Shown here: positions 1-56,722 of the stretch, in pieces
Layout: each line of letters opens with the position of its first letter
Numbering within the stretch: the first letter of the stretch is position 1
DNA from: Bacteroidota bacterium
GTDB taxonomy: Bacteria > Bacteroidota > Bacteroidia > UKL13-3
Direction: 5' to 3'
DNA length: 56,722 nt
Assembly: GCA_034439655.1 (NCBI GenBank)
Contig: JAWXAU010000031.1
Location: 1-56,722 of the forward strand
The notes under the pieces: model-generated
Database searches by the model: none
Told to the model about the DNA's origin: nothing
The model's input: the letters and a program-made list of their open reading frames with translations, nothing else
Program-made: the position numbers and the translations under genes

Positions 1-73
1 GATAAATAAGGTGACAAAAATAAGTAGATTATAAGAAAGAGTTTTATATATCTTTATAATTAATTTATATAAT

Positions 74-531
74 TCACAGATTAATATGATTAATTTTTAT
101 CGGAGAATTTTGATTCTTTATCATTTCTTGCAAGGATAATAATGGCCAATCTCGTTCGGCAGAAATTAACGATTCTGATTTATCTAAAAGTTTGAAAGTT
201 TTGCATGCATAGTCAGCAGCATATATTGAATTGCAACGTGAGCAGTTGCGGCTGCATGACCCGCAGACCTCGCTGCAGCTATTGCTGATTTGTTTTCAGT
301 TTCACGTGCAGCAGCATGGGCAGCAAATGCGGCTTTGCGGGCATCAAGCATTTTGAGTTCATCATTTACCCATTCCTTTGCTGCTTCAATAGCCTTTCTC
401 GGCCTCATATCATTTGGAACTTTTTCTTCAACCCAAGGTAATACATGTTCAGCACAAGCAGCCGCCCATAAAGTCAATATTTTGTGCCATGATTTATCCT
501 TTATTAATATATTTATATCGCTATATTTCAT
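74..531 (-). pseudogene. Imm5-like putative immunity protein, frameshifted
   Basis: The open part (about 115 residues from the ATG at 531) has the alanine/histidine-rich helical pattern of the Imm5-type 'putative immunity protein' family: RPRKAIEAAKEW, then AAFAAHAAARE and AARSAGHAAATAHVA. The frame closes at 184 with the non-family tail HAKLSNF. The next frame continues as YAADYACKTFKLLD and SAERDWPLLSLQEM, which is the expected family ending, and stops at 74. One base appears to be missing near 235-245. A GTG at 543 is an alternative start; the ATG is preferred because GGAG lies just upstream. It follows another broken gene on the same strand, 27 bp away. No toxin gene is visible nearby, so an immunity role is only inferred from the family. 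Confidence 0.7.
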
Positions 532-558
532 CACTCCAAACACTATTATAATAAGGTA

Positions 559-862
559 TTATTCTCTCATTTGTAATTTCTTTAAGATGGCTGCTGTTTT
601 TGAGTCAAATGACGCACCGTAGCCTGTAACCAAAATCCTTTCAATCTAGATTTAGATTCCAAACCATACACCGTTGCCTCGCCACCCGGGTCTGAATCTC
701 CCTCGTATCTGTAGACATCTACTATTTCCAAATCTTCAGTTTCAAATTTTTGTATACCGCAAACTATAAAATTTTCTTCCAAATTGAAATCCATACCTAA
801 CCTTCTGAACGAGGTTGATTGATAGCTTCCGTGACCGTGTTTTAATGAGTTTTATGATGCAT
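559..862 (-). pseudogene. small conserved Bacteroidota protein (family often labelled 'phosphoribosylpyrophosphate synthetase'), decayed
   Basis: Pieces of one ~100-residue protein appear in three segments. The start reads MHHKTH, then an in-frame TAA where a Tyr codon is expected, then NTVTEAINQPRSEG. After a one-base loss (about 807-812) comes MDFNLEENFIVCG, then DVYRYEGDSDPGGEATVYG. After a second one-base loss in a T run (632-635) comes LVTGYGASFDSKTAAILKKL, ending at 559. The middle motifs match a small Bacteroidota family that is commonly but doubtfully annotated as a PRPP synthetase; I know no function for it. One nonsense and two frameshift lesions argue for real decay. Calling it a pseudogene depends on the assembly being correct here. 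Confidence 0.7.
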
Positions 863-922
863 AGCCTTCTATATTTAACTTTGTTAGGGTATTGATTTTC
901 TAATTTATTCAACGCAATTTTA

Positions 923-1231
923 TTACCTCCTACCACACCTATCTCGCCACTCCGCTTTAAATTTTTCCCGTTCTTCAGGAGTCATGTTCATCATTTTTTC
1001 TTTCATGGCCCGACTATCTTTAATAGGTGGTCGCCCGCCACGGCCTTTGAAGCCGCCAAATAAGATGCGGCAAAGGATTAGTAAGCCAATGGCTTTTATA
1101 TAAGTGAGTGTGCCTGCTGTGGGGATGAGTTCGGGCATAATATTGTTCCATAAAAGCATCACGGCTAATCCACCAAGTAATATAAATCCTAGGGCGAAAA
1201 TGGGGAACAGATAAAATCTTTTATTGTACAT
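923..1231 (-). CDS. small membrane protein paired with ECF sigma factor
   Basis: 102 residues with two hydrophobic segments (about 8-30 and 42-62), then a Gly/Arg-rich cytoplasmic linker (FGGFKGRGGRPP) and a charged tail with MTPEEREKFKAEWRDRCG. Proteins of this shape are common in Bacteroidota directly downstream of an ECF sigma gene. The ATG lies 12 bp after the sigma stop codon, so the two are surely co-transcribed. A role in sequestering or sensing for the sigma factor is an inference from position only; no anti-sigma zinc motif (HxxxCxxC) is present. The arrangement could equally be a co-regulated membrane stress protein. Confidence 0.8.
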   Translation of the reverse strand: MYNKRFYLFPIFALGFILLGGLAVMLLWNNIMPELIPTAGTLTYIKAIGLLILCRILFGGFKGRGGRPPIKDSRAMKEKMMNMTPEEREKFKAEWRDRCGRR

Positions 1232-1243
1232 AATTGTATATTT

Positions 1244-1804
1244 TTAATATTGTAAAAAATCTTTGTATAAATTGTTGAGTCGCTCGCGAAGGTGCTTTAC
1301 AGCATAGCCTTTACGTGATATAATGATTTTGATATTTTCTTCACTTTGGTCTGCAATTTTTTGCAAACTTATATCTTCTAATTCATTTTGAATAAATACC
1401 GTTTTTTGTTTTTCGGGTAATTCGTCCAGTGCATTCATTAGTTCATCCCAAAATATTTTTTTGAAATATTCATCTTCTGGATTGTGACTCTTACTGAGAA
1501 GAATTTCTTTAAAATTTACTTCCCCATTATCGCTCACCAACCAAAAATCTTCAATTGATTCGGTTTTCTTTTTCCTGAAATTATCAGTGATTTTATTTTT
1601 TGCTACGCGGCACAACCAGCCACTAATGCTCTCGATACTTTCTACCTCAGTAATATTGCTAAACTGGTACCACACATCTTGCAAAATATCTTCTGCATCT
1701 TCATCGGTAGCTACTTTGCTGCGGATGAATGACAACATTTTTTTGCTATATTCATTTACAGTTTGTATTATATTTTGTCTATTACGTTGCATTGCAATTT
1801 CCAC
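1244..1804 (-). CDS. RNA polymerase ECF-type sigma-70 factor
   Basis: 186 residues. Region 2 is visible as DAEDILQDVWYQF with the helix ISGWLCRVAKNKITDNFRKKK (DNA melting and -10 recognition). Region 4 is LDELPEKQKTVFIQNELEDI followed by a helix-turn-helix ending in AVKHLRERL. The length and the two-domain layout without regions 1 and 3 define the ECF class. The start is either GTG at 1804, six bases after AGGAG, or ATG at 1792; both keep region 2 intact. It heads a two-gene unit with the small membrane protein downstream. The regulon and signal cannot be read from this window. Confidence 0.93.
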   Translation of the reverse strand: MEIAMQRNRQNIIQTVNEYSKKMLSFIRSKVATDEDAEDILQDVWYQFSNITEVESIESISGWLCRVAKNKITDNFRKKKTESIEDFWLVSDNGEVNFKEILLSKSHNPEDEYFKKIFWDELMNALDELPEKQKTVFIQNELEDISLQKIADQSEENIKIIISRKGYAVKHLRERLNNLYKDFLQY

Positions 1805-1828
1805 CTCATCTCCTTTTTTTTATTGGTA

Positions 1829-2096
1829 GACGAATGGGATTGAGTTTTACTTTAAATTTTTGTGCAAGGATAATGAAAAAAAGCCGGCATATAAATAGTT
1901 AGAAGGAAATGCTAGGTATATTTGTCTTGTCGAGCGAGCGAGACATCTTCTGCTGCCATTAACCATGTGTTAAATTCACGCATCGTCGATTCCTTCCCGA
2001 AAGCGTTCGGGATCGGGAAGACAAAAACCAGAAAAGGTTGTTCTGGCTTTTGATATATATGCCAAAAAACGGGATACATATTTTTAATGTTTTAAT
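1829..2096. other. intergenic region with relic palindromes
   Basis: No gene is visible. The stretch contains a GAGCGAGCGAGACATC block of a kind that recurs in degenerate form elsewhere in the window, and an inverted repeat around 1998-2020 (CCCGAAAGCGTTCGGGATCGGG). Confidence 0.5.
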
Positions 2097-2104
2097 TATA
2101 TTTG
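2097..2104 (+). promoter_or_regulatory. candidate Bacteroidota -7 box (TATATTTG)
   Basis: Exact match to TAnnTTTG, 21 bp before the ATG of the PNPOx-family gene. No convincing -33 TTG is seen. Confidence 0.45.
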
Positions 2105-2125
2105 TAGCCTTACAACATAATAATT

Positions 2126-2667
2126 ATGGGAAAATTTCATGAAACCATCCAAGATTCCACTAGAGAATTCATTGCAAAACAACATATTTTTTTTGTGGCA
2201 ACTGCTCCATTAACTAGCGAAGGACATATCAATTTGTCACCCAAGGGATTGGACGCTTTTCGTATATTGTCTCCAACAAAAGTTGCCTATATGGATTTGA
2301 TTGGTAGCGGAAACGAAACGGCTGCACATATATTTGAAAATAGGCGAATTACTTTTATGTTTTGTTCATTCGACAAAGTGCCTAATATATTGCGTTTATA
2401 TGGGAATGCTTATACTGTTTCGCCTAAAGATTCAGGATGGGAAGAACTTTCAACAAATTTTAAAATATATCCTAGTACAAGGCAAATAATTGTTGCTGAC
2501 AATACAAAATCCAAACATCATGTGGGTATGGAGTTCCTAATTATGAGTACAAAGGTGAAAAGACCATACACTTTCATTGGGCTGAAAAGAAAGGTGAGAA
2601 GAGACTTGAAGATTATATCGCAGAAAAGAATTCGGTGAGTTTGGACGGACTGCCCACAAATATATAA
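2126..2667 (+). pseudogene. pyridoxamine 5'-phosphate oxidase family protein, frameshifted near its C-terminus
   Basis: The first ~128 residues match the flavin-split-barrel family: HIFFVATAPLTSEGHINLSPKG, then MDLIGSGNETAAHIFEN and a FMFCSF strand. After VADNTKS the frame runs into an unrelated basic tail that stops at 2638. Adding one A to the A-run at about 2503-2507 restores KIQTSCGYGVPNYEYKGEK and a tail ending SLDGLPTNI at 2667, which is the family's usual ending. Such proteins bind FMN or a related cofactor; the reaction is unknown. The single missing base in a homopolymer could be a sequencing error, in which case the gene is intact. Confidence 0.82.
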
Positions 2668-2692
2668 AACCGATCAATCGATTATATAGTGG

Positions 2693-2700
2693 TATATTTG
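2693..2700 (+). promoter_or_regulatory. candidate -7 box (TATATTTG)
   Basis: Exact TAnnTTTG 17 bp before the ATG at 2718. Confidence 0.45.
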
Positions 2701-2717
2701 CACCTTAAAAAATATAG

Positions 2718-3902
2718 ATGAATATCACAGATAATATACAATCATTTGCTTCTAGTATCGAGCAAAGTATTGCAGATAATGTTTTTGTAAGCCTGTCATT
2801 AGGTAATTATAAAGGGAACGAAGATCAGCTCAAGAATATATATATCAAAAAAATATTGATCAAACGCGAAGAGAAATTGAACTTTACTTATAGATATAAA
2901 ACCAAAGATATTGTAAAAAACTATGATGCAAAAGAAGCAATCGAGCTTACACAAAAATCATTGAATGAAGGTTTTAGATTTGCTACTTTATTTACTGCGG
3001 ATTTTGATTTGCAATTGGAGAATTTTAACAATGAACGAATTGTTGTAAAAAAGCTCAAAGCAACTAAAACTGCTGCTATCTCAACAGAACACGACCACGC
3101 CAAGAAGCGTATTATTACTGCACAGGACAAAGCTTACCTGCACGAATTGAAAATAACAGATGATGCTGGTAATGTATATAAGAATGCACAGGATAAATAC
3201 AAACAAATGAATCATTATATAGAGATTCTTAGTTCGTTGATTAAAGATATGCCGCAAGAAAAAATTAAGAAAGTGGTGGACATGGGCTGTGGAAAGGGGT
3301 ATCTAACCTTTGCATTATATGATTATTTGACGAATGTATTAAAGATACAAACCGAAGTGATAGGGGTGGAGACTCGCAAAGATTTGGTAGAATTATGTAA
3401 TACTATTGCTCAAAAATCGAAATATGATAAACTTGGTTTTGTAGAAGGAACCATCGAAGAATATGATAGTGCAGGAACCAACATATTAATTGCTCTGCAC
3501 GCCTGCGATACTGCTACAGACGATGCCATATACAAGGGAATCAATTCAGAAGCAGATTTGATAGTAGTTGCACCCTGTTGCCATAAGCAAATTCGCAGAC
3601 AGATGGAGAAAGACCCCACATCGAATGATATAGATTTTTTAACCAAACATGGAATATTTTTGGAACGCCAAGCAGAGATGGTCACAGATGGTATGCGTGC
3701 AATGATATTGGAATATTTTGGATATAAAACCAAAGTTATGGAATTTATTTCAGATGCTCATACCCCCAAGAATGTTATGATAGTAGCTGTCAAAAATACA
3801 AAGCAAGTAGAAAAGAATGAAGATATCTTATTGCAATTTCAAGAAGCCAAAGCATATTTTGGAATCACTTATCACCATTTAGAAAGATTGTTGGGATTAT
3901 AA
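2718..3902 (+). CDS. class I SAM-dependent methyltransferase (Methyltransf_32-like)
   Basis: 394 residues. The N-terminal ~170 residues are an uncharacterised extension. The Rossmann-type SAM-binding motif VVDMGCGKGYLTFALYDYL sits at about 186-204. It is followed by an acidic strand VIGVETRKDL, then ALHACDTATDDAIYKG and the conserved VVAPCCHKQIRR near 283-294. The HACD and PCCHK pair is characteristic of the Methyltransf_32 group (METTL25/GSTCD-like), in which the substrate is mostly unknown (RNA or protein). A -7 promoter box lies just upstream. The LRR gene follows after 12 bp, so the two are probably one transcript. Confidence 0.88.
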   Translation: MNITDNIQSFASSIEQSIADNVFVSLSLGNYKGNEDQLKNIYIKKILIKREEKLNFTYRYKTKDIVKNYDAKEAIELTQKSLNEGFRFATLFTADFDLQLENFNNERIVVKKLKATKTAAISTEHDHAKKRIITAQDKAYLHELKITDDAGNVYKNAQDKYKQMNHYIEILSSLIKDMPQEKIKKVVDMGCGKGYLTFALYDYLTNVLKIQTEVIGVETRKDLVELCNTIAQKSKYDKLGFVEGTIEEYDSAGTNILIALHACDTATDDAIYKGINSEADLIVVAPCCHKQIRRQMEKDPTSNDIDFLTKHGIFLERQAEMVTDGMRAMILEYFGYKTKVMEFISDAHTPKNVMIVAVKNTKQVEKNEDILLQFQEAKAYFGITYHHLERLLGL

Positions 3903-3914
3903 TATAATAGTAAA

Positions 3915-4844
3915 TTGACCACACATTTAGATAATAAAGTTTTAGATTTGATTGGCACGCATTTGACCGAGTTGCCTGAATTAACTAATGATATAGAAGA
4001 ATTATTGCTTGATAGAAATTCTCTTACAGCACTCCCCAATGATATAGGAAATCTAGGCAATCTTAAAGTATTAAATGCATTTAGCAATCAATTAACTTCA
4101 ATTCCCGAAAGTATAGGTCAATTAAAAAATCTTGAGATATTTAATATAGGGAATAATCATATATCAAAATTGCCTAATAGTTTTGGAGATTTGTCAAACT
4201 TAACTATGTGTGATATTGGGCATAATGATTTGGAGGAGCTGCCTAATTCCATTGGTGGTTTGACTAATATACAATTCCTTTATCTCAGTACAAATAGTAT
4301 TACAATTGTTCCAGAAAGTTTAGGCGATTTGCAATCATTATTATATCTCAATATTGCAGAAAACAAATTAACTTCCTTACCTGATTCAATAGGAAATTTA
4401 ACTAATTTAATAGAATTGAGATTATATAATAATTCGCTGAATAAAATCCCTGAAAGCATTGGTAATATTGCAAATTTGAGAGAATGTTATTTCATGGATA
4501 ATCAAATTAGTATACTCCCTGATAGTATTGGAAATTTAAAACAATTAAGAAAATTAAGTTGCGAAAAAAATAATTTAGAAGAACTTCCAAACACAATTTC
4601 AAACTTGGAATTATTGACAGAATTAAATTTACGTAAAAATAAATTAAAGCAAATTCCGGAATCAATAGTTATGATGGAAAGCTTAGTGTATTTGGATTTG
4701 AGAGCCAATCAACTTACTTCACTCCCTGGTAGTATTGCCAATATTTCCACTTTGGAGAAATTGGATTTACGGTGGAATAATTTCAAGGAATTGCCTAGCT
4801 GTATTGAAGTTTTAAGAGAAAGAGGCTGTATTGTATTTGTATAA
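3915..4844 (+). CDS. leucine-rich-repeat protein
   Basis: 309 residues composed almost entirely of 23-residue leucine-rich repeats of the form LxxLPxSIGNLxNLxxLxLxxN, about twelve in succession. No signal peptide, membrane segment, kinase or Roc GTPase domain is present, so this is a bare cytoplasmic LRR solenoid, probably a protein-binding scaffold. The start used is TTG, 12 bp after the methyltransferase stop; no ATG occurs before the repeats begin. The repeat type resembles the LRR part of ROCO and Shoc2-like proteins, but no partner can be named. Confidence 0.88.
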   Translation: MTTHLDNKVLDLIGTHLTELPELTNDIEELLLDRNSLTALPNDIGNLGNLKVLNAFSNQLTSIPESIGQLKNLEIFNIGNNHISKLPNSFGDLSNLTMCDIGHNDLEELPNSIGGLTNIQFLYLSTNSITIVPESLGDLQSLLYLNIAENKLTSLPDSIGNLTNLIELRLYNNSLNKIPESIGNIANLRECYFMDNQISILPDSIGNLKQLRKLSCEKNNLEELPNTISNLELLTELNLRKNKLKQIPESIVMMESLVYLDLRANQLTSLPGSIANISTLEKLDLRWNNFKELPSCIEVLRERGCIVFV

Positions 4845-4916
4845 TACTTGGTCAATATGTCACGATTTTAAGAATGGTCAATTATATGGAGAAAGGCGAA
4901 ATCTAATTTATATATC

Positions 4917-5747
4917 ATGTTCAATAAAGCATATAATATTGCCAATAAATATACGCATCCACTAATAGTAGCCATGCGGTTTTACGACAATACTGTGGAC
5001 AGTGGTTTGGGCTCATTCGTAGTATTAAACAATGAAGGCTGGGTTATTACGGCAGCTCATAACCTGGGTGCTGCTTTTGCATTCAATCAGCATAAGGATG
5101 AGATGAAAATACATGAACAAAATAAGGATCAAAATACTTCATTAATTCCTAACAGTAAATGGATTACAGATTTTGCTATTTTACTTAGTGGACAGAAAAT
5201 AAATATTATAGAAAGTCATATATATCAAGAACATGATTTGGCATTTTTAAGGATTGACCCTCAGATTTTGCATGGACAAACTATATTTCCTAAAATCAAA
5301 AAAGCAAACAATATAAGTCCCGGAACTAGCTTGTGTAAGCTAGGTTTCCCGTTTGTGGAAGTGAGAGCGACATTTAATCCAAGTACCAAAGATTTTACTT
5401 TGCCACCCAATTTATTGCCCATTCCCTTATTTCCCATCGAAGGAATATATACTCGAAATATGAAGATGGGGAAATCGAAAGATGGCACTATGGATGTATT
5501 ATTTTTGGAAACTTCATCGCCCGGATTGAAAGGACAAAGCGGCGGACCTATATTTGATGTGGAAGGAAATATATATGCCATACAATCGCAGAATGTTACC
5601 TTGCCTTTAGGTTTTAAAGGCACGATAGAAGTAAACGGACAAGTGATAGAAGAGAATCAGTTTTTCAATGTGGGAATCGGTGTGCATCCATTTACAATAG
5701 AAACTTTGCTCAACAAACATCAAATAAAATATCAATCTGCAGAATAA
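4917..5747 (+). CDS. trypsin-like serine protease
   Basis: 276 residues with the chymotrypsin-fold catalytic triad in order: His48 in GWVITAAHNLG, Asp107 in QEHDLAFLRID, and Ser207 in GLKGQSGGPIFD. No cleavable signal peptide or PDZ domain is apparent, which separates it from DegP/HtrA. It resembles stand-alone bacterial S1/S1C peptidases. The substrate is unknown. The gene is 72 bp downstream of the LRR gene on the same strand and could belong to that transcript. Confidence 0.87.
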   Translation: MFNKAYNIANKYTHPLIVAMRFYDNTVDSGLGSFVVLNNEGWVITAAHNLGAAFAFNQHKDEMKIHEQNKDQNTSLIPNSKWITDFAILLSGQKINIIESHIYQEHDLAFLRIDPQILHGQTIFPKIKKANNISPGTSLCKLGFPFVEVRATFNPSTKDFTLPPNLLPIPLFPIEGIYTRNMKMGKSKDGTMDVLFLETSSPGLKGQSGGPIFDVEGNIYAIQSQNVTLPLGFKGTIEVNGQVIEENQFFNVGIGVHPFTIETLLNKHQIKYQSAE

Positions 5748-5763
5748 AACTATTATATAATAT

Positions 5764-5826
5764 ATGCAAACCTATATAGCCATACTCCGCGGTATCAATG
5801 TAAGTGGGTAGAAGACAATAAAAATG
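5764..5826 (+). pseudogene. remnant of a DUF1697 gene (N-terminus only)
   Basis: An ATG opens MQTYIAILRGINVSG, then an in-frame TAG, then KTIKM. This is the recognisable N-terminus of DUF1697 proteins (typically TYIALLRGINVGG.KKIKM). Downstream only degenerate fragments follow and no frame stays open. The rest of the 5748-6106 gap holds relic repeat sequence, including a CCGCCGCAGCGG palindrome near 6030. Confidence 0.65.
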
Positions 5827-6106
5827 AATATATAAAGTTATTTAATTGTTTTGCCCGAATGGATATAGAAATACGAAATTGAACTATAATTTTTTCGAAA
5901 ATAAATTGAAAGTAACTGTTACAACAAGGATTTGGAAAACGGTGAAAGTGCCGTGTAGATTGTTAGTCTGAGTTTATCGTTTGTCATGTTGAGTTTATCG
6001 AAACATACAAACGTTACAGTCTTCGATATCCGCCGCAGCGGACAGACTGACAAAAAAAACATCTTTCAATTACAATTGTTATATATATATTCAAACAAGT
6101 AAGACA

Positions 6107-6985
6107 ATGGAAAACACAAGGAAAGTAAAACGTATTTTACTAGCACCCGAAGTAATGATGGGTGATATCAAATTAAGACAAGCCTTGCCAGTTGGCGATT
6201 TGGAGCAAATTAGTCCGTTTATATTATTGCATCATTTCGACAAAGAAATGCTACCTGGCGAAGCAAAATTCAATGTGCCACCGCATCCACATCGTGGGTT
6301 TAGTCCCATTACTTTTATGTTTGAGGGAGCAGTGGAGCACGAAGATTCGTTGGGAAATAAGAAAGTAATTCATGACAATGAAGTGCAATGGATTAATGCA
6401 GGTCGTGGTATTATACATAGCGAAAAAGCTGATAAAGATTTTGCCGAAAGGGGAGGGCATTATCAGGGAATACAATTATGGGTGAATACGCCGCGTGCAC
6501 TCAAAATGCAGCCCGCTTCTTACCAACCTATTACCTCAAATGAAATAGTTTTGATAGAAAAAGAAGGGGTGGAATTTCGCTTGGTTTCGGGAAAGTATAA
6601 TGATTATGAAGGTCCTGCAAACTCGGATGTATTCACTGCTATGCTACGAATGAAAGCAAATAGTCATTATACATTTAATTTTCCTGCAACTAGTAATGTT
6701 GTTTTTTATGTATTGGAAGGCGAAATGAAAATAAATAATATTCAAGTTGCCAAACAACATAATTTGATTGTATTTGAAAGCGGTGATGGCGATATATTGC
6801 TCGAAGCAAGTAGCGACGCAAAACTTTTGCTCATGGCGGGTGAACCTATTGATGAACCTTTGGTTTCTTATGGCCCTTTTGTAATGACTTCACAAACAGA
6901 AATTATGGAAGCAATGCGAGATTATCAGATGGGCAAGATGGGGTTTTTGGCCGCCAGTAGTGGAGGGGAAGTACAAGATAGTTAG
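6107..6985 (+). CDS. pirin family protein
   Basis: 292 residues with the bicupin pirin fold. The N-terminal cupin has the metal ligands as in human pirin: His60 and His62 in PPHPHRGF, then His104 and Glu106 in GRGIIHSEKA. The conserved GIQLWVNTP follows. The C-terminal cupin is visible as SNVVFYVLEGEM near 195-206. Members are cupin dioxygenase-like proteins, some with quercetinase activity and others redox regulators; which applies here cannot be told. It is monocistronic between a relic region and an unrelated gene. Confidence 0.92.
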   Translation: MENTRKVKRILLAPEVMMGDIKLRQALPVGDLEQISPFILLHHFDKEMLPGEAKFNVPPHPHRGFSPITFMFEGAVEHEDSLGNKKVIHDNEVQWINAGRGIIHSEKADKDFAERGGHYQGIQLWVNTPRALKMQPASYQPITSNEIVLIEKEGVEFRLVSGKYNDYEGPANSDVFTAMLRMKANSHYTFNFPATSNVVFYVLEGEMKINNIQVAKQHNLIVFESGDGDILLEASSDAKLLLMAGEPIDEPLVSYGPFVMTSQTEIMEAMRDYQMGKMGFLAASSGGEVQDS

Positions 6986-7148
6986 CCCGCCGCGGCGAGA
7001 AGTATAAAGTATGAAGTAGTTGGAAAAACTCACTGCCGTCATTCTTTACTTGTTTCAGAATCTAATACACTAAAATATTAACCGTGGCGAACAGGATGAA
7101 GTCGCTACTCCAAACGATGTTATTATATTTTTTCTACAATAAAAATTA

Positions 7149-7179
7149 TTGACTTGTATTTAAAAATACCATAACTTCG
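7149..7179 (+). promoter_or_regulatory. candidate promoter: TTG (7149-7151) and TAACTTCG (7172-7179)
   Basis: Near-match to the Bacteroidota TTG-N19-21-TAnnTTTG promoter (20-base spacer, one mismatch in the -7 box), 35 bp before the next ATG. Confidence 0.4.
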
Positions 7180-7214
7180 CCCCGTCTAACCAATCAAGTA
7201 AGTATTATAATATC

Positions 7215-7634
7215 ATGAGTAATTCATTTAACCTCTCCAAAGGAACAAAGGAAAATCCTTGGAAATTAAAAACTCCTCCGGGCACCTCAGAATACGAAAT
7301 GTATAAAGAAGCAAAAGACGGAAAAGATATATTAGTTTGTGTGGTAGGAAAAACCATTTTACATTATGATTATCGTTGTATAAATGACCTTCATAATATG
7401 TTAGAAGAACATGGCAATTGGATTTTCCTTGGCAGTGCTGACGAGCAGAAACCTGTAACAGAAGGAACGGTAGAAGCTTGGGGCCGTTCAGAAAAAAACC
7501 CGGTTGGTGGATGGTATGGTTTGAAGAAGGGGCTTCGCGGCCGTTTCGGAATGTATTTGCCGCCATTGTTAGAAGAATTGGGATTGGCAGAGTTAGAACA
7601 CAATCCTAAGAACAATAGGATGCAGGCATTATAA
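7215..7634 (+). CDS. conserved protein of unknown function (probably DUF6855)
   Basis: 139 residues beginning MSNSFNLSKGTKENPWKLKTPPGTSEYEM, then CVVGKTILHYDYRCI, DLHNMLEEHGNW, SADEQKPVTEGTVEAWGR and a Gly/Arg-rich end with GGWYGLKKGLRGRFGMYLPP. I recognise this as a widespread, highly conserved cytoplasmic family in soil bacteria; I believe it is DUF6855 but cannot confirm the number. No function is known to me. It converges with the YdeI-like gene, with 74 bp between them. Confidence 0.85.
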   Translation: MSNSFNLSKGTKENPWKLKTPPGTSEYEMYKEAKDGKDILVCVVGKTILHYDYRCINDLHNMLEEHGNWIFLGSADEQKPVTEGTVEAWGRSEKNPVGGWYGLKKGLRGRFGMYLPPLLEELGLAELEHNPKNNRMQAL

Positions 7635-7708
7635 TATATATGGTATCGTCATCCTGAGTATTGCTTCAATAAGAAGGATCTCTATTTAGATAGACGTTTA
7701 TTGATATA

Positions 7709-8206
7709 TTATATTTTCTCTCTCAACATTTCAGAATAGCCCATATTTCGGTTGAGTGCATTAATAGCCCTCATAATGCGTTTTGCTTTTGTTTCATCTG
7801 TCTTTGCCGAGGCAATCCATTTCGAAAAATAGTGTTGATGCGATTTTGCCAAAGTATTAAAAAACTTTAATCCATTTTCCTCCGTCGCTAGGCATTCCAT
7901 AAAATCTTGATCATATATAATAGGACTATTATCGACCTCCATTTGCACGTTAATCATATCCCCTTGTCGCCTGCCAATATTACTCCTAACCTCTCCGTTC
8001 ATTGCCAATATAAAACCACCATCGCCCATTGGTAGCAGGGCCATTCCTTTAAAAGTATAATTATCCAATTTCCCTTTTACCCTAAAAGATTTTTTGGTAT
8101 TGGGCTTGATTTGCGAGGCAATTTCTTCTGATATTCCTATATATGTCCAACCCGATTTTTCTCCTCTATCAGCAAATTTTCTTAAGGGTGTTGTAAAAGA
8201 TACCAT
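7709..8206 (-). CDS. YdeI/OmpD-associated-type protein with DUF1905 domain
   Basis: About 165 residues. The N-terminal half fits DUF1905: WTYIGISEEIASQI, then FRVKGKLDNYTFKGMALLPM and GGFILAMNGEVRSNIGRRQG. The C-terminal half fits the YdeI/OmdA helical domain: FNTLAKSHQHYFSKWIASAK followed by RIMRAINALNRN. A TTG two codons upstream (8212) is possible, but ATG at 8206 is simpler. The family has been linked to bacteriocin resistance and to peptide or envelope stress; that link is weak here. Confidence 0.87.
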   Translation of the reverse strand: MVSFTTPLRKFADRGEKSGWTYIGISEEIASQIKPNTKKSFRVKGKLDNYTFKGMALLPMGDGGFILAMNGEVRSNIGRRQGDMINVQMEVDNSPIIYDQDFMECLATEENGLKFFNTLAKSHQHYFSKWIASAKTDETKAKRIMRAINALNRNMGYSEMLREKI

Positions 8207-8237
8207 CGACAACTATATATTATTTAAACAGATATTA

Positions 8238-9431
8238 TTATTTTTTACTTCCTACTACTAGTGCTCCAAACAAGGCAAATGCTGCTATGCCATTATGACT
8301 TTCCAAAACTGATTCGAACAAGAAAGCCGAACCAAATATTCCGATAACTGACAAAGCCAAAAAGGAACTTCCCCTGCCTTTGATGATGGTATATAATATA
8401 AAGATAAGTGATAATAAACCTATAATACCCAAACATGCCAACTGTTCTAGATATTGGTTGTGTGCTTCTTGCAACCGCACTTCTGGTCCTATTTTCTTTG
8501 TATCATAATGTGTAGTCATGGTGTTTGGTAAATCAGAAACGCCCACTCCAATTACAGGGTGCTCTTCAAATACTTTCCAGCATATTTTCCATGCTTCAAA
8601 ACGCATTGAAATAGAATAATAATTTAGATATTTCCCATTGAAATAGTGATCCATATCTTCAACGGTATTATCAATCCTATTCTTAAAACTTGTAGAAGTA
8701 TAATACCCCCCAATAGGAATTAATATAGCAGTAAGACCTAACAATAACGCAGTTTTCCATTGTTTTTTTACTACCACCAATTGTATTAGTAACAAAAATA
8801 AAGTAATATAAAAAGCAGCTAATCCTGTGCGAGAAGATAATATATGAAGGCAAACTAATAATATAATACTTGCAGCCAGCCACATTTTTTGTTTCCCCAA
8901 ACTGTTCCGCCATAGATGGAAACAAATTAAAACTACTAGGCCATTAAAAATGCTAAAGTATATATGTGATAGTCCAGATACAATGGGCATTCCCACTGAT
9001 TTGGTTATTTGTATATTTATCTCATCATAATGTATAAAATAATTTACCACGCTAGAAATTGCCACCAATAATACAGCCAAGCAAAAAGTAGTAAGGACAC
9101 TTTTTACCAACTGGGCGTTACACACTATAAGCCCGGCAGGGATCAGTATGAAAGATATTTTGCGGGTAACTTCTAATTGCCATTCAGGTATATCATCACA
9201 CCACAACCCACTTATAAGTTGCCAAAACCAATATAGTGCAAATGCAATATATATATTGTTTTTCCAATCTTTTGCATTGTTGAGTAATAGACCGCATAGA
9301 AAAAGTAATACAGCACCTAAACTCATTAAACCTGGGAAATGCCCCAACACTAAACCCGCAGCCACAGAGCAAGCAGCAATGGATTGAACAAATTTTATTT
9401 TTGATATGTGTGCGGGATTTGATAAAATCAC
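8238..9431 (-). CDS. O-antigen ligase-like (Wzy_C family) polytopic membrane protein
   Basis: 397 residues, mostly hydrophobic, with roughly ten or more membrane segments. A long extracytoplasmic loop (about 240-310) contains MRFEAWKICWKVFEEHPVIG and later LQEAHNQYLEQLACLGIIG, the His/Glu loop signature of WaaL/Wzy_C proteins. These enzymes join or polymerise polyprenyl-linked glycans on the periplasmic face. The start is GTG at 9431. It stands alone in this window, away from the glycosyltransferase cluster at 33-38 kb, although a functional link is possible. A structured RNA candidate lies upstream on the same strand but appears separately terminated. Confidence 0.85.
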   Translation of the reverse strand: MILSNPAHISKIKFVQSIAACSVAAGLVLGHFPGLMSLGAVLLFLCGLLLNNAKDWKNNIYIAFALYWFWQLISGLWCDDIPEWQLEVTRKISFILIPAGLIVCNAQLVKSVLTTFCLAVLLVAISSVVNYFIHYDEINIQITKSVGMPIVSGLSHIYFSIFNGLVVLICFHLWRNSLGKQKMWLAASIILLVCLHILSSRTGLAAFYITLFLLLIQLVVVKKQWKTALLLGLTAILIPIGGYYTSTSFKNRIDNTVEDMDHYFNGKYLNYYSISMRFEAWKICWKVFEEHPVIGVGVSDLPNTMTTHYDTKKIGPEVRLQEAHNQYLEQLACLGIIGLLSLIFILYTIIKGRGSSFLALSVIGIFGSAFLFESVLESHNGIAAFALFGALVVGSKK

Positions 9432-9546
9432 TCAGGCAAAAATAAGGGATTTAGGATTTAGGAATGAAGTTAAATCATAATTTGCCGCAGCGGAATAAAT
9501 CATTATCCGCCGCGGCAGAAAAATTCATTCAATCATTCAATAAAAA

Positions 9547-9720
9547 CGGGGCCGGTAGAAAAATCCCATAATTAATAGGATTTGACCTCCGCCGTATCGC
9601 AACCTTCTACCGTTACACTCTTTCGAGCTCATTCCTACAAGTAGGCCGAAGCCTGGTTTTGTTACTTTGGTTCAGTCGGTATATGAATAGTGTTGAATTT
9701 TTCTTATACTCCAGCCCCGG
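9547..9720 (-). ncRNA. candidate structured non-coding RNA, ~174 nt, family unknown
   Basis: On the minus strand the transcript would start CCGGGGCUGG directly after a perfect -7 box. It would end CUACCGGCCCCG followed by UUUUU. The two ends pair over nine base pairs (CGGGGCUGG with CCGGCCCCG, one G-U). Inside are a GGC-UUCG-GCC hairpin, a CUC-GAAA-GAG hairpin, a CUUG-capped CCUA/UAGG option and an AAAUCC/GGAUUU hairpin. There is no convincing open frame. It lacks the signatures of tmRNA, RNase P RNA, SRP RNA and the riboswitches I know. Size and closed-end shape would allow a 6S-like RNA, but that is a guess. Confidence 0.6.
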
Positions 9721-9722
9721 CA

Positions 9723-9730
9723 CAAAAGTA
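9723..9730 (-). promoter_or_regulatory. -7 promoter box TACTTTTG for the structured RNA
   Basis: Exact TAnnTTTG on the minus strand. The predicted start, several bases downstream, falls at the first base of the closing stem of the RNA candidate. No clear -33 TTG. Confidence 0.55.
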
Positions 9731-9896
9731 ATGGATAATGGTTAATTATTAGCAGTTAATGCTGTGCGGCGGTATCCAATTGGGATCTTTATTATGCACT
9801 GATTTAGTAATGTCATTATTAATAGGCGTAAGCAACATTAACCCCTAATAATTAACCATTGTTACGTATTTTCGCAGAATAAAAAACAAAGCAAAA

Positions 9897-10943
9897 ATGA
9901 AAAGAATATTATTATTTACTACAACATTATTATGTGCGGTATCTGCATTTTCGCAGGTTAAGCTTAATCAAAACGATTTTCCAAAAGCTTGGGAGAAGTA
10001 CATCCTTGCTCGAGATACTTCATTTTCATCGGGTGTGAGTATTGGAGCTGGAGGCACTAACCAAGTATGGGATTATAGTGCCGTGTTTGGTGCCGACCTT
10101 TACGATACCCTTAAATATTCGCGTGCCAGTGATCATCCGAAGTATGCTCAATTCCCAGAAGCAAATTTAGTTTCAGTAAGCTCACGCAACAAGAGCGAAA
10201 GTTTTATCAAAATTGATTCAACAGGTGTATGGAGTTATTTTGGTAATCCATTAGATCCTTCTGCAAATGCTTTGGTTTTAAAAGTTCACACCCTCAATAT
10301 GCCTATGACTTACGGTGGTAAAGTTATTGATTCTTTTAAATTTGTTCAGTCAATTCCAGTTGATACTATCCCATTCCTCGATTCGGTAAGAATTTCTGTT
10401 AACGTTATATCATATACCGACGTAGATGCTTGGGGGCAATTGAAATTACCTAATAAAACTTATACAAATTGTTTAAGATTAAAAACGTGGAATGATCAAA
10501 AAATAAAAATAGAAATTCATAATACATTCACCAAATCGTGGACAAATGCACCATTTGCTCCACCAAGTCCAAATACAAATCCTTCTTACCTTTTCTTTGC
10601 CCAGGGCGAAGGAGACAAAGTATTAGAACTTTCTGCGGATTCAAATAATAATATTTCGCGTGCTGACTATCGCTCAAGTTCTGTATTGGGAATAAACAAT
10701 GTAATCAGTGCAACGAATACAAATATATATCCTAATCCTGCAAACAATATAATATATATAAATTGCGATGCAAATCAGCAAATAAATATATATAATGCCG
10801 AAGGAAAACAAGTATTAAGCAATACCAAATTGTATAAAGGGATAAATACTTTAAATATTGCTGATTTAGAAAATGGAATATATTTCTATCGTGGAATTAC
10901 TAATACTGGTGGTGCTATAGAAGGTAGGTTTGTGAAGAATTAA
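9897..10943 (+). CDS. exported protein with T9SS type A sorting domain
   Basis: 348 residues. The signal peptide is MKRILLFTTTLLCAVSAFSQ, with cleavage expected after the SAFSQ region. The C-terminal ~75 residues form a type A sorting domain: IYPNPANNIIYIN, then INIYNAEGKQVL, LNIADLENGIYFYR and a final basic residue pair. The ~250-residue cargo part (strands such as GTNQVWDYSAV and GKVIDSFKFVQSIPVD) is one I do not recognise beyond the usual Bacteroidota secreted-protein style. The product is expected to cross the outer membrane through the T9SS and be anchored or released. Confidence 0.88.
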   Translation: MKRILLFTTTLLCAVSAFSQVKLNQNDFPKAWEKYILARDTSFSSGVSIGAGGTNQVWDYSAVFGADLYDTLKYSRASDHPKYAQFPEANLVSVSSRNKSESFIKIDSTGVWSYFGNPLDPSANALVLKVHTLNMPMTYGGKVIDSFKFVQSIPVDTIPFLDSVRISVNVISYTDVDAWGQLKLPNKTYTNCLRLKTWNDQKIKIEIHNTFTKSWTNAPFAPPSPNTNPSYLFFAQGEGDKVLELSADSNNNISRADYRSSSVLGINNVISATNTNIYPNPANNIIYINCDANQQINIYNAEGKQVLSNTKLYKGINTLNIADLENGIYFYRGITNTGGAIEGRFVKN

Positions 10944-10960
10944 AAAAAACATAGACAACA

Positions 10961-10998
10961 AAAAAGCCACTTCAAAATTCTGAAGTGGCTTTTTTATT
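10961..10998. terminator. bidirectional rho-independent terminator
   Basis: AAAAAGCCACTTCA, a six-base loop, and TGAAGTGGCTTTTTT form a perfect stem with A and T runs on both sides. It ends the T9SS cargo gene on the plus strand and the small peptide gene on the minus strand. Confidence 0.9.
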
Positions 10999-11017
10999 TG
11001 CAAAACTGTTCACCAGA

Positions 11018-11206
11018 TTATTGGTTATTAGGTTTGGGTGCTTTGTTCGGGCCGCCTTTATGAGACCCTTTGTGGCATTTGCCTTTCTTGCCTTTGTGGC
11101 ATTGTTTGGCATGTTGGTGTTTTGCTTTTGGACCTGGGCCTGCATTGGCTGCAACACTGAAGCAGGTGAACATAGCTACTAGGGCTAGAATCATTAACTT
11201 TTTCAT
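11018..11206 (-). CDS. small exported His/Lys/Gly-rich peptide
   Basis: 62 residues. A clear signal peptide (MKKLMILALVAMFTCFSVAANA) is followed by a ~40-residue mature part built of Lys, His, Gly and Pro with two cysteines (KQCHKGKKGKCHKGSHKG). The composition would suit metal binding or interaction with acidic polymers; this is inference. It is a single gene and shares a terminator with the convergent T9SS gene. Small basic peptides of this kind are frequent and poorly annotated in Bacteroidota. An artefact is unlikely given the signal peptide and terminator. Confidence 0.72.
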   Translation of the reverse strand: MKKLMILALVAMFTCFSVAANAGPGPKAKHQHAKQCHKGKKGKCHKGSHKGGPNKAPKPNNQ

Positions 11207-11310
11207 GATTGTTTTTTAATTTATAAATTGTTATTGTAAGCTGGCCACTGCCAAACTTTTTTCTTGTTTTAATCTATGAGTGGGATAGATTGGGATAGTT
11301 TAATCTAATG

Positions 11311-11438
11311 CCGAAACTCAATATATAATAGTCCAAAAAAAGGGGGACTAATCCCGAATGCTTTCGGGATGTAGTTCGGCATTACCATTCTAAAAACTAA
11401 TCTGCCACAGGCGGAGAACTATTATAGTTTAAGAAATG
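11311..11438 (-). repeat. dispersed palindromic element, copy A
   Basis: First of six copies of a ~125-bp intergenic element (read on the minus strand). It begins near TTCTTAAACTATAATAGTTC, has a CTCCGCCTGTGGCAG hairpin and a CATCCCGAAAGCATTCGGGAT hairpin, and ends ...GGACTATTATATATTGAG. It has imperfect terminal inverted repeats and no coding capacity. Confidence 0.8.
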
Positions 11439-11682
11439 GTACAAGATAAAATGTAGACTTTATTTTTACATTTCGCTTTCGTGATTTTTGTTTTTGGAAA
11501 ATGTCCCAAGTATTTGTCCTCCCAGTCCCGAAAGAATTCGGGAGAGGGATCTCACATTGCTGAAAAGTATAGTAAGGTTTTTAAATCGTAGATGTCTCTC
11601 CCGCAAGCTTGCGGGACGACATGACAAACTATTAGAAAAGTATACTATTGGCGACTCAATACTTGATACTAGCGACTTGATA
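11439..11682. other. intergenic relic sequence
   Basis: No supported gene. It contains two palindromes, TCCCGAAAGAATTCGGGA near 11525 and TCCCGCAAGCTTGCGGGA near 11600, and AGTATCAAGT-like words just before the formate dehydrogenase stop. Confidence 0.5.
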
Positions 11683-14517
11683 CTATATACTAGCTTCCTT
11701 CTCCGCCTTATACTTCCCTTTGCTTTTTCTAATATTCACAGCCACAACTTTATATTCGGGGCACATGGCTTCACTATCAGCAACGCTGCTGGTGATATCG
11801 TTCATGCGTATTTCGGGGAAATGGAAAGTAGAGGATAATATACCAGGCAAAACTTCATCGGTTATATGTGCTTTCACATCAATTTTGCCACGGGCACTTT
11901 CTATACAAACCCAATCGCCTTCCGTAATAAAATGCTTGGCTGCGTCAGCAGGATTAATCATTAATGTATCTTCGGTTAATATTTTTGCATTATTGGTTCT
12001 GCGTGTCATGGTACCACAATTATAATGTTCCAATTCACGATTGGTTGTTATAATATAAGGAAATTCTTTTTTGTTGATGACCAATTCTTGGCTCTCTTTC
12101 CAATCGGCATTTTGGAATTTTCCTTTGCCGCGTTTGAAAGTGTCTATATGCAAAATTTCAGTATCGGAACCATCGGGCAATACAGGCCATTGCTTGCCTT
12201 GGTCGCCTAGTTCATTCCATTTAACTCCTGCAAAGAAAGGAACTATTTGTGCAATTTCTTTTAATACAGTTTCGGCATCATAATCAGGTTCGTTAGCACC
12301 CATTTTGTTCATGATGTCTATAATAATTTGTCCATCAGGTTTTGTCCCTTCAATGGGTTCGACTACCTGATTTACACGTTGAATTCTGCGTTCGCCGTTT
12401 GTAAATGTTCCACTCTTTTCTAAGAAAGAAGCAGCAGGCAAAACTACATGGGCAATCTTCGCAGTTTCGGTCATAAATATTTCTTGTACTACAAGCAAAT
12501 CCAATTTTCCCAAAGCAGCTTTTACATGATTGGTATTAGGATCTGTTTGCACATTATCTTCTCCCATTAGCCACATAGCTTTCATTTCATTATTCAAACA
12601 AGCATCATACATCTGTGGGATTTTTTTACCTACATACATAGGCAATTTTGCATCATAAAAATCTTCATACATTTTATGATATTCAGGATTGGTTACATCA
12701 TAATAACCTGCACCTTGGTGTGGCTGGCAACCCATATCTGCTGCACCTTGCACGTTGTTTTGTCCACGCAATGGATTTACTCCTACACCACGTCGTCCGA
12801 TGTTTCCTGTTATCATAGCAAGGTCGGCAATAAGCATAACTGTATAGGTGCCTTGTGAATGCTCTGTAACACCCAAACCATGAAATGACATTGCATTTTC
12901 AGCACTTGCATAGGCAATAGCTGCTTTGCGTGCAAGCTCTTTATCAACTCCTGTTATAGTAGAAAGGTCATCTATATTATTTGCAAGAATTTGTTTTTTG
13001 AAATCATCATACCCCTCGGTACGTGTTTCGATGAAATCCTTGTCCTCCAAGCCTTCGCTGATGATATAATATAATAACATATTCATCATCGCTACATTGG
13101 TCCCAGGTTTTAATTGCAAATGATAAGTAGCATATTTCGCCATTTCTGTTCTACGAGGATCTATTACAATACTAGGTCCTTTCATGGCAAACTGTTTCAA
13201 TTTTGCACCAGTTACTGGGTGTGCATCGGTAGGGTTTGCACCTATCACCATTATACAATTTGTAAAGTTCAAATCTATTACAGAATTGGTAGCAGCACCT
13301 GTTCCAAAAGTACGCTGCATACCAAGAGCAGTAGGAGAGTGGCAAACACGAGCACAACTATCTATATTATTAGTTCCAATAGTTTTTCTAATAAATTTCT
13401 GCATTAAATAATTCTCTTCATTGGTACAACGTGCAGAAGAAATTCCGCCTATTTGATCAGGCCCGAAATCATTTTTAATTCTTGTTAATTCATCAGCTAT
13501 ATAGGTATATGCTTCATCCCAAGTTGCTGGAACAAGTTCTCCATTTTTACGAATTAAAGGTGTACGCAAACGTTCAGGATGATTATAAAACGAAAATGCA
13601 AAACGCCCTTTCAAACATGTATGGCCTTTGTTTACATCGGCATCAAATGGTGCTTGTATACTTTTTACTTTTCCATTTACCGTAGCAACTTCTAAGTTAC
13701 AACCCACACCACAATAGGTACATATAGTTCTTGTTGTTTCTGCTTTGGCTATAGATTTCGATTCGAATATATCACTGATAGCAGAAGTAGGACAAGCCTG
13801 AGCACAGGCTCCGCAGCTTACGCAATCACTTTCATTAAACGTAACTTCCGATCCTTTTACTATATGACTATCAAATCCACGACCTGCCATACTTAATACA
13901 AATTGTCCTTGTACTTCATCGCATGCACGCACACAACGGAAGCAATTTATACATTTGCTCATATCGGAAGTCATATAAGGATGACTCAAATCTTTTTTTC
14001 TATCCAGATGGTTTTTTCCTTCGGGATAACGCACATCACGAATTCCAACTTTGGCAGCAACTTCTTGTAGTTCACAATTATTATTTACCTCACAAGTCAA
14101 GCAATCTAAAGGGTGGTCGGTAAGTACCAACTCTATAATATTCTTTCTTAACTTTTGTATACGATCGCTCGAAGGATATATATAAGAACCTTCCATAACT
14201 GGAGTATGACACGATGCTTGTGCTTTTGCTTGGCCATTTTGCTGTAAAGCTACATCCACGCTGCATACACGGCATGAACCAAATGGCTCCAGATTGGGGG
14301 CATCGCATAAAGTAGGAACTAATTCTTCTCCAAAATTTCTTTTAATAAATGATAATATACTTTCACCCGGTTTTATTTCATAGGGCACATTATCTATATA
14401 TGCTACTTTGATATCGACTGCACTGCCAGCATTATTAGGTAGTGAAGTTTTTTCTTTCATTACTGTTTTTTCATTTTTATCAGTAATTGTATTTATGCTG
14501 TCGTTTTTAATTCCCAT
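11683..14517 (-). CDS. NAD-linked formate dehydrogenase, molybdopterin (alpha) subunit
   Basis: 944 residues. The order of modules is a [2Fe-2S] domain (C71, C82, C85, C103), a NuoG-type His-Cys3 cluster site (HPLDCLTCEVNNNC, 135-148), two [4Fe-4S] ferredoxin sites (C189-C199 and C232-C242), and a molybdopterin domain opening with C266-x2-C-x3-C and C301. The molybdenum ligand is Cys392 in ARVCHSPTALGM, so this is a Cys and not a selenocysteine enzyme. A MopB C-terminal domain follows (from about 825). It oxidises formate to CO2 and passes electrons to the NAD-reducing NuoEF-like subunit encoded 106 bp upstream. The enzyme is expected to be cytoplasmic because no Tat leader is present. No maturation genes lie in the window. 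Confidence 0.93.
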   Translation of the reverse strand: MGIKNDSINTITDKNEKTVMKEKTSLPNNAGSAVDIKVAYIDNVPYEIKPGESILSFIKRNFGEELVPTLCDAPNLEPFGSCRVCSVDVALQQNGQAKAQASCHTPVMEGSYIYPSSDRIQKLRKNIIELVLTDHPLDCLTCEVNNNCELQEVAAKVGIRDVRYPEGKNHLDRKKDLSHPYMTSDMSKCINCFRCVRACDEVQGQFVLSMAGRGFDSHIVKGSEVTFNESDCVSCGACAQACPTSAISDIFESKSIAKAETTRTICTYCGVGCNLEVATVNGKVKSIQAPFDADVNKGHTCLKGRFAFSFYNHPERLRTPLIRKNGELVPATWDEAYTYIADELTRIKNDFGPDQIGGISSARCTNEENYLMQKFIRKTIGTNNIDSCARVCHSPTALGMQRTFGTGAATNSVIDLNFTNCIMVIGANPTDAHPVTGAKLKQFAMKGPSIVIDPRRTEMAKYATYHLQLKPGTNVAMMNMLLYYIISEGLEDKDFIETRTEGYDDFKKQILANNIDDLSTITGVDKELARKAAIAYASAENAMSFHGLGVTEHSQGTYTVMLIADLAMITGNIGRRGVGVNPLRGQNNVQGAADMGCQPHQGAGYYDVTNPEYHKMYEDFYDAKLPMYVGKKIPQMYDACLNNEMKAMWLMGEDNVQTDPNTNHVKAALGKLDLLVVQEIFMTETAKIAHVVLPAASFLEKSGTFTNGERRIQRVNQVVEPIEGTKPDGQIIIDIMNKMGANEPDYDAETVLKEIAQIVPFFAGVKWNELGDQGKQWPVLPDGSDTEILHIDTFKRGKGKFQNADWKESQELVINKKEFPYIITTNRELEHYNCGTMTRRTNNAKILTEDTLMINPADAAKHFITEGDWVCIESARGKIDVKAHITDEVLPGILSSTFHFPEIRMNDITSSVADSEAMCPEYKVVAVNIRKSKGKYKAEKEASI

Positions 14518-14623
14518 GATATTATATATTTAAAGCCCCTCTATATCTCCCCTCAGAGGAGACTTATATAGTGGAAACTGTGATGATTCATTGATAGTTT
14601 TTAAATTATTTATATTATAGTTA

Positions 14624-16273
14624 TTATTTAAAATAAGGTTTTAATTCATCATCAAAATACATGAGTGCATTTCTGATAGGAAGTGGAACGCCCCCGCCTA
14701 AAGCACACAGAGAGCCAATCTCCATGGTCTCTATCAAATCGGTCAATAATGTTTTGTCTATTTTATAATCGCTCGTTCTTGCCTTGTTTAATAATTCCTG
14801 ACCACGTGTACTTCCCAATCGGCAAGGGAAACATTTGCCACAACTTTCGTGTGCTGTGAATTCAAATAAATGTTCCAAATATTGTATCATAGGAAAACTA
14901 TTTGGTAAGCAAACTATGGATGCATGTCCCAATAAAAATCCTGTTTGATTGAAACTTTCGAAATCCACTGTGAGTTCATTAATTTTGCTTACGGGAACCA
15001 TTCCACCTAACGGACCGCCAATATGCAAAGCTTTAATCTCGGCATTAAATCCTTGTCCCAAATCATTTACCACAACTGAAAGTGGTGTACCCATATCTAC
15101 TTCATATATACCCGGGCGATTGAAAAATCCATCTAAGGAAACCAATTTCGTTCCTGTAGATTTTCCTCTTCCGATGGCTGCAAATTTTTCGCCCCCTTCA
15201 CGCATAATCCAAGGAACGCATGCAAGTGTTTCTACATTATTTACTACAGTAGGTTTATTGAATAACCCTTGCTGGGCAGGGTAGGGCGGGCGTACACGCA
15301 CTTCGGGTCTTTGTCCTTCGATAGAGGAAAGTAAGGCAGTTTCTTCGCCACATATATATGCACCTTGTGCTCGGATAACTTTAAAATTATAACTAAATCC
15401 AGAACCTAATATATTTTCTCCAATCAGGTTTTTCTCTAATAGTTTTCCAAGTTCGTCTTCTATAATATCGATACTTTCGGGATACTCACCACGAATATAT
15501 AATACTCCCGTAGCTGAACCAATGATATAACCAGTAATAATCATACCGAGCAAAACTGCATGTGGCCTTTGCTCGAGCAAGTACCGGTCGCTATAAGCAC
15601 CAGGGTCGCCTTCATCGGCATTGCATACTACAAATTTGGTATTGCTGGGTGTATTTTTACAACTTTCTAATTTGAACGACATGGGGAAACCTGCACCACC
15701 TCTGCCTCTCACACCCGATGTTTTGAGTTCAGCCAATAATTCCATGGGGGTTTTCTTCAGACAATCAGCCAATATTTTATAGAATTCATCAATACCCGGA
15801 AATTCTTCTGTGAGCACTGGAGTACCTAATGATTCCACATGATATTCATCTGTTGGTTTTGCTTCTCCTTTGGTAATTTGTTCGATTTGTTCGATGGCAT
15901 CGCCTGAATAATTTTTTCCATCATAATAGAATGAACTGTTTTCGTGACAGCGGCCAAGGCAGCACATTTCACCAATTTCATTCGCGGCAAAATGTTTCTC
16001 TATTTTTTCGTGAACTTTGTCCTGTGTTCCAGCAGTCATGCAGGAGCTGCCATTACAAATATATATCTTTTTGCCTTTGTTTGCTTCACGGGTAAAATCG
16101 TAAAACGACGCACTGCCATATACATTGGCTTTACCTATAAGAAACTCATCGGCTAGTTTTTCTAAGTCTTGCTTGTTCGGCGTTCCTTCTGATTTTGCAA
16201 GTATTCCAAGTTCTTCAAAAAGATTTTCCTGTAGGCCCTTTCTGCCTGATAATTCACTTATATTCTTCGACAT
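14624..16273 (-). CDS. NAD-reducing subunit of formate dehydrogenase: NuoE-NuoF fusion
   Basis: 549 residues. The N-terminal ~130 residues are a thioredoxin-like [2Fe-2S] domain with C73, C78, C105 and C109. The rest is a NuoF/FdsB domain: GRGGAGFP (190-197) for NADH, NADEGDPGAYSDR and GAYICGEETALL for FMN, and a [4Fe-4S] site at C478, C481, C484 and C523. It accepts electrons from the formate-oxidising subunit and reduces NAD+. The partner gene is directly downstream. In many systems the E and F parts are separate genes; here they are fused. A complex I or hydrogenase diaphorase is the alternative reading, made unlikely by the neighbour. Confidence 0.92.
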   Translation of the reverse strand: MSKNISELSGRKGLQENLFEELGILAKSEGTPNKQDLEKLADEFLIGKANVYGSASFYDFTREANKGKKIYICNGSSCMTAGTQDKVHEKIEKHFAANEIGEMCCLGRCHENSSFYYDGKNYSGDAIEQIEQITKGEAKPTDEYHVESLGTPVLTEEFPGIDEFYKILADCLKKTPMELLAELKTSGVRGRGGAGFPMSFKLESCKNTPSNTKFVVCNADEGDPGAYSDRYLLEQRPHAVLLGMIITGYIIGSATGVLYIRGEYPESIDIIEDELGKLLEKNLIGENILGSGFSYNFKVIRAQGAYICGEETALLSSIEGQRPEVRVRPPYPAQQGLFNKPTVVNNVETLACVPWIMREGGEKFAAIGRGKSTGTKLVSLDGFFNRPGIYEVDMGTPLSVVVNDLGQGFNAEIKALHIGGPLGGMVPVSKINELTVDFESFNQTGFLLGHASIVCLPNSFPMIQYLEHLFEFTAHESCGKCFPCRLGSTRGQELLNKARTSDYKIDKTLLTDLIETMEIGSLCALGGGVPLPIRNALMYFDDELKPYFK

Positions 16274-16522
16274 TTCTTATAATAAAAAGAGGATTTATTT
16301 TGATTGCGATTTATTGATATTTCAAAACAAAAATACGCAATTTTTGCAATATTTCTATTTTTTGTTTACTGGGCAAATTTAATGATTTTTAATCCTATTG
16401 GTTTTGCAGAATTTAAAGGTTATGCACAGGGTGTAGATTTGTGTAGACCGTTTCTGTCATTACTCAATACACTGGTTGTATAACTCCTTATATGGTGGGC
16501 GATAGAACAGACATTGGCAAAT
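16274..16522. other. promoter region of the formate dehydrogenase operon and non-coding sequence
   Basis: Holds the -7 box listed separately. No gene is seen in the remaining ~180 bases. Confidence 0.5.
16328..16335 (-). promoter_or_regulatory. candidate -7 box (TATTTTTG) of the formate dehydrogenase operon
   Basis: Exact TAnnTTTG on the minus strand, 55 bp before the ATG of the NuoEF fusion. The -33 element is not clear. Confidence 0.4.
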
Positions 16523-16780
16523 CTAAAAGTTATATGTTTTAATTTGATCCTTAACGAACCTTTCAAATAATCTTTTTGTTGAATCGGGGGCGTTTAGAGT
16601 CTTTAATAAACTATCAGTTATATTAAGGTTTTCAGCTATATCAACAGTATTATTTGCCATTAGCCTTTTCCCATTCAATTGTAATAAAATGCAACTAGAT
16701 GGATAAGTCTTTTCAATATGATATGAATCCAATTTCAATTGCTTAAACTGAATTTGGTGCAGATGTATTAGTTTGTTCAA
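16523..16780 (-). CDS. hypothetical short protein
   Basis: 85 residues from a TTG start (MNKLIHLHQIQFKQLKL, then ILLQLNGKRLMANNTVDIAE and a Lys/Phe-rich end). I do not recognise it. Composition is protein-like with mixed helix and strand, but there is no clear ribosome site. It sits between a pseudogene and the formate dehydrogenase operon, so it may itself be a fragment of a lost gene. Confidence 0.35.
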   Translation of the reverse strand: MNKLIHLHQIQFKQLKLDSYHIEKTYPSSCILLQLNGKRLMANNTVDIAENLNITDSLLKTLNAPDSTKRLFERFVKDQIKTYNF

Positions 16781-16876
16781 CTATCAATTTGTTCATGCCT
16801 GGCTATATATTTTTTAACAATTTTTATTGAACTGCAATTAGCTAGCAGCAACTAGATTATGCACATCCGGATTATT

Positions 16877-17398
16877 CTATTCATAATTTTTGCAATGATT
16901 TTCCATACCCACATTTGCGAATAATACCAATTCTTCGTTATCATTCGGTAGCGAAATATTTTTTTAAAATCGCAATCCTAATTTTTCAAGTAGCTTAGGA
17001 GATTGTTTGTTTTCCTTCATTGTAATAGCAACAATTCTTTCATTTTTCAAATTTTAAAAAGCATCATCCAAAATTGCTTTTGCCGATTCATACGCATATC
17101 CTTTTTCTTCATATTCTGGCAAAAAAGCAAAGCCGATATCATTATCCTCCAACCCCTCTCTTTTCAGCAAACCACAAATCCCAATTGGGGTATCATTATT
17201 TTTCAATGCCACTTTGTATAATCCAAAGCCATGAATTTCATAGCTTTTTATTGGGCCATTGATAATATAATTTTGGGCATCATCCAAATTCTTAATATCC
17301 CTGTCGCCAATATATTTAAGCCAAGTAGGACTGTTCAGAAGTTCGAAAATAAATTGGCTGTCATCTGCCTGCAAAGCCTCGATACTTAATCGTTCAGT
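16877..17398 (-). pseudogene. GNAT acetyltransferase (RimJ/RimL type), inactivated by in-frame stops
   Basis: One continuous frame encodes TERLSIEALQADDSQFIFEL, then GFGLYKVALKNNDTPIGICGL and GYAYESAKAILDDAF (the acetyl-CoA binding region). An in-frame TAA follows, then NLKNERIVAITMKENKQSPK and LLEKLGLRF, a second in-frame TAA, and KNISLPNDNEELVLFA. The order is that of a full ~165-residue GNAT enzyme. No standard start codon lies before TERL, so the beginning is also damaged. Substitutions and not indels did the damage, which points to true decay. Confidence 0.85.
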
Positions 17399-17692
17399 AA
17401 CTCAATGCCCGCAAATGTCGGGATTACTTAGAACTTTAGGAGAAAATGAAACATATATATGCTCAGAACATATTATGAACTAAGATGTCCGAGTCACCCT
17501 GCAAGCTTGCGGGGCCGCCAACCACAACCCAAGCAGAAAATGACAATGCATCTGGATTTTAATTTGACACAGGAAACTGAATGGCCACAATATATTTATG
17601 CCCCTTATCTGACATAGTTTCAATTACTTTAAAATATTGAAGCAACCCTTTGTAAAAAAAATTGTCTATTAAACTTAAGCAATTACTAAAAC

Positions 17693-20560
17693 ATGAAAAA
17701 ACTCATTTACGCAATCCTAATTTGTTTCGTTTCTCTCACTACCTTTCAAAAAGCAAAAGCACAAGTTTGTTGGGCAAAGGCAATCCCTTATGCAACTTTT
17801 TGGGACAGTTGTTCCAATAATAAAGCATCACTCAACGCTTATATCTATTTCAAAGTAAGCACAAGCTGTTTTAAATATGAATGGACAGTAAACGGAAATG
17901 TGGTGGATAGTAACTATCTGCTGCATTATAATATTACCCAAAATGGTTCTTACAATGTTTGTATCAAAATAAAAGATACCTGTAATAATTGTGATACCAC
18001 CATTTGCAGCAAACGCACGATTACCTGTTTTAACTCAACTTGCAACTGGGCTGCCCGTTATCCCAATACTTATTTTAAAGACACTTGTTATAGTGACACT
18101 GGAAGGTTGACAGGATATGTTTCTTTTAATAGCAATTTAAGTAAATGTTTTAAGTATGCATGGACACTAAATGGGAATAGCATTGGCACAAATTCATTAT
18201 ATATTTTATATAATGTTACACAAAACGGAACTTATAACCTTTGCTGTAAAGTAACCGACACCTGTAATAATTGTGATACAACATTTTGTAGTAGCCGTGT
18301 TATTAGTTGTATCAGTAATAAAACTTGTAACTGGGCAACACGAAATCCTTATGCAACTTTTTGGGACAGTTGCACAAGCGGTGCCCAATCGTTGAATGCA
18401 TATATAGTATTTAAAAATTACAGCACCAGTTGTTTCAAATATAAATGGAGCGTTAACGGAACTTTAGTAGATAGTAATAAATATATTTTCAACTATCAAA
18501 TTACACAAAATGGTACCTACGAATTATGTGTAAAAATAATTGATACCTGTAATAATTGTGATACCACCATTTGCAGCAAACGCACCATTACCTGTTTTGG
18601 TAATAACTCAACTTGCAATTGGGCAAGTAGATATCCATATTTAAATCACTTTGATACCTGTACCAGCACGGTGCAATCGCTTAATGCTTATGTAGCTTTT
18701 AAATATAGTACAAGTTGTTTTAAATATCAATGGACTGTAAATGGGAATAGTGCCGGCACCAATTCGAATTATATTAATTATTCAATCAAACAAAATGGTA
18801 CTTATGAAGTATGTATTAAAATAACGGATACTTGCAATAAATGCGATACCACTATATGCAGCAAACGCACTTTCAGTTGTTTTGGTAACAATTCTAACTG
18901 TAATTGGGCTAGTAAGTATACATATACCTATTTCTGGGATACCTGTAATAATACAACCCAGTCGCTAAATGGTTATGTATCTTTCCAAAGCAGTAGCAGC
19001 AGTTGCTTCAAATATTTGTGGACGGTGAATGGGAATAAGGTCGGGACTGGATATAAATTTAATTATCCTATCAGCCAAAATGGTTATTATAATGTGTGCA
19101 TAAAAGTAATGGACACCTGCAATAATTGTGATACCACCATTTGCAGCAAACGCAACATTACCTGTATCGGTAGCAGCTCGAAATGCGATTGGGCAAGTCA
19201 AAAAGTATATACATATTTCTGGGATACTTGTAATAATACCACCCAGTCGCTCAATGGATATGTATCATTCCAAAACAGTGGTAGCAGTTGTTTCAAATAT
19301 TTGTGGACAGTAAATGGAAATGTTGTGGGCAAGGGGCTTAAATTTAATTATCCAATAAGTCAAAACGGTTATTATAATGTATGTTTAAAAATTACGGATA
19401 CTTGTAATAATTGTGATACCACTATTTGCAGCAAACGCTCAATTACTTGTTTCGGAAGTAGCTCTACTTGCAATTGGGCCAGTAAATACCCTTATGTATA
19501 TATTTGGGATAGTTGTAATTCTAAATCAAATACAATCAATGCCTATGTTTCATTTAAAGCGAAAGGATGTTTTAAATATCAATGGAAAGTTGCAGGAAAC
19601 AGTGCAGGTAATGACTATTTAATGCAGTATGCTATAACCAAAAACGGGACATATATAGTATGTGTGAAGGTAACCGATACCTGCAATAATTGTGACACCG
19701 TTATTTGTGTTTCGCATGTGGTAACCTGCTTTACCAATAATACTACCTGTAACTGGGCATCTCGCTACCCCTATACTTATTTTAAAGATACGTGTAAAAA
19801 TGGCTCTGCTAGTTTGATAGGAAATATTTCATTCAATAGTAATTTAGCCAAGTGTTTTAAATATCAATGGTCAGTGAATGGTTATGATAAAGGTACTAAT
19901 ATAGCTTACTTTAATTATTCAGTTACACAAAATGGCACTTATAATATTTGCGTGAAAGTAACCGATACCTGTAATAACTGCGATACCACTTTCTGCAGTT
20001 CACTTGTTGTCACTTGTTTAGGAAACAGTAACAAATGTAATTGGGCCAGTAAAACACCTCATGTATATGTGTGGGATAGTTGTAAATCAAGTATATCTTC
20101 TGTGAATGCCTATGTGTCGTTTAAAGTAAATGGATGTTACAAATACCAGTGGACTGTAAATGGAAACAGTGCAGGCAATGGTTATATACTGAAATATGCA
20201 ATTTTTAATAATGGCACTTATAAAATATGTGTGAAGGTGACTGATACTTGCAATAATTGCGATACTACCATATGTACTTCACGTACCATTAATTGCTTTA
20301 ATGGACTCAACTATATAGACCAAACAGAGGGAATAAAAATATATCCTAATCCTACACAAGGTATCGTTAAACTTGAGTGGAATAAAGGTAATAGCTCTTA
20401 TGTAATATATAATGTTGCGGGGCAAAGTTTATCAACAGGCAACTTAACCAATGGGGCTCAAACGCTTGATTTATCAGCATACCCAACAGGCTTATATATT
20501 TTACAAGTAAAAACAGCCGATGCAAACATAAGCAAAAAGATATTCTTGCAAAAGGACTAA
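17693..20560 (+). CDS. cysteine-rich nine-repeat exported protein with T9SS type A sorting domain
   Basis: 955 residues. The signal peptide is MKKLIYAILICFVSLTTFQKAKAQ. Nine tandem units of about 95 residues follow. Each opens CNWASxxPYxYFWDTC, has a core CFKYxWTVNGN and ISQNGTYNVCIKVTDTC, and closes NNCDTTICSKRTITC. Each unit has about seven cysteines, so the protein should be disulfide-rich outside the cell. The unit resembles a PKD/Ig-like sandwich. The last ~75 residues are the sorting domain (IKIYPNPTQGIVKLEW, then LDLSAYPTGLYILQV). Likely a surface or matrix protein; the ligand is unknown. A terminator follows directly. Confidence 0.9.
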   Translation: MKKLIYAILICFVSLTTFQKAKAQVCWAKAIPYATFWDSCSNNKASLNAYIYFKVSTSCFKYEWTVNGNVVDSNYLLHYNITQNGSYNVCIKIKDTCNNCDTTICSKRTITCFNSTCNWAARYPNTYFKDTCYSDTGRLTGYVSFNSNLSKCFKYAWTLNGNSIGTNSLYILYNVTQNGTYNLCCKVTDTCNNCDTTFCSSRVISCISNKTCNWATRNPYATFWDSCTSGAQSLNAYIVFKNYSTSCFKYKWSVNGTLVDSNKYIFNYQITQNGTYELCVKIIDTCNNCDTTICSKRTITCFGNNSTCNWASRYPYLNHFDTCTSTVQSLNAYVAFKYSTSCFKYQWTVNGNSAGTNSNYINYSIKQNGTYEVCIKITDTCNKCDTTICSKRTFSCFGNNSNCNWASKYTYTYFWDTCNNTTQSLNGYVSFQSSSSSCFKYLWTVNGNKVGTGYKFNYPISQNGYYNVCIKVMDTCNNCDTTICSKRNITCIGSSSKCDWASQKVYTYFWDTCNNTTQSLNGYVSFQNSGSSCFKYLWTVNGNVVGKGLKFNYPISQNGYYNVCLKITDTCNNCDTTICSKRSITCFGSSSTCNWASKYPYVYIWDSCNSKSNTINAYVSFKAKGCFKYQWKVAGNSAGNDYLMQYAITKNGTYIVCVKVTDTCNNCDTVICVSHVVTCFTNNTTCNWASRYPYTYFKDTCKNGSASLIGNISFNSNLAKCFKYQWSVNGYDKGTNIAYFNYSVTQNGTYNICVKVTDTCNNCDTTFCSSLVVTCLGNSNKCNWASKTPHVYVWDSCKSSISSVNAYVSFKVNGCYKYQWTVNGNSAGNGYILKYAIFNNGTYKICVKVTDTCNNCDTTICTSRTINCFNGLNYIDQTEGIKIYPNPTQGIVKLEWNKGNSSYVIYNVAGQSLSTGNLTNGAQTLDLSAYPTGLYILQVKTADANISKKIFLQKD

Positions 20561-20594
20561 GAAGGCAGCGAATAATAAATAATTAATTGGAAAA

Positions 20595-20622
20595 AGTCAG
20601 GCATTTATGTCTGGCTTTTTTT
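20595..20622 (+). terminator. rho-independent terminator
   Basis: AGTCAGGCAT pairs with ATGTCTGGCT (two G-T pairs), followed by a T run. It lies 35 bp after the stop of the nine-repeat protein. Confidence 0.8.
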
Positions 20623-20756
20623 GTGCGAATCGGCGAAGTTGTGTCGAGTGGAAAACACCCGAAACTGCACAATAGCATTCTGCTCCATACAGCTATGATG
20701 CCTTAACTTTGTAACGATATACCACAATGAAGAACCTTTTTTGTTCCCTTTTCAAT

Positions 20757-20921
20757 TTATATAAATCCGTCCATACCACTATTGTTTCCATTAATTTCAA
20801 TTTGAATTCTAAGGTCACCTTCTTTTCTATTTTTGTTAGCTTCTATATTTTTGTCTTCAATCTGTTTTTCAATTTCGAAACAATGATAATGATAAATTGG
20901 AATTAAAATAACAGTTGCCAT
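20757..20921 (-). CDS. possible 54-residue protein
   Basis: Starts MATVILIPIYHYHCFEIEKQ, then IEANKNRKEGDLRIQIEING, and ends at a TAA. The residue mix is protein-like and the frame is too short for most gene finders. No family is recognised. It may be the tail of a lost gene. It lies in the 750-bp gap between two convergent exported-protein genes, next to palindromic copy B. Confidence 0.25.
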   Translation of the reverse strand: MATVILIPIYHYHCFEIEKQIEDKNIEANKNRKEGDLRIQIEINGNNSGMDGFI

Positions 20922-20952
20922 ATTTCGAATGTCGCCAGTATCAATATATAAT

Positions 20953-21080
20953 TATACCATTCTTAAACTAAAATAGTCTTTGGACTATTTTAGTTTAAGA
21001 ATGGTAATGCCGAACTAATCCCGAAAGCATTCGGGATTAGTCCCTTTCTTTTGGACTATTATATATTGAGTTTCGGTATA
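20953..21080 (+). repeat. dispersed palindromic element, copy B
   Basis: ATACCATTCTTAAACTAAAA to TTTCGGTAT. The first hairpin differs from the other copies: its tip is AAATAGTCTTTGGACTATTT in place of the CCGCCTGTGGCGG tip. The CCCGAAAGCATTCGGG hairpin and the GGACTATTATATATTGAG end are conserved. Confidence 0.8.
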
Positions 21081-21315
21081 AATTTGAACCCATAAGGACA
21101 AGAGGTATTATATATAATACTTTTTTCAAAGATTCTTAAAAGGATCAGATGACTTTTAATAATACCAAAGGTACGCTGCTCATAACTGCTATTCGTCGCG
21201 GCGAACTAACTTCTAACTTCCAGGTATAAAGTACGCGTCAGCACTTTTAACTTCCTACCGCTTTGTACTTTTATAGCCGTAAGTGTCCCCCATTCTCAGC
21301 GTCGAACCAAATCCA

Positions 21316-24300
21316 CTACCTTATCAAATGCACCGTACCATTATAATGAAACCATTTACCTTCAAAGTTTCTGATATTCACTTGGTATACATATACATCT
21401 ACTTGGCATTCCTCATCTTTAAATTTTCCATCCCATCCAGGTAAGCGGTCTTTTGAGTAGAAAACATTTTCGCCCCAACGATTAAAAATATATATTTCAA
21501 ACTCACTATAATTACTTGCCTCAACCCAAAAACGGTTGTTCTTAATGGGGCCAAATGGATCGGGCGTAAACGCATTGGGTATAAATACGAGCATCTCAGG
21601 CCCTATACGCACAGTCTGTTCGGTTGAGTCCACGCAGCCATATTCGGTGGTGGCTTTCATAAAAACTATATAAGTTCCTGTATCGGTATTTGCATACCAA
21701 TAGGTTGGATTTTTATCGGTAGAGGTTCCATTTAATGGGTCACCGAATTTCCATTCCCATTTGGTACTGTCAGTTACAAATTTACTTAAATTAGCAAATC
21801 TAATTCGGGGCAATGCAATGGTAGCTTTTCTAGGTTTGGGTTCGAAGTCGGCAATGGGGTTTGGATAAACTTCTACTATATTATTCCATACCATAGTGCT
21901 ATCGCAACCTTGTGGCGATGTAACTGTTAATGTTACAGTAAATTTAATTACTTGATTGGTTTTATTAATATATAAATGTTTTACAGAGTCTTTGTCGGCG
22001 GTAGTTGCATTATTTAAAGTACCACTTGCTGGGTCGCCAAAATCCCAAGTATATATACAATTGGGGATTTGTGAACTGGCTGCAAAAACCGCATCTAATG
22101 GGGAACAGCTCTTTTGCAAAACCAAAGGTGTAGGAACTGGAACTGGAAAAATAAATACGGTATAAGTATCAATTGCCAAATTGCAGACTCCATTGCCAGT
22201 AGTTCTCACTTCTAATAAAAAGAAGCCATTGGTTATATCAGTAGCTGAAGGTATATAACCCGTTATTGTGTCATTTGGTGCAATAAATACACCTCCGCCT
22301 GAACTAAGCCAAGCAACCCCACTAGCATTTTTAAAAGTGCAGCCTACGGTAAAACTTTCACCTGCACAAAGTGCATTAACGGGTTTAATTTTGACAATTG
22401 GTGGTTCTATCACATTAAGCGTCATAGAGTCCTTGTTTTTACAACCCGTATTTGGGTTAGTATATAAGAAAGTAAGTTTATGTGGACCGATACCCCAGGT
22501 GCCTGGACTAAATGTACTATATGGAGCTATGATAGTGTCTATCATCCATACCACCCCAGGATTATTATACATTGGTAAATTCCAAGGTATACTGTCAAAG
22601 CATATATCACGGTCAGGTTGGATATCAACTAATGGAACTGGGTTAATTGTAATTTGGAAGGTATCAGAAACGGGGCAACCAAATCCATCTACATAAAATA
22701 TAAGATTGGAAGCAACAGGCGAAGCTCCAACATTGTTAGGACTTAAAACAAGTGCAGGGTCGAAGGTACCTAATATAGAATCTAAAACTCCTGTGCCATG
22801 CCAAGTACCTGTGATGGGGCTTGCCTTGGTAAGTTTCCATAAATCCTGAATACCATCGGTGCAGCATAAAGGACTAGGAATTATTCGTGCAACAACAGGA
22901 ATTGGTTTTACAAAAAATGAAAGTGTATCAGATGCTTTACATGAGTTAATATCTACATACTCATAGGTGATAATATGTTGGCCTAATCCTGCTAATTTAG
23001 GTTTGAAATACCAACTTGTACCAGTCTGCACAATACCATTACCACTCCATTTTTGACCAAGTGTTGAAACAGGATTGCCTCCTGCATTGGGGTAGGCTCG
23101 ATTGTCAAGTTTCACAGAATCTTGATTGATACAAATACTCAACGGTTTGATTTTTATCGGGGGCAGTGGGTCAACGATTAATTTAATGGAATCAACTTTT
23201 TTGCAACCATAATTTGTAAAGCAAGTTATAATACAATAGGGCCCATTTTGTTTGGTGCCCCATGCATAGGTTGCTCCTAATTTTTTGATATCAACTTCAT
23301 TTTTCACTGTATCCATACATGATTTTAATAAAGAATCAGTAGCCGACCATTGCCAAGTGCAAATGCTCTTGATACTTTGTCCTGTTATGGAGTCATAGGC
23401 ATTTTTTAAAGTTAGTTTTGTATTATATCCTTTGTCAACACAGCCCTGAAGTATTTCCAAATCCAATTTGGGTGGACTTTTTAAATCAATTTGCACCGTG
23501 TCCCAATTTTCGCATGATACATTATCATAAGTATTAATTCCGTGCAAAACCAATTGGGTTGTTGCGGTAAAAGACATACGTAATGAATCACCAATATGTA
23601 TTAAGTTGCCAGTAGCAAGGTCATACCAAATAATAGAATCGGCACCAGTGGGTTTAATATCTGTATAGTCACCATAGCATTGGTATTTGTCGGGGCCCGC
23701 ATTTAATTTTACTTTGGGATTAAAGAATGCACAAACTGTATCTCTACCCACGCAGCCCGTTGAATCATAAACGGTAGCGACCAAGGTGATAGAGTCCCAC
23801 ACAGTTATATATCTATTAGTGCCAATAGTAGTATTGGTGGCCATGTCAGTCCATATATAAGCTTTCACATTACCCGTGCCATTGTTATCGCCCGCATCGA
23901 AAGTAATACTATCGCCTTTACATACTCTTTTGTCGGGGCCTAAGTATACAGGCGGTGGCGGCATAATAGTCAATATCATAGTATCATACGAAACACAATC
24001 GAAACTGTCTTTTACCATACAAGCAATATAAGTAGAATTGAAAGTGTCTATAGCGAAAGTTGATAATGTATCACCCGCTGCTCCAGGTGACCAAAGGTAT
24101 CTGAAAGGTTTAATACCGTCCGTTACTTTTGCTTTTAATGAAAGGGTTTTACCAGCACATAAGATAGAATCGGGGCCAATATCGACCGATACAAAAGGAG
24201 GTATATCTATGGTATCATCATACGCCATGGTGCAGCCATTTACTGTTACCTCACATCGTATAATATGTTGCCCACTTGTATGAAACTGGTGAACTGTATC

Positions 24301-25683
24301 TTGTACATTATATTTGGAGCCGCCAGGAAAAGGTACAGTCCATTGGTAAGTGAAAATTTCTTTCGCTTTATTGAGATTTAGTGGCGTGGCTTCCATTCTT
24401 AAAAGACCGCATGCCAAGTTAGTATATTTTCTAGATGCTTTGGGATTTTTCTTAACCAAGATAGAATAGCTACGCGAGAATTGACCACTAAGTGGACAAG
24501 CATCGTCTATTGCTTTCACAGTAAAAAAGTAGGGCGTATTGCTTGCATCTTTATCTACTGTTTGCCAACAGAAATCGAACTCCTGTTTTTTGCTGCCATT
24601 GAATTTTGAAGTAAAGGTGCCTTTGGGTATGCCATAATTCCAAGTGAGCCGCACGGTGTCTTTCGAATCTGGGTCGCTCGATTTTATTCCACTGAAACAG
24701 ATGAGATCGCCTGCACACCCTACCTGCGATGCGGAGGGCAAGCTAGGTGCCTTATTGGTGCAGTTGGCCACAATAATTAATTGCATGTCTCGCCGAGTCA
24801 GTCCTATTTGCACCATCTTCCCATTGGAGTCTTTTCGCCATTCTTTCAAATCTATCACCACAACTGCCGATTGTTGTTGCATAGGTTTAAAACATAAGTC
24901 ACCATTTATTGAATCTAATAACCATCCTTTGCAGGTTTTGTCATTGTATTTTTTTGTGGTGGGGAAACCATCATAGTATAAAGGATATTGGTAAGTATAT
25001 GAACCTACATAGGTGCATTTAGAATTCAAGGCATTATATGCAGGAGCCATGTGATAGGATATAGAATCAAAGTTGGAAGTATCGCGTGCTCCATTATTGA
25101 AACATATACAATTGCCCACACAATACATAGCTACTGGGTCATTGGTTAGTGTAGGAGAATTATTGCAGGGAGTTATACAACGATTAAGTTCAGCATACGA
25201 AAAAAAGACTTCCAATGCACAACAAGTATTAATGGCTGCATTGCGGTTAGCCTGAGAGTATGATACCCGAAATTTACAACAATTGGTGCCTGTAAAAACT
25301 ACCGTTTGTGTGAATATTACTTTTTCAATTCCATAAGCAAACGAACAAGCAGCATTGGTACCATTAGGTTTCCCATCGGCATTGCAATTATTGTGGTCGC
25401 ATTTAGAGCAACTGGTTTTACAAACTGGGGTAATATCCTTGCAGGATATTTGGGTCATGGTATAACTGGAGGTATACGAACATCCAATTCCATCTATAGT
25501 CATTTGTATGGGGCTAAGTTGCGAACCTTTACAGTCTTTAAAAACCCGAATAATAAAATCGAAAGTGTCTTTGCCGCGACATGTATACTCAATGTCAGCC
25601 CCCATCATGTGGGTGGCCTTAGTTTCTCTGCATTGGATTATACAAATGAAAAAGAGTAATACAAGTAAATTTTTCTTCATCAA
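21316..25683 (-). CDS. very large exported PKD-type protein with gliding-motility (T9SS type B, CHU_C) C-terminal domain
   Basis: 1455 residues. A signal peptide (MMKKNLLVLLFFICIIQC) is followed by THMMGADIEYTCRG, a typical N-terminus of Bacteroidota gliding-type adhesins. The middle has many Ig/PKD-like units with GPDxxxCxGDS-type openings and two PKD motifs near the end (YTWDFGDP and WEWKFGDP). The last ~90 residues are the CHU_C sorting domain: FIPNAFTPDPFGPIKNNRF, then YIFNRWGENVFYS and GWDGKF. The product should be exported by the T9SS and kept on the surface as an adhesin or matrix protein. The repeats are divergent, unlike the near-identical units of the 1621-residue protein. Confidence 0.9.
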   Translation of the reverse strand: MMKKNLLVLLFFICIIQCRETKATHMMGADIEYTCRGKDTFDFIIRVFKDCKGSQLSPIQMTIDGIGCSYTSSYTMTQISCKDITPVCKTSCSKCDHNNCNADGKPNGTNAACSFAYGIEKVIFTQTVVFTGTNCCKFRVSYSQANRNAAINTCCALEVFFSYAELNRCITPCNNSPTLTNDPVAMYCVGNCICFNNGARDTSNFDSISYHMAPAYNALNSKCTYVGSYTYQYPLYYDGFPTTKKYNDKTCKGWLLDSINGDLCFKPMQQQSAVVVIDLKEWRKDSNGKMVQIGLTRRDMQLIIVANCTNKAPSLPSASQVGCAGDLICFSGIKSSDPDSKDTVRLTWNYGIPKGTFTSKFNGSKKQEFDFCWQTVDKDASNTPYFFTVKAIDDACPLSGQFSRSYSILVKKNPKASRKYTNLACGLLRMEATPLNLNKAKEIFTYQWTVPFPGGSKYNVQDTVHQFHTSGQHIIRCEVTVNGCTMAYDDTIDIPPFVSVDIGPDSILCAGKTLSLKAKVTDGIKPFRYLWSPGAAGDTLSTFAIDTFNSTYIACMVKDSFDCVSYDTMILTIMPPPPVYLGPDKRVCKGDSITFDAGDNNGTGNVKAYIWTDMATNTTIGTNRYITVWDSITLVATVYDSTGCVGRDTVCAFFNPKVKLNAGPDKYQCYGDYTDIKPTGADSIIWYDLATGNLIHIGDSLRMSFTATTQLVLHGINTYDNVSCENWDTVQIDLKSPPKLDLEILQGCVDKGYNTKLTLKNAYDSITGQSIKSICTWQWSATDSLLKSCMDTVKNEVDIKKLGATYAWGTKQNGPYCIITCFTNYGCKKVDSIKLIVDPLPPIKIKPLSICINQDSVKLDNRAYPNAGGNPVSTLGQKWSGNGIVQTGTSWYFKPKLAGLGQHIITYEYVDINSCKASDTLSFFVKPIPVVARIIPSPLCCTDGIQDLWKLTKASPITGTWHGTGVLDSILGTFDPALVLSPNNVGASPVASNLIFYVDGFGCPVSDTFQITINPVPLVDIQPDRDICFDSIPWNLPMYNNPGVVWMIDTIIAPYSTFSPGTWGIGPHKLTFLYTNPNTGCKNKDSMTLNVIEPPIVKIKPVNALCAGESFTVGCTFKNASGVAWLSSGGGVFIAPNDTITGYIPSATDITNGFFLLEVRTTGNGVCNLAIDTYTVFIFPVPVPTPLVLQKSCSPLDAVFAASSQIPNCIYTWDFGDPASGTLNNATTADKDSVKHLYINKTNQVIKFTVTLTVTSPQGCDSTMVWNNIVEVYPNPIADFEPKPRKATIALPRIRFANLSKFVTDSTKWEWKFGDPLNGTSTDKNPTYWYANTDTGTYIVFMKATTEYGCVDSTEQTVRIGPEMLVFIPNAFTPDPFGPIKNNRFWVEASNYSEFEIYIFNRWGENVFYSKDRLPGWDGKFKDEECQVDVYVYQVNIRNFEGKWFHYNGTVHLIR

Positions 25684-26039
25684 GAAACCTTAATATTCAC
25701 AATAATTTAACTTCAAATAAACAATTAAAAAACGATTTAACAAAATTTGTTTTAAAACACTATGACTGTTGGTCTGTGCATTAGGTTGCCTAACTGTGTG
25801 AAACTAGTCTAAAAAATGAATAAATTCTTTTGATATTTAGCCTGCGTAGTTAAGGCCGATAGATATCCTGCGGTGTAGGACACCTACAGCGAAGAATGAG
25901 ATTATAGGCACTCAGCGTAATATTTGTCCCAATCATATCCGAAAAACCCAGAATGGAAGGATAGAAAAAATGTTAAAAAAAGGAATAAATCCTCCACTAT
26001 CTATTTAATTGTATTTGTTTTAGTCTTTTATACTTTCTA
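25684..26039. other. intergenic region, no gene seen
   Basis: Contains a small perfect hairpin, GGTGT-AGG-ACACC, near 25875. Otherwise nothing is supported. Confidence 0.4.
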
Positions 26040-27200
26040 CTATATACTATCTACAATTCCAAACACTTCCTCAACTATCCTTTTATTATATCTTTCGTAA
26101 GTGAAAAGTGGGCCTTGCTTGGTAGCTTCTTTTGAAATGCTTTCCGATAGTGTTCTGTTATCCAAAAGTAATTGAACATTATTTTTTATTTCTTCAGGAG
26201 ATAAGTTTTGCAATACCAATCCGTTTTGCAAATGTTTAATATATTGCGTAAGTGAGGATACATCAGTAACAATCGGTATGCAACCATGTGCAGCCGCTTC
26301 CGAAACTACTTTGGGGAATCCTTCGCTACATTCGGTAGGTAACAATAATAAATGAGCGGCACTATATAATATATTTAATTGTTCACGCCCTAAACTTCCC
26401 GTAAGTTCTATTTTTTTTTCTAAGATTGAAATATGTTTTTTTATCTTTTCAAAATCGAGACCATTTCCTGCTAATTTCACCCAACCAATTTGTTCCCAAT
26501 ATTTATCATCTAGCAAAAGTAAACCTTCAATTAAGCGACCCACTCCTTTTGGTATTTCTATACGTCCAACAAATAGTATATTAAGTTTGTCATTAAATTT
26601 TTTTGATTCGGCTGCTTTGTTTGCTTTCACTAATTCCTGTTCCGAAAAACAAGGATTTTCAAAAGCCAAAACATGTGGCCGCTGGTCAGGCCATTTCCCA
26701 TTTATAGTTACTTTACTGTGCTTGAGACGCAGCATGAAACGTTTTTGGATGTCGTATGATTTTGGTGGATTTTCACTGGCCCAGTTGCCTGCGAATTTGT
26801 GCCAATAATGTCGTTTATGGTCTATAAAATTATATAAAAGTACTAATAAGGAAGGAATAGATGGAGCACGGGTATGCACATATTTGGCATGCTTCAAATG
26901 TTTCCATATCGTGAGCCAATAGGACGGGAGTGCAAAAAGCTGCTTCAATTTATTAACTAATCCATTTCCACCAGATAATTTTAAAGGAATAGCTGTAATT
27001 TTCCCAGTACTATCATAACGGCTCCCTCCCAGTAACATATCAGTTCTATTGAAACCAATCCAAGTAATATTTTCAAAAATTTCAGTTAAATGCTCTACTT
27101 CACGCAGGGTGGCTTCAAAAATGCGTACACCTTGTCCATCGTGGCACATCGGTGAGTCGCTTATAATTAATAGATGTTCTTTTTTGGGCATTTGTATCAT
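26040..27200 (-). CDS. glycosyltransferase family 4 protein
   Basis: 386 residues of a GT-B fold. The N-terminal half starts KKEHLLIISDSPMCHDGQGV. The C-terminal nucleotide-sugar half shows NILFVGRIEIPKGVGRLIEG and the GT4 EX7E motif in CSEGFPKVVSEAAAHGCIPIV (split here by position, about 300-320). It transfers a sugar from a nucleotide donor, probably in cell-surface glycan synthesis. ATG at 27191 is an alternative start. It is transcribed alone and opposite to the clpC-lipB run, with a palindromic repeat in between. Confidence 0.88.
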   Translation of the reverse strand: MIQMPKKEHLLIISDSPMCHDGQGVRIFEATLREVEHLTEIFENITWIGFNRTDMLLGGSRYDSTGKITAIPLKLSGGNGLVNKLKQLFALPSYWLTIWKHLKHAKYVHTRAPSIPSLLVLLYNFIDHKRHYWHKFAGNWASENPPKSYDIQKRFMLRLKHSKVTINGKWPDQRPHVLAFENPCFSEQELVKANKAAESKKFNDKLNILFVGRIEIPKGVGRLIEGLLLLDDKYWEQIGWVKLAGNGLDFEKIKKHISILEKKIELTGSLGREQLNILYSAAHLLLLPTECSEGFPKVVSEAAAHGCIPIVTDVSSLTQYIKHLQNGLVLQNLSPEEIKNNVQLLLDNRTLSESISKEATKQGPLFTYERYNKRIVEEVFGIVDSI

Positions 27201-27328
27201 GCAAAATTATGGGGCAGTAGGCGATATAAAAAATAAAGTTATATAACGGTTCACTTTTATATAGGGGCATTGAATAGGAATAAATCCTTTGAGCAAAGCA
27301 TCATAATAATTGTCAATCTTGGATATAT

Positions 27329-27453
27329 AATACCAATTCTTAATCAAAAATAGTTCTCCGCCTGTGGCGGATTTGGTTTGTAGCATGGTAATGCCGAACT
27401 ACAATACATTTAGTCCCTTTCTTTTGGACTTTTATATATTGAGTGTCGGTATA
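27329..27453 (+). repeat. dispersed palindromic element, copy C
   Basis: ATACCAATTCTTAATCAAAA to GAGTGTCGGTAT. It keeps the CTCCGCCTGTGGCGG hairpin but has lost the CCCGAAAGC hairpin (ACTACAATACATTTAGTCCC instead). A GCCGCGG palindrome lies 25 bp beyond. Confidence 0.8.
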
Positions 27454-27765
27454 AATCATCGAAAACCCTAACGGTGATTCGCCGCGGCCAATCACTGAGT
27501 ATTTTAATATTTAAACAAAATGAATAAATTCCCAATCTCTCCGCCATTTTGACCTGTTATTAAATTGTTCGCTTACTGTGTCAAAATTAATTGCAGTTTT
27601 GTTTTTGAACTTCTTCTGTGTAAACTTTTCTAACAGTCAAACACTTGTGGAGCGGCCTGTATTGCAAAGCATACAAAATATTTTTTTGTGTAAAAGAACA
27701 GTTTCTGAAAATAGGAATTATCTTTGTAATATTGAAGCCCGAAACTAATTCAGTGGAATTACGTA

Positions 27766-27773
27766 TATATTTG
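27766..27773 (+). promoter_or_regulatory. -7 promoter box (TATATTTG) of the clpC operon
   Basis: Exact TAnnTTTG 18 bp before the clpC ATG. It would start the long clpC-lipB transcript. Confidence 0.5.
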
Positions 27774-27791
27774 TAAAAAAAATTAAGATTT

Positions 27792-30326
27792 ATGGAAGCT
27801 AAGTTTTCGCCCCGTGTTAAAGATGTCATATCCTTCAGTAGAGAAGAAGCCATCAGGTTGGGTCACGATTTTATTGGATGTGAGCATTTGCTGTTGGGAC
27901 TTTTGAGAGAGGGTGATAGCAAAGCCTTACGAACCATGCAGGCATTGGATGTGGACATTGTTCGCGTTCGCAAAAATATTGAAGATAATATTCGCCACAT
28001 GGCCACCGGCCGCATCAGTAATCTGGCCAATATACCTTTAACCAAACAAGCCGAGAAGGTTTTGAAGATCACCTATCTCGAAGCTCGAATTTTTAAAACC
28101 GATGTGATAGGTACGGAGCATTTGCTGCTCTCTATCCTTCGCGACGAAGACAATATGGCCTCACAAGTTTTGGGTCAGTTTGCAGTTAATTATGAAATTT
28201 TTAGAGCTGCTTTGGAAAATAATATCGCCGATATCAAATCGGAATTGCCAACAGATTCGCCCGATGATTATTACCAGGAGCGTAAGCCCAATGAGCCCAA
28301 TAAGCCTAGTAAACCCACGGATATTAAATCAAAGACTCCTGTGCTCGATAACTTTGGTCGTGACCTAACCCGTGCAGCCGAAGACGGAAAATTAGACCCC
28401 ATAGTAGGAAGAGAAAAAGAAATTGAACGTGTATCGCAAATATTATCACGCCGTAAAAAGAACAATCCTGTATTAATAGGTGAGCCTGGTGTTGGTAAAA
28501 CTGCTATCGCCGAAGGTTTAGCTTTAAGAATATCGCAACGCAAAGTTTCAAGAGTATTATTTAATAAACGTGTAGTTACTTTAGATTTAGCATCATTAGT
28601 AGCAGGTACCAAATACCGCGGACAGTTTGAGGAACGCATGAAAGCAGTGATGAACGAGCTTGAAAAATCGCCCGATGTGATTTTGTTTATCGATGAAATA
28701 CATACCATTGTTGGTGCTGGTGGAGCAAGTGGTTCCTTAGATGCTTCCAATATGTTTAAGCCCGCATTGAGCCGCGGTGAGATACAATGTATTGGAGCTA
28801 CTACTTTAGATGAATATCGCCAGTATATAGAAAAAGATGGAGCCTTGGAACGTCGTTTCCAAATGGTTTTAGTGGAGCCAGCCACCGAGGAAGAAAGTAT
28901 TGAGATATTGCAAAACATTCGTGATAAATACGAAGAACATCACTCGGTTTCTTATACCCCCGAAAGTATTATAGCTTGTGTAAAATTAAGTACCCGTTAT
29001 ATGGCAGATAGATTTTTGCCAGACAAAGCAATTGACGTATTGGACGAGGTAGGGGCAAGAGTGCATTTGAACAATATACATGTACCTCAAAATGTATTAG
29101 ACCTCGAAAAACAAATTGAAGAAATTAAGGTTCTGAAAAACCAAGTAGTGAAAAGCCAAAAGTATGAGGAGGCTGCCAAATTACGTGACCGTGAAAAGAA
29201 TCTGTTGGAAAGTTTGGATATCGAAAAAGCCAAATGGGAAGAGGAAACTAAGAACCAAAAATTCAATGTGCTTGAAGATGATGTGGCCGACGTTATAGCC
29301 ATGATGACGGGTATTCCTGTAAAGAAAATTGCACAGAGCGAAAGCAACCGTTTGTTGAAAATGGGTGACGATTTGAAAGCCCGTGTAATAGGACAAGAAG
29401 GAGCAATATTGAAATTGGCCAAAGCAATTCAACGTACTCGTGCAGGATTGAAAAATCCCAATAAACCCATCGGCTCATTTATATTCTTGGGACCAACAGG
29501 TGTGGGCAAAACAGAGCTTGCAAAAGCGTTGTCGCAATACTTGTTCGACACTGATGACGCAATGATCCGCATCGATATGAGTGAGTATATGGAGAAATTC
29601 GCCGTGTCGCGTTTAGTAGGAGCTCCTCCAGGATATGTGGGTTATGAAGAAGGCGGTCAGTTGACAGAGAAAATTCGTCGCAAGCCATACTCGGTAATAT
29701 TATTGGACGAGATAGAAAAAGACCATCCCGACGTGTTTAACTTATTGTTGCAAGTTTTAGATGAAGGATATTTGACGGATAGTATGGGTCGCAAAATCGA
29801 CTTTAGAAATACGATTATCATAATGACTTCCAATATTGGTTCACGTCAATTGAAAGACTTTGGCAGCGGTGTTGGTTTTAATACATCTGCCAAAACAGAT
29901 AATACAGAATCGCATACCAAGAGTGTAATAGAAACAGCCTTGAAGCGTTATTTCTCTCCTGAGTTTTTGAACCGTATTGATGATGTGATTATTTTTAACC
30001 AATTGGAGAAGGAGCACATGCTTGCTATTTTGGAAATCAATTTGAAAAAATTGTTCAAGCGTATTGAGCCTATGGGATTGAAAATTACCGTTACCGATGC
30101 AGCAAAAGAATTCTTGTGCGAAAAAGGATATGATAGCGATTACGGTGCAAGGCCTTTGGGACGAGCAATTCAGAAATTTCTTGAGGATCCCGTAGCAGAA
30201 GAAATGCTTAAGGCTGAAATAAAAGAAGGCGAAATAATAGAAGCTGATTATATAGCTGGGGCTGATGAGTTGACCATTACCATCAACCGCAAAAAGAAAA
30301 AGAAAGAGTCGCCCAAAAACGATTAA
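27792..30326 (+). CDS. clpC: ATP-dependent Clp protease ATP-binding subunit ClpC
   Basis: 844 residues. A double Clp_N repeat spans 1-145 (FSPRVKDVISFSREEA). AAA1 has Walker A GEPGVGKTA near 230-238 and Walker B VILFIDEIHT near 296-305. A UVR-like linker (YEEAAKLRDREKNLLESL) places it in ClpC and not ClpA or ClpB. AAA2 has Walker A GPTGVGKTE near 566-574 and VILLDEIEK. The D2-small domain closes the protein. It unfolds proteins for ClpP in the cytoplasm. It leads a tightly packed ten-gene run. Confidence 0.96.
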   Translation: MEAKFSPRVKDVISFSREEAIRLGHDFIGCEHLLLGLLREGDSKALRTMQALDVDIVRVRKNIEDNIRHMATGRISNLANIPLTKQAEKVLKITYLEARIFKTDVIGTEHLLLSILRDEDNMASQVLGQFAVNYEIFRAALENNIADIKSELPTDSPDDYYQERKPNEPNKPSKPTDIKSKTPVLDNFGRDLTRAAEDGKLDPIVGREKEIERVSQILSRRKKNNPVLIGEPGVGKTAIAEGLALRISQRKVSRVLFNKRVVTLDLASLVAGTKYRGQFEERMKAVMNELEKSPDVILFIDEIHTIVGAGGASGSLDASNMFKPALSRGEIQCIGATTLDEYRQYIEKDGALERRFQMVLVEPATEEESIEILQNIRDKYEEHHSVSYTPESIIACVKLSTRYMADRFLPDKAIDVLDEVGARVHLNNIHVPQNVLDLEKQIEEIKVLKNQVVKSQKYEEAAKLRDREKNLLESLDIEKAKWEEETKNQKFNVLEDDVADVIAMMTGIPVKKIAQSESNRLLKMGDDLKARVIGQEGAILKLAKAIQRTRAGLKNPNKPIGSFIFLGPTGVGKTELAKALSQYLFDTDDAMIRIDMSEYMEKFAVSRLVGAPPGYVGYEEGGQLTEKIRRKPYSVILLDEIEKDHPDVFNLLLQVLDEGYLTDSMGRKIDFRNTIIIMTSNIGSRQLKDFGSGVGFNTSAKTDNTESHTKSVIETALKRYFSPEFLNRIDDVIIFNQLEKEHMLAILEINLKKLFKRIEPMGLKITVTDAAKEFLCEKGYDSDYGARPLGRAIQKFLEDPVAEEMLKAEIKEGEIIEADYIAGADELTITINRKKKKKESPKND

Positions 30327-30331
30327 TACTT

Positions 30332-30805
30332 TTGAAAATTAAAGTACTTTGTATAGGAACCCTTTCGCACAAATACTTGGGCGAAGGGGTTTCTTATTAT
30401 ATACAAAAGCTAAAACATTATGGACGCTTTGAGCTGGTGGAACTGAAGGTACCTAAAAACAAACAAACTGAAGATGCTGCTCAAGTTAAAAAAAATGAAT
30501 TTGTTTTATTTGGAAAACATATAAACGCAGGCGATACGCTTATTCTACTGGATGATAAAGGGCAACAATTCGACTCGGTGGCATTTGCAAATTATATCCA
30601 AGTACAAACAAACCACACGCCGGGGAATTTAGTTTTTTGTATTGGAGGAGCCTTTGGTTTTGATGATGAATTATATAAAATTGCCAAAGCGAAAATATCT
30701 TTTTCCAAACTTACTTTTAACCATCAAATTTTCAGGTTGATATTGTTTGAGCAATTGTATAGGGCCTGTTCTATTTTGAAGAATGAACCCTATCATCATG
30801 CCTGA
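30332..30805 (+). CDS. rlmH: 23S rRNA (pseudouridine-1915-N3)-methyltransferase RlmH
   Basis: 157 residues, the usual length. SPOUT-family motifs are LLDDKGQ (72-78), VFCIGGAFGFDD (101-112) and the C-terminal NEPYHHA, which lines the SAM and ribosome site. It methylates the pseudouridine at position 1915 of helix 69 in the assembled 70S ribosome. The start is TTG, five bases after the clpC stop. It overlaps the next gene by 8 bases, so translation is probably coupled. Confidence 0.95.
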   Translation: MKIKVLCIGTLSHKYLGEGVSYYIQKLKHYGRFELVELKVPKNKQTEDAAQVKKNEFVLFGKHINAGDTLILLDDKGQQFDSVAFANYIQVQTNHTPGNLVFCIGGAFGFDDELYKIAKAKISFSKLTFNHQIFRLILFEQLYRACSILKNEPYHHA

Positions 30806-31526
30806 TCAATCATTTAGTTTTAAACAATTTAGCATAAGGCAAAATTATGCTGCCATGAAGGTAAATACCGATTCTGTATTGCTAGGTGCTTGGGCTGCAA
30901 ATATGATGGAGGGTGAGGAGCGGAAGTTATTGGATATTGGAACAGGCACAGGATTGTTGTCGTTGATGATGTTGCAGAAAAATCATAATTTGGAGATTGA
31001 TGCAGTAGAAATTGATTCAGAAGCCTGTAAAGACGCAGCATTTAACTTTCAACAAAATGAAAGCACTATGCGATTATATCATCTAGATTTTGCAGAATTT
31101 AAGGAAACAACGCATCAAAAGTATGATATCATTATTTCCAACCCGCCCTATTTCGAACCTATTAATTTAAGTAAAATTAATAATACGCAATGGCCTGATG
31201 CACATAGGGCTAAAGCCCGTTTTCATGATTCACTTCCTTTTGAAACTTTGGCTGATGCGAGTAGTTTATTAAACGCGAAGGGGAGTTTTTTTTTGATTAT
31301 CCCGATGCTGTTTTTACAAGAAATTGAAACTTGCTTTAAGAATAAAAAGCTCCACAAACAGTATTATACATTTGTGAAAACGATTGAAAACAAAGGAGTG
31401 AGCAGGGTTTTATGTAAATTTGGAAAAGATGAGGTCCAATTCGACCAAGACCAATTAATTTTGTACCATCAAAACATTATCAAAACTTCCGCTTACGAAA
31501 GCTTGGTAGGAGACTATTATTTGTAA
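30798..31526 (+). CDS. trmN6: tRNA1(Val) (adenine(37)-N6)-methyltransferase
   Basis: 242 residues from the ATG at 30798, which sits inside the last codons of rlmH; an upstream in-frame ATG at 30783 is less likely. The start matches the family (MPDQSFSFKQFSIRQNYAAM). The SAM motif is LLDIGTGTGLLSLMM (44-58) and the adenine-specific catalytic motif is SNPPYF (114-119). It makes m6A37 in tRNA1-Val. A related N6-adenine methyltransferase of RNA is the alternative. It is part of the clpC-lipB run. Confidence 0.9.
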   Translation: MPDQSFSFKQFSIRQNYAAMKVNTDSVLLGAWAANMMEGEERKLLDIGTGTGLLSLMMLQKNHNLEIDAVEIDSEACKDAAFNFQQNESTMRLYHLDFAEFKETTHQKYDIIISNPPYFEPINLSKINNTQWPDAHRAKARFHDSLPFETLADASSLLNAKGSFFLIIPMLFLQEIETCFKNKKLHKQYYTFVKTIENKGVSRVLCKFGKDEVQFDQDQLILYHQNIIKTSAYESLVGDYYL

Positions 31527-31530
31527 TAAA

Positions 31531-32010
31531 ATGGAACTAAAAGAACATATCAAAAACATGTGCTTATATAACCAATGGGCCAATGAAAAGTTGTTTGGTG
31601 CAATTCCTTTGGAGCTTGCTGATGTGGAAATTAATAGCAGTTTTAGCAGTATACGAAAAACTGTTTACCACTTGTGGGATGCGGAAACAGTATGGCTTGA
31701 ACGGCTAATGGATAAGCCATTGACCCCGTGGCCCGCCACTGCAAATTATACAGGTACTTTTGCAGAATCGTTCACATATATAAAAGAACAAGAAAACACT
31801 TACATACAATTTATCGAACAAGCAGATTTATCGAATAGGATTACCTATAAGAATTTAAAAGGAATTGAGTTCTCTAGTAGTTTTTTTGAAATATTATCGC
31901 ATGTGGTTAATCACAGTACCTTTCATAGGGGACAACTTGTTACGATGCTGAGACAAGCTGGTGTAACACAGATTCCGGCTACAGATTTAATCGCATATTA
32001 TAGAAAATAG
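31531..32010 (+). CDS. DinB family protein
   Basis: 159 residues forming the four-helix DinB/YfiT-like bundle. The three metal-binding histidines are visible: His47 in YHLWDAETVW, and His128 and His132 in VNHSTFHRGQL. In related proteins these bind Ni or Zn and support thiol-dependent transferase or detoxification chemistry; the substrate here is unknown. It begins 4 bp after trmN6 and ends 4 bp before the next gene. Confidence 0.9.
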   Translation: MELKEHIKNMCLYNQWANEKLFGAIPLELADVEINSSFSSIRKTVYHLWDAETVWLERLMDKPLTPWPATANYTGTFAESFTYIKEQENTYIQFIEQADLSNRITYKNLKGIEFSSSFFEILSHVVNHSTFHRGQLVTMLRQAGVTQIPATDLIAYYRK

Positions 32011-32014
32011 TATT

Positions 32015-33412
32015 TTGCAAAAAAACGGAATCATACCTTCAAATCCCTTGTTTTATAATATCCAAAATAAAACAGTATTATATACCAAAGATTTGCCTAA
32101 ACATAATGGGCCTTATGATTATAGAGCTATATGCATTTATGCTGCTTGTGGTTTTTTTATGGATGATGATACATACTATACCGATATTAAGTATGTAAAG
32201 CCTGCTTCTAAATATTCGATAAATGATGGCCTTATAACCATAGAAGATAAACCCTATTTCGAGTGGTATTATAAACCACGAGATATCACTTTGGGCCAAG
32301 CTGTGGAAGAGTTTACTGAACTGTTTCACGATATATTAAATACAAGCACAAAAAATAAAAAAATCATACTTCCTTTGTCAGGGGGATTGGATAGCAGAAC
32401 TTTGGCAGCGGGATTGAAAAACCACCCGCATCTTTGGAGTTATTCCTACGGATTTAAAGGGGGAATAAAAGAAACACAGTATAGCAATAAAATTGCAAAT
32501 GCCGAAAAATTTGCCTTTAAAGCTTATGAAATAGAGGAAGGATATTTATGGAACTCGATAGAGAAATTGGCTGTGATAAATGGCTGTATGAGTGAGTTTA
32601 CCCATGCACGACAGATGGCTGTGATTGATGATGTGAGTAAACGCGGCGATGCATTTGTGCTAGGGCATTGGGGTGATGTATTGTTTGATGGCATGGGTGT
32701 TCCTGATAATTTGAGTTTCGATGAACAGGTATCTATCTTATACAAAAAAGTATTGAAAAAAGGTGGAAGGGAATTGGGAATGGAACTTTGGCGTTTGTGG
32801 GAATTGGAAGGAGATTTCGATACGTATTTAAAAGAAAGACTCAATTCAGCTTTAGATAAAATAAAGATTGACAATTCAAACGCAAGAATACGTGCATTTA
32901 AATCTACACATTGGGCACCGAGATGGACAAGTACCAATTTGCAAATATTCTCCCGCAATAGCGAAAATATATTGCCCTATTATAATGACAGAATGTGCGA
33001 GTTTATTTGTGGAATCCCCGAGGACATTTTATGTGGAAGGCAAGTGCAAATCGAATATCTCAAAAAATATGCACCAGAATTGGCTAAAATAAAATGGCAA
33101 GCTTACGATTTGAATTTGTACAGTTATAAGCGTTTCTATCATTGGAGTAACATACCCAATAGGGCTTATAATAAAGTTTGCAATATAATTCAAAAGCCTA
33201 AAATTTTAAGGAATTGGGAATTGCAATTTGTAGGCGATAAAAATGAAGCTAAATTGCATGAATATATATATTATAAATCACTTCAGCCATTAGTCAACGA
33301 AAATGTGGTCAAAAAATTCGAAGCTTTATTCCACCACGAACCTATTAAATATTCGCATGCATTAAGTATGCTTTTAACGCTTTCCTTATTTACCAAGTTA
33401 AAAGAAAGTTAA
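32015..33412 (+). CDS. asparagine-synthase-like enzyme lacking the glutaminase domain
   Basis: 465 residues from a TTG start. The ATP-pyrophosphatase (PP-loop) motif LPLSGGLDSRTLAAG is at 119-133, followed by the Asn_synthase core (GHWGDVLFDGMG, LPYYNDRMCEFICGIPEDIL). The first ~100 residues resemble only the end of an AsnB glutaminase fold: there is no N-terminal Cys2, so glutamine cannot be the direct amide source by the usual route. Such truncated members occur in exopolysaccharide and lasso-peptide clusters, where they amidate or cyclise other substrates. Placement directly before four glycosyltransferases favours surface-glycan modification. Confidence 0.82.
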   Translation: MQKNGIIPSNPLFYNIQNKTVLYTKDLPKHNGPYDYRAICIYAACGFFMDDDTYYTDIKYVKPASKYSINDGLITIEDKPYFEWYYKPRDITLGQAVEEFTELFHDILNTSTKNKKIILPLSGGLDSRTLAAGLKNHPHLWSYSYGFKGGIKETQYSNKIANAEKFAFKAYEIEEGYLWNSIEKLAVINGCMSEFTHARQMAVIDDVSKRGDAFVLGHWGDVLFDGMGVPDNLSFDEQVSILYKKVLKKGGRELGMELWRLWELEGDFDTYLKERLNSALDKIKIDNSNARIRAFKSTHWAPRWTSTNLQIFSRNSENILPYYNDRMCEFICGIPEDILCGRQVQIEYLKKYAPELAKIKWQAYDLNLYSYKRFYHWSNIPNRAYNKVCNIIQKPKILRNWELQFVGDKNEAKLHEYIYYKSLQPLVNENVVKKFEALFHHEPIKYSHALSMLLTLSLFTKLKES

Positions 33413-33414
33413 AT

Positions 33415-34599
33415 TTGCAAAAGAAAAAAACTATAGGACTTGTGGTTGCTCAACCACCTATCTATACAGAAACGTTTCTGTTAAGCAAAATACAAAACCT
33501 TATTGACGATGGTTTTACAGTAATTATTTTTTCTAATTTAAACCGTAAGAATAATACAAATGCTCCACTATATAGCTCTTATACTGAGTTGCGGTTATTT
33601 CAATTATTGTATAAAGTACCCTATATCGCTTTAAAAATTATACAGAATTTCAACACCATTGTGCGATATAAAAAATATATAAAAGAGCTTTATCCATCAA
33701 CTATGGCTCAATTCAAAAATATATTTTCCAATTTGCATATATTATTCAATCCTGTTAACCATATACATTTTGAATTTTCAGTATTAGCAGTAGGGCGTGA
33801 ATATGTGGCAAAAGCAATGCAAGCTAAGATGACCGTGAGTTTCAGGGGATATGATGTAAGTATTTCCTTACTTAAAAACAAAGGTTCTTTTGCAACTGTT
33901 TGGAAAAATGTTGACGGTGTTCATACCATTAGCAATGATTTGGTAAAACGTGCTCTTAAACACGGTTTGAACCCTAATACACCGGTTACCAAAATTGAAC
34001 CAGCTATTGATTTGACGAACTTTGCACCCACCAATATTACTTGGGGAAATGTATTAAATATTACTACAACGGGACGAGTATCGTGGAAGAAAGGCTACCA
34101 ATATGTGTTTGCCGCTTTAACTTTGCTGAAGAAAGAAAATATTGATTTTATATATCATATTATTGGAGGGTTTGAAGAACCAGAAAAAGAAGAGTTCATT
34201 TTTTTAGCTCATTATTACCAATTGGCAGATTATATTATATTTCATGATAAAATGGGACGTGAAGAGCTGAATGCTATTTTGGATAAAACCCATATATACT
34301 TGCAGTACAGTGTGCAAGAAGGTTTTTGCAACGCTACATTAGAAGCACAGGCCAAAGGCTTACTTACCATAGTGTCCGACGCTGGTGGCTTGCCAGAGAA
34401 TGTCGTGAATAACAAAACCGGTTGGGTGGTTGCAAAGAGAAATCCAGTTGCTTTGGCAGCTAAGATAAAGGAATTATATGATATGCCCGAAGATAAGAAA
34501 AAAGAATTCTCTAAGAATGCGATATTACATGTTTCTCAAAATTTTGATATAAGGAAGCAGCAGGATTTGTTCAGAGAATTTTTTAATATTGCAACTTGA
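33415..34599 (+). CDS. glycosyltransferase family 4 protein (paralogue type A)
   Basis: 394 residues from TTG at 33415, two bases after the preceding stop. It starts KKTIGLVVAQPPIYTETFLL. A central HFEFSVLAVGREYVAKAM is followed by VSFRGYDVSIS. The donor domain has NITTTGRVSWKKGYQYVFAA and the GT4 motif EGFCNATLEAQAKGL. It is clearly homologous to the fourth glycosyltransferase (36986), sharing PPxYxExFL, HFEFSxLAxxREYVAKA and RGYDxxIS. Predicted to add a hexose during surface polysaccharide assembly; the sugar cannot be deduced. Confidence 0.88.
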   Translation: MQKKKTIGLVVAQPPIYTETFLLSKIQNLIDDGFTVIIFSNLNRKNNTNAPLYSSYTELRLFQLLYKVPYIALKIIQNFNTIVRYKKYIKELYPSTMAQFKNIFSNLHILFNPVNHIHFEFSVLAVGREYVAKAMQAKMTVSFRGYDVSISLLKNKGSFATVWKNVDGVHTISNDLVKRALKHGLNPNTPVTKIEPAIDLTNFAPTNITWGNVLNITTTGRVSWKKGYQYVFAALTLLKKENIDFIYHIIGGFEEPEKEEFIFLAHYYQLADYIIFHDKMGREELNAILDKTHIYLQYSVQEGFCNATLEAQAKGLLTIVSDAGGLPENVVNNKTGWVVAKRNPVALAAKIKELYDMPEDKKKEFSKNAILHVSQNFDIRKQQDLFREFFNIAT

Positions 34600-34605
34600 T
34601 TTAGC

Positions 34606-35805
34606 ATGAGAATTTCCATTTTTGCCAACGAAATACCCGCTACAGTTTTCATAGAAGATTTGATAACAGCACTTGCAAGTCGAGGCCATGAAGTTTTTAT
34701 TTATGGCAAGTATATAAAAAACCCACATTACGATAATTACCCCAATATCCATATAGTTCATAAACCTAAAACGCAAATAAAAAAGATACTTTATGCCCTG
34801 AAGTATTTTTTTAAATTGATATTTACCAAGCCCAAATTATTAATTCATATTATTAAAATATCAAAAGTAAATTCCTTTATAAGGTGGATGCAAAAGTTTA
34901 ATATGTATATTACTTTGTATGATTGGAATTTGGATATAATCCATATACAATGGGCTAAGTCTGTTACTATACTCGATGAATTGATAAAAGATGGAAAAAT
35001 AAAAACAGTATTAAGTCTGCGAGGAACCCATATAAATGTTTCTCCCATTGTGAATGAGAAAATAAAAAACGAATTTGAAAAATTGTTCCCGTTCATAAAT
35101 GGGTTTCATGGAGTTTCGTATGCAATAATTAGTGAATCTCAGAAGTATTATCATAACTTGCCCAATAGAAGTATAGTGGCCTATCCTTCAATATCAAAAG
35201 AAACATATAATTTATTTAATATTTCCCAACCTTCAGCAATAAATTTTAACATAATTTCGGTTGGTAGGTTTCATCATATTAAAGGATTTATGTATGCACT
35301 GGATGCACTTAAGATATTGATAGACGAAGGCATCCCAGTTTATTATACCCTCGTTGCTTTCGGCACATTGCCCGAACAATTATTATTTCAAATAGAAGAC
35401 TTAGATTTACATAACCATATACGCATCATACCTAGCTTGCCCCACGATGAAGTATTGGCAGCAATACAAAATGCGGATGTATTGCTATTGTCAAGTATAG
35501 ACGAAGGCATTCCCAATGTAATTATTGAAGCCATGGCAGTTGGTACACCGGTAGTATCAACTGATTGTAGCGGTATTGTTGAAGTAATTGAAAATGGTGT
35601 AAATGGTATTATTACGAAGGTTTGCACTCCTTCTTCAATTGCCCAGGGCTTAACAAAGGTGTATAATCTCACACCCAGCGAACGAGAGCAAATGATTTTG
35701 AAAGCCAGAGAGCAGCTAAATGTAAATCATTTGCAAGAAATGCAGTTAAATAATATTGAAAAGTTATATGATTCTGTACTGAACAATTGGAAAGAAACGA
35801 TATGA
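34606..35805 (+). CDS. glycosyltransferase family 4 protein (paralogue type B)
   Basis: 399 residues with ATG start. It opens MRISIFANEIPATVFIEDLI and has GHEVFIYGKYIKNPHY, VLSLRGTHINVSP and the donor-domain motif EGIPNVIIEAMAVGTPVVSTD (EX7E). It is the tandem paralogue of the next gene. No membrane segment is evident, so it acts at the cytoplasmic face. The end overlaps the next start as ATGA. Confidence 0.88.
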   Translation: MRISIFANEIPATVFIEDLITALASRGHEVFIYGKYIKNPHYDNYPNIHIVHKPKTQIKKILYALKYFFKLIFTKPKLLIHIIKISKVNSFIRWMQKFNMYITLYDWNLDIIHIQWAKSVTILDELIKDGKIKTVLSLRGTHINVSPIVNEKIKNEFEKLFPFINGFHGVSYAIISESQKYYHNLPNRSIVAYPSISKETYNLFNISQPSAINFNIISVGRFHHIKGFMYALDALKILIDEGIPVYYTLVAFGTLPEQLLFQIEDLDLHNHIRIIPSLPHDEVLAAIQNADVLLLSSIDEGIPNVIIEAMAVGTPVVSTDCSGIVEVIENGVNGIITKVCTPSSIAQGLTKVYNLTPSEREQMILKAREQLNVNHLQEMQLNNIEKLYDSVLNNWKETI

Positions 35806-36989
35806 AAATTGCTATATATGCTAATGAAATACCGTCTACAGTATTTATAGAGAACTTGATAAAAGGTTTGGCAGAAAGAGGTCATGAGATTTATGTTTAT
35901 GGCAAATATAAAAAGAATCCTCACTATGAAAAACATCGGAATATCCATATTTTAAAGGAACCCATTTCGAAAATACAAATGGTATTTTATGCCTTGAAAT
36001 ATATATTTAAGTTTTTGTTTACAGCTCCTAAAACACTGATTTATCTTTTAAAAACAAGCAAAGACAAAACATATTTATCATGGATTTATCGTTTTAACTT
36101 ATATGCTACTATTGTTCACTTGGAGGTAGCTATTTTTCACATCCAATGGGTTAATTCTATTGTATATATTGATACATTGATAGAAAATAAATTAGCAAAA
36201 ACTGTTGTTAGTTTAAGAGGGACACATCTAAATGTAACACCACTATACCAAGAAGAATGCAAACAAAGTTATGTTAGGTTATTTCCTAAAATAGATGGTT
36301 TTCATGCAGTATCGCATGCCATTATTAACGAAGCAAAAAAGTACGATGCTACTGTTGAGGAGCGGGCACATGTTGCCTACCCGGCAGTAACTGATTCTAC
36401 CTTAAGCAAGTTCACGATTGCAAAAAAACGAAATGAAGGTGTTTTTAAAGTAGTATCTATAGGGAGGCACCATTGGAAGAAAGGATACACCTATGCATTT
36501 GATGCGATCAAGATTTTAAAAGACAATAATATTCCAGTGGAGTATACCATTGTGGCTCAAGGCACACTTGATGAACGGTTATTGCATCAAATAAAAGAAC
36601 TGGAAATTCAGGATTGTATTATAATAACGGGAGGATTATCGCACGATAAAGTATTGGAAAAAGTACAGAAATCGGATGTGTTTTTGTTACCTAGCCTTGA
36701 AGAAGGTGTTGCCAATGTGGTACTTGAGGCTATGGCAGTAGGCACCATAGTGGTATCAAGCGATTGTGGAGGTATGCTTGAAGTAATAAAAGAAGGTGTA
36801 AATGGTTATATAACAAAGAGTGGATATGCAGAGCAGCTTGCGGAGTCACTACTAAAAGTATATCAGTTAAATGAAGATGAAAGCGTAAAAATGATTACGA
36901 ATGCCTATGAAACCATTGTAGCAAAGCATACCCTCAATACACAATTGAACGAAATGGAGATATTATATCAAAATGTAATACAATCTTGA
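35802..36989 (+). CDS. glycosyltransferase family 4 protein (paralogue type B')
   Basis: 395 residues from the ATG at 35802, which overlaps the previous TGA (ATGA). An in-frame start at 35787 would lie in the upstream gene and is not needed. It opens MKIAIYANEIPSTVFIENLI and shares GHEIYVYGKYKKNPHYE, VVSLRGTHLNVTP and EGVANVVLEAMAVGT with its left neighbour, so the pair arose by tandem duplication and then diverged, most likely in acceptor choice. The next gene starts inside its stop codon (TTGA). Confidence 0.88.
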   Translation: MKIAIYANEIPSTVFIENLIKGLAERGHEIYVYGKYKKNPHYEKHRNIHILKEPISKIQMVFYALKYIFKFLFTAPKTLIYLLKTSKDKTYLSWIYRFNLYATIVHLEVAIFHIQWVNSIVYIDTLIENKLAKTVVSLRGTHLNVTPLYQEECKQSYVRLFPKIDGFHAVSHAIINEAKKYDATVEERAHVAYPAVTDSTLSKFTIAKKRNEGVFKVVSIGRHHWKKGYTYAFDAIKILKDNNIPVEYTIVAQGTLDERLLHQIKELEIQDCIIITGGLSHDKVLEKVQKSDVFLLPSLEEGVANVVLEAMAVGTIVVSSDCGGMLEVIKEGVNGYITKSGYAEQLAESLLKVYQLNEDESVKMITNAYETIVAKHTLNTQLNEMEILYQNVIQS

Positions 36990-38164
36990 AGATAAAAAAG
37001 AAACATATCGGCATAGTGGTAACCAAACCGCCCGTTTATTCAGAGCAATTTTTGAAAGACAAAATTAGTGGGTTGTTGCAATCGGGATATCAAGTAACGG
37101 TATTATCAAACGCACATATTCCGCACCAAAAAGAATATAAGATTGTATATGCCTTAAGTTCACAACCTATATTGTCAATATTGAAGAGTTTACTATATAA
37201 TATCTTAAGAGGCCTGTGGTTTTTGCCCATATTATTTCGATATTATAGAATAAGCCGGGGAGAAGGTAATTCATGGAGAAAAACTGGGAAATATTTAATA
37301 TCAAACTATCATATATTAACGCAAAAAATAGATTGGTTACATTTTGAATTTTCAGGATTGGCATATAATAGAGAATATGTGGCCAAAGCTATTGGGTGCA
37401 AAATGAGCTTGAGTATTAGAGGGTATGATATTGCGATATCGCCATTAAAAAATAGTAAAGTACACTCACAGGTTTGGAAATTCACCGATAAAGTTCATTC
37501 GATTTCTGATGATATTACCCATTTAGCTTACCAGCAAGGAATGCCTCATAATATGCAAGTAAATAAAATTTATCCAGCAATTGATACGCATTCTTTTTCA
37601 CTGAAAAAGAATATCGGTAGCATTAGTAACCCACTTAAAATTGTCTCGGTGGGCAGGTTGCATTGGAAAAAAGGATATAATTATACACTTTTGGCCTTAA
37701 AAGAATTGAAGAATAATCATATAGAGTTTGACTATACCATTATCGGAGCTGGTAAGGCCAAAGAAGAATTAATATATATAGCTAATCTACTCGAATTACA
37801 AAATGAAATAAACTTTGTAGGCGAAATTCAACATTCTCAAATACCTACTTATTTAAAGCAATCGGATATTTTTATACAGTTCAGTGTACAGGAAGGTTTC
37901 AGCAATGCAGTACTTGAGGCACAATCATGCGGTTTATTAGTAGTTGCTTCTGACGCTGAAGGATTGCAAGAAAATATTATACATAACGAAACAGGTTGGA
38001 TTGTGAAACGAAGAGATTTCAAAGGATTATATAAGCAACTCAATGAGATTATAATGTTACCCGCTGAAATCCGCAAACAGATTGCTATTCATGCATCTGA
38101 ACGGGTAAAAACAGATTTTGATATTTCTTTACAAAACAAATTATTTGATGAATTCTTTGCCTGA
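36986..38164 (+). CDS. glycosyltransferase family 4 protein (paralogue type A')
   Basis: 392 residues from TTG at 36986, overlapping the previous TGA. It opens KKKHIGIVVTKPPVYSEQFL and carries HFEFSGLAYNREYVAKAI, LSIRGYDIAISP, VSVGRLHWKKGYNYTLLA and EGFSNAVLEAQSCGLLVV. It is homologous to the first glycosyltransferase of the cluster and not to the two between. Its last 17 bases overlap lipB. Confidence 0.88.
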   Translation: MKIKKKHIGIVVTKPPVYSEQFLKDKISGLLQSGYQVTVLSNAHIPHQKEYKIVYALSSQPILSILKSLLYNILRGLWFLPILFRYYRISRGEGNSWRKTGKYLISNYHILTQKIDWLHFEFSGLAYNREYVAKAIGCKMSLSIRGYDIAISPLKNSKVHSQVWKFTDKVHSISDDITHLAYQQGMPHNMQVNKIYPAIDTHSFSLKKNIGSISNPLKIVSVGRLHWKKGYNYTLLALKELKNNHIEFDYTIIGAGKAKEELIYIANLLELQNEINFVGEIQHSQIPTYLKQSDIFIQFSVQEGFSNAVLEAQSCGLLVVASDAEGLQENIIHNETGWIVKRRDFKGLYKQLNEIIMLPAEIRKQIAIHASERVKTDFDISLQNKLFDEFFA

Positions 38165-38858
38165 TAAACAATATATAGCATTATCAACTTACGATCATAT
38201 TCCCTACAGCGATGCATGGAAAATACAAGAGGATTTGTTCAATAATAAAGTACAGTCAAAAATACATAACCGCACTGCTGCAATACTAGAGCCTATTTCG
38301 CACGACTTAATACTTTGTACACATCCACATGTATATACATTGGGTAAAAGCGGGCTGATGAAACATTTATTATTGAATAATGAAACGCTAAAACAATATG
38401 ATATAGAATTTTTTAATACCAACAGAGGTGGCGATATTACTTATCATGGGCCAGGACAAATAGTGGGCTATCCAATTTTAGACCTCGATCAGTATTATAC
38501 CGATATTGGTCGGTACTTGCGTGATTTGGAAGAAATTATTATTAGAACTATTGCACATTATAATATAATAGGAGCTCGAATACCGGGGTTGACTGGCGTG
38601 TGGCTTGATATAGATTCGGATAACCCAAGAAAAATATGTGCGATGGGAATTAGGGCAAGTCGCTGGATTACGATGCATGGTTTTGCATTAAATGTAAACA
38701 CCGATTTAAGTTTCTTCAATCACATAGTTCCTTGCGGCATTACCGATAAAGGCGTAACCTCTATTGAAAAAGAAACGAAAAAAAGTGTGGATGAAAAAGA
38801 GGTGCAGGCTCTCATCATTAAGTATTTCGAAGAAGTGTTTGATAGCAAGGTTGGCTGA
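38148..38858 (+). CDS. lipB: octanoyl-[acyl-carrier-protein]:protein octanoyltransferase
   Basis: 236 residues from ATG at 38148; an in-frame upstream start at 38118 lies inside the glycosyltransferase gene and adds residues foreign to the family. The LipB motifs are complete: RGGDITYHGPGQ (93-104), Lys162 in PRKICAMGIR, HGFALNVN (177-184), and the acyl-accepting Cys196 in VPCGITDKGV. It moves octanoate from ACP to the E2 and GcvH lipoyl domains, the first step of protein lipoylation. It is the last gene of the clpC run and is followed by a separate tRNA promoter. Confidence 0.95.
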   Translation: MNSLPDKQYIALSTYDHIPYSDAWKIQEDLFNNKVQSKIHNRTAAILEPISHDLILCTHPHVYTLGKSGLMKHLLLNNETLKQYDIEFFNTNRGGDITYHGPGQIVGYPILDLDQYYTDIGRYLRDLEEIIIRTIAHYNIIGARIPGLTGVWLDIDSDNPRKICAMGIRASRWITMHGFALNVNTDLSFFNHIVPCGITDKGVTSIEKETKKSVDEKEVQALIIKYFEEVFDSKVG

Positions 38859-38892
38859 TAACCAAAGGGATAACTCAAATTTAAAATTTCTT

Positions 38893-38922
38893 TTGTCATA
38901 ACGGCTGCTTAACCTAATTTTG
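38893..38922 (+). promoter_or_regulatory. consensus promoter of the tRNA gene: TTG, 19-base spacer, TAATTTTG
   Basis: TTG at 38893-38895 and TAATTTTG at 38915-38922 match the Bacteroidota housekeeping consensus exactly in both boxes and spacing. The first tRNA base is five bases past the -7 box. Confidence 0.85.
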
Positions 38923-38927
38923 CACTC

Positions 38928-39015
<88 letters not shown>

Positions 39016-39023
39016 AACATTTT

Positions 39024-39049
39024 TCCCGCACGAAAGTGCGGGATTTTTT
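39024..39049 (+). terminator. rho-independent terminator of the tRNA
   Basis: TCCCGCAC-GAAA-GTGCGGGA stem with a T run, nine bases after the tRNA. Confidence 0.88.
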
Positions 39050-39061
39050 GTTTAAAAAAAA

Positions 39062-39272
39062 TTGCAAAGCTTGCTTTAGCAAATTTTTTTAAACAAAAAA
39101 TCCTATTCACGCAGTGAATAGGAAAAAATGTTTGAAGCCACCCCCTCAGGGATCACGCAGTAATCCCATTCTATATGTATTTTTGCAAAGCTTGCTTTAG
39201 CAAATTTTTTTAAACAAAAAATCCTATTCACGCAGTGAATAGGAAAAAACGTTTGAAGCCACCCCCTCAGGG
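39062..39272 (+). repeat. two direct copies of a 90-bp hairpin-rich repeat
   Basis: Copy 1 (39062-39151) and copy 2 (39183-39272) differ at about one position. Each carries TTGCAAAGCTTGCTTTAGCA, a TCCTATTCAC-GCA-GTGAATAGGA hairpin and ends CCACCCCCTCAGGG. Copy 1 continues as ATCACGCAGTAATCCCATT. Copy 2 is cut by the insertion sequence, and its continuation (GTCACGCAGTAATCCCATT) is found beyond it at about 40260. Copy 1 together with the tRNA terminator forms a larger inverted repeat. Confidence 0.85.
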
Positions 39273-40250
39273 CAATGTCATTAAGTTAAGCATTTAAAAG
39301 GCTGGTTTAAAGTTAGTAAAGGTCTTGTGTTTGCTATTGGATTGTATGTTCTTTCGAACTCTTGCAAAAGATCTCCCTTTTCTTACGGGCAATGTATATC
39401 TTATAAAATGTTCATGCCGTGGGTTTCATATATATAATGGCAGATGTTTGCTCGCTCTCTATAAACGATTTGATTATATTGGTCGACTCTTTCGCTCTTA
39501 TAATATATTTCCTTTCTATTTCCTGCCATTGGTGTAAAGCCGCCATTTTATAGTTGCTAAAATTCCTATCATATATCATCACCATATCTTCTTCTATAAT
39601 ATTAGTGATATTATGTGCCATCTTCATTTCACCATATCTGTATGGCTTTATTTGAGAGGACAATATGATTTTGTTAAGTACATCATAACAATAAAACGTT
39701 TTTGCCAACACAAATGATTTCTCCTGGTTGCTCTGCCCCCCAAAATAATCGCTGAGTGCAGGGGTATTGACCAGACTCACCGATGAGCCATCCCCAGCAA
39801 CCAACCTATATCCTTTCCAACGTTTTATATCAGTGCTATATATATAATAACTTCTGCATAGAACCATGTTCCAATAGTAAAAAAACAAAGGTTCGAGCTT
39901 TATTCGCTGCTGTGTAAAAGCACTGACAGAACAGGGCATCGGCACATTCAGTTCATCAAAAAAATTCTCTATCTCAACACTCAACGTTTTCTTGCAGAGA
40001 CGAGCAATCAACAAGGTCAATTTGTCAAAAGAAAGTTTTCTCTCTTTGGTGAAATCTTTCTCCGACCTACAGAATTTGTCTAGGATTTCTCGGTTATCAG
40101 TTACCAAAGAAACAATTTTTTTTAGTTCACTAATAATTTTTATATTTGCATCAAACATAATAGGGTTGCGGCTGTGTTTTAAGTTTCGCACCTCAAAACT
40201 AGATGTTGCAGTCCTATTTTTTATACAATTCCCTTAACTTAATGACATTG
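39273..40250 (-). mobile_element. IS4-family-like insertion sequence, internally deleted, with intact ends and target duplication
   Basis: The ends CAATGTCATTAAGTTAAG (39273-39290) and its exact complement (40233-40250) form perfect 18-bp terminal inverted repeats. They are flanked by CCCTCAGGG on both sides (39264-39272 and 40251-40259), a 9-bp target duplication. The element is 978 bp. Its single gene is a transposase missing its middle-to-late section, so it cannot move by itself but could be moved by a full-length relative elsewhere. Confidence 0.88.
39294..40158 (-). pseudogene. IS4-family DDE transposase with internal deletion
   Basis: The frame starts MFDANIKIISELKKIVSLVT (ATG at 40158; an earlier in-frame start at 40191 is less family-like). 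It includes LVAGDGSSVSL with the first catalytic Asp and DMVMIYDRNFSNYKM with the second. It breaks after SAIIYMKPTA with a stop at 39412. A different frame just after the break reads HEHFIRYTLPVRKGRSFARV and runs to a stop at 39294, which is the usual end of this family. Roughly 100-150 residues, including the region of the catalytic Glu, are missing at the junction near 39415. Confidence 0.88.
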
Positions 40251-40413
40251 CCCTCAGGGGTCACGCAGTAATCCCATTGTTTTGGAATTATGTAGTGATT
40301 ATATATGGATATGTAGTTTTTGATTTGAATGGTATTCTTCCCTTTTTTCTCTTCAATTTTACGAAAAATTAAAATTGTAAAATATTGATAACTATTATAT
40401 TGTAAAAAAATAG

Positions 40414-40448
40414 TGGACAAATATGCAATTTGATTGCGGATTTGTCCA
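40414..40448 (+). repeat. 35-nt hairpin repeat, upstream copy
   Basis: The arms TGGACAAAT and ATTTGTCCA, with inner arms GCAAT and ATTGC, fold around a TTG loop, giving a near-perfect 16-bp stem (one mismatch and one G-T pair). It is identical at 34 of 35 positions to the copy at 41642-41676, in the same orientation. It ends 22 bp before the ATPase start codon. Confidence 0.85.
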
Positions 40449-40458
40449 ATAATTGTTT

Positions 40459-40466
40459 TAAATTTG
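40459..40466 (+). promoter_or_regulatory. candidate -7 box (TAAATTTG) of the ATPase gene
   Basis: Exact TAnnTTTG, four bases before the ATG, which implies a leaderless or nearly leaderless mRNA. The -33 position falls inside the upstream hairpin. Confidence 0.45.
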
Positions 40467-40470
40467 TGGT

Positions 40471-41637
40471 ATGATAAATCGTAAGATAAGTAATAAAATC
40501 AAGCAGTTAGCTACCAAGTTTCCTGTTATTACGGTGACTGGGCCTAGGCAATCAGGTAAGAGTACGTTGGTAAAAAAGCTATTCTCAAAGCTCCCTTATG
40601 CTACGCTAGAAGACCCTGACGTGCGTTTGTTAGCTACAAACGATCCCAGAGGTTTTTTGAACAACTACCCCAAAGGAGCTATACTAGACGAAGTACAACA
40701 TGTGCCACAATTGTTTTCTTATATACAAGGAATTGTAGACGAAAAAAACAAGGCAGGGATGTTTGTATTAAGTGGTTCTCAAAATTTTTTGTTGATGGAA
40801 AATATCACGCAAAGTTTGGCAGGTCGTACCGCAATTTGTCAATTATTACCATTAAGCAAAAGCGAATTGCAGAAAGCTAAAATACCTACAAAGGACATTA
40901 ATGAACTTATATATACTGGTTTTTATCCTCGTATATATGATAAGCAAATTGACCCACATGATTTTTATTCGGGATATGTGCGTACTTATTTGGAAAGAGA
41001 TGTACGGCAAATTAAAAATATTACTGACCATAGTTTGTTTGTGAAGTTTTTAAAAATGTGTGCAGCTCGTGTAGGCAGTGTTTTGAATTTACATAGCTTG
41101 GCCAATGATTGCGGCATCTCGCCCAATACTGCCAAAGCTTGGTTATCGATTTTGGAAACAGGTTTTATTATACATTTATTGCAGCCTTATCATAATAATT
41201 TTAGCAAAAGATTAATGAAAAGTCCCAAGATATATTTTTATGATACGGGCTTGGTTTGTTATTTATTGGGATTAGATAAAGCCGACCAAGTGGCTACTCA
41301 TTTTTTGCGTGGTGGTTTGTTCGAAAACCTTGTAATTGCTGATGCTTTGAAACACTATTATAATATAGGAAAGCAATCACCATTATATTATTGGAAAGAT
41401 AAAACACATAAAGAAATAGATATAATTATCGACAAAGGAAATAGAAAAGCTATACCTATTGAAATCAAATCTGGGGAAACAAGAACGAATGATTATTTTG
41501 CAAATTTTGCCTATTGGAATAAAGTTTCTGACGTAAAAATACCAACAAATTCGGTGATATATGCAGGGGCTAAAAAAGTGACAACTTCAGCGGGAACCTT
41601 TGTCCCGTTTGCCACTTACGAATCCTTATTGAAATAG
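40471..41637 (+). CDS. ATP-binding protein of the AAA_14/DUF4143 family
   Basis: 388 residues. The Walker A motif GPRQSGKST is at 24-32, Walker B is in GAILDEVQ (69-76), and a sensor strand VLSGSQNF is at 99-106. A central winged-helix-like part (LHSLANDCGISPNTAKAWLS) is followed by the DUF4143 domain. The end has EIDIIID and PIEIKSG near 313-335, which resembles the PD-(D/E)XK nuclease fold. The cellular role of this very common, often horizontally moved family is unsettled. The gene is bracketed by matching 35-nt hairpins and lies between an IS and a palindromic repeat. Confidence 0.9.
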   Translation: MINRKISNKIKQLATKFPVITVTGPRQSGKSTLVKKLFSKLPYATLEDPDVRLLATNDPRGFLNNYPKGAILDEVQHVPQLFSYIQGIVDEKNKAGMFVLSGSQNFLLMENITQSLAGRTAICQLLPLSKSELQKAKIPTKDINELIYTGFYPRIYDKQIDPHDFYSGYVRTYLERDVRQIKNITDHSLFVKFLKMCAARVGSVLNLHSLANDCGISPNTAKAWLSILETGFIIHLLQPYHNNFSKRLMKSPKIYFYDTGLVCYLLGLDKADQVATHFLRGGLFENLVIADALKHYYNIGKQSPLYYWKDKTHKEIDIIIDKGNRKAIPIEIKSGETRTNDYFANFAYWNKVSDVKIPTNSVIYAGAKKVTTSAGTFVPFATYESLLK

Positions 41638-41641
41638 AAAA

Positions 41642-41676
41642 TGGACAAATCTGCAATTTGATTGCGGATTTGTCCA
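41642..41676 (+). repeat. 35-nt hairpin repeat, downstream copy
   Basis: Same sequence and orientation as 40414-40448 with one difference, which makes the stem perfect (TGGACAAATC with GATTTGTCCA, then T-G, then GCAAT with ATTGC). It begins four bases after the ATPase stop codon. There is no T run, so it is not an ordinary terminator. Confidence 0.85.
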
Positions 41677-41734
41677 TTTATGGTATAAAGACAAAAGTAT
41701 ATAATAAATCTTTTTACTTTAGACTGTTTTATTA

Positions 41735-41896
41735 TACCAATTCTTAAACTAAAATAGTTCTCCGCCTGTGGCGGATTTAGTTTTTAGAATGGTAATACCG
41801 AACTACTCCCGAAAGCCCCGCTTAATCCCGATAATTAGCGGGATGCGGGAGGAGTAGTCCCTTTCTTTTGGACTATTATATATTGAGTGTCGGTAT
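41735..41896 (+). repeat. dispersed palindromic element, copy D
   Basis: ATACCAATTCTTAAACTAAA to GAGTGTCGGTAT. The second hairpin is expanded (CCCCGCTTAATCCCGATAAT with AGCGGGATGCGGGAG). The last base overlaps the stop codon of the convergent M20 peptidase gene, so the element forms that gene's 3' end. Confidence 0.82.
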
Positions 41897-43263
41897 TACT
41901 TCTTCATCTCACTATAATACTTATAGAAATAAGGAATGGTTTCAATACCTTTATAGAAATTGAACAAGCCATAACTTTCGTTGGGGCTGTGCAATGCATC
42001 TATATCCAAACCAAATCCCATCAATACAGATTTTACGCCCAATTCTTTTTCGAACAAAGCTACAATAGGTATAGAACCACCACCACGAGTTGGTATAGGT
42101 TTTTTGCCGAAGGTAGTTTCCATAGCTTTGGCTGCTGCGTTAAATTCTATAGAGTCGGTAGGGGTGAGGACAGGCTCGCCACCATGGTGTGGACGAACTT
42201 GTACGGTAACACCTTTGGGAGCGATACTTTCAAAATATTTGGTAAACATTTCGGTAGTTTTTTCACTGCTTTGTTTGGGAACTAAACGCATCGAAATTTT
42301 TGCGAATGCTTTTCCTGGTAATACAGTTTTTGAACCTTCACCGATATAGCCACCCCATATTCCATTACAGTCTAAAGTAGGACGTGTGCCAGTGCGTTCC
42401 ATCGTTGTATATCCTTTTTCGCCCCATACTTCAGCAATACCCAACTCTTTTTTATATGCTTCCAAATCGAAAGGAGCTTTATTTAATTCTGCCCTGTCTT
42501 CTGCAGAAACTTCTAATACATCATCATAAAATCCGGGAATAGTTATATGGTTATTTTCATCGTGCATACCTGCAATCATTTTGGCCAATATATTAATTGG
42601 ATTTGCAACAGCACCACCATATACACCACTATGCAAATCTTTGTTAGGCCCTGTTACTTCTACTTCTACATAGCTTAGTCCGCGTAGGCCTACATCAATA
42701 CTTGGGGTATCGTTGCCTAGCATAGAAGTATCAGATATTAATACTACATCAGCTTTCAATCTTTCTTTATTTGCGATACAAAATATTCCCAAGTTTGCAC
42801 TGCCTACTTCTTCTTCGCCTTCTATCATAAATTTCATATTGCATGCCATCGTATTGGTTTGCATCATGGCTTCAAAAGCTTTTATATGCATATACATTTG
42901 TCCTTTGTCGTCGCAGGCACCGCGGGCATAAATGCGTTCGTTTCGTATGGTAGGTTCGAAAGGAGGTGTTTCCCAAAGCTCCAAAGGAACGGCTGGTTGC
43001 ACATCATAATGACCATAAACTAATACAGTAGGCAAAGATGGGTCTATCATTTTTTCACCGTACACAATGGGGTAACCAGCGGTTTGACAAACTTCAACTT
43101 TATCGGCACCGGCGGCTAATAGTTTATCTTTTACAAATTCAGCAGTCTTGTGCACATCGTCACTGTATGCTGCGTCAGCACTGATGGATGGGATACGAAG
43201 TATTTCAAAAAGTTCGTCGAGGAAACGTTGTTTGTTGGTTTCTAAATATTGGGTGGTTTGCAT
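41896..43263 (-). CDS. M20 family dipeptidase (metallopeptidase)
   Basis: 455 residues. The dinuclear zinc site is complete: His85 and Asp87 in VLVYGHYDVQPA, the bridging Asp near 118 in YARGACDDKGQ, the catalytic Glu pair in MIEGEEEVGS (about 147-156), and a late HSPNESY. A dimerisation lid (TRPTLDCNGIWGGYIGEGSK) follows the Gly-rich pattern of M20 dipeptidases. It hydrolyses dipeptides in the cytoplasm; no signal peptide. It is a single gene that diverges from the DUF2520 gene, and its stop lies at the edge of palindromic copy D. Confidence 0.93.
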   Translation of the reverse strand: MQTTQYLETNKQRFLDELFEILRIPSISADAAYSDDVHKTAEFVKDKLLAAGADKVEVCQTAGYPIVYGEKMIDPSLPTVLVYGHYDVQPAVPLELWETPPFEPTIRNERIYARGACDDKGQMYMHIKAFEAMMQTNTMACNMKFMIEGEEEVGSANLGIFCIANKERLKADVVLISDTSMLGNDTPSIDVGLRGLSYVEVEVTGPNKDLHSGVYGGAVANPINILAKMIAGMHDENNHITIPGFYDDVLEVSAEDRAELNKAPFDLEAYKKELGIAEVWGEKGYTTMERTGTRPTLDCNGIWGGYIGEGSKTVLPGKAFAKISMRLVPKQSSEKTTEMFTKYFESIAPKGVTVQVRPHHGGEPVLTPTDSIEFNAAAKAMETTFGKKPIPTRGGGSIPIVALFEKELGVKSVLMGFGLDIDALHSPNESYGLFNFYKGIETIPYFYKYYSEMKK

Positions 43264-43311
43264 AATATTATTTTTTGTGCAATATTAGTACATGTATCGC
43301 TAATTTTTAAA

Positions 43312-43319
43312 TACATTTG
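43312..43319 (+). promoter_or_regulatory. candidate -7 box (TACATTTG)
   Basis: Exact TAnnTTTG six bases before the ATG at 43326. It covers an in-frame TTG at 43317, which therefore cannot be the start. Confidence 0.5.
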
Positions 43320-43325
43320 CCCCAA

Positions 43326-44105
43326 ATGAAAATCACCTTATTAGGCAACGGGAAAATGGCAAACATGCTAGTGCAAAAACTTTTGCAGAAGTCGGTGAAC
43401 ATTGAGCTATGGGGCAGAGATATACAAAAAGTGAAATCATTATTTGGGAGTTTGCCTATTCAAATTATTGAGAATTTGGAAGTGGCAGGACTAGAAAGTG
43501 ATGTAATTATACTCGCAGTTGCCGATTCAGCCATTGAAGAAGTTGCAAATAAACTTGGCAACAGAGATTGTTTGGTGATACATACTTCGGGGGCAACGAG
43601 CATGGATGTATTATATAAATTTAAAAATAGTGGTGTGTGGTGGCCGCCAGCATCGGTGCAAATGATTACCGCTGATATATCTGAATTTGCGGCTTGTGTG
43701 GAAGCAAATAGTAAAGATAATTTGCAAAGTATTATATCTTTTTCTGAGATGATAGGCATACAAAATATATTTGAATGTGATAGTTTCAAACGTTTGCAAA
43801 TGCACACTGCTGCGGTGTTTGCCAATAATTTTACTACTTATATTATATTGAGATTGCGTGAATATTGCGAGCTACATAATATTCCTATTGATATATATAA
43901 ACCGATGCTGAAGCAAGCCATGGGGACTTTTTTCGAGAACAATCCCAATAATTTAACTGGGCCAGCATCACGAGGCGATAAGTTAACGCTTAAGAAACAT
44001 ATAGAAACTTTAGAAACCGAAACTGAGATGAAAAATATCTATGCTTTTTTAACTAATAGTATTTTAGCGTACAAGAATTTTGATTTCAAAATCAAGGACT
44101 TGTAA
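43326..44105 (+). CDS. Rossmann-like and DUF2520 domain protein
   Basis: 259 residues from ATG at 43326. The N-terminal NAD(P)-binding Rossmann domain has LLGNGKMANML (4-14) and VIILAVADSAI. The DUF2520 half follows, with HTSGATSMDVL, WPPASVQM, then HTAAVFANNFTTY and a late GPASRGD. The family resembles a ProC/6-phosphogluconate-type dehydrogenase without an assigned substrate. It is preceded by a promoter box giving a very short leader. Confidence 0.9.
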   Translation: MKITLLGNGKMANMLVQKLLQKSVNIELWGRDIQKVKSLFGSLPIQIIENLEVAGLESDVIILAVADSAIEEVANKLGNRDCLVIHTSGATSMDVLYKFKNSGVWWPPASVQMITADISEFAACVEANSKDNLQSIISFSEMIGIQNIFECDSFKRLQMHTAAVFANNFTTYIILRLREYCELHNIPIDIYKPMLKQAMGTFFENNPNNLTGPASRGDKLTLKKHIETLETETEMKNIYAFLTNSILAYKNFDFKIKDL

Positions 44106-44180
44106 TATTATAGGTTGTATAATTAAACCTTGGCGGGCTTGTTGTATCACACCCATTATAACCAAATAATATATAATAAT

Positions 44181-44612
44181 ATGAAAAAAATGATTATCGT
44201 TGCTTTTACATTGCTGGTGGCGATGGGAGCAGTAGCACAAGGGCCTAAAAAGGCTCACAATGGCAAAGGCATAGAAGCCCGTGCAAAAAAATCGGCCGAC
44301 TGGATTAATGAGCAAGTAAAATTAGCTCCTGATCAGTACACCAAAGTATATAATGCACAATTGGAATCCTTTAAAAAGTTGGTAGCTATTAAAAGAGATA
44401 CTTCAATAGCCAAAGATGCAGCAAAAGTGCAAGCAAGGCAAGTTAAAAAATCTGCGGTAGATCAAATAAAAGCAATACTTACTCCAGAACAATTTGAAAC
44501 ACTTACTGCCAAGTTGAAAGAAAAGCATGAGTTGAAAAAAGCAAAAAAAGGTGAAAAGAAAGGTAAAGCTGGCGGCGTAGAAAAAGATATAGAAGATGAG
44601 TTGTTGAATTAA
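44181..44612 (+). CDS. small secreted helical protein (Spy/DUF4890-like)
   Basis: 143 residues from the ATG at 44181 (upstream in-frame starts would spoil the signal peptide). The leader MKKMIIVAFTLLVAMGAVAQ is followed by a Lys/Ala-rich, mostly helical chain with AKKSADWINEQVKLAPDQ and ILTPEQFETLTAKLKEKHEL. The LTPEQ pattern is shared with Spy/CpxP and DUF4890 periplasmic proteins, which act as chaperone-like stress proteins. That role is inference. A strong terminator follows. Confidence 0.78.
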   Translation: MKKMIIVAFTLLVAMGAVAQGPKKAHNGKGIEARAKKSADWINEQVKLAPDQYTKVYNAQLESFKKLVAIKRDTSIAKDAAKVQARQVKKSAVDQIKAILTPEQFETLTAKLKEKHELKKAKKGEKKGKAGGVEKDIEDELLN

Positions 44613-44645
44613 TATTTAAAATACCTTGTAATTAGGTTTAGCTTT

Positions 44646-44688
44646 AAAAGCCCTGTTAGGATTTATTCTAACGGGGCTTTTTTTTTAT
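44646..44688 (+). terminator. rho-independent terminator
   Basis: AAAGCCCTGTTAGGA and TCTAACGGGGCTTT pair (one G-T), followed by nine T residues. Confidence 0.88.
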
Positions 44689-44753
44689 TAGTATAAAGTA
44701 ATAGGTATAAAGCCCGCCGCGGCGGGAAGTATCAAGTATCACTTTACGAATCA

Positions 44754-44849
44754 TACCGAAACTAAATATATTATAGTCTAAAAAAAGGTGGACTAATCCC
44801 CCCGCATCCCGATAATTATCGGGATTAAGCGGGGTTTTTAGAATGGTAT
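44754..44849 (-). repeat. dispersed palindromic element, copy E (shortened)
   Basis: Starts ATACCGAAACTAAATATATT on the plus strand and keeps the ATAGTC/GGACTA part and the CCCCGCATCCCGATAATTAT hairpin. It lacks the CTCCGCC hairpin half and ends at TTTTTAGAATGGTAT. It lies between two terminators, beside a perfect CCCGCCGCGGCGGG palindrome (44713-44727). Confidence 0.7.
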
Positions 44850-44941
44850 TAGAATGATATTACGATGGAAACGCAGATGCATTCAAATAGCCCGATGAGG
44901 CTCAGCCAATATCGGACTAGTTGAATATAACGGTATATAAC

Positions 44942-44975
44942 AAAAAATCCCGACCATAGCTGGCCGGGATTTTTA
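44942..44975 (-). terminator. rho-independent terminator of the 15-PKD protein gene
   Basis: AAAAATCCCG and CGGGATTTTT pair over ten bases across a 14-base loop with an inner GGCC. It lies 22 bp past the stop on the minus strand. Confidence 0.82.
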
Positions 44976-44996
44976 TATTTAGAATTATAATACTAA

Positions 44997-47900
44997 TTAG
45001 TGTGCAACAATAATTTTCTCTTTCGAGATGATGTCATTGCCGATCATTTCTATCATATATACACCTTGAGTAAAAGCTTCAAGATTTATGTTCAACTGTT
45101 TTTCTCCATTGAGGTTATGGGTTAAAACCAATTTGCCTGCAAGGTCATATACACGAATAGTATTATATACATTTCCTTCAGGTAGTTTAATAGTAACTAA
45201 GCCATTGGTAGGGTTAGGGAATACCTCAACATTGCCTGAAGTACTAACCATTGCAATACCTGTGGGGATAGATATATTAAGAATAGCAGTATCATAACAA
45301 GGGGCAACTACTTTCACAAAACCAGTTCCTATTTTGCTCCATTGTACCTGTATGGCATTACTACCTTGTCCACTTATTATATTACCGCCGCTAACTACCC
45401 AAGTGTAGCTGCTGCCTGATACAAATGCCACTGAGTATGTTTCTACATTTGGAACGTTTACTGTGGTGTTTCCTGTGATGCTGCCTAAGCTTTGTTTAGT
45501 TGTTACACTAACTGTAATAGTATTACTTGTGGAACTGCAACCTGATGAATTTGTAGCTGTAACTGTATATGAACCAGAAGTATTTACGATGAGCATCGTA
45601 TCGATTCCACCGGAAATAACGGTTCCGTTGCGTTTCCACTGATAACTATTACCTAAACCTGTTGTAACCGTGAGCATAATAGTTCCACCTGTACAAAATG
45701 TGGTAGGGCCATTAGCTGAAGCAACAACAGTTGGATTGGGATTAAGTCGAATGGTTACCGTAGTGATTTCTGTACAACCTTTATCTGAAATAATGGTAAG
45801 TGAAACATTATACACGCCAGCAGTAGCATATATAATGCTTGGGCTTGCTGCAGTATCGGTTATACCGTTTCCGAAATTCCAAAGTCGGGTATAAGAACCA
45901 CTTGCAATAGTGCTTGAATCAGTAAATTTAAAATTATTTCCTATAATACATTGGGAAGAATTATTTACTCCAATTTTTGCAGTGAGTTGCGAATATATAG
46001 TAACATTTGCTGCCACACTGGCCGTACATCCCATATCGGAAGTTATTTTTAATGATACATTATATGTTCCAGCGGCGGTATAGCTATGTGTGGTATTTCC
46101 AATTGTATCTGTTTTTCCGTCACCAAAGTTCCATAATAAACTATATGAACCTGATGCAATGCTTGATGAATCTATAAACACAAAACCATTACCGTTAAAG
46201 CATGAAGTATTCATATTAATTCCAAATTTGGCAGAAGGCTCGGGGTTCACATTTATTTTTACCGAAGCAGTATCTACACAACCTGAGTCGGTAGTAAGGA
46301 TTAGATTGGCGGTATATATGCCAGCATTTGCATAGCTGTGAGTTGGCATTGCTGCTGTATCGGTATTTCCGTCGCCAAAATCCCACATACGAGAATAGCT
46401 TCCAGAAGAAAGTGTAGAAGAATCAGCAAACATAAAACTGTTGCCATTAAAGCATGCTGAAGTATTACTGATATACATTGTTTTGTTTACCGAAGGCATT
46501 ACTGAGACATCCACTGAACTTGTATCCATACAGCCCATATCACTAGCTATGATGAGTGAAGTTGTATACTTGCCTGCATTATTATAAGAATGTGAAGGGC
46601 TAGATGTTGTATCAGTTGTTCCATCACCGAAATCCCACAATAGTGTATATGAACCTGCAGTGATGCTAGAGAAATCTAAATATGAAAAATCATTGTTAGT
46701 TAAACATAGGCTATTTGTATTTACCCAAGCAACAGAATTAGGCATTGGGTTTACGAAAATATTAAAGGCAACGCTGTCGAAGCAACCTTCATCGGTTGTA
46801 ATTTTAAGACTTGCAGTATATCCACCGTCATTAGTATAAGTATAGGAGGGATTTGCTGAGGTATCAGAATTTCCATCACCAAAGTCCCACACACGGGTAT
46901 AATTACCGCTAGATAAAGTTGAAGAATCGACAAACATAAAGTTGTTGCCTGTTAAACATTGTGAAATAGCATTTGCCGACCAATTAATAATGGGCATTGG
47001 GTTTACTGTAATATCAATTGTTACACTATCAGTGCATCCCTTATCAGATACAAGGGTGAGCGAAACTGTATAATTTCCATCACTCGTGTAGGTGTGACTA
47101 GGCATAGACGCAGTATCTGTATTTCCATCACCAAAATGCCAAGTGCGGGTATATGAACCCGATGCAATTGTAGATGAATCGGTAAATGTAAAATTGTTGC
47201 CGCTCAAACACGCAGTCATCATATTTACGCTTATAGAACCAGCAGGTTCAGGGTTCACATTTAATTTTACTATAGCGGTATCCATACAGCCAGAGTCTGT
47301 GGTTAGAATCAAGTTTGCGACATACTCACCAGCACTAGTATAATTATAAGTCGGCATAGCTGCGGTATCAGAACCTCCATCGCCAAATTCCCACATGCGT
47401 GAGTAGCTTCCAGAACTGAGTGTAGAAGAATCGGCAAACGTAAAGCTATTTCCATTTAGACATTCAGAAGTACTGCTTACATACATTGAAACAGATGCAG
47501 AAGGATTAACTAAAATAGCTAATTTACTCGTATCCATACAGCCTAAATCGCTAGTTAATATTAGGCTAGTTGTATACGAACCTACTGTTAAATAACTATG
47601 TGAAGGACTCGAAGTTGTGTCTGTAGCTCCATCCCCAAAATCCCATAATAAAGTATAAGAACCTGATGAAATACTAGAAAAATCTAAATATGAAAAATTG
47701 TTTCCAAAGTAACATTGCTTTTCATTATCTACCCATGCAACAGCATCGGGTACAGGGTTTACAGTAACCACTACATTTGCACTGTCAAAGCACCCACTGC
47801 TATTCGTAATTTTGAGGCTTGCCGTAAAGCTACCATCAGAAGCATAGGTATGCGAAGGGTTTGCAGCAGTATCTGTGTTTCCATCACCAAAATCCCATAC

Positions 47901-49862
47901 ACGTGTAAAGCTTCCCAGAGCCAAATTGGATGAATCCATAAAGTTAAAGTTATTATTATTTAAACATTGATTACTGTTGTCAACAGTTGCTATTACATTT
48001 GGTAATGCTAAAACTTTAACTGAGAAATTATTCACGAACACACATCCTTGGTTGCTAGTTACAGTTACGCTCACTGCATAGTTCCCTACTACATTATAGG
48101 TATGGGAAGGATTTAAAGATGTATCACTACTGCCATCACCAAAGTCCCAGCTAATAGTGCTTCCAGGGGTAGGATTAGAAGTAAAGTCGAAAGAATTGTT
48201 TTTAATGCATTGTGTCGCATTATTAACTGCTGCGTTTGAAACTGGTAATGGGTTTACAGTGGCAGCCCATGCAACCGAACTAGTGCAACCCATATCGCTG
48301 GTAATTTTCAAACTAGAACTATAAGTACCGATGGCGGAGTAGGTATGCGTAGGGGTAGCTATAGAGTCGGTATTTCCGTCACCGAAATCCCATTCACGTG
48401 TATAGGTGCCCGATGAAATCGAAGAAGAATCTATATACATAAACTGGTTGCCGGCTAAACATTGTGAATTGTCGTTTACCCAAACTTTTGCAATTGGTGA
48501 GGGGTAAACTGTATTCACCCAAGTAACCATATCCTTGCATCCCATATCGCTTACAATTGTAAGACTTGCATTAAAAGAACCTGCGGAACTATAACTGTGA
48601 GAAGGGTTAGCAGTGGTATCAAAACTACCATCTCCAAAATCCCAAAAAATAGTATATGAACCGGAGGCAAGTGTGGAAGAATCGTTATGCATAAAGTTAT
48701 TGCCAGCGAAACATTGGGTTGTATCATTTACCGAGGCAATCGCTTCAGGCATTGGGTTTACACTTATATTTACAGTGCCAGTATCCATACAACCTGAGTC
48801 GGTAGATATTATAAGACTTGCGGTATAAAAACCCACATTGGAATAGGTGTAGGTAGGCATAGCTGCGGTATCAGAACTGCCATCTCCATAATTCAGCACA
48901 CGTGTATAAGCACCAGAATTAACTGTAGACGAATCGGCAAAAGTGAAACTGTTGCCAGTGAGACAGTCAAAATTTTTGTTTACAGAGAATGAAACTGTTG
49001 CAGATGGATTTACCAAAATGCCTAATGCACTGGTATCGACGCATCCCATATCGCTGGTTAATACAAGATGAGTTATATAGCTTCCTGCAGAAGCATAATT
49101 ATGTGTTGGGCTTGATACCGTATCAGAATTACCGTCGCCAAAATTCCAGAGAACTGTGTAGGTACCTGACGACAGTGAAGAGAAGTCTAAGTAAGAAAAA
49201 CTATTTCCACGAAAACATTGAGTTTCAATGTTTACCCATGCTACTGAAACAGGCATTGGGTTGGCCGTTATATTTATGCTTGCGGTATCAATACAACCCA
49301 TGTCGCTGGTAATAGTGAGCATTGTGGTATATGAACCATCAGCACTGTACGAATGGGATGGGGCGTTGGTCGTATCTGAATTGCCATCGCCAAAATCCCA
49401 CATAATAGAATAGCTACCCGAAGCTATACTAGAAAAGTCTAGAAACGTGAAGTTGTTGTCTTTTACGCATTGGTTATCGTTTGCTACAAAAGCATCAGCA
49501 ATTGGCATTGGGTTAACAGTTACTTCAATTGCATTACTGGTGTCGCCAATCGAACTATCATCTGCTATGCGACGGAACCAGGTAGTTACTGACAAAGATA
49601 CTGATTGAAAATCTTGGGTAGTTGCTGATGCGATATCAGCAAATCCATCCGTGTCCGACGACTGGCTCCATTGCCATTGGTAATTGTAGCTTCCGCCACC
49701 ACCCGAAGGCATAGAGCCTGAAAATAATGCAGGTTTACTTCCTTCACAAATACTTTGTGGGGACGAAACGGTGTTGTTTGTAATCTGAGCACTGGTAAAT
49801 GACGTTACCATAAGACCCAAAAGCAAACCAATGAGTTTGATTTTTGTAATTTTATTTTTCAT
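44997..49862 (-). CDS. giant exported protein with 15 PKD repeats and T9SS type A sorting domain
   Basis: 1621 residues. A signal peptide (ends MVTSFTSAQ) and a short Ig-like lead are followed by fifteen PKD units of about 82 residues. Each has a core WDFGDGNxDTxxxPSHxY and SLxITSDxGCxDT. A GTPTFC-type Ig unit follows, then the sorting domain (VEVFPNPTNGLVTIKLPEG, VYDLAGKLVL, FTQGVYMIEM). Unit 15 has FGNG in place of FGDG and unit 3 has NYGDG. PKD arrays act as extended stalks or glycan-binding and adhesive modules on the outer surface. A dedicated terminator follows the gene. Confidence 0.93.
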   Translation of the reverse strand: MKNKITKIKLIGLLLGLMVTSFTSAQITNNTVSSPQSICEGSKPALFSGSMPSGGGGSYNYQWQWSQSSDTDGFADIASATTQDFQSVSLSVTTWFRRIADDSSIGDTSNAIEVTVNPMPIADAFVANDNQCVKDNNFTFLDFSSIASGSYSIMWDFGDGNSDTTNAPSHSYSADGSYTTMLTITSDMGCIDTASINITANPMPVSVAWVNIETQCFRGNSFSYLDFSSLSSGTYTVLWNFGDGNSDTVSSPTHNYASAGSYITHLVLTSDMGCVDTSALGILVNPSATVSFSVNKNFDCLTGNSFTFADSSTVNSGAYTRVLNYGDGSSDTAAMPTYTYSNVGFYTASLIISTDSGCMDTGTVNISVNPMPEAIASVNDTTQCFAGNNFMHNDSSTLASGSYTIFWDFGDGSFDTTANPSHSYSSAGSFNASLTIVSDMGCKDMVTWVNTVYPSPIAKVWVNDNSQCLAGNQFMYIDSSSISSGTYTREWDFGDGNTDSIATPTHTYSAIGTYSSSLKITSDMGCTSSVAWAATVNPLPVSNAAVNNATQCIKNNSFDFTSNPTPGSTISWDFGDGSSDTSLNPSHTYNVVGNYAVSVTVTSNQGCVFVNNFSVKVLALPNVIATVDNSNQCLNNNNFNFMDSSNLALGSFTRVWDFGDGNTDTAANPSHTYASDGSFTASLKITNSSGCFDSANVVVTVNPVPDAVAWVDNEKQCYFGNNFSYLDFSSISSGSYTLLWDFGDGATDTTSSPSHSYLTVGSYTTSLILTSDLGCMDTSKLAILVNPSASVSMYVSSTSECLNGNSFTFADSSTLSSGSYSRMWEFGDGGSDTAAMPTYNYTSAGEYVANLILTTDSGCMDTAIVKLNVNPEPAGSISVNMMTACLSGNNFTFTDSSTIASGSYTRTWHFGDGNTDTASMPSHTYTSDGNYTVSLTLVSDKGCTDSVTIDITVNPMPIINWSANAISQCLTGNNFMFVDSSTLSSGNYTRVWDFGDGNSDTSANPSYTYTNDGGYTASLKITTDEGCFDSVAFNIFVNPMPNSVAWVNTNSLCLTNNDFSYLDFSSITAGSYTLLWDFGDGTTDTTSSPSHSYNNAGKYTTSLIIASDMGCMDTSSVDVSVMPSVNKTMYISNTSACFNGNSFMFADSSTLSSGSYSRMWDFGDGNTDTAAMPTHSYANAGIYTANLILTTDSGCVDTASVKINVNPEPSAKFGINMNTSCFNGNGFVFIDSSSIASGSYSLLWNFGDGKTDTIGNTTHSYTAAGTYNVSLKITSDMGCTASVAANVTIYSQLTAKIGVNNSSQCIIGNNFKFTDSSTIASGSYTRLWNFGNGITDTAASPSIIYATAGVYNVSLTIISDKGCTEITTVTIRLNPNPTVVASANGPTTFCTGGTIMLTVTTGLGNSYQWKRNGTVISGGIDTMLIVNTSGSYTVTATNSSGCSSTSNTITVSVTTKQSLGSITGNTTVNVPNVETYSVAFVSGSSYTWVVSGGNIISGQGSNAIQVQWSKIGTGFVKVVAPCYDTAILNISIPTGIAMVSTSGNVEVFPNPTNGLVTIKLPEGNVYNTIRVYDLAGKLVLTHNLNGEKQLNINLEAFTQGVYMIEMIGNDIISKEKIIVAH

Positions 49863-50153
49863 ATTTTAGGGATATAAATAATTTGTGAGCTGCGAAAGTA
49901 GAACATATTTTTAAAAAGAATTGAACAACTTATCCTAGCTTGTATATAAATTGCCATTCGGAAACTATATTTATAGACAGGTTGGGAGTATCACAATGGC
50001 GTGGTCGTTCATAGGTGATTTAATTTTGAACATTTTTTCAATACAGTGTTGACATATGTACTATATTTCGCCCATCAAAAAAGAGATAAATTATGTAGCC
50101 TTTACAAGAGGTGTACTTAAATAAACATACTACATATAACCTGTAAAATTAAT

Positions 50154-51128
50154 ATGACAAACAGAAGAAATTTTATAAAGAACACAGCATTGGTAATAGG
50201 TTCTATGCCCTTTTTGAGTTTAGCTGAATCAAAAGGTAATTCAAAAATAAAAGGCAAGCCCATAGTGGTAAGCACTTGGGATTTTGGGAAAGTTGCCAAT
50301 CAGGAAGCGTGGAAAATATTATCAGAAAAAGGTTCTGCTGTAGATGCCGTTGAAAAAGGGGTCATGTTTGTTGAATCTGATCCTACACAAATGTCTGTGG
50401 GTTTGGCCGCCTTGCCCGACCGTGATGGACATCCCACGCTTGATGCATGTATTATGAAGGGAAATGGTGATTGTGGTTCCGTTGTTTTTTTAGAACATAT
50501 CATGCATCCGATAAGTGTGGCACGAGGAGTGATGGAAAAAACGCCACATATAATTTTGGCTGGAGAAGGGGCTCAACAATTTGCCATCAATACTTTGGGT
50601 ATGAAAATAGAAACAGTAATCAATCCCAAATCGCAAGACGCATATCAAGAGTGGCTCAAAAAGTCGGAATATAAACCTATCATTAATATAGAAAATCACG
50701 ATACCATTGGTATGATAGCAATGGATGCAAATGGGCTACTGGCAGGTGCTTGCACTACGAGTGGCTTGGCTTTTAAAATGCATGGTAGGGTAGGAGATTC
50801 GCCTATTATAGGAGCTGGATTATTTGTGGATGAAGATGCTGGTGCAGTAACTGCAACTGGTGTTGGCGAAGAGGTGATTAGAATTGCGGGAAGTCATTTG
50901 GTAGCTGAACTTATGCGTAATGGAATGCATCCTGAAAAGGCTTGCAAAACTGCAGTTGAAAGAATATATAAACGAAAAAAAGATAATATCAAAAATATAC
51001 AAGTCGGGTTTATTGCTATCAATTTAGAAGGTGAGGTGGGTGCTTTTGGAATCCATAAAGGATTTACGTATGCTGTAAAAACTGATACCATTGATGAAAT
51101 ATACCAAGGGAAGTTTTTGATGGAGTAA
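50154..51128 (+). CDS. N(4)-(beta-N-acetylglucosaminyl)-L-asparaginase (glycosylasparaginase), Ntn hydrolase
   Basis: 324 residues. A twin-arginine-like leader (NRRNFIKNTALVIGSMPFL) suggests export in folded form. The alpha part has STWDFGKVANQEAW and LPDRDGHPTLDACIM. Self-cleavage is expected before the nucleophile Thr184 in NHDTIGMIAMD. The beta part has CTTSGLAFKMHGRVGDSPI and GAGLFVDEDAGAVTATG, the substrate-binding motifs. It cuts the GlcNAc-Asn bond of N-linked glycopeptides. Related isoaspartyl peptidases share the fold, but the WDFG and HGRVGDSP motifs favour glycosylasparaginase. It may serve degradation of host or environmental glycoproteins. Confidence 0.9.
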   Translation: MTNRRNFIKNTALVIGSMPFLSLAESKGNSKIKGKPIVVSTWDFGKVANQEAWKILSEKGSAVDAVEKGVMFVESDPTQMSVGLAALPDRDGHPTLDACIMKGNGDCGSVVFLEHIMHPISVARGVMEKTPHIILAGEGAQQFAINTLGMKIETVINPKSQDAYQEWLKKSEYKPIINIENHDTIGMIAMDANGLLAGACTTSGLAFKMHGRVGDSPIIGAGLFVDEDAGAVTATGVGEEVIRIAGSHLVAELMRNGMHPEKACKTAVERIYKRKKDNIKNIQVGFIAINLEGEVGAFGIHKGFTYAVKTDTIDEIYQGKFLME

Positions 51129-51212
51129 AAAATAATATTATGTATTTTCTGAACCTATCAAAAAAAATATCTTTTGTTTTTTAAATAAAAGTATTTTTAC
51201 ATTTATTATATC

Positions 51213-51920
51213 ATGCAATCAAATATCATTAAATCATTAAATGTAGAGCTTTGTTGTTACAGCCTTTCAGAAGCTTTGCTTGCCCAACGAGGAGAAGCTG
51301 ATAGAATTGAATTTTGCACAGCCAAAGAACTCGATGGTATTTCTCCAAGTAGAGAAAGTATTATAGAAGTTTTAAACCAAATTACGATTCCAGTTTATAT
51401 AATTGTCCGACCTCGCGGTGGAAACTTTATATATACTCAAGAGGAAATTAATTGGATGTGTGACGAAATGAAATGGGCTGTCCACCATGGAGTAAGCGGT
51501 TTTGTATTCGGAACTTTAAATGATGAAAATAAAATTGATATTATAAATTGCAAAAAACTAATTGATGCATCAGATGGATTTCCTTGTACTTTTCATCGTG
51601 CTTTTGATACCATAGAAAACAAATTGGAAGCTATGGATATATTATATAGTTTGGGATTTAAACGTATACTCACTTCGGGCGGAGTGGGCAACGCAGAAAA
51701 ATATATAAATGTTTTGAAGGAATTGGTCGCTTATGCAAATGATAGAATCATTATTATACCAGGCGGGGGAATAAGGCTACACAATGTTTTGCAAATTGTG
51801 AATGAAACTAAATGTTCTGAAATTCATAGTTCGGATGGTGGGATTATAAATATTAGAAAAAATAAAAAAATAATTTGCACGGTATTGTTTTACGCCCTTA
51901 TCTTTGTAGCCAGTTCTTAA
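51213..51920 (+). CDS. cutC: CutC family protein with an atypical C-terminus
   Basis: 235 residues. The TIM-barrel family motifs are intact: VELCCYSLSEALLAQRGEADRIEFC split over the first 40 residues, then IIVRPRGGNFIYT, FVFGTLND, CTFHRAFD, RILTSGG and PGGGIR. After SEIHSS the sequence is unusual (DGGIINIRKNKK, then a hydrophobic tail ending VASS) and does not look like the usual ending. The last ~15 codons coincide with the promoter of the SAM riboswitch. CutC was named for copper homeostasis, but its biochemical role is uncertain. Confidence 0.88.
   Translation: MQSNIIKSLNVELCCYSLSEALLAQRGEADRIEFCTAKELDGISPSRESIIEVLNQITIPVYIIVRPRGGNFIYTQEEINWMCDEMKWAVHHGVSGFVFGTLNDENKIDIINCKKLIDASDGFPCTFHRAFDTIENKLEAMDILYSLGFKRILTSGGVGNAEKYINVLKELVAYANDRIIIIPGGGIRLHNVLQIVNETKCSEIHSSDGGIINIRKNKKIICTVLFYALIFVASS
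51875..51906 (+). promoter_or_regulatory. promoter of the methionine unit: TTG (51875-51877), 21-base spacer, TATCTTTG (51899-51906)
   Basis: Both boxes fit the Bacteroidota consensus. They lie inside the last codons of cutC, and transcription would begin about 10-15 bases before the riboswitch. Confidence 0.6.
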
Positions 51921-51926
51921 AAATCA

Positions 51927-52038
51927 TCTTATCAAGAAAGGCAGAGGGAAATGGCCCTGCGACGCCTTGACAACCTGTTCTAATTTATTTTAGAACAAGG
52001 TGCCAACTCCAACTCATGTAACAGTGAGATAGATAAGT
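51927..52038 (+). promoter_or_regulatory. SAM-I (S-box) riboswitch
   Basis: The closing stem is CTTATC with GATAAG. After it come AAGAAAGGCAGAGGGA and TGGCCCTGCGACGCC (P2 region with kink-turn and core), GACAACC, a P3 hairpin GTTCTAATTTATTTTAGAAC, GGTGCCAACTCC, and a P4 hairpin before GATAGATAAG. The order and conserved core match SAM-I. It precedes a cystathionine gamma-synthase and a homoserine dehydrogenase, as expected for methionine control. SAM binding should favour the downstream terminator. Confidence 0.93.
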
Positions 52039-52074
52039 TAGAAACAGTGAAACATATTTGTGTACAAGATATAT

Positions 52075-52109
52075 AAGCTCTTCTGACTAAACAGGAGAGC
52101 TTTTTTTAT
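52075..52109 (+). terminator. intrinsic terminator, expression platform of the SAM riboswitch
   Basis: AAGCTCTTCTG and CAGGAGAGCTT form an 11-bp stem (one G-T) with a six-base loop and a T run. It lies 37 bp after the aptamer and 210 bp before the gene. The long gap could hold a second start point. Confidence 0.85.
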
Positions 52110-52319
52110 GTCGATAGTTATCGGCATTGCTCTTCCCGTTTGTCTTTTTAGATAAGTGATTTTATCCCGAACCACGCATTTGAAATGTAATTATTTTTTA
52201 TAGATTAAATGCTTGCGGGATTCTCAATTCTAACCGATAGAAATAAATTAATTTTTATAGGATTTTCTATCGATTGCTTTGGGTAAGATTAAATTCTAAC
52301 AATTTAAATATCATTTATC

Positions 52320-53492
52320 ATGCAAAAAACAACTAGCATTATTCACTCTGTTCCTGTTGACGAACTTACAGGTTCCATCTCCGTTCCAATCTACCAAACT
52401 GCTACATACGTGCAGGAAGCACCCGGTGTTAACAAGGGTTTCGACTACGCACGCAGCAATAATCCCACACGCAAAGTATTAGAAGATATTGTAGCCAAAC
52501 TCGAAAAAGGTGAAGCAGGTTTTGCCTTTGCCACGGGTCTCGCTGCTATTGATGCGGTTTTGAAATTATTGCGTGCAGGCGATGAAATTATTGCCGTCGA
52601 TGATATATATGGTGGAGCATACAGATTGTTCACACATATATATCAAAAGTTCGGTATTAAAATACATTATGTTGATACCACAAATGCCGATAATATTATA
52701 GATTATATCAATCCGAAAACAAAGTTGATATGGGTCGAATCGCCTACCAATCCTACACTTAAGGTGAGCGATATTAAAAAGATTTGTGATATCGCTCATG
52801 CCAATAATAGTTTGGTTGTGGTAGATAATACTTTTGCTTCGCCTATTGCACAACAACCTATTTTATTAGGTGCAGATATTATAATACATAGTGGTACCAA
52901 ATATTTGGGTGGTCATTCCGATTTGGTTGCAGGTCTTGTAGTTGTTAAAACTAAAGAACTTGCTGAGCAAATTAAATTTATACAAAATGCCTCGGGCGGA
53001 ATATTAGGACCACAAGATTGTTGGTTACTCATTCGTGGAATTGAAACTATAACACTTCGAGTGGAACGCCAGTGCAGCACGGCTTTGAAGGTGGCGGAGT
53101 TTTTACAAACTTGTGATGAAGTTGCAGAAGTATATTATCCTGGTTTGCCTACACATCTCAATCATGAAATTGCCAAACAACAACAAAATGGATTATATGG
53201 TGGTGTGGTTTCTTTCTCACTAAAAGATGATACAGAAGCAGCCGCAATTGAATTTGTAACATCCACAAAATATTTCAAATTAGCAGAAAGTTTGGGTGGT
53301 GTAAAAAGTTTGATTTGTCATCCCGCACAAATGACACATAAATCGGTGCCTCGTGAAAAACGCTTACAATCGGGCGTTGTAGACTCCTTGATACGCCTAT
53401 CATGTGGTATAGAAGAAGCCGCAGATTTGATAGAAGACTTGCAGGAAGTATTTGAGAAGATTGGTGTAAAGTATAAGGTAGAAAGTATATAG
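52320..53492 (+). CDS. metB: cystathionine gamma-synthase / trans-sulfuration PLP enzyme
   Basis: 390 residues of the Cys/Met metabolism PLP family. Landmarks are SVPIYQTATYVQ, DYARSNNPTRKVLE, FATGLAAIDAVL, the strand VVVDNTFASPIAQQP, and the PLP lysine Lys194 in HSGTKYLGGHSD. The ending LIRLSCGIEEAADLIEDL is typical. Control by a SAM riboswitch and the neighbouring homoserine dehydrogenase favour a synthesis role (O-acylhomoserine plus cysteine to cystathionine). Cystathionine gamma-lyase is hard to exclude by sequence alone. Confidence 0.88.
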   Translation: MQKTTSIIHSVPVDELTGSISVPIYQTATYVQEAPGVNKGFDYARSNNPTRKVLEDIVAKLEKGEAGFAFATGLAAIDAVLKLLRAGDEIIAVDDIYGGAYRLFTHIYQKFGIKIHYVDTTNADNIIDYINPKTKLIWVESPTNPTLKVSDIKKICDIAHANNSLVVVDNTFASPIAQQPILLGADIIIHSGTKYLGGHSDLVAGLVVVKTKELAEQIKFIQNASGGILGPQDCWLLIRGIETITLRVERQCSTALKVAEFLQTCDEVAEVYYPGLPTHLNHEIAKQQQNGLYGGVVSFSLKDDTEAAAIEFVTSTKYFKLAESLGGVKSLICHPAQMTHKSVPREKRLQSGVVDSLIRLSCGIEEAADLIEDLQEVFEKIGVKYKVESI

Positions 53493-53768
53493 TATCAAGT
53501 CGCTAGTAGCAAATATATAGTCTAAAGTCTAAAGTATATAGATTAAAACTATATACTACAGGAAAACTTTGCTTAAAGACTATACTAAAAATACAAACCT
53601 ACAATTGCTACAACTTCATACTATAGTTTGTACTATTCAGTCTCCCCTCAGGGATTCGCCGCGGCGAATAGAGGGGCTAAAAAGCCATTAACCATTAAAT
53701 TGTTTGCGTAGCACATTTATCATTAACCCCGATGCGGCGGGTATCATTAACCATTAACAATTATTTAT
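53493..53768. other. intergenic repeat-word region
   Basis: No gene. It holds AGTATCAAGT/AGTCTAAAGT word runs, a perfect ATTCGCCGCGGCGAAT palindrome (53654-53669) inside a larger CCCCTC/GAGGGG inverted repeat, and several ATTAACCATTAA words just before the homoserine dehydrogenase start. Confidence 0.5.
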
Positions 53769-55010
53769 ATGTCACAAAATAAAAAATTAACCATAGGACT
53801 CTTCGGATTTGGTGTAGTAGGAGAGGGAATATATAAAGTTTTGCAAGATACGCCTACACTTAATGCAGAGATAAAAAAAGTATGTATCAAACATCCTGAT
53901 AAAAAACGTGAAGCACCTGCAAGCCTTTTCACTACTAATGCTGACGAGTTATTATATGACCAAACTATTAATGTAATAGTTGAATTAATTGACGATGCAG
54001 AATCGGCTTATTATATAGTTACTACAGCATTGAATAATAAAAAATCTGTAGTGAGTGCAAACAAAAAAATGATTGCAGAAAACTTAGAAGAATTGTTGTT
54101 ATTGCAAAAACAAAATGACGTTTCTTTTTTATATGAAGCTGCAGTCTGTGGAAGTATTCCAGTCATCAGAAATTTGGAGGAGTATTATGACAATGATTTG
54201 CTCAATTCATTTTCGGGAATTGTAAATGGCTCGACAAATTATATACTCACCAAAATGAATGAAGAAGGTTTGAGTTATGAAAAAGCACTGAAACAAGCAC
54301 AAGAATTAGGTTTTGCAGAAAGTAACCCCGCCCTTGATGTGGAAGGGAAAGACGCTGTTAACAAACTTGCTATTGTATTACAACATGCTTATGGAGTTAC
54401 GGTAAAGCCAACAGAAATTTTGCATAAAGGAATTACTTTTTTGCATGGCAGCGATACCCAATATGCCAGTGAAAAAGGTCATAATATAAAATTGGTTGCC
54501 ACAGCCAAACGCATTGACGACACTCATATTGTAGCTTTTGTATTGCCTACTTTTGTAAATAATCAAAGTCAGTTATATAATATACGGAATGAATTTAATG
54601 GCGTATTGATTGGAAGCAAATTAGCCGATCAACAATTTCTATATGGAAAAGGAGCTGGTCGTTATCCTACGTCATCAGCGGTGTTGAGTGATATTGCAGC
54701 TTTGCGTTATGATTATCGTTATGAATATAAAAAAGCAGAACGCGGAATCGATTATCAACTCACAAAAAATGATTATATAAAGGTATATGTTAGTTTTGTA
54801 AAAGACGGAGAAGTTGACAAAAATGATTTTGAAAAAATAGAAGAGTCCTATACAAGTTATTCACGTAAATACTTTGTAGGTATTATATCTTTACAAAAAT
54901 TACAAGATGCTACATGGTTTAATAATAAAGATGTTTCAGTTATTTCTTTCGACAATGCTGAAGTGAGTGAGCCAATCTTCACAGTGGAAGAATTGAGTGT
55001 TTTTAATTGA
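53769..55010 (+). CDS. hom: homoserine dehydrogenase
   Basis: 413 residues. The NAD(P)-binding motif GLFGFGVVGEGI is at 10-21. The catalytic domain has GIVNGSTNYILTKM, LGFAESNPALDVEGKDAVNK with the catalytic Lys near 194, and GKGAGRYPTSSAVLSDI. No aspartokinase domain is fused. It reduces aspartate semialdehyde to homoserine, the branch point to methionine and threonine. It is the second gene behind the SAM riboswitch but 276 bp away, so it may have its own promoter. Confidence 0.93.
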   Translation: MSQNKKLTIGLFGFGVVGEGIYKVLQDTPTLNAEIKKVCIKHPDKKREAPASLFTTNADELLYDQTINVIVELIDDAESAYYIVTTALNNKKSVVSANKKMIAENLEELLLLQKQNDVSFLYEAAVCGSIPVIRNLEEYYDNDLLNSFSGIVNGSTNYILTKMNEEGLSYEKALKQAQELGFAESNPALDVEGKDAVNKLAIVLQHAYGVTVKPTEILHKGITFLHGSDTQYASEKGHNIKLVATAKRIDDTHIVAFVLPTFVNNQSQLYNIRNEFNGVLIGSKLADQQFLYGKGAGRYPTSSAVLSDIAALRYDYRYEYKKAERGIDYQLTKNDYIKVYVSFVKDGEVDKNDFEKIEESYTSYSRKYFVGIISLQKLQDATWFNNKDVSVISFDNAEVSEPIFTVEELSVFN

Positions 55011-55110
55011 GGAATAGTTTTTTTGTAGTAAGTTTGTGGAGGAGTATCAAGTAGCTAGTATCAAGTATCAAGTACTTTATACTTGCGACTTTATACTTGA
55101 TAATAAAAGA

Positions 55111-55278
55111 ATGACCTCGTGCGGTTATATATGTCCCAAATGCGAAGGCCGTGGTTACACGGATACGGGGGAGGATTGTGATTGGTGTTCTCCTTTACCA
55201 CCGCCAGTATCAGAAATTTTTCAAAAACCTACTGATATTGATGACTATTTGCCAACTCTATTGGCCGGTAAATTTTAA
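55111..55278 (+). CDS. small zinc-ribbon-like protein
   Basis: 55 residues from the ATG at 55111. It has four clustered cysteines in CPKCEGRGYTDTGEDCDWC, the CxxCxGxG style of DnaJ zinc fingers, followed by an acidic tail ending LLAGKF. An upstream in-frame start at 55036 would translate an AGTATCAAGT repeat and is rejected. The stop codon is directly followed, in the same frame, by the RAYT transposase remnant. The function is unknown; a zinc-binding adaptor is plausible. Confidence 0.6.
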   Translation: MTSCGYICPKCEGRGYTDTGEDCDWCSPLPPPVSEIFQKPTDIDDYLPTLLAGKF

Positions 55279-55881
55279 CATATATATAATCGAGGTAATA
55301 ACCGAGAAAATTTATTTTATTTGGATAAGAATTATAAATATTTCATGACGAAGTATGACTGGTTTCTCAGAGATTATATTGATTTATACGCGTATTCCTT
55401 GATGCCGAATCATTTCCACATGTTGGTTAAAATTAAAGATGAGGGTGAGGTTTTGGAGGCCGACAGGTTAAGCCGCAGACGCGAAAGGTCTGAAAGATTT
55501 TTCGGGTCTGCGGGGGCTGCTGCTGCAGGAATAGTCAGCCAAAAATTTGGTAATTTTTTTAATTCCTACGCCAAAAGTATCAACCTCCAAGAGAATCGAG
55601 TTGGAAGTTTGTTCCAGAAACCTTTCAGAAGGAAGATGATTGATTCTGAATCCTATTTTACTAGGATAATTGCTTATATTCATTGTAATCCGCAACTGCA
55701 CGGAATTGCGAATGATTTTAGAAAATATCCCTATAGTTCTTATCAAACTATTATAGAAGCTAAATCAAAGTTGCTTAAACATGAGGCGGTTTTAGAATGG
55801 TTTGTAACAATAGAAAATTATATAGATCATCATGAATATTATATTACTAAAAAAGAAGATGAAAAGTGGATTATAGAATAG
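55279..55881 (+). mobile_element. REP-associated tyrosine transposase (RAYT, Y1 type), 5'-truncated
   Basis: The frame from 55279 begins HIYNRGNNRENLFYLDKNYK, the usual residues ~10-30 of RAYT proteins, with no start codon before it. Translation could only begin at a later TTG (55321) or ATG (55345). The metal-binding motif is MPNHFHMLVKI, followed by FFNSYAKSINLQENRVGSLF and the tyrosine-bearing helix AYIHCNPQLHGI. RAYTs act on short palindromic REP sequences. The truncation suggests it is inactive or uses an internal start. Confidence 0.85.
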
Positions 55882-55914
55882 ACAATAAATTGGTACTTTT
55901 TTCGTTTATCTCAT

Positions 55915-56604
55915 ATGGGTAAAATTCTCCTCAGTTTTTGTACATGTTTGGTGCCGATGCATTGCGGCTCTTCGCCAATTCCGAAGCCTACTAAAGCAAA
56001 TGCCTCTACTCCCAAAATACATGATTTATATATGGACTCGACCTTGGCCGATGGATTTGATTATCCCTTTGGAGATGGAAATGGCGGCGGAGATTATATA
56101 GACAAAGCGACAGGATTAAAACACAGCGGTTGGTATATCGCTACCAAAACTACTGAAGTATACGCATTAGGTGTGCATACGGGCGAAGACTGGAATGGCA
56201 AAGGCGGTGGCAATACCGATTTAGGGCAGGTTGTGTGTACTACAGGAAAAGGATTAGTAAAAGCAGCTCAAGATTTTGGTGTACCATGGGGTAATATTAT
56301 AGTTATCGAGCACCGTTTTATTGAGAATAATAAGGTGGATACAATATACTCTGTGTATATGCATTTGGCAACGATATCGGTGAAGGAAAATGATCTCCTA
56401 AACAAACGTCAATTGATTGGAACTATTGGCGATGGCAGTGGAAGTTAGAAAGCTTTAAGTAATAAAATTATCGATGCCAAAACATTTGCACGTATTGCTT
56501 ACGCTTGGAAGAACAAAACTTGTCCACCACAAAATACGGGGCTTGGTGGAGGTATTGGCATACATGGCTGGAACGGCGATTGGCCGGATGATGCTAGGGA
56601 TTTA
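55915..56604 (+). pseudogene. decayed M23 peptidase / L,D-transpeptidase-like gene
   Basis: From the ATG at 55915 a leader-like start (MGKILLSFCTCLVPMHCGSS) is followed by an M23 domain with VHTGEDWNGKGGG and YSVYMHLATISV. It stops at a TAG (56446-56448) exactly where the HxH motif should follow IGTIGDGSGS. The same frame continues as KALSNKIIDAKTFARIAYAW and GIGIHGWNGDWPDDARDL, which resembles the end of a YkuD-type L,D-transpeptidase just before its catalytic Cys. It then runs into palindromic copy F. Both enzymatic halves lack their final catalytic residues. The fusion may result from a deletion between two cell-wall enzyme genes. Confidence 0.7.
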
Positions 56605-56722
56605 ATACCAATTCTTAAACTAAAATAGTTCTCCGCCTGTGGCGGATTGGTTTGTAGAATGGTAATGCCGAACTACATCCCGAAAGCATTCGGGATTAGT
56701 CCCTTTCTTTTGGACTATTATA
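56605..56722 (+). repeat. dispersed palindromic element, copy F (cut by the window end)
   Basis: ATACCAATTCTTAAACTAAA, CTCCGCCTGTGGCGG, CATCCCGAAAGCATTCGGGAT, then GGACTATTATA at the last base. It is the copy closest to consensus and the only one that seems to interrupt a coding frame. Confidence 0.82.

Follow-up and report, generated by a model that had tools for sequence, protein, structure and literature searches.

What kind of RNA is encoded on the minus strand between positions 9542 and 9719 of the 56,722-nt stretch of DNA analysed here (the window)? A preliminary description had presented it as an orphan structured RNA gene, possibly 6S-like or the founder of a new family. 6S RNA is a bacterial small RNA that idles RNA polymerase upon starvation and acts as a global transcription brake. 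With high confidence, the locus can be read as a divergent, ssrS-like 6S RNA gene from an uncultivated lineage of the Bacteroidia, a reading that takes in its fold and a proposed mechanism. The kind of RNA is itself a known one; what is new is a branch of 6S RNA missed by standard RNA databases, and a bridge that joins two Rfam families.

The gene and its sequence elements

The coordinates, strand and elements first reported for this feature proved correct when checked against the sequence. The gene, delimited by its homologues with models R1, R2 and R3 and by a leave-out link to the Rfam 6S families, measures 178 nt including its U run (9542-9719; all the elements that follow are on the minus strand). 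Its ends are complementary over 9 bp. The 5' arm CGGGGCUGG (9711-9719) pairs with the 3' arm CCGGCCCCG (9547-9555) in a closing stem, P1, that outscores shuffled ends (p 0.005), and a terminator U run, UUUUU, follows at 9542-9546. Together, the 3' arm and the U run probably constitute an intrinsic terminator. An exact -7 promoter box of the Bacteroidota TAnnTTTG type, TACTTTTG, occupies 9723-9730, with TG between it and CGGGGCUGG. By itself TACTTTTG is unremarkable, with 14 copies within the window; a TAnnTTTG box, exact or one letter off, was found just 5' of the RNA in 37/37 homologues.

As had been noted, no open frame explains the RNA: none of at least 50 aa overlaps 9432-9896. ARAGORN and Rfam found no tRNA, tmRNA or other known family at the RNA locus, and the two structured-RNA matches in the window were a tRNA-Ser elsewhere and a SAM riboswitch (RF00162, 79.5 bits, plus strand, 51926-52039). 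The Rfam search proposed in the preliminary description was run at the gathering score and at E 10, and at neither level did a 6S or Bacteroidales-1 model match the window RNA. An E 10 match at a neighbouring hairpin was discarded as a chance hit of miRNA type. The minus strand folds better than its shuffles (z -2.43; 3/200 shuffles as good), and one copy of the RNA is present in the window's genome.

Relatives and the link to two Rfam families

When 58 related genomes were searched at the DNA level, 12 proved to contain a relative, and an alignment of 11 sequences (A1) gave model R1. In the window's family this model matched 33 of 64 genomes, most of them a single time and with E values from 1e-23 to 1e-38, and in a class-wide sample of 149 genomes it matched 13. 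The joint model R3, used with a cutoff of E <=0.01, matched 52 of the 149 class genomes, of which about half were absent from training and 50 had a single copy. The RNA is therefore no orphan, and the lack of distant homologues that would have spoken against it was not observed. In a phylum sample, every match fell within the same class, one per genome. All these coverage counts are lower bounds, because in each genome the first-look filter scores only a small number of candidates. Among 84,980 species genomes, the core motif pattern was found in 37 stretches, all from assemblies titled Bacteroidota and all MAGs. One BLAST match (L012 in G022, 78% over 49 nt) was rejected as a chance A/T-rich match in a coding leader.

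Neither R1 nor R3 detects a copy in about half of the genomes of the family, among them the single-contig G022, and the gap between zapA and rny contains none either. The copies of these genomes may be lost, extremely diverged or unassembled; such gaps would otherwise be odd for a housekeeping RNA. Two full copies were observed in G061 (L041, on contig C56, where the two are 12.7 kb apart) and in G139 (L044 and L055, on two contigs). By analogy with B. subtilis, these double copies could possibly be 6S-1/6S-2 pairs.

The link to known RNAs was obtained with model R2, built from 24 aligned loci that were found with the two Rfam Bacteroidota families and of which none belongs to the window's family. 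Many members of alignment A2 are sub-threshold Rfam matches, but they lie in the zapA-rny context and share helices, so that false members are unlikely. The best match of R2 in the window was 9535-9724 on the minus strand, end to end (model 1-194), with 32.8 bits and E 7.6e-6, and the runner-up was a terminator at 17.8 bits. R2 also placed the RNA correctly in other genomes of the window's family. In the reverse direction, R1 matched L082 at 52 bits. A permissive cmscan of R1 loci outside the family returned 6S-Flavo on L049 and L050 and Bacteroidales-1 on L048 and L052, in matches that were below threshold, full length, and in the right place and strand. Finally, R1 and the two Rfam families coincided at the same spots in G135, G199 and G155 among the 149 class genomes.

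The RNA could also be a new and unrelated structured family, its likeness to 6S being convergent or an artefact of the models. Such a family would go well with a window RNA that has no Rfam match at any threshold and that aligns with Rfam 6S members in A5 at a mean column identity as low as 48%. It is nevertheless very improbable, since the leave-out model covers the RNA over its whole length and finds the shared motifs in unchanged order, independent models meet at identical genomic spots, and the joint alignment shows covariation in the same helices. At the Rfam thresholds, RF01693 was found in 4 and RF01685 in 0 of the same 149 class genomes, so these thresholds miss most homologues. Failure to reach them is a property of the models and not a biological defining feature.

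Both Rfam families share much with the window RNA. 6S-Flavo (RF01685; Weinberg et al. 2010, PMC2864571) has the same motif order, with AACUCAACACUA in the 5' bubble and with (A)ACAGGCC, GUGGA/GUUGGAAGUU, UCAAAUCCU and GGAGUUU in common. However, its model leaves the window RNA unmatched and is devoid of the closing stem and of P1b, and its members lie between zapA and rny whereas the window RNA gene lies elsewhere. Bacteroidales-1 (RF01693, '6S-Bacteroidales suggested') has the architecture and core helices of the window RNA, with which its above-threshold members align in A5 and share P3 and P1b pairs. On the other hand, its model misses the window RNA, its bubble is of 20/15 nt against 17/17, and its 3' hairpin is weak or absent. 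A 6S RNA and its pRNAs have been observed experimentally in B. thetaiotaomicron (PMC7366714).

The canonical 6S model RF00013 matched 0/40 relatives, while controls including E. coli and B. subtilis were positive. For this reason, membership is claimed in the Bacteroidota 6S superfamily and not in RF00013. The E. coli 6S RNA ssrS (RF00013) resembles the window RNA in its closing stem, downstream helix, central bubble and apical arm, but no sequence or model similarity between the two was detected and R3 does not detect ssrS. Given this result and the missing Rfam match, synteny, anatomy and the intermediate families carry the link to canonical 6S RNA.

A covarying 6S layout and a predicted release switch

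The closing stem was found in 37/37 homologues, at 7-14 bp, with varied letters and in nearly all of them with a T run after it; the arms were taken as the best stem per sequence, which biases toward 100% pairing, and the argument is therefore carried by the shuffle control and by the letter changes between homologues. Against shuffled ends, p was 0.001-0.015 across homologues. A closing stem without covariation had been named as a finding that would refute the proposal, and 5 of 7 pairs were found to change on both sides. Inside P1, the downstream helix P1b joins AGAAAAAUUC (9695-9704) to GGAUUUUUCU (9557-9566) over 10 bp. It is 91.3% paired, with a covariation score of 0.435 against 0.203 shuffled (0/500), and its counterparts elsewhere are GTAAACTC/GGGTTTAC, TTGAAAAATTC/GAATTTTTCAA and CAAACTTC/GAGGTTTG. 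A P1b register derived from the window alone was rejected because it is one column off for the majority, while the correct register is 91% paired.

The central bubble that follows has 17 nt on its 5' strand (9678-9694) and 17 nt on its 3' strand (9567-9583); in the 37 homologues of A5, these lengths are 17-20 nt and 15-21 nt, respectively. By comparison with other 6S RNAs, the 5' strand is the predicted template for the start of a product RNA. In the apical arm, stem P2 pairs GACU (9674-9677) with GGUC (9584-9587) and is 99% paired. Stem P3 joins AACC[AGG]CU (9650-9658) to AG[AA]GGUU (9601-9608), with C-G/U-A/G-C exchanges. Two P3 pairs are kept in 37/37 sequences of a joint set that includes above-threshold Bacteroidales-1 members, in A-U, G-C and U-A versions, and the joint-set score is 0.412 against 0.220 shuffled (0/500). 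Taken together, the apical helices show 95% pairing in 33 sequences; 13/28 pairs are changed on both sides, and the covariation score is 0.247 against 0.141 shuffled and <=0.082 slid.

Of the three small hairpins described earlier, two were retained in this arm. CCUA-CUUG-UAGG (9634-9645) is conserved in position with varying letters (CCCA..UGGG in a sister species), and GCUC-GAAA-GAGU (9617-9628) has a GCAA loop in a sister species and corresponds to a helix (helix 6) that covaries in the family. The third, a UUCG hairpin (9644-9653), is probably not real, because it uses bases of the CUUG stem and of helix P3b, which is conserved in 37/37 homologues; in sequences from outside the genus, the bases do not allow it. 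The plain minimum-energy fold, which contains the UUCG hairpin and a branched middle, was likewise rejected because its helices do not covary.

Comparison thus shows the predicted anatomy of the window RNA to be the 6S layout: P1, an A/U-rich downstream helix P1b, a bubble of about 17/17 nt and an apical arm. The general form of 6S RNAs is found throughout, with a length of 178 nt against about 180-200 nt, P1, P1b, the 17/17 bubble, P2/P3 and terminal hairpins.

A further element, the 3'-bubble hairpin AAAUCCUAU-uaauu-AUGGGAUUU (9561-9583, 9 bp), is a predicted release hairpin. Its energy is -7.6 kcal/mol (p 0.005), and p was <=0.05 in 13/13 sequences tested of the type of the window's family (f1). 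Within f1 it is mostly invariant and shows no covariation of its own. The hairpin uses letters of P1b, so the two are exclusive, and the energies of the two states are close: -52.8 kcal/mol for P1 with the 3' hairpin, which is slightly favoured, against -50.5 kcal/mol for P1 with P1b. In E. coli 6S RNA, the release switch is a 9-bp hairpin in which the 3' bubble pairs with the 3' strand of the downstream helix and which competes with that helix (PMC8876501). As read from the sequence, the layout of the window hairpin matches this switch. Several distant members do not form the hairpin, so more than one type of switch may exist across lineages, just as E. coli and B. subtilis have different ones.

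The proposed mechanism borrows from the 6S RNAs of E. coli and B. subtilis, and binding of RNA polymerase and pRNA synthesis by the window RNA are inferred by analogy. From its own TAnnTTTG promoter, the gene would give an RNA of about 178 nt that ends at the terminator made by the closing stem. The bubble would mimic an open promoter and hold the housekeeping RNA polymerase holoenzyme. Once nucleotides are available again, the enzyme would copy the 5' bubble strand from 9694 to 9678 toward P1b, into a short product RNA expected to contain GUGUUGAAUUUUU. This synthesis would unwind P1b, and the freed GGAUUU could then pair with AAAUCC in the 9-bp 3'-bubble hairpin, upon which the RNA would be released.

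A polymerase-binding RNA other than a true 6S RNA could have a similar look, for instance one that, like Ms1, binds the core enzyme without sigma and gives no product RNA. The Ms1 RNAs of Actinobacteria are abundant RNA polymerase binders that resemble 6S RNA in their fold and attach to the core enzyme (PMC9130861, PMC4191392), and core and holoenzyme binding are indistinguishable from sequence alone. Ms1 comes from another phylum, and no sequence feature links the window RNA to it. An RNA of this type is improbable here. The homologous Bacteroides 6S RNA yields product RNAs (PMC7366714), the zapA linkage of homologues matches that of ssrS, and the switch between P1b and the 3' hairpin is meaningful only with product-RNA synthesis.

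Gene neighbourhood and meaning for the Bacteroidota

Homologues of the 6S-like RNA lie between the cell-division gene zapA and rny (RNase Y) in 18 genomes of 10 other Bacteroidia families. Pfam identified ZapA and RNase_Y_N on L054, and RNase_Y_N also on L049. In E. coli, ssrS starts 41 bases after zapA on the same strand, next to the gene that also adjoins the homologues in the window RNA's relatives, and the synteny of zapA and 6S has been described in the literature (PMC9788540). The linkage is common and not universal for 6S: it was seen in these 18 homologous genomes and is absent in the window's family. There, zapA and rny still adjoin in the 15/15 genomes checked, and in all of them, including some without a model match, the gap is short and RNA-free by eye and with R3. 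The empty gap indicates that the RNA gene moved away from this ancestral place. Together with the leave-out covariance model and the covarying 6S fold, the zapA synteny of homologues supports the 6S-like identity that was first put forward as one of two options.

The window RNA gene lies between the gene of a T9SS-sorted protein and an O-antigen-ligase gene, and other genera have different neighbours. The ligase gene begins at 9431 on the same strand, about 110 nt downstream, and it also sits beside the RNA in one of the other two species of the genus, an arrangement that a cis-acting leader (riboswitch or attenuator) of the ligase gene would explain. This reading is rejected as extremely improbable because the neighbours vary: the RNA of the other sister species lacks the ligase as a neighbour, and in other genera the neighbours are unrelated. 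Moreover, the RNA terminates in its own stem and U run, and all homologues have a constitutive closing stem. The ligase gene pointed out in the preliminary description is thus indeed adjacent, but as a neighbour it is incidental, given the varying neighbours and the RNA's own terminator.

A large near-perfect inverted repeat (TTTGCCGCAGCGGAATAAATCATTATCCGCCGCGGC) was observed at 9481-9520, between the RNA and the ligase gene; the examined flanks in sister species do not contain it. Flavobacterial-type loci (L049, L050, L057, L061, L068, L078 and L084) carry a boxA-like motif, GTTCTTTGA/GTTCTTTA, 30-90 nt upstream of the RNA. The motif resembles that of rRNA leaders, and these loci have no -7 box at the stem, the opposite of the window's family. 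This suggests an antitermination-coupled, processed precursor in flavobacterial-type lineages. In one such genome, an Acido-Lenti-1-like match (L049:620-665, 30.7 bits, below threshold, E 0.003) was observed near a zapB-like gene.

Judging from the zapA neighbourhood in Bacteroidota, the link between zapA and 6S seems either to be older than the split from Proteobacteria or to have arisen twice. More broadly, and only tentatively, 6S-Flavo, Bacteroidales-1 and the unlisted branch might all be one Bacteroidota-wide 6S RNA, with a gene that in the unlisted branch left its ancestral zapA-rny home. An E. coli-like 9-bp release hairpin might have evolved in this branch independently of gamma-proteobacteria, and nearly half of the window's family may have lost 6S or hold unrecognisable copies. 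The two Bacteroidota models of Rfam miss nearly all copies, with 4 genomes against 52 by the bridging model among the 149 of the class. The competition between P1b and the 3'-bubble hairpin offers a release-switch model that is testable in culturable relatives, and a joined family would allow 6S RNA to be annotated throughout a phylum that is dominant in guts, lakes and seas.
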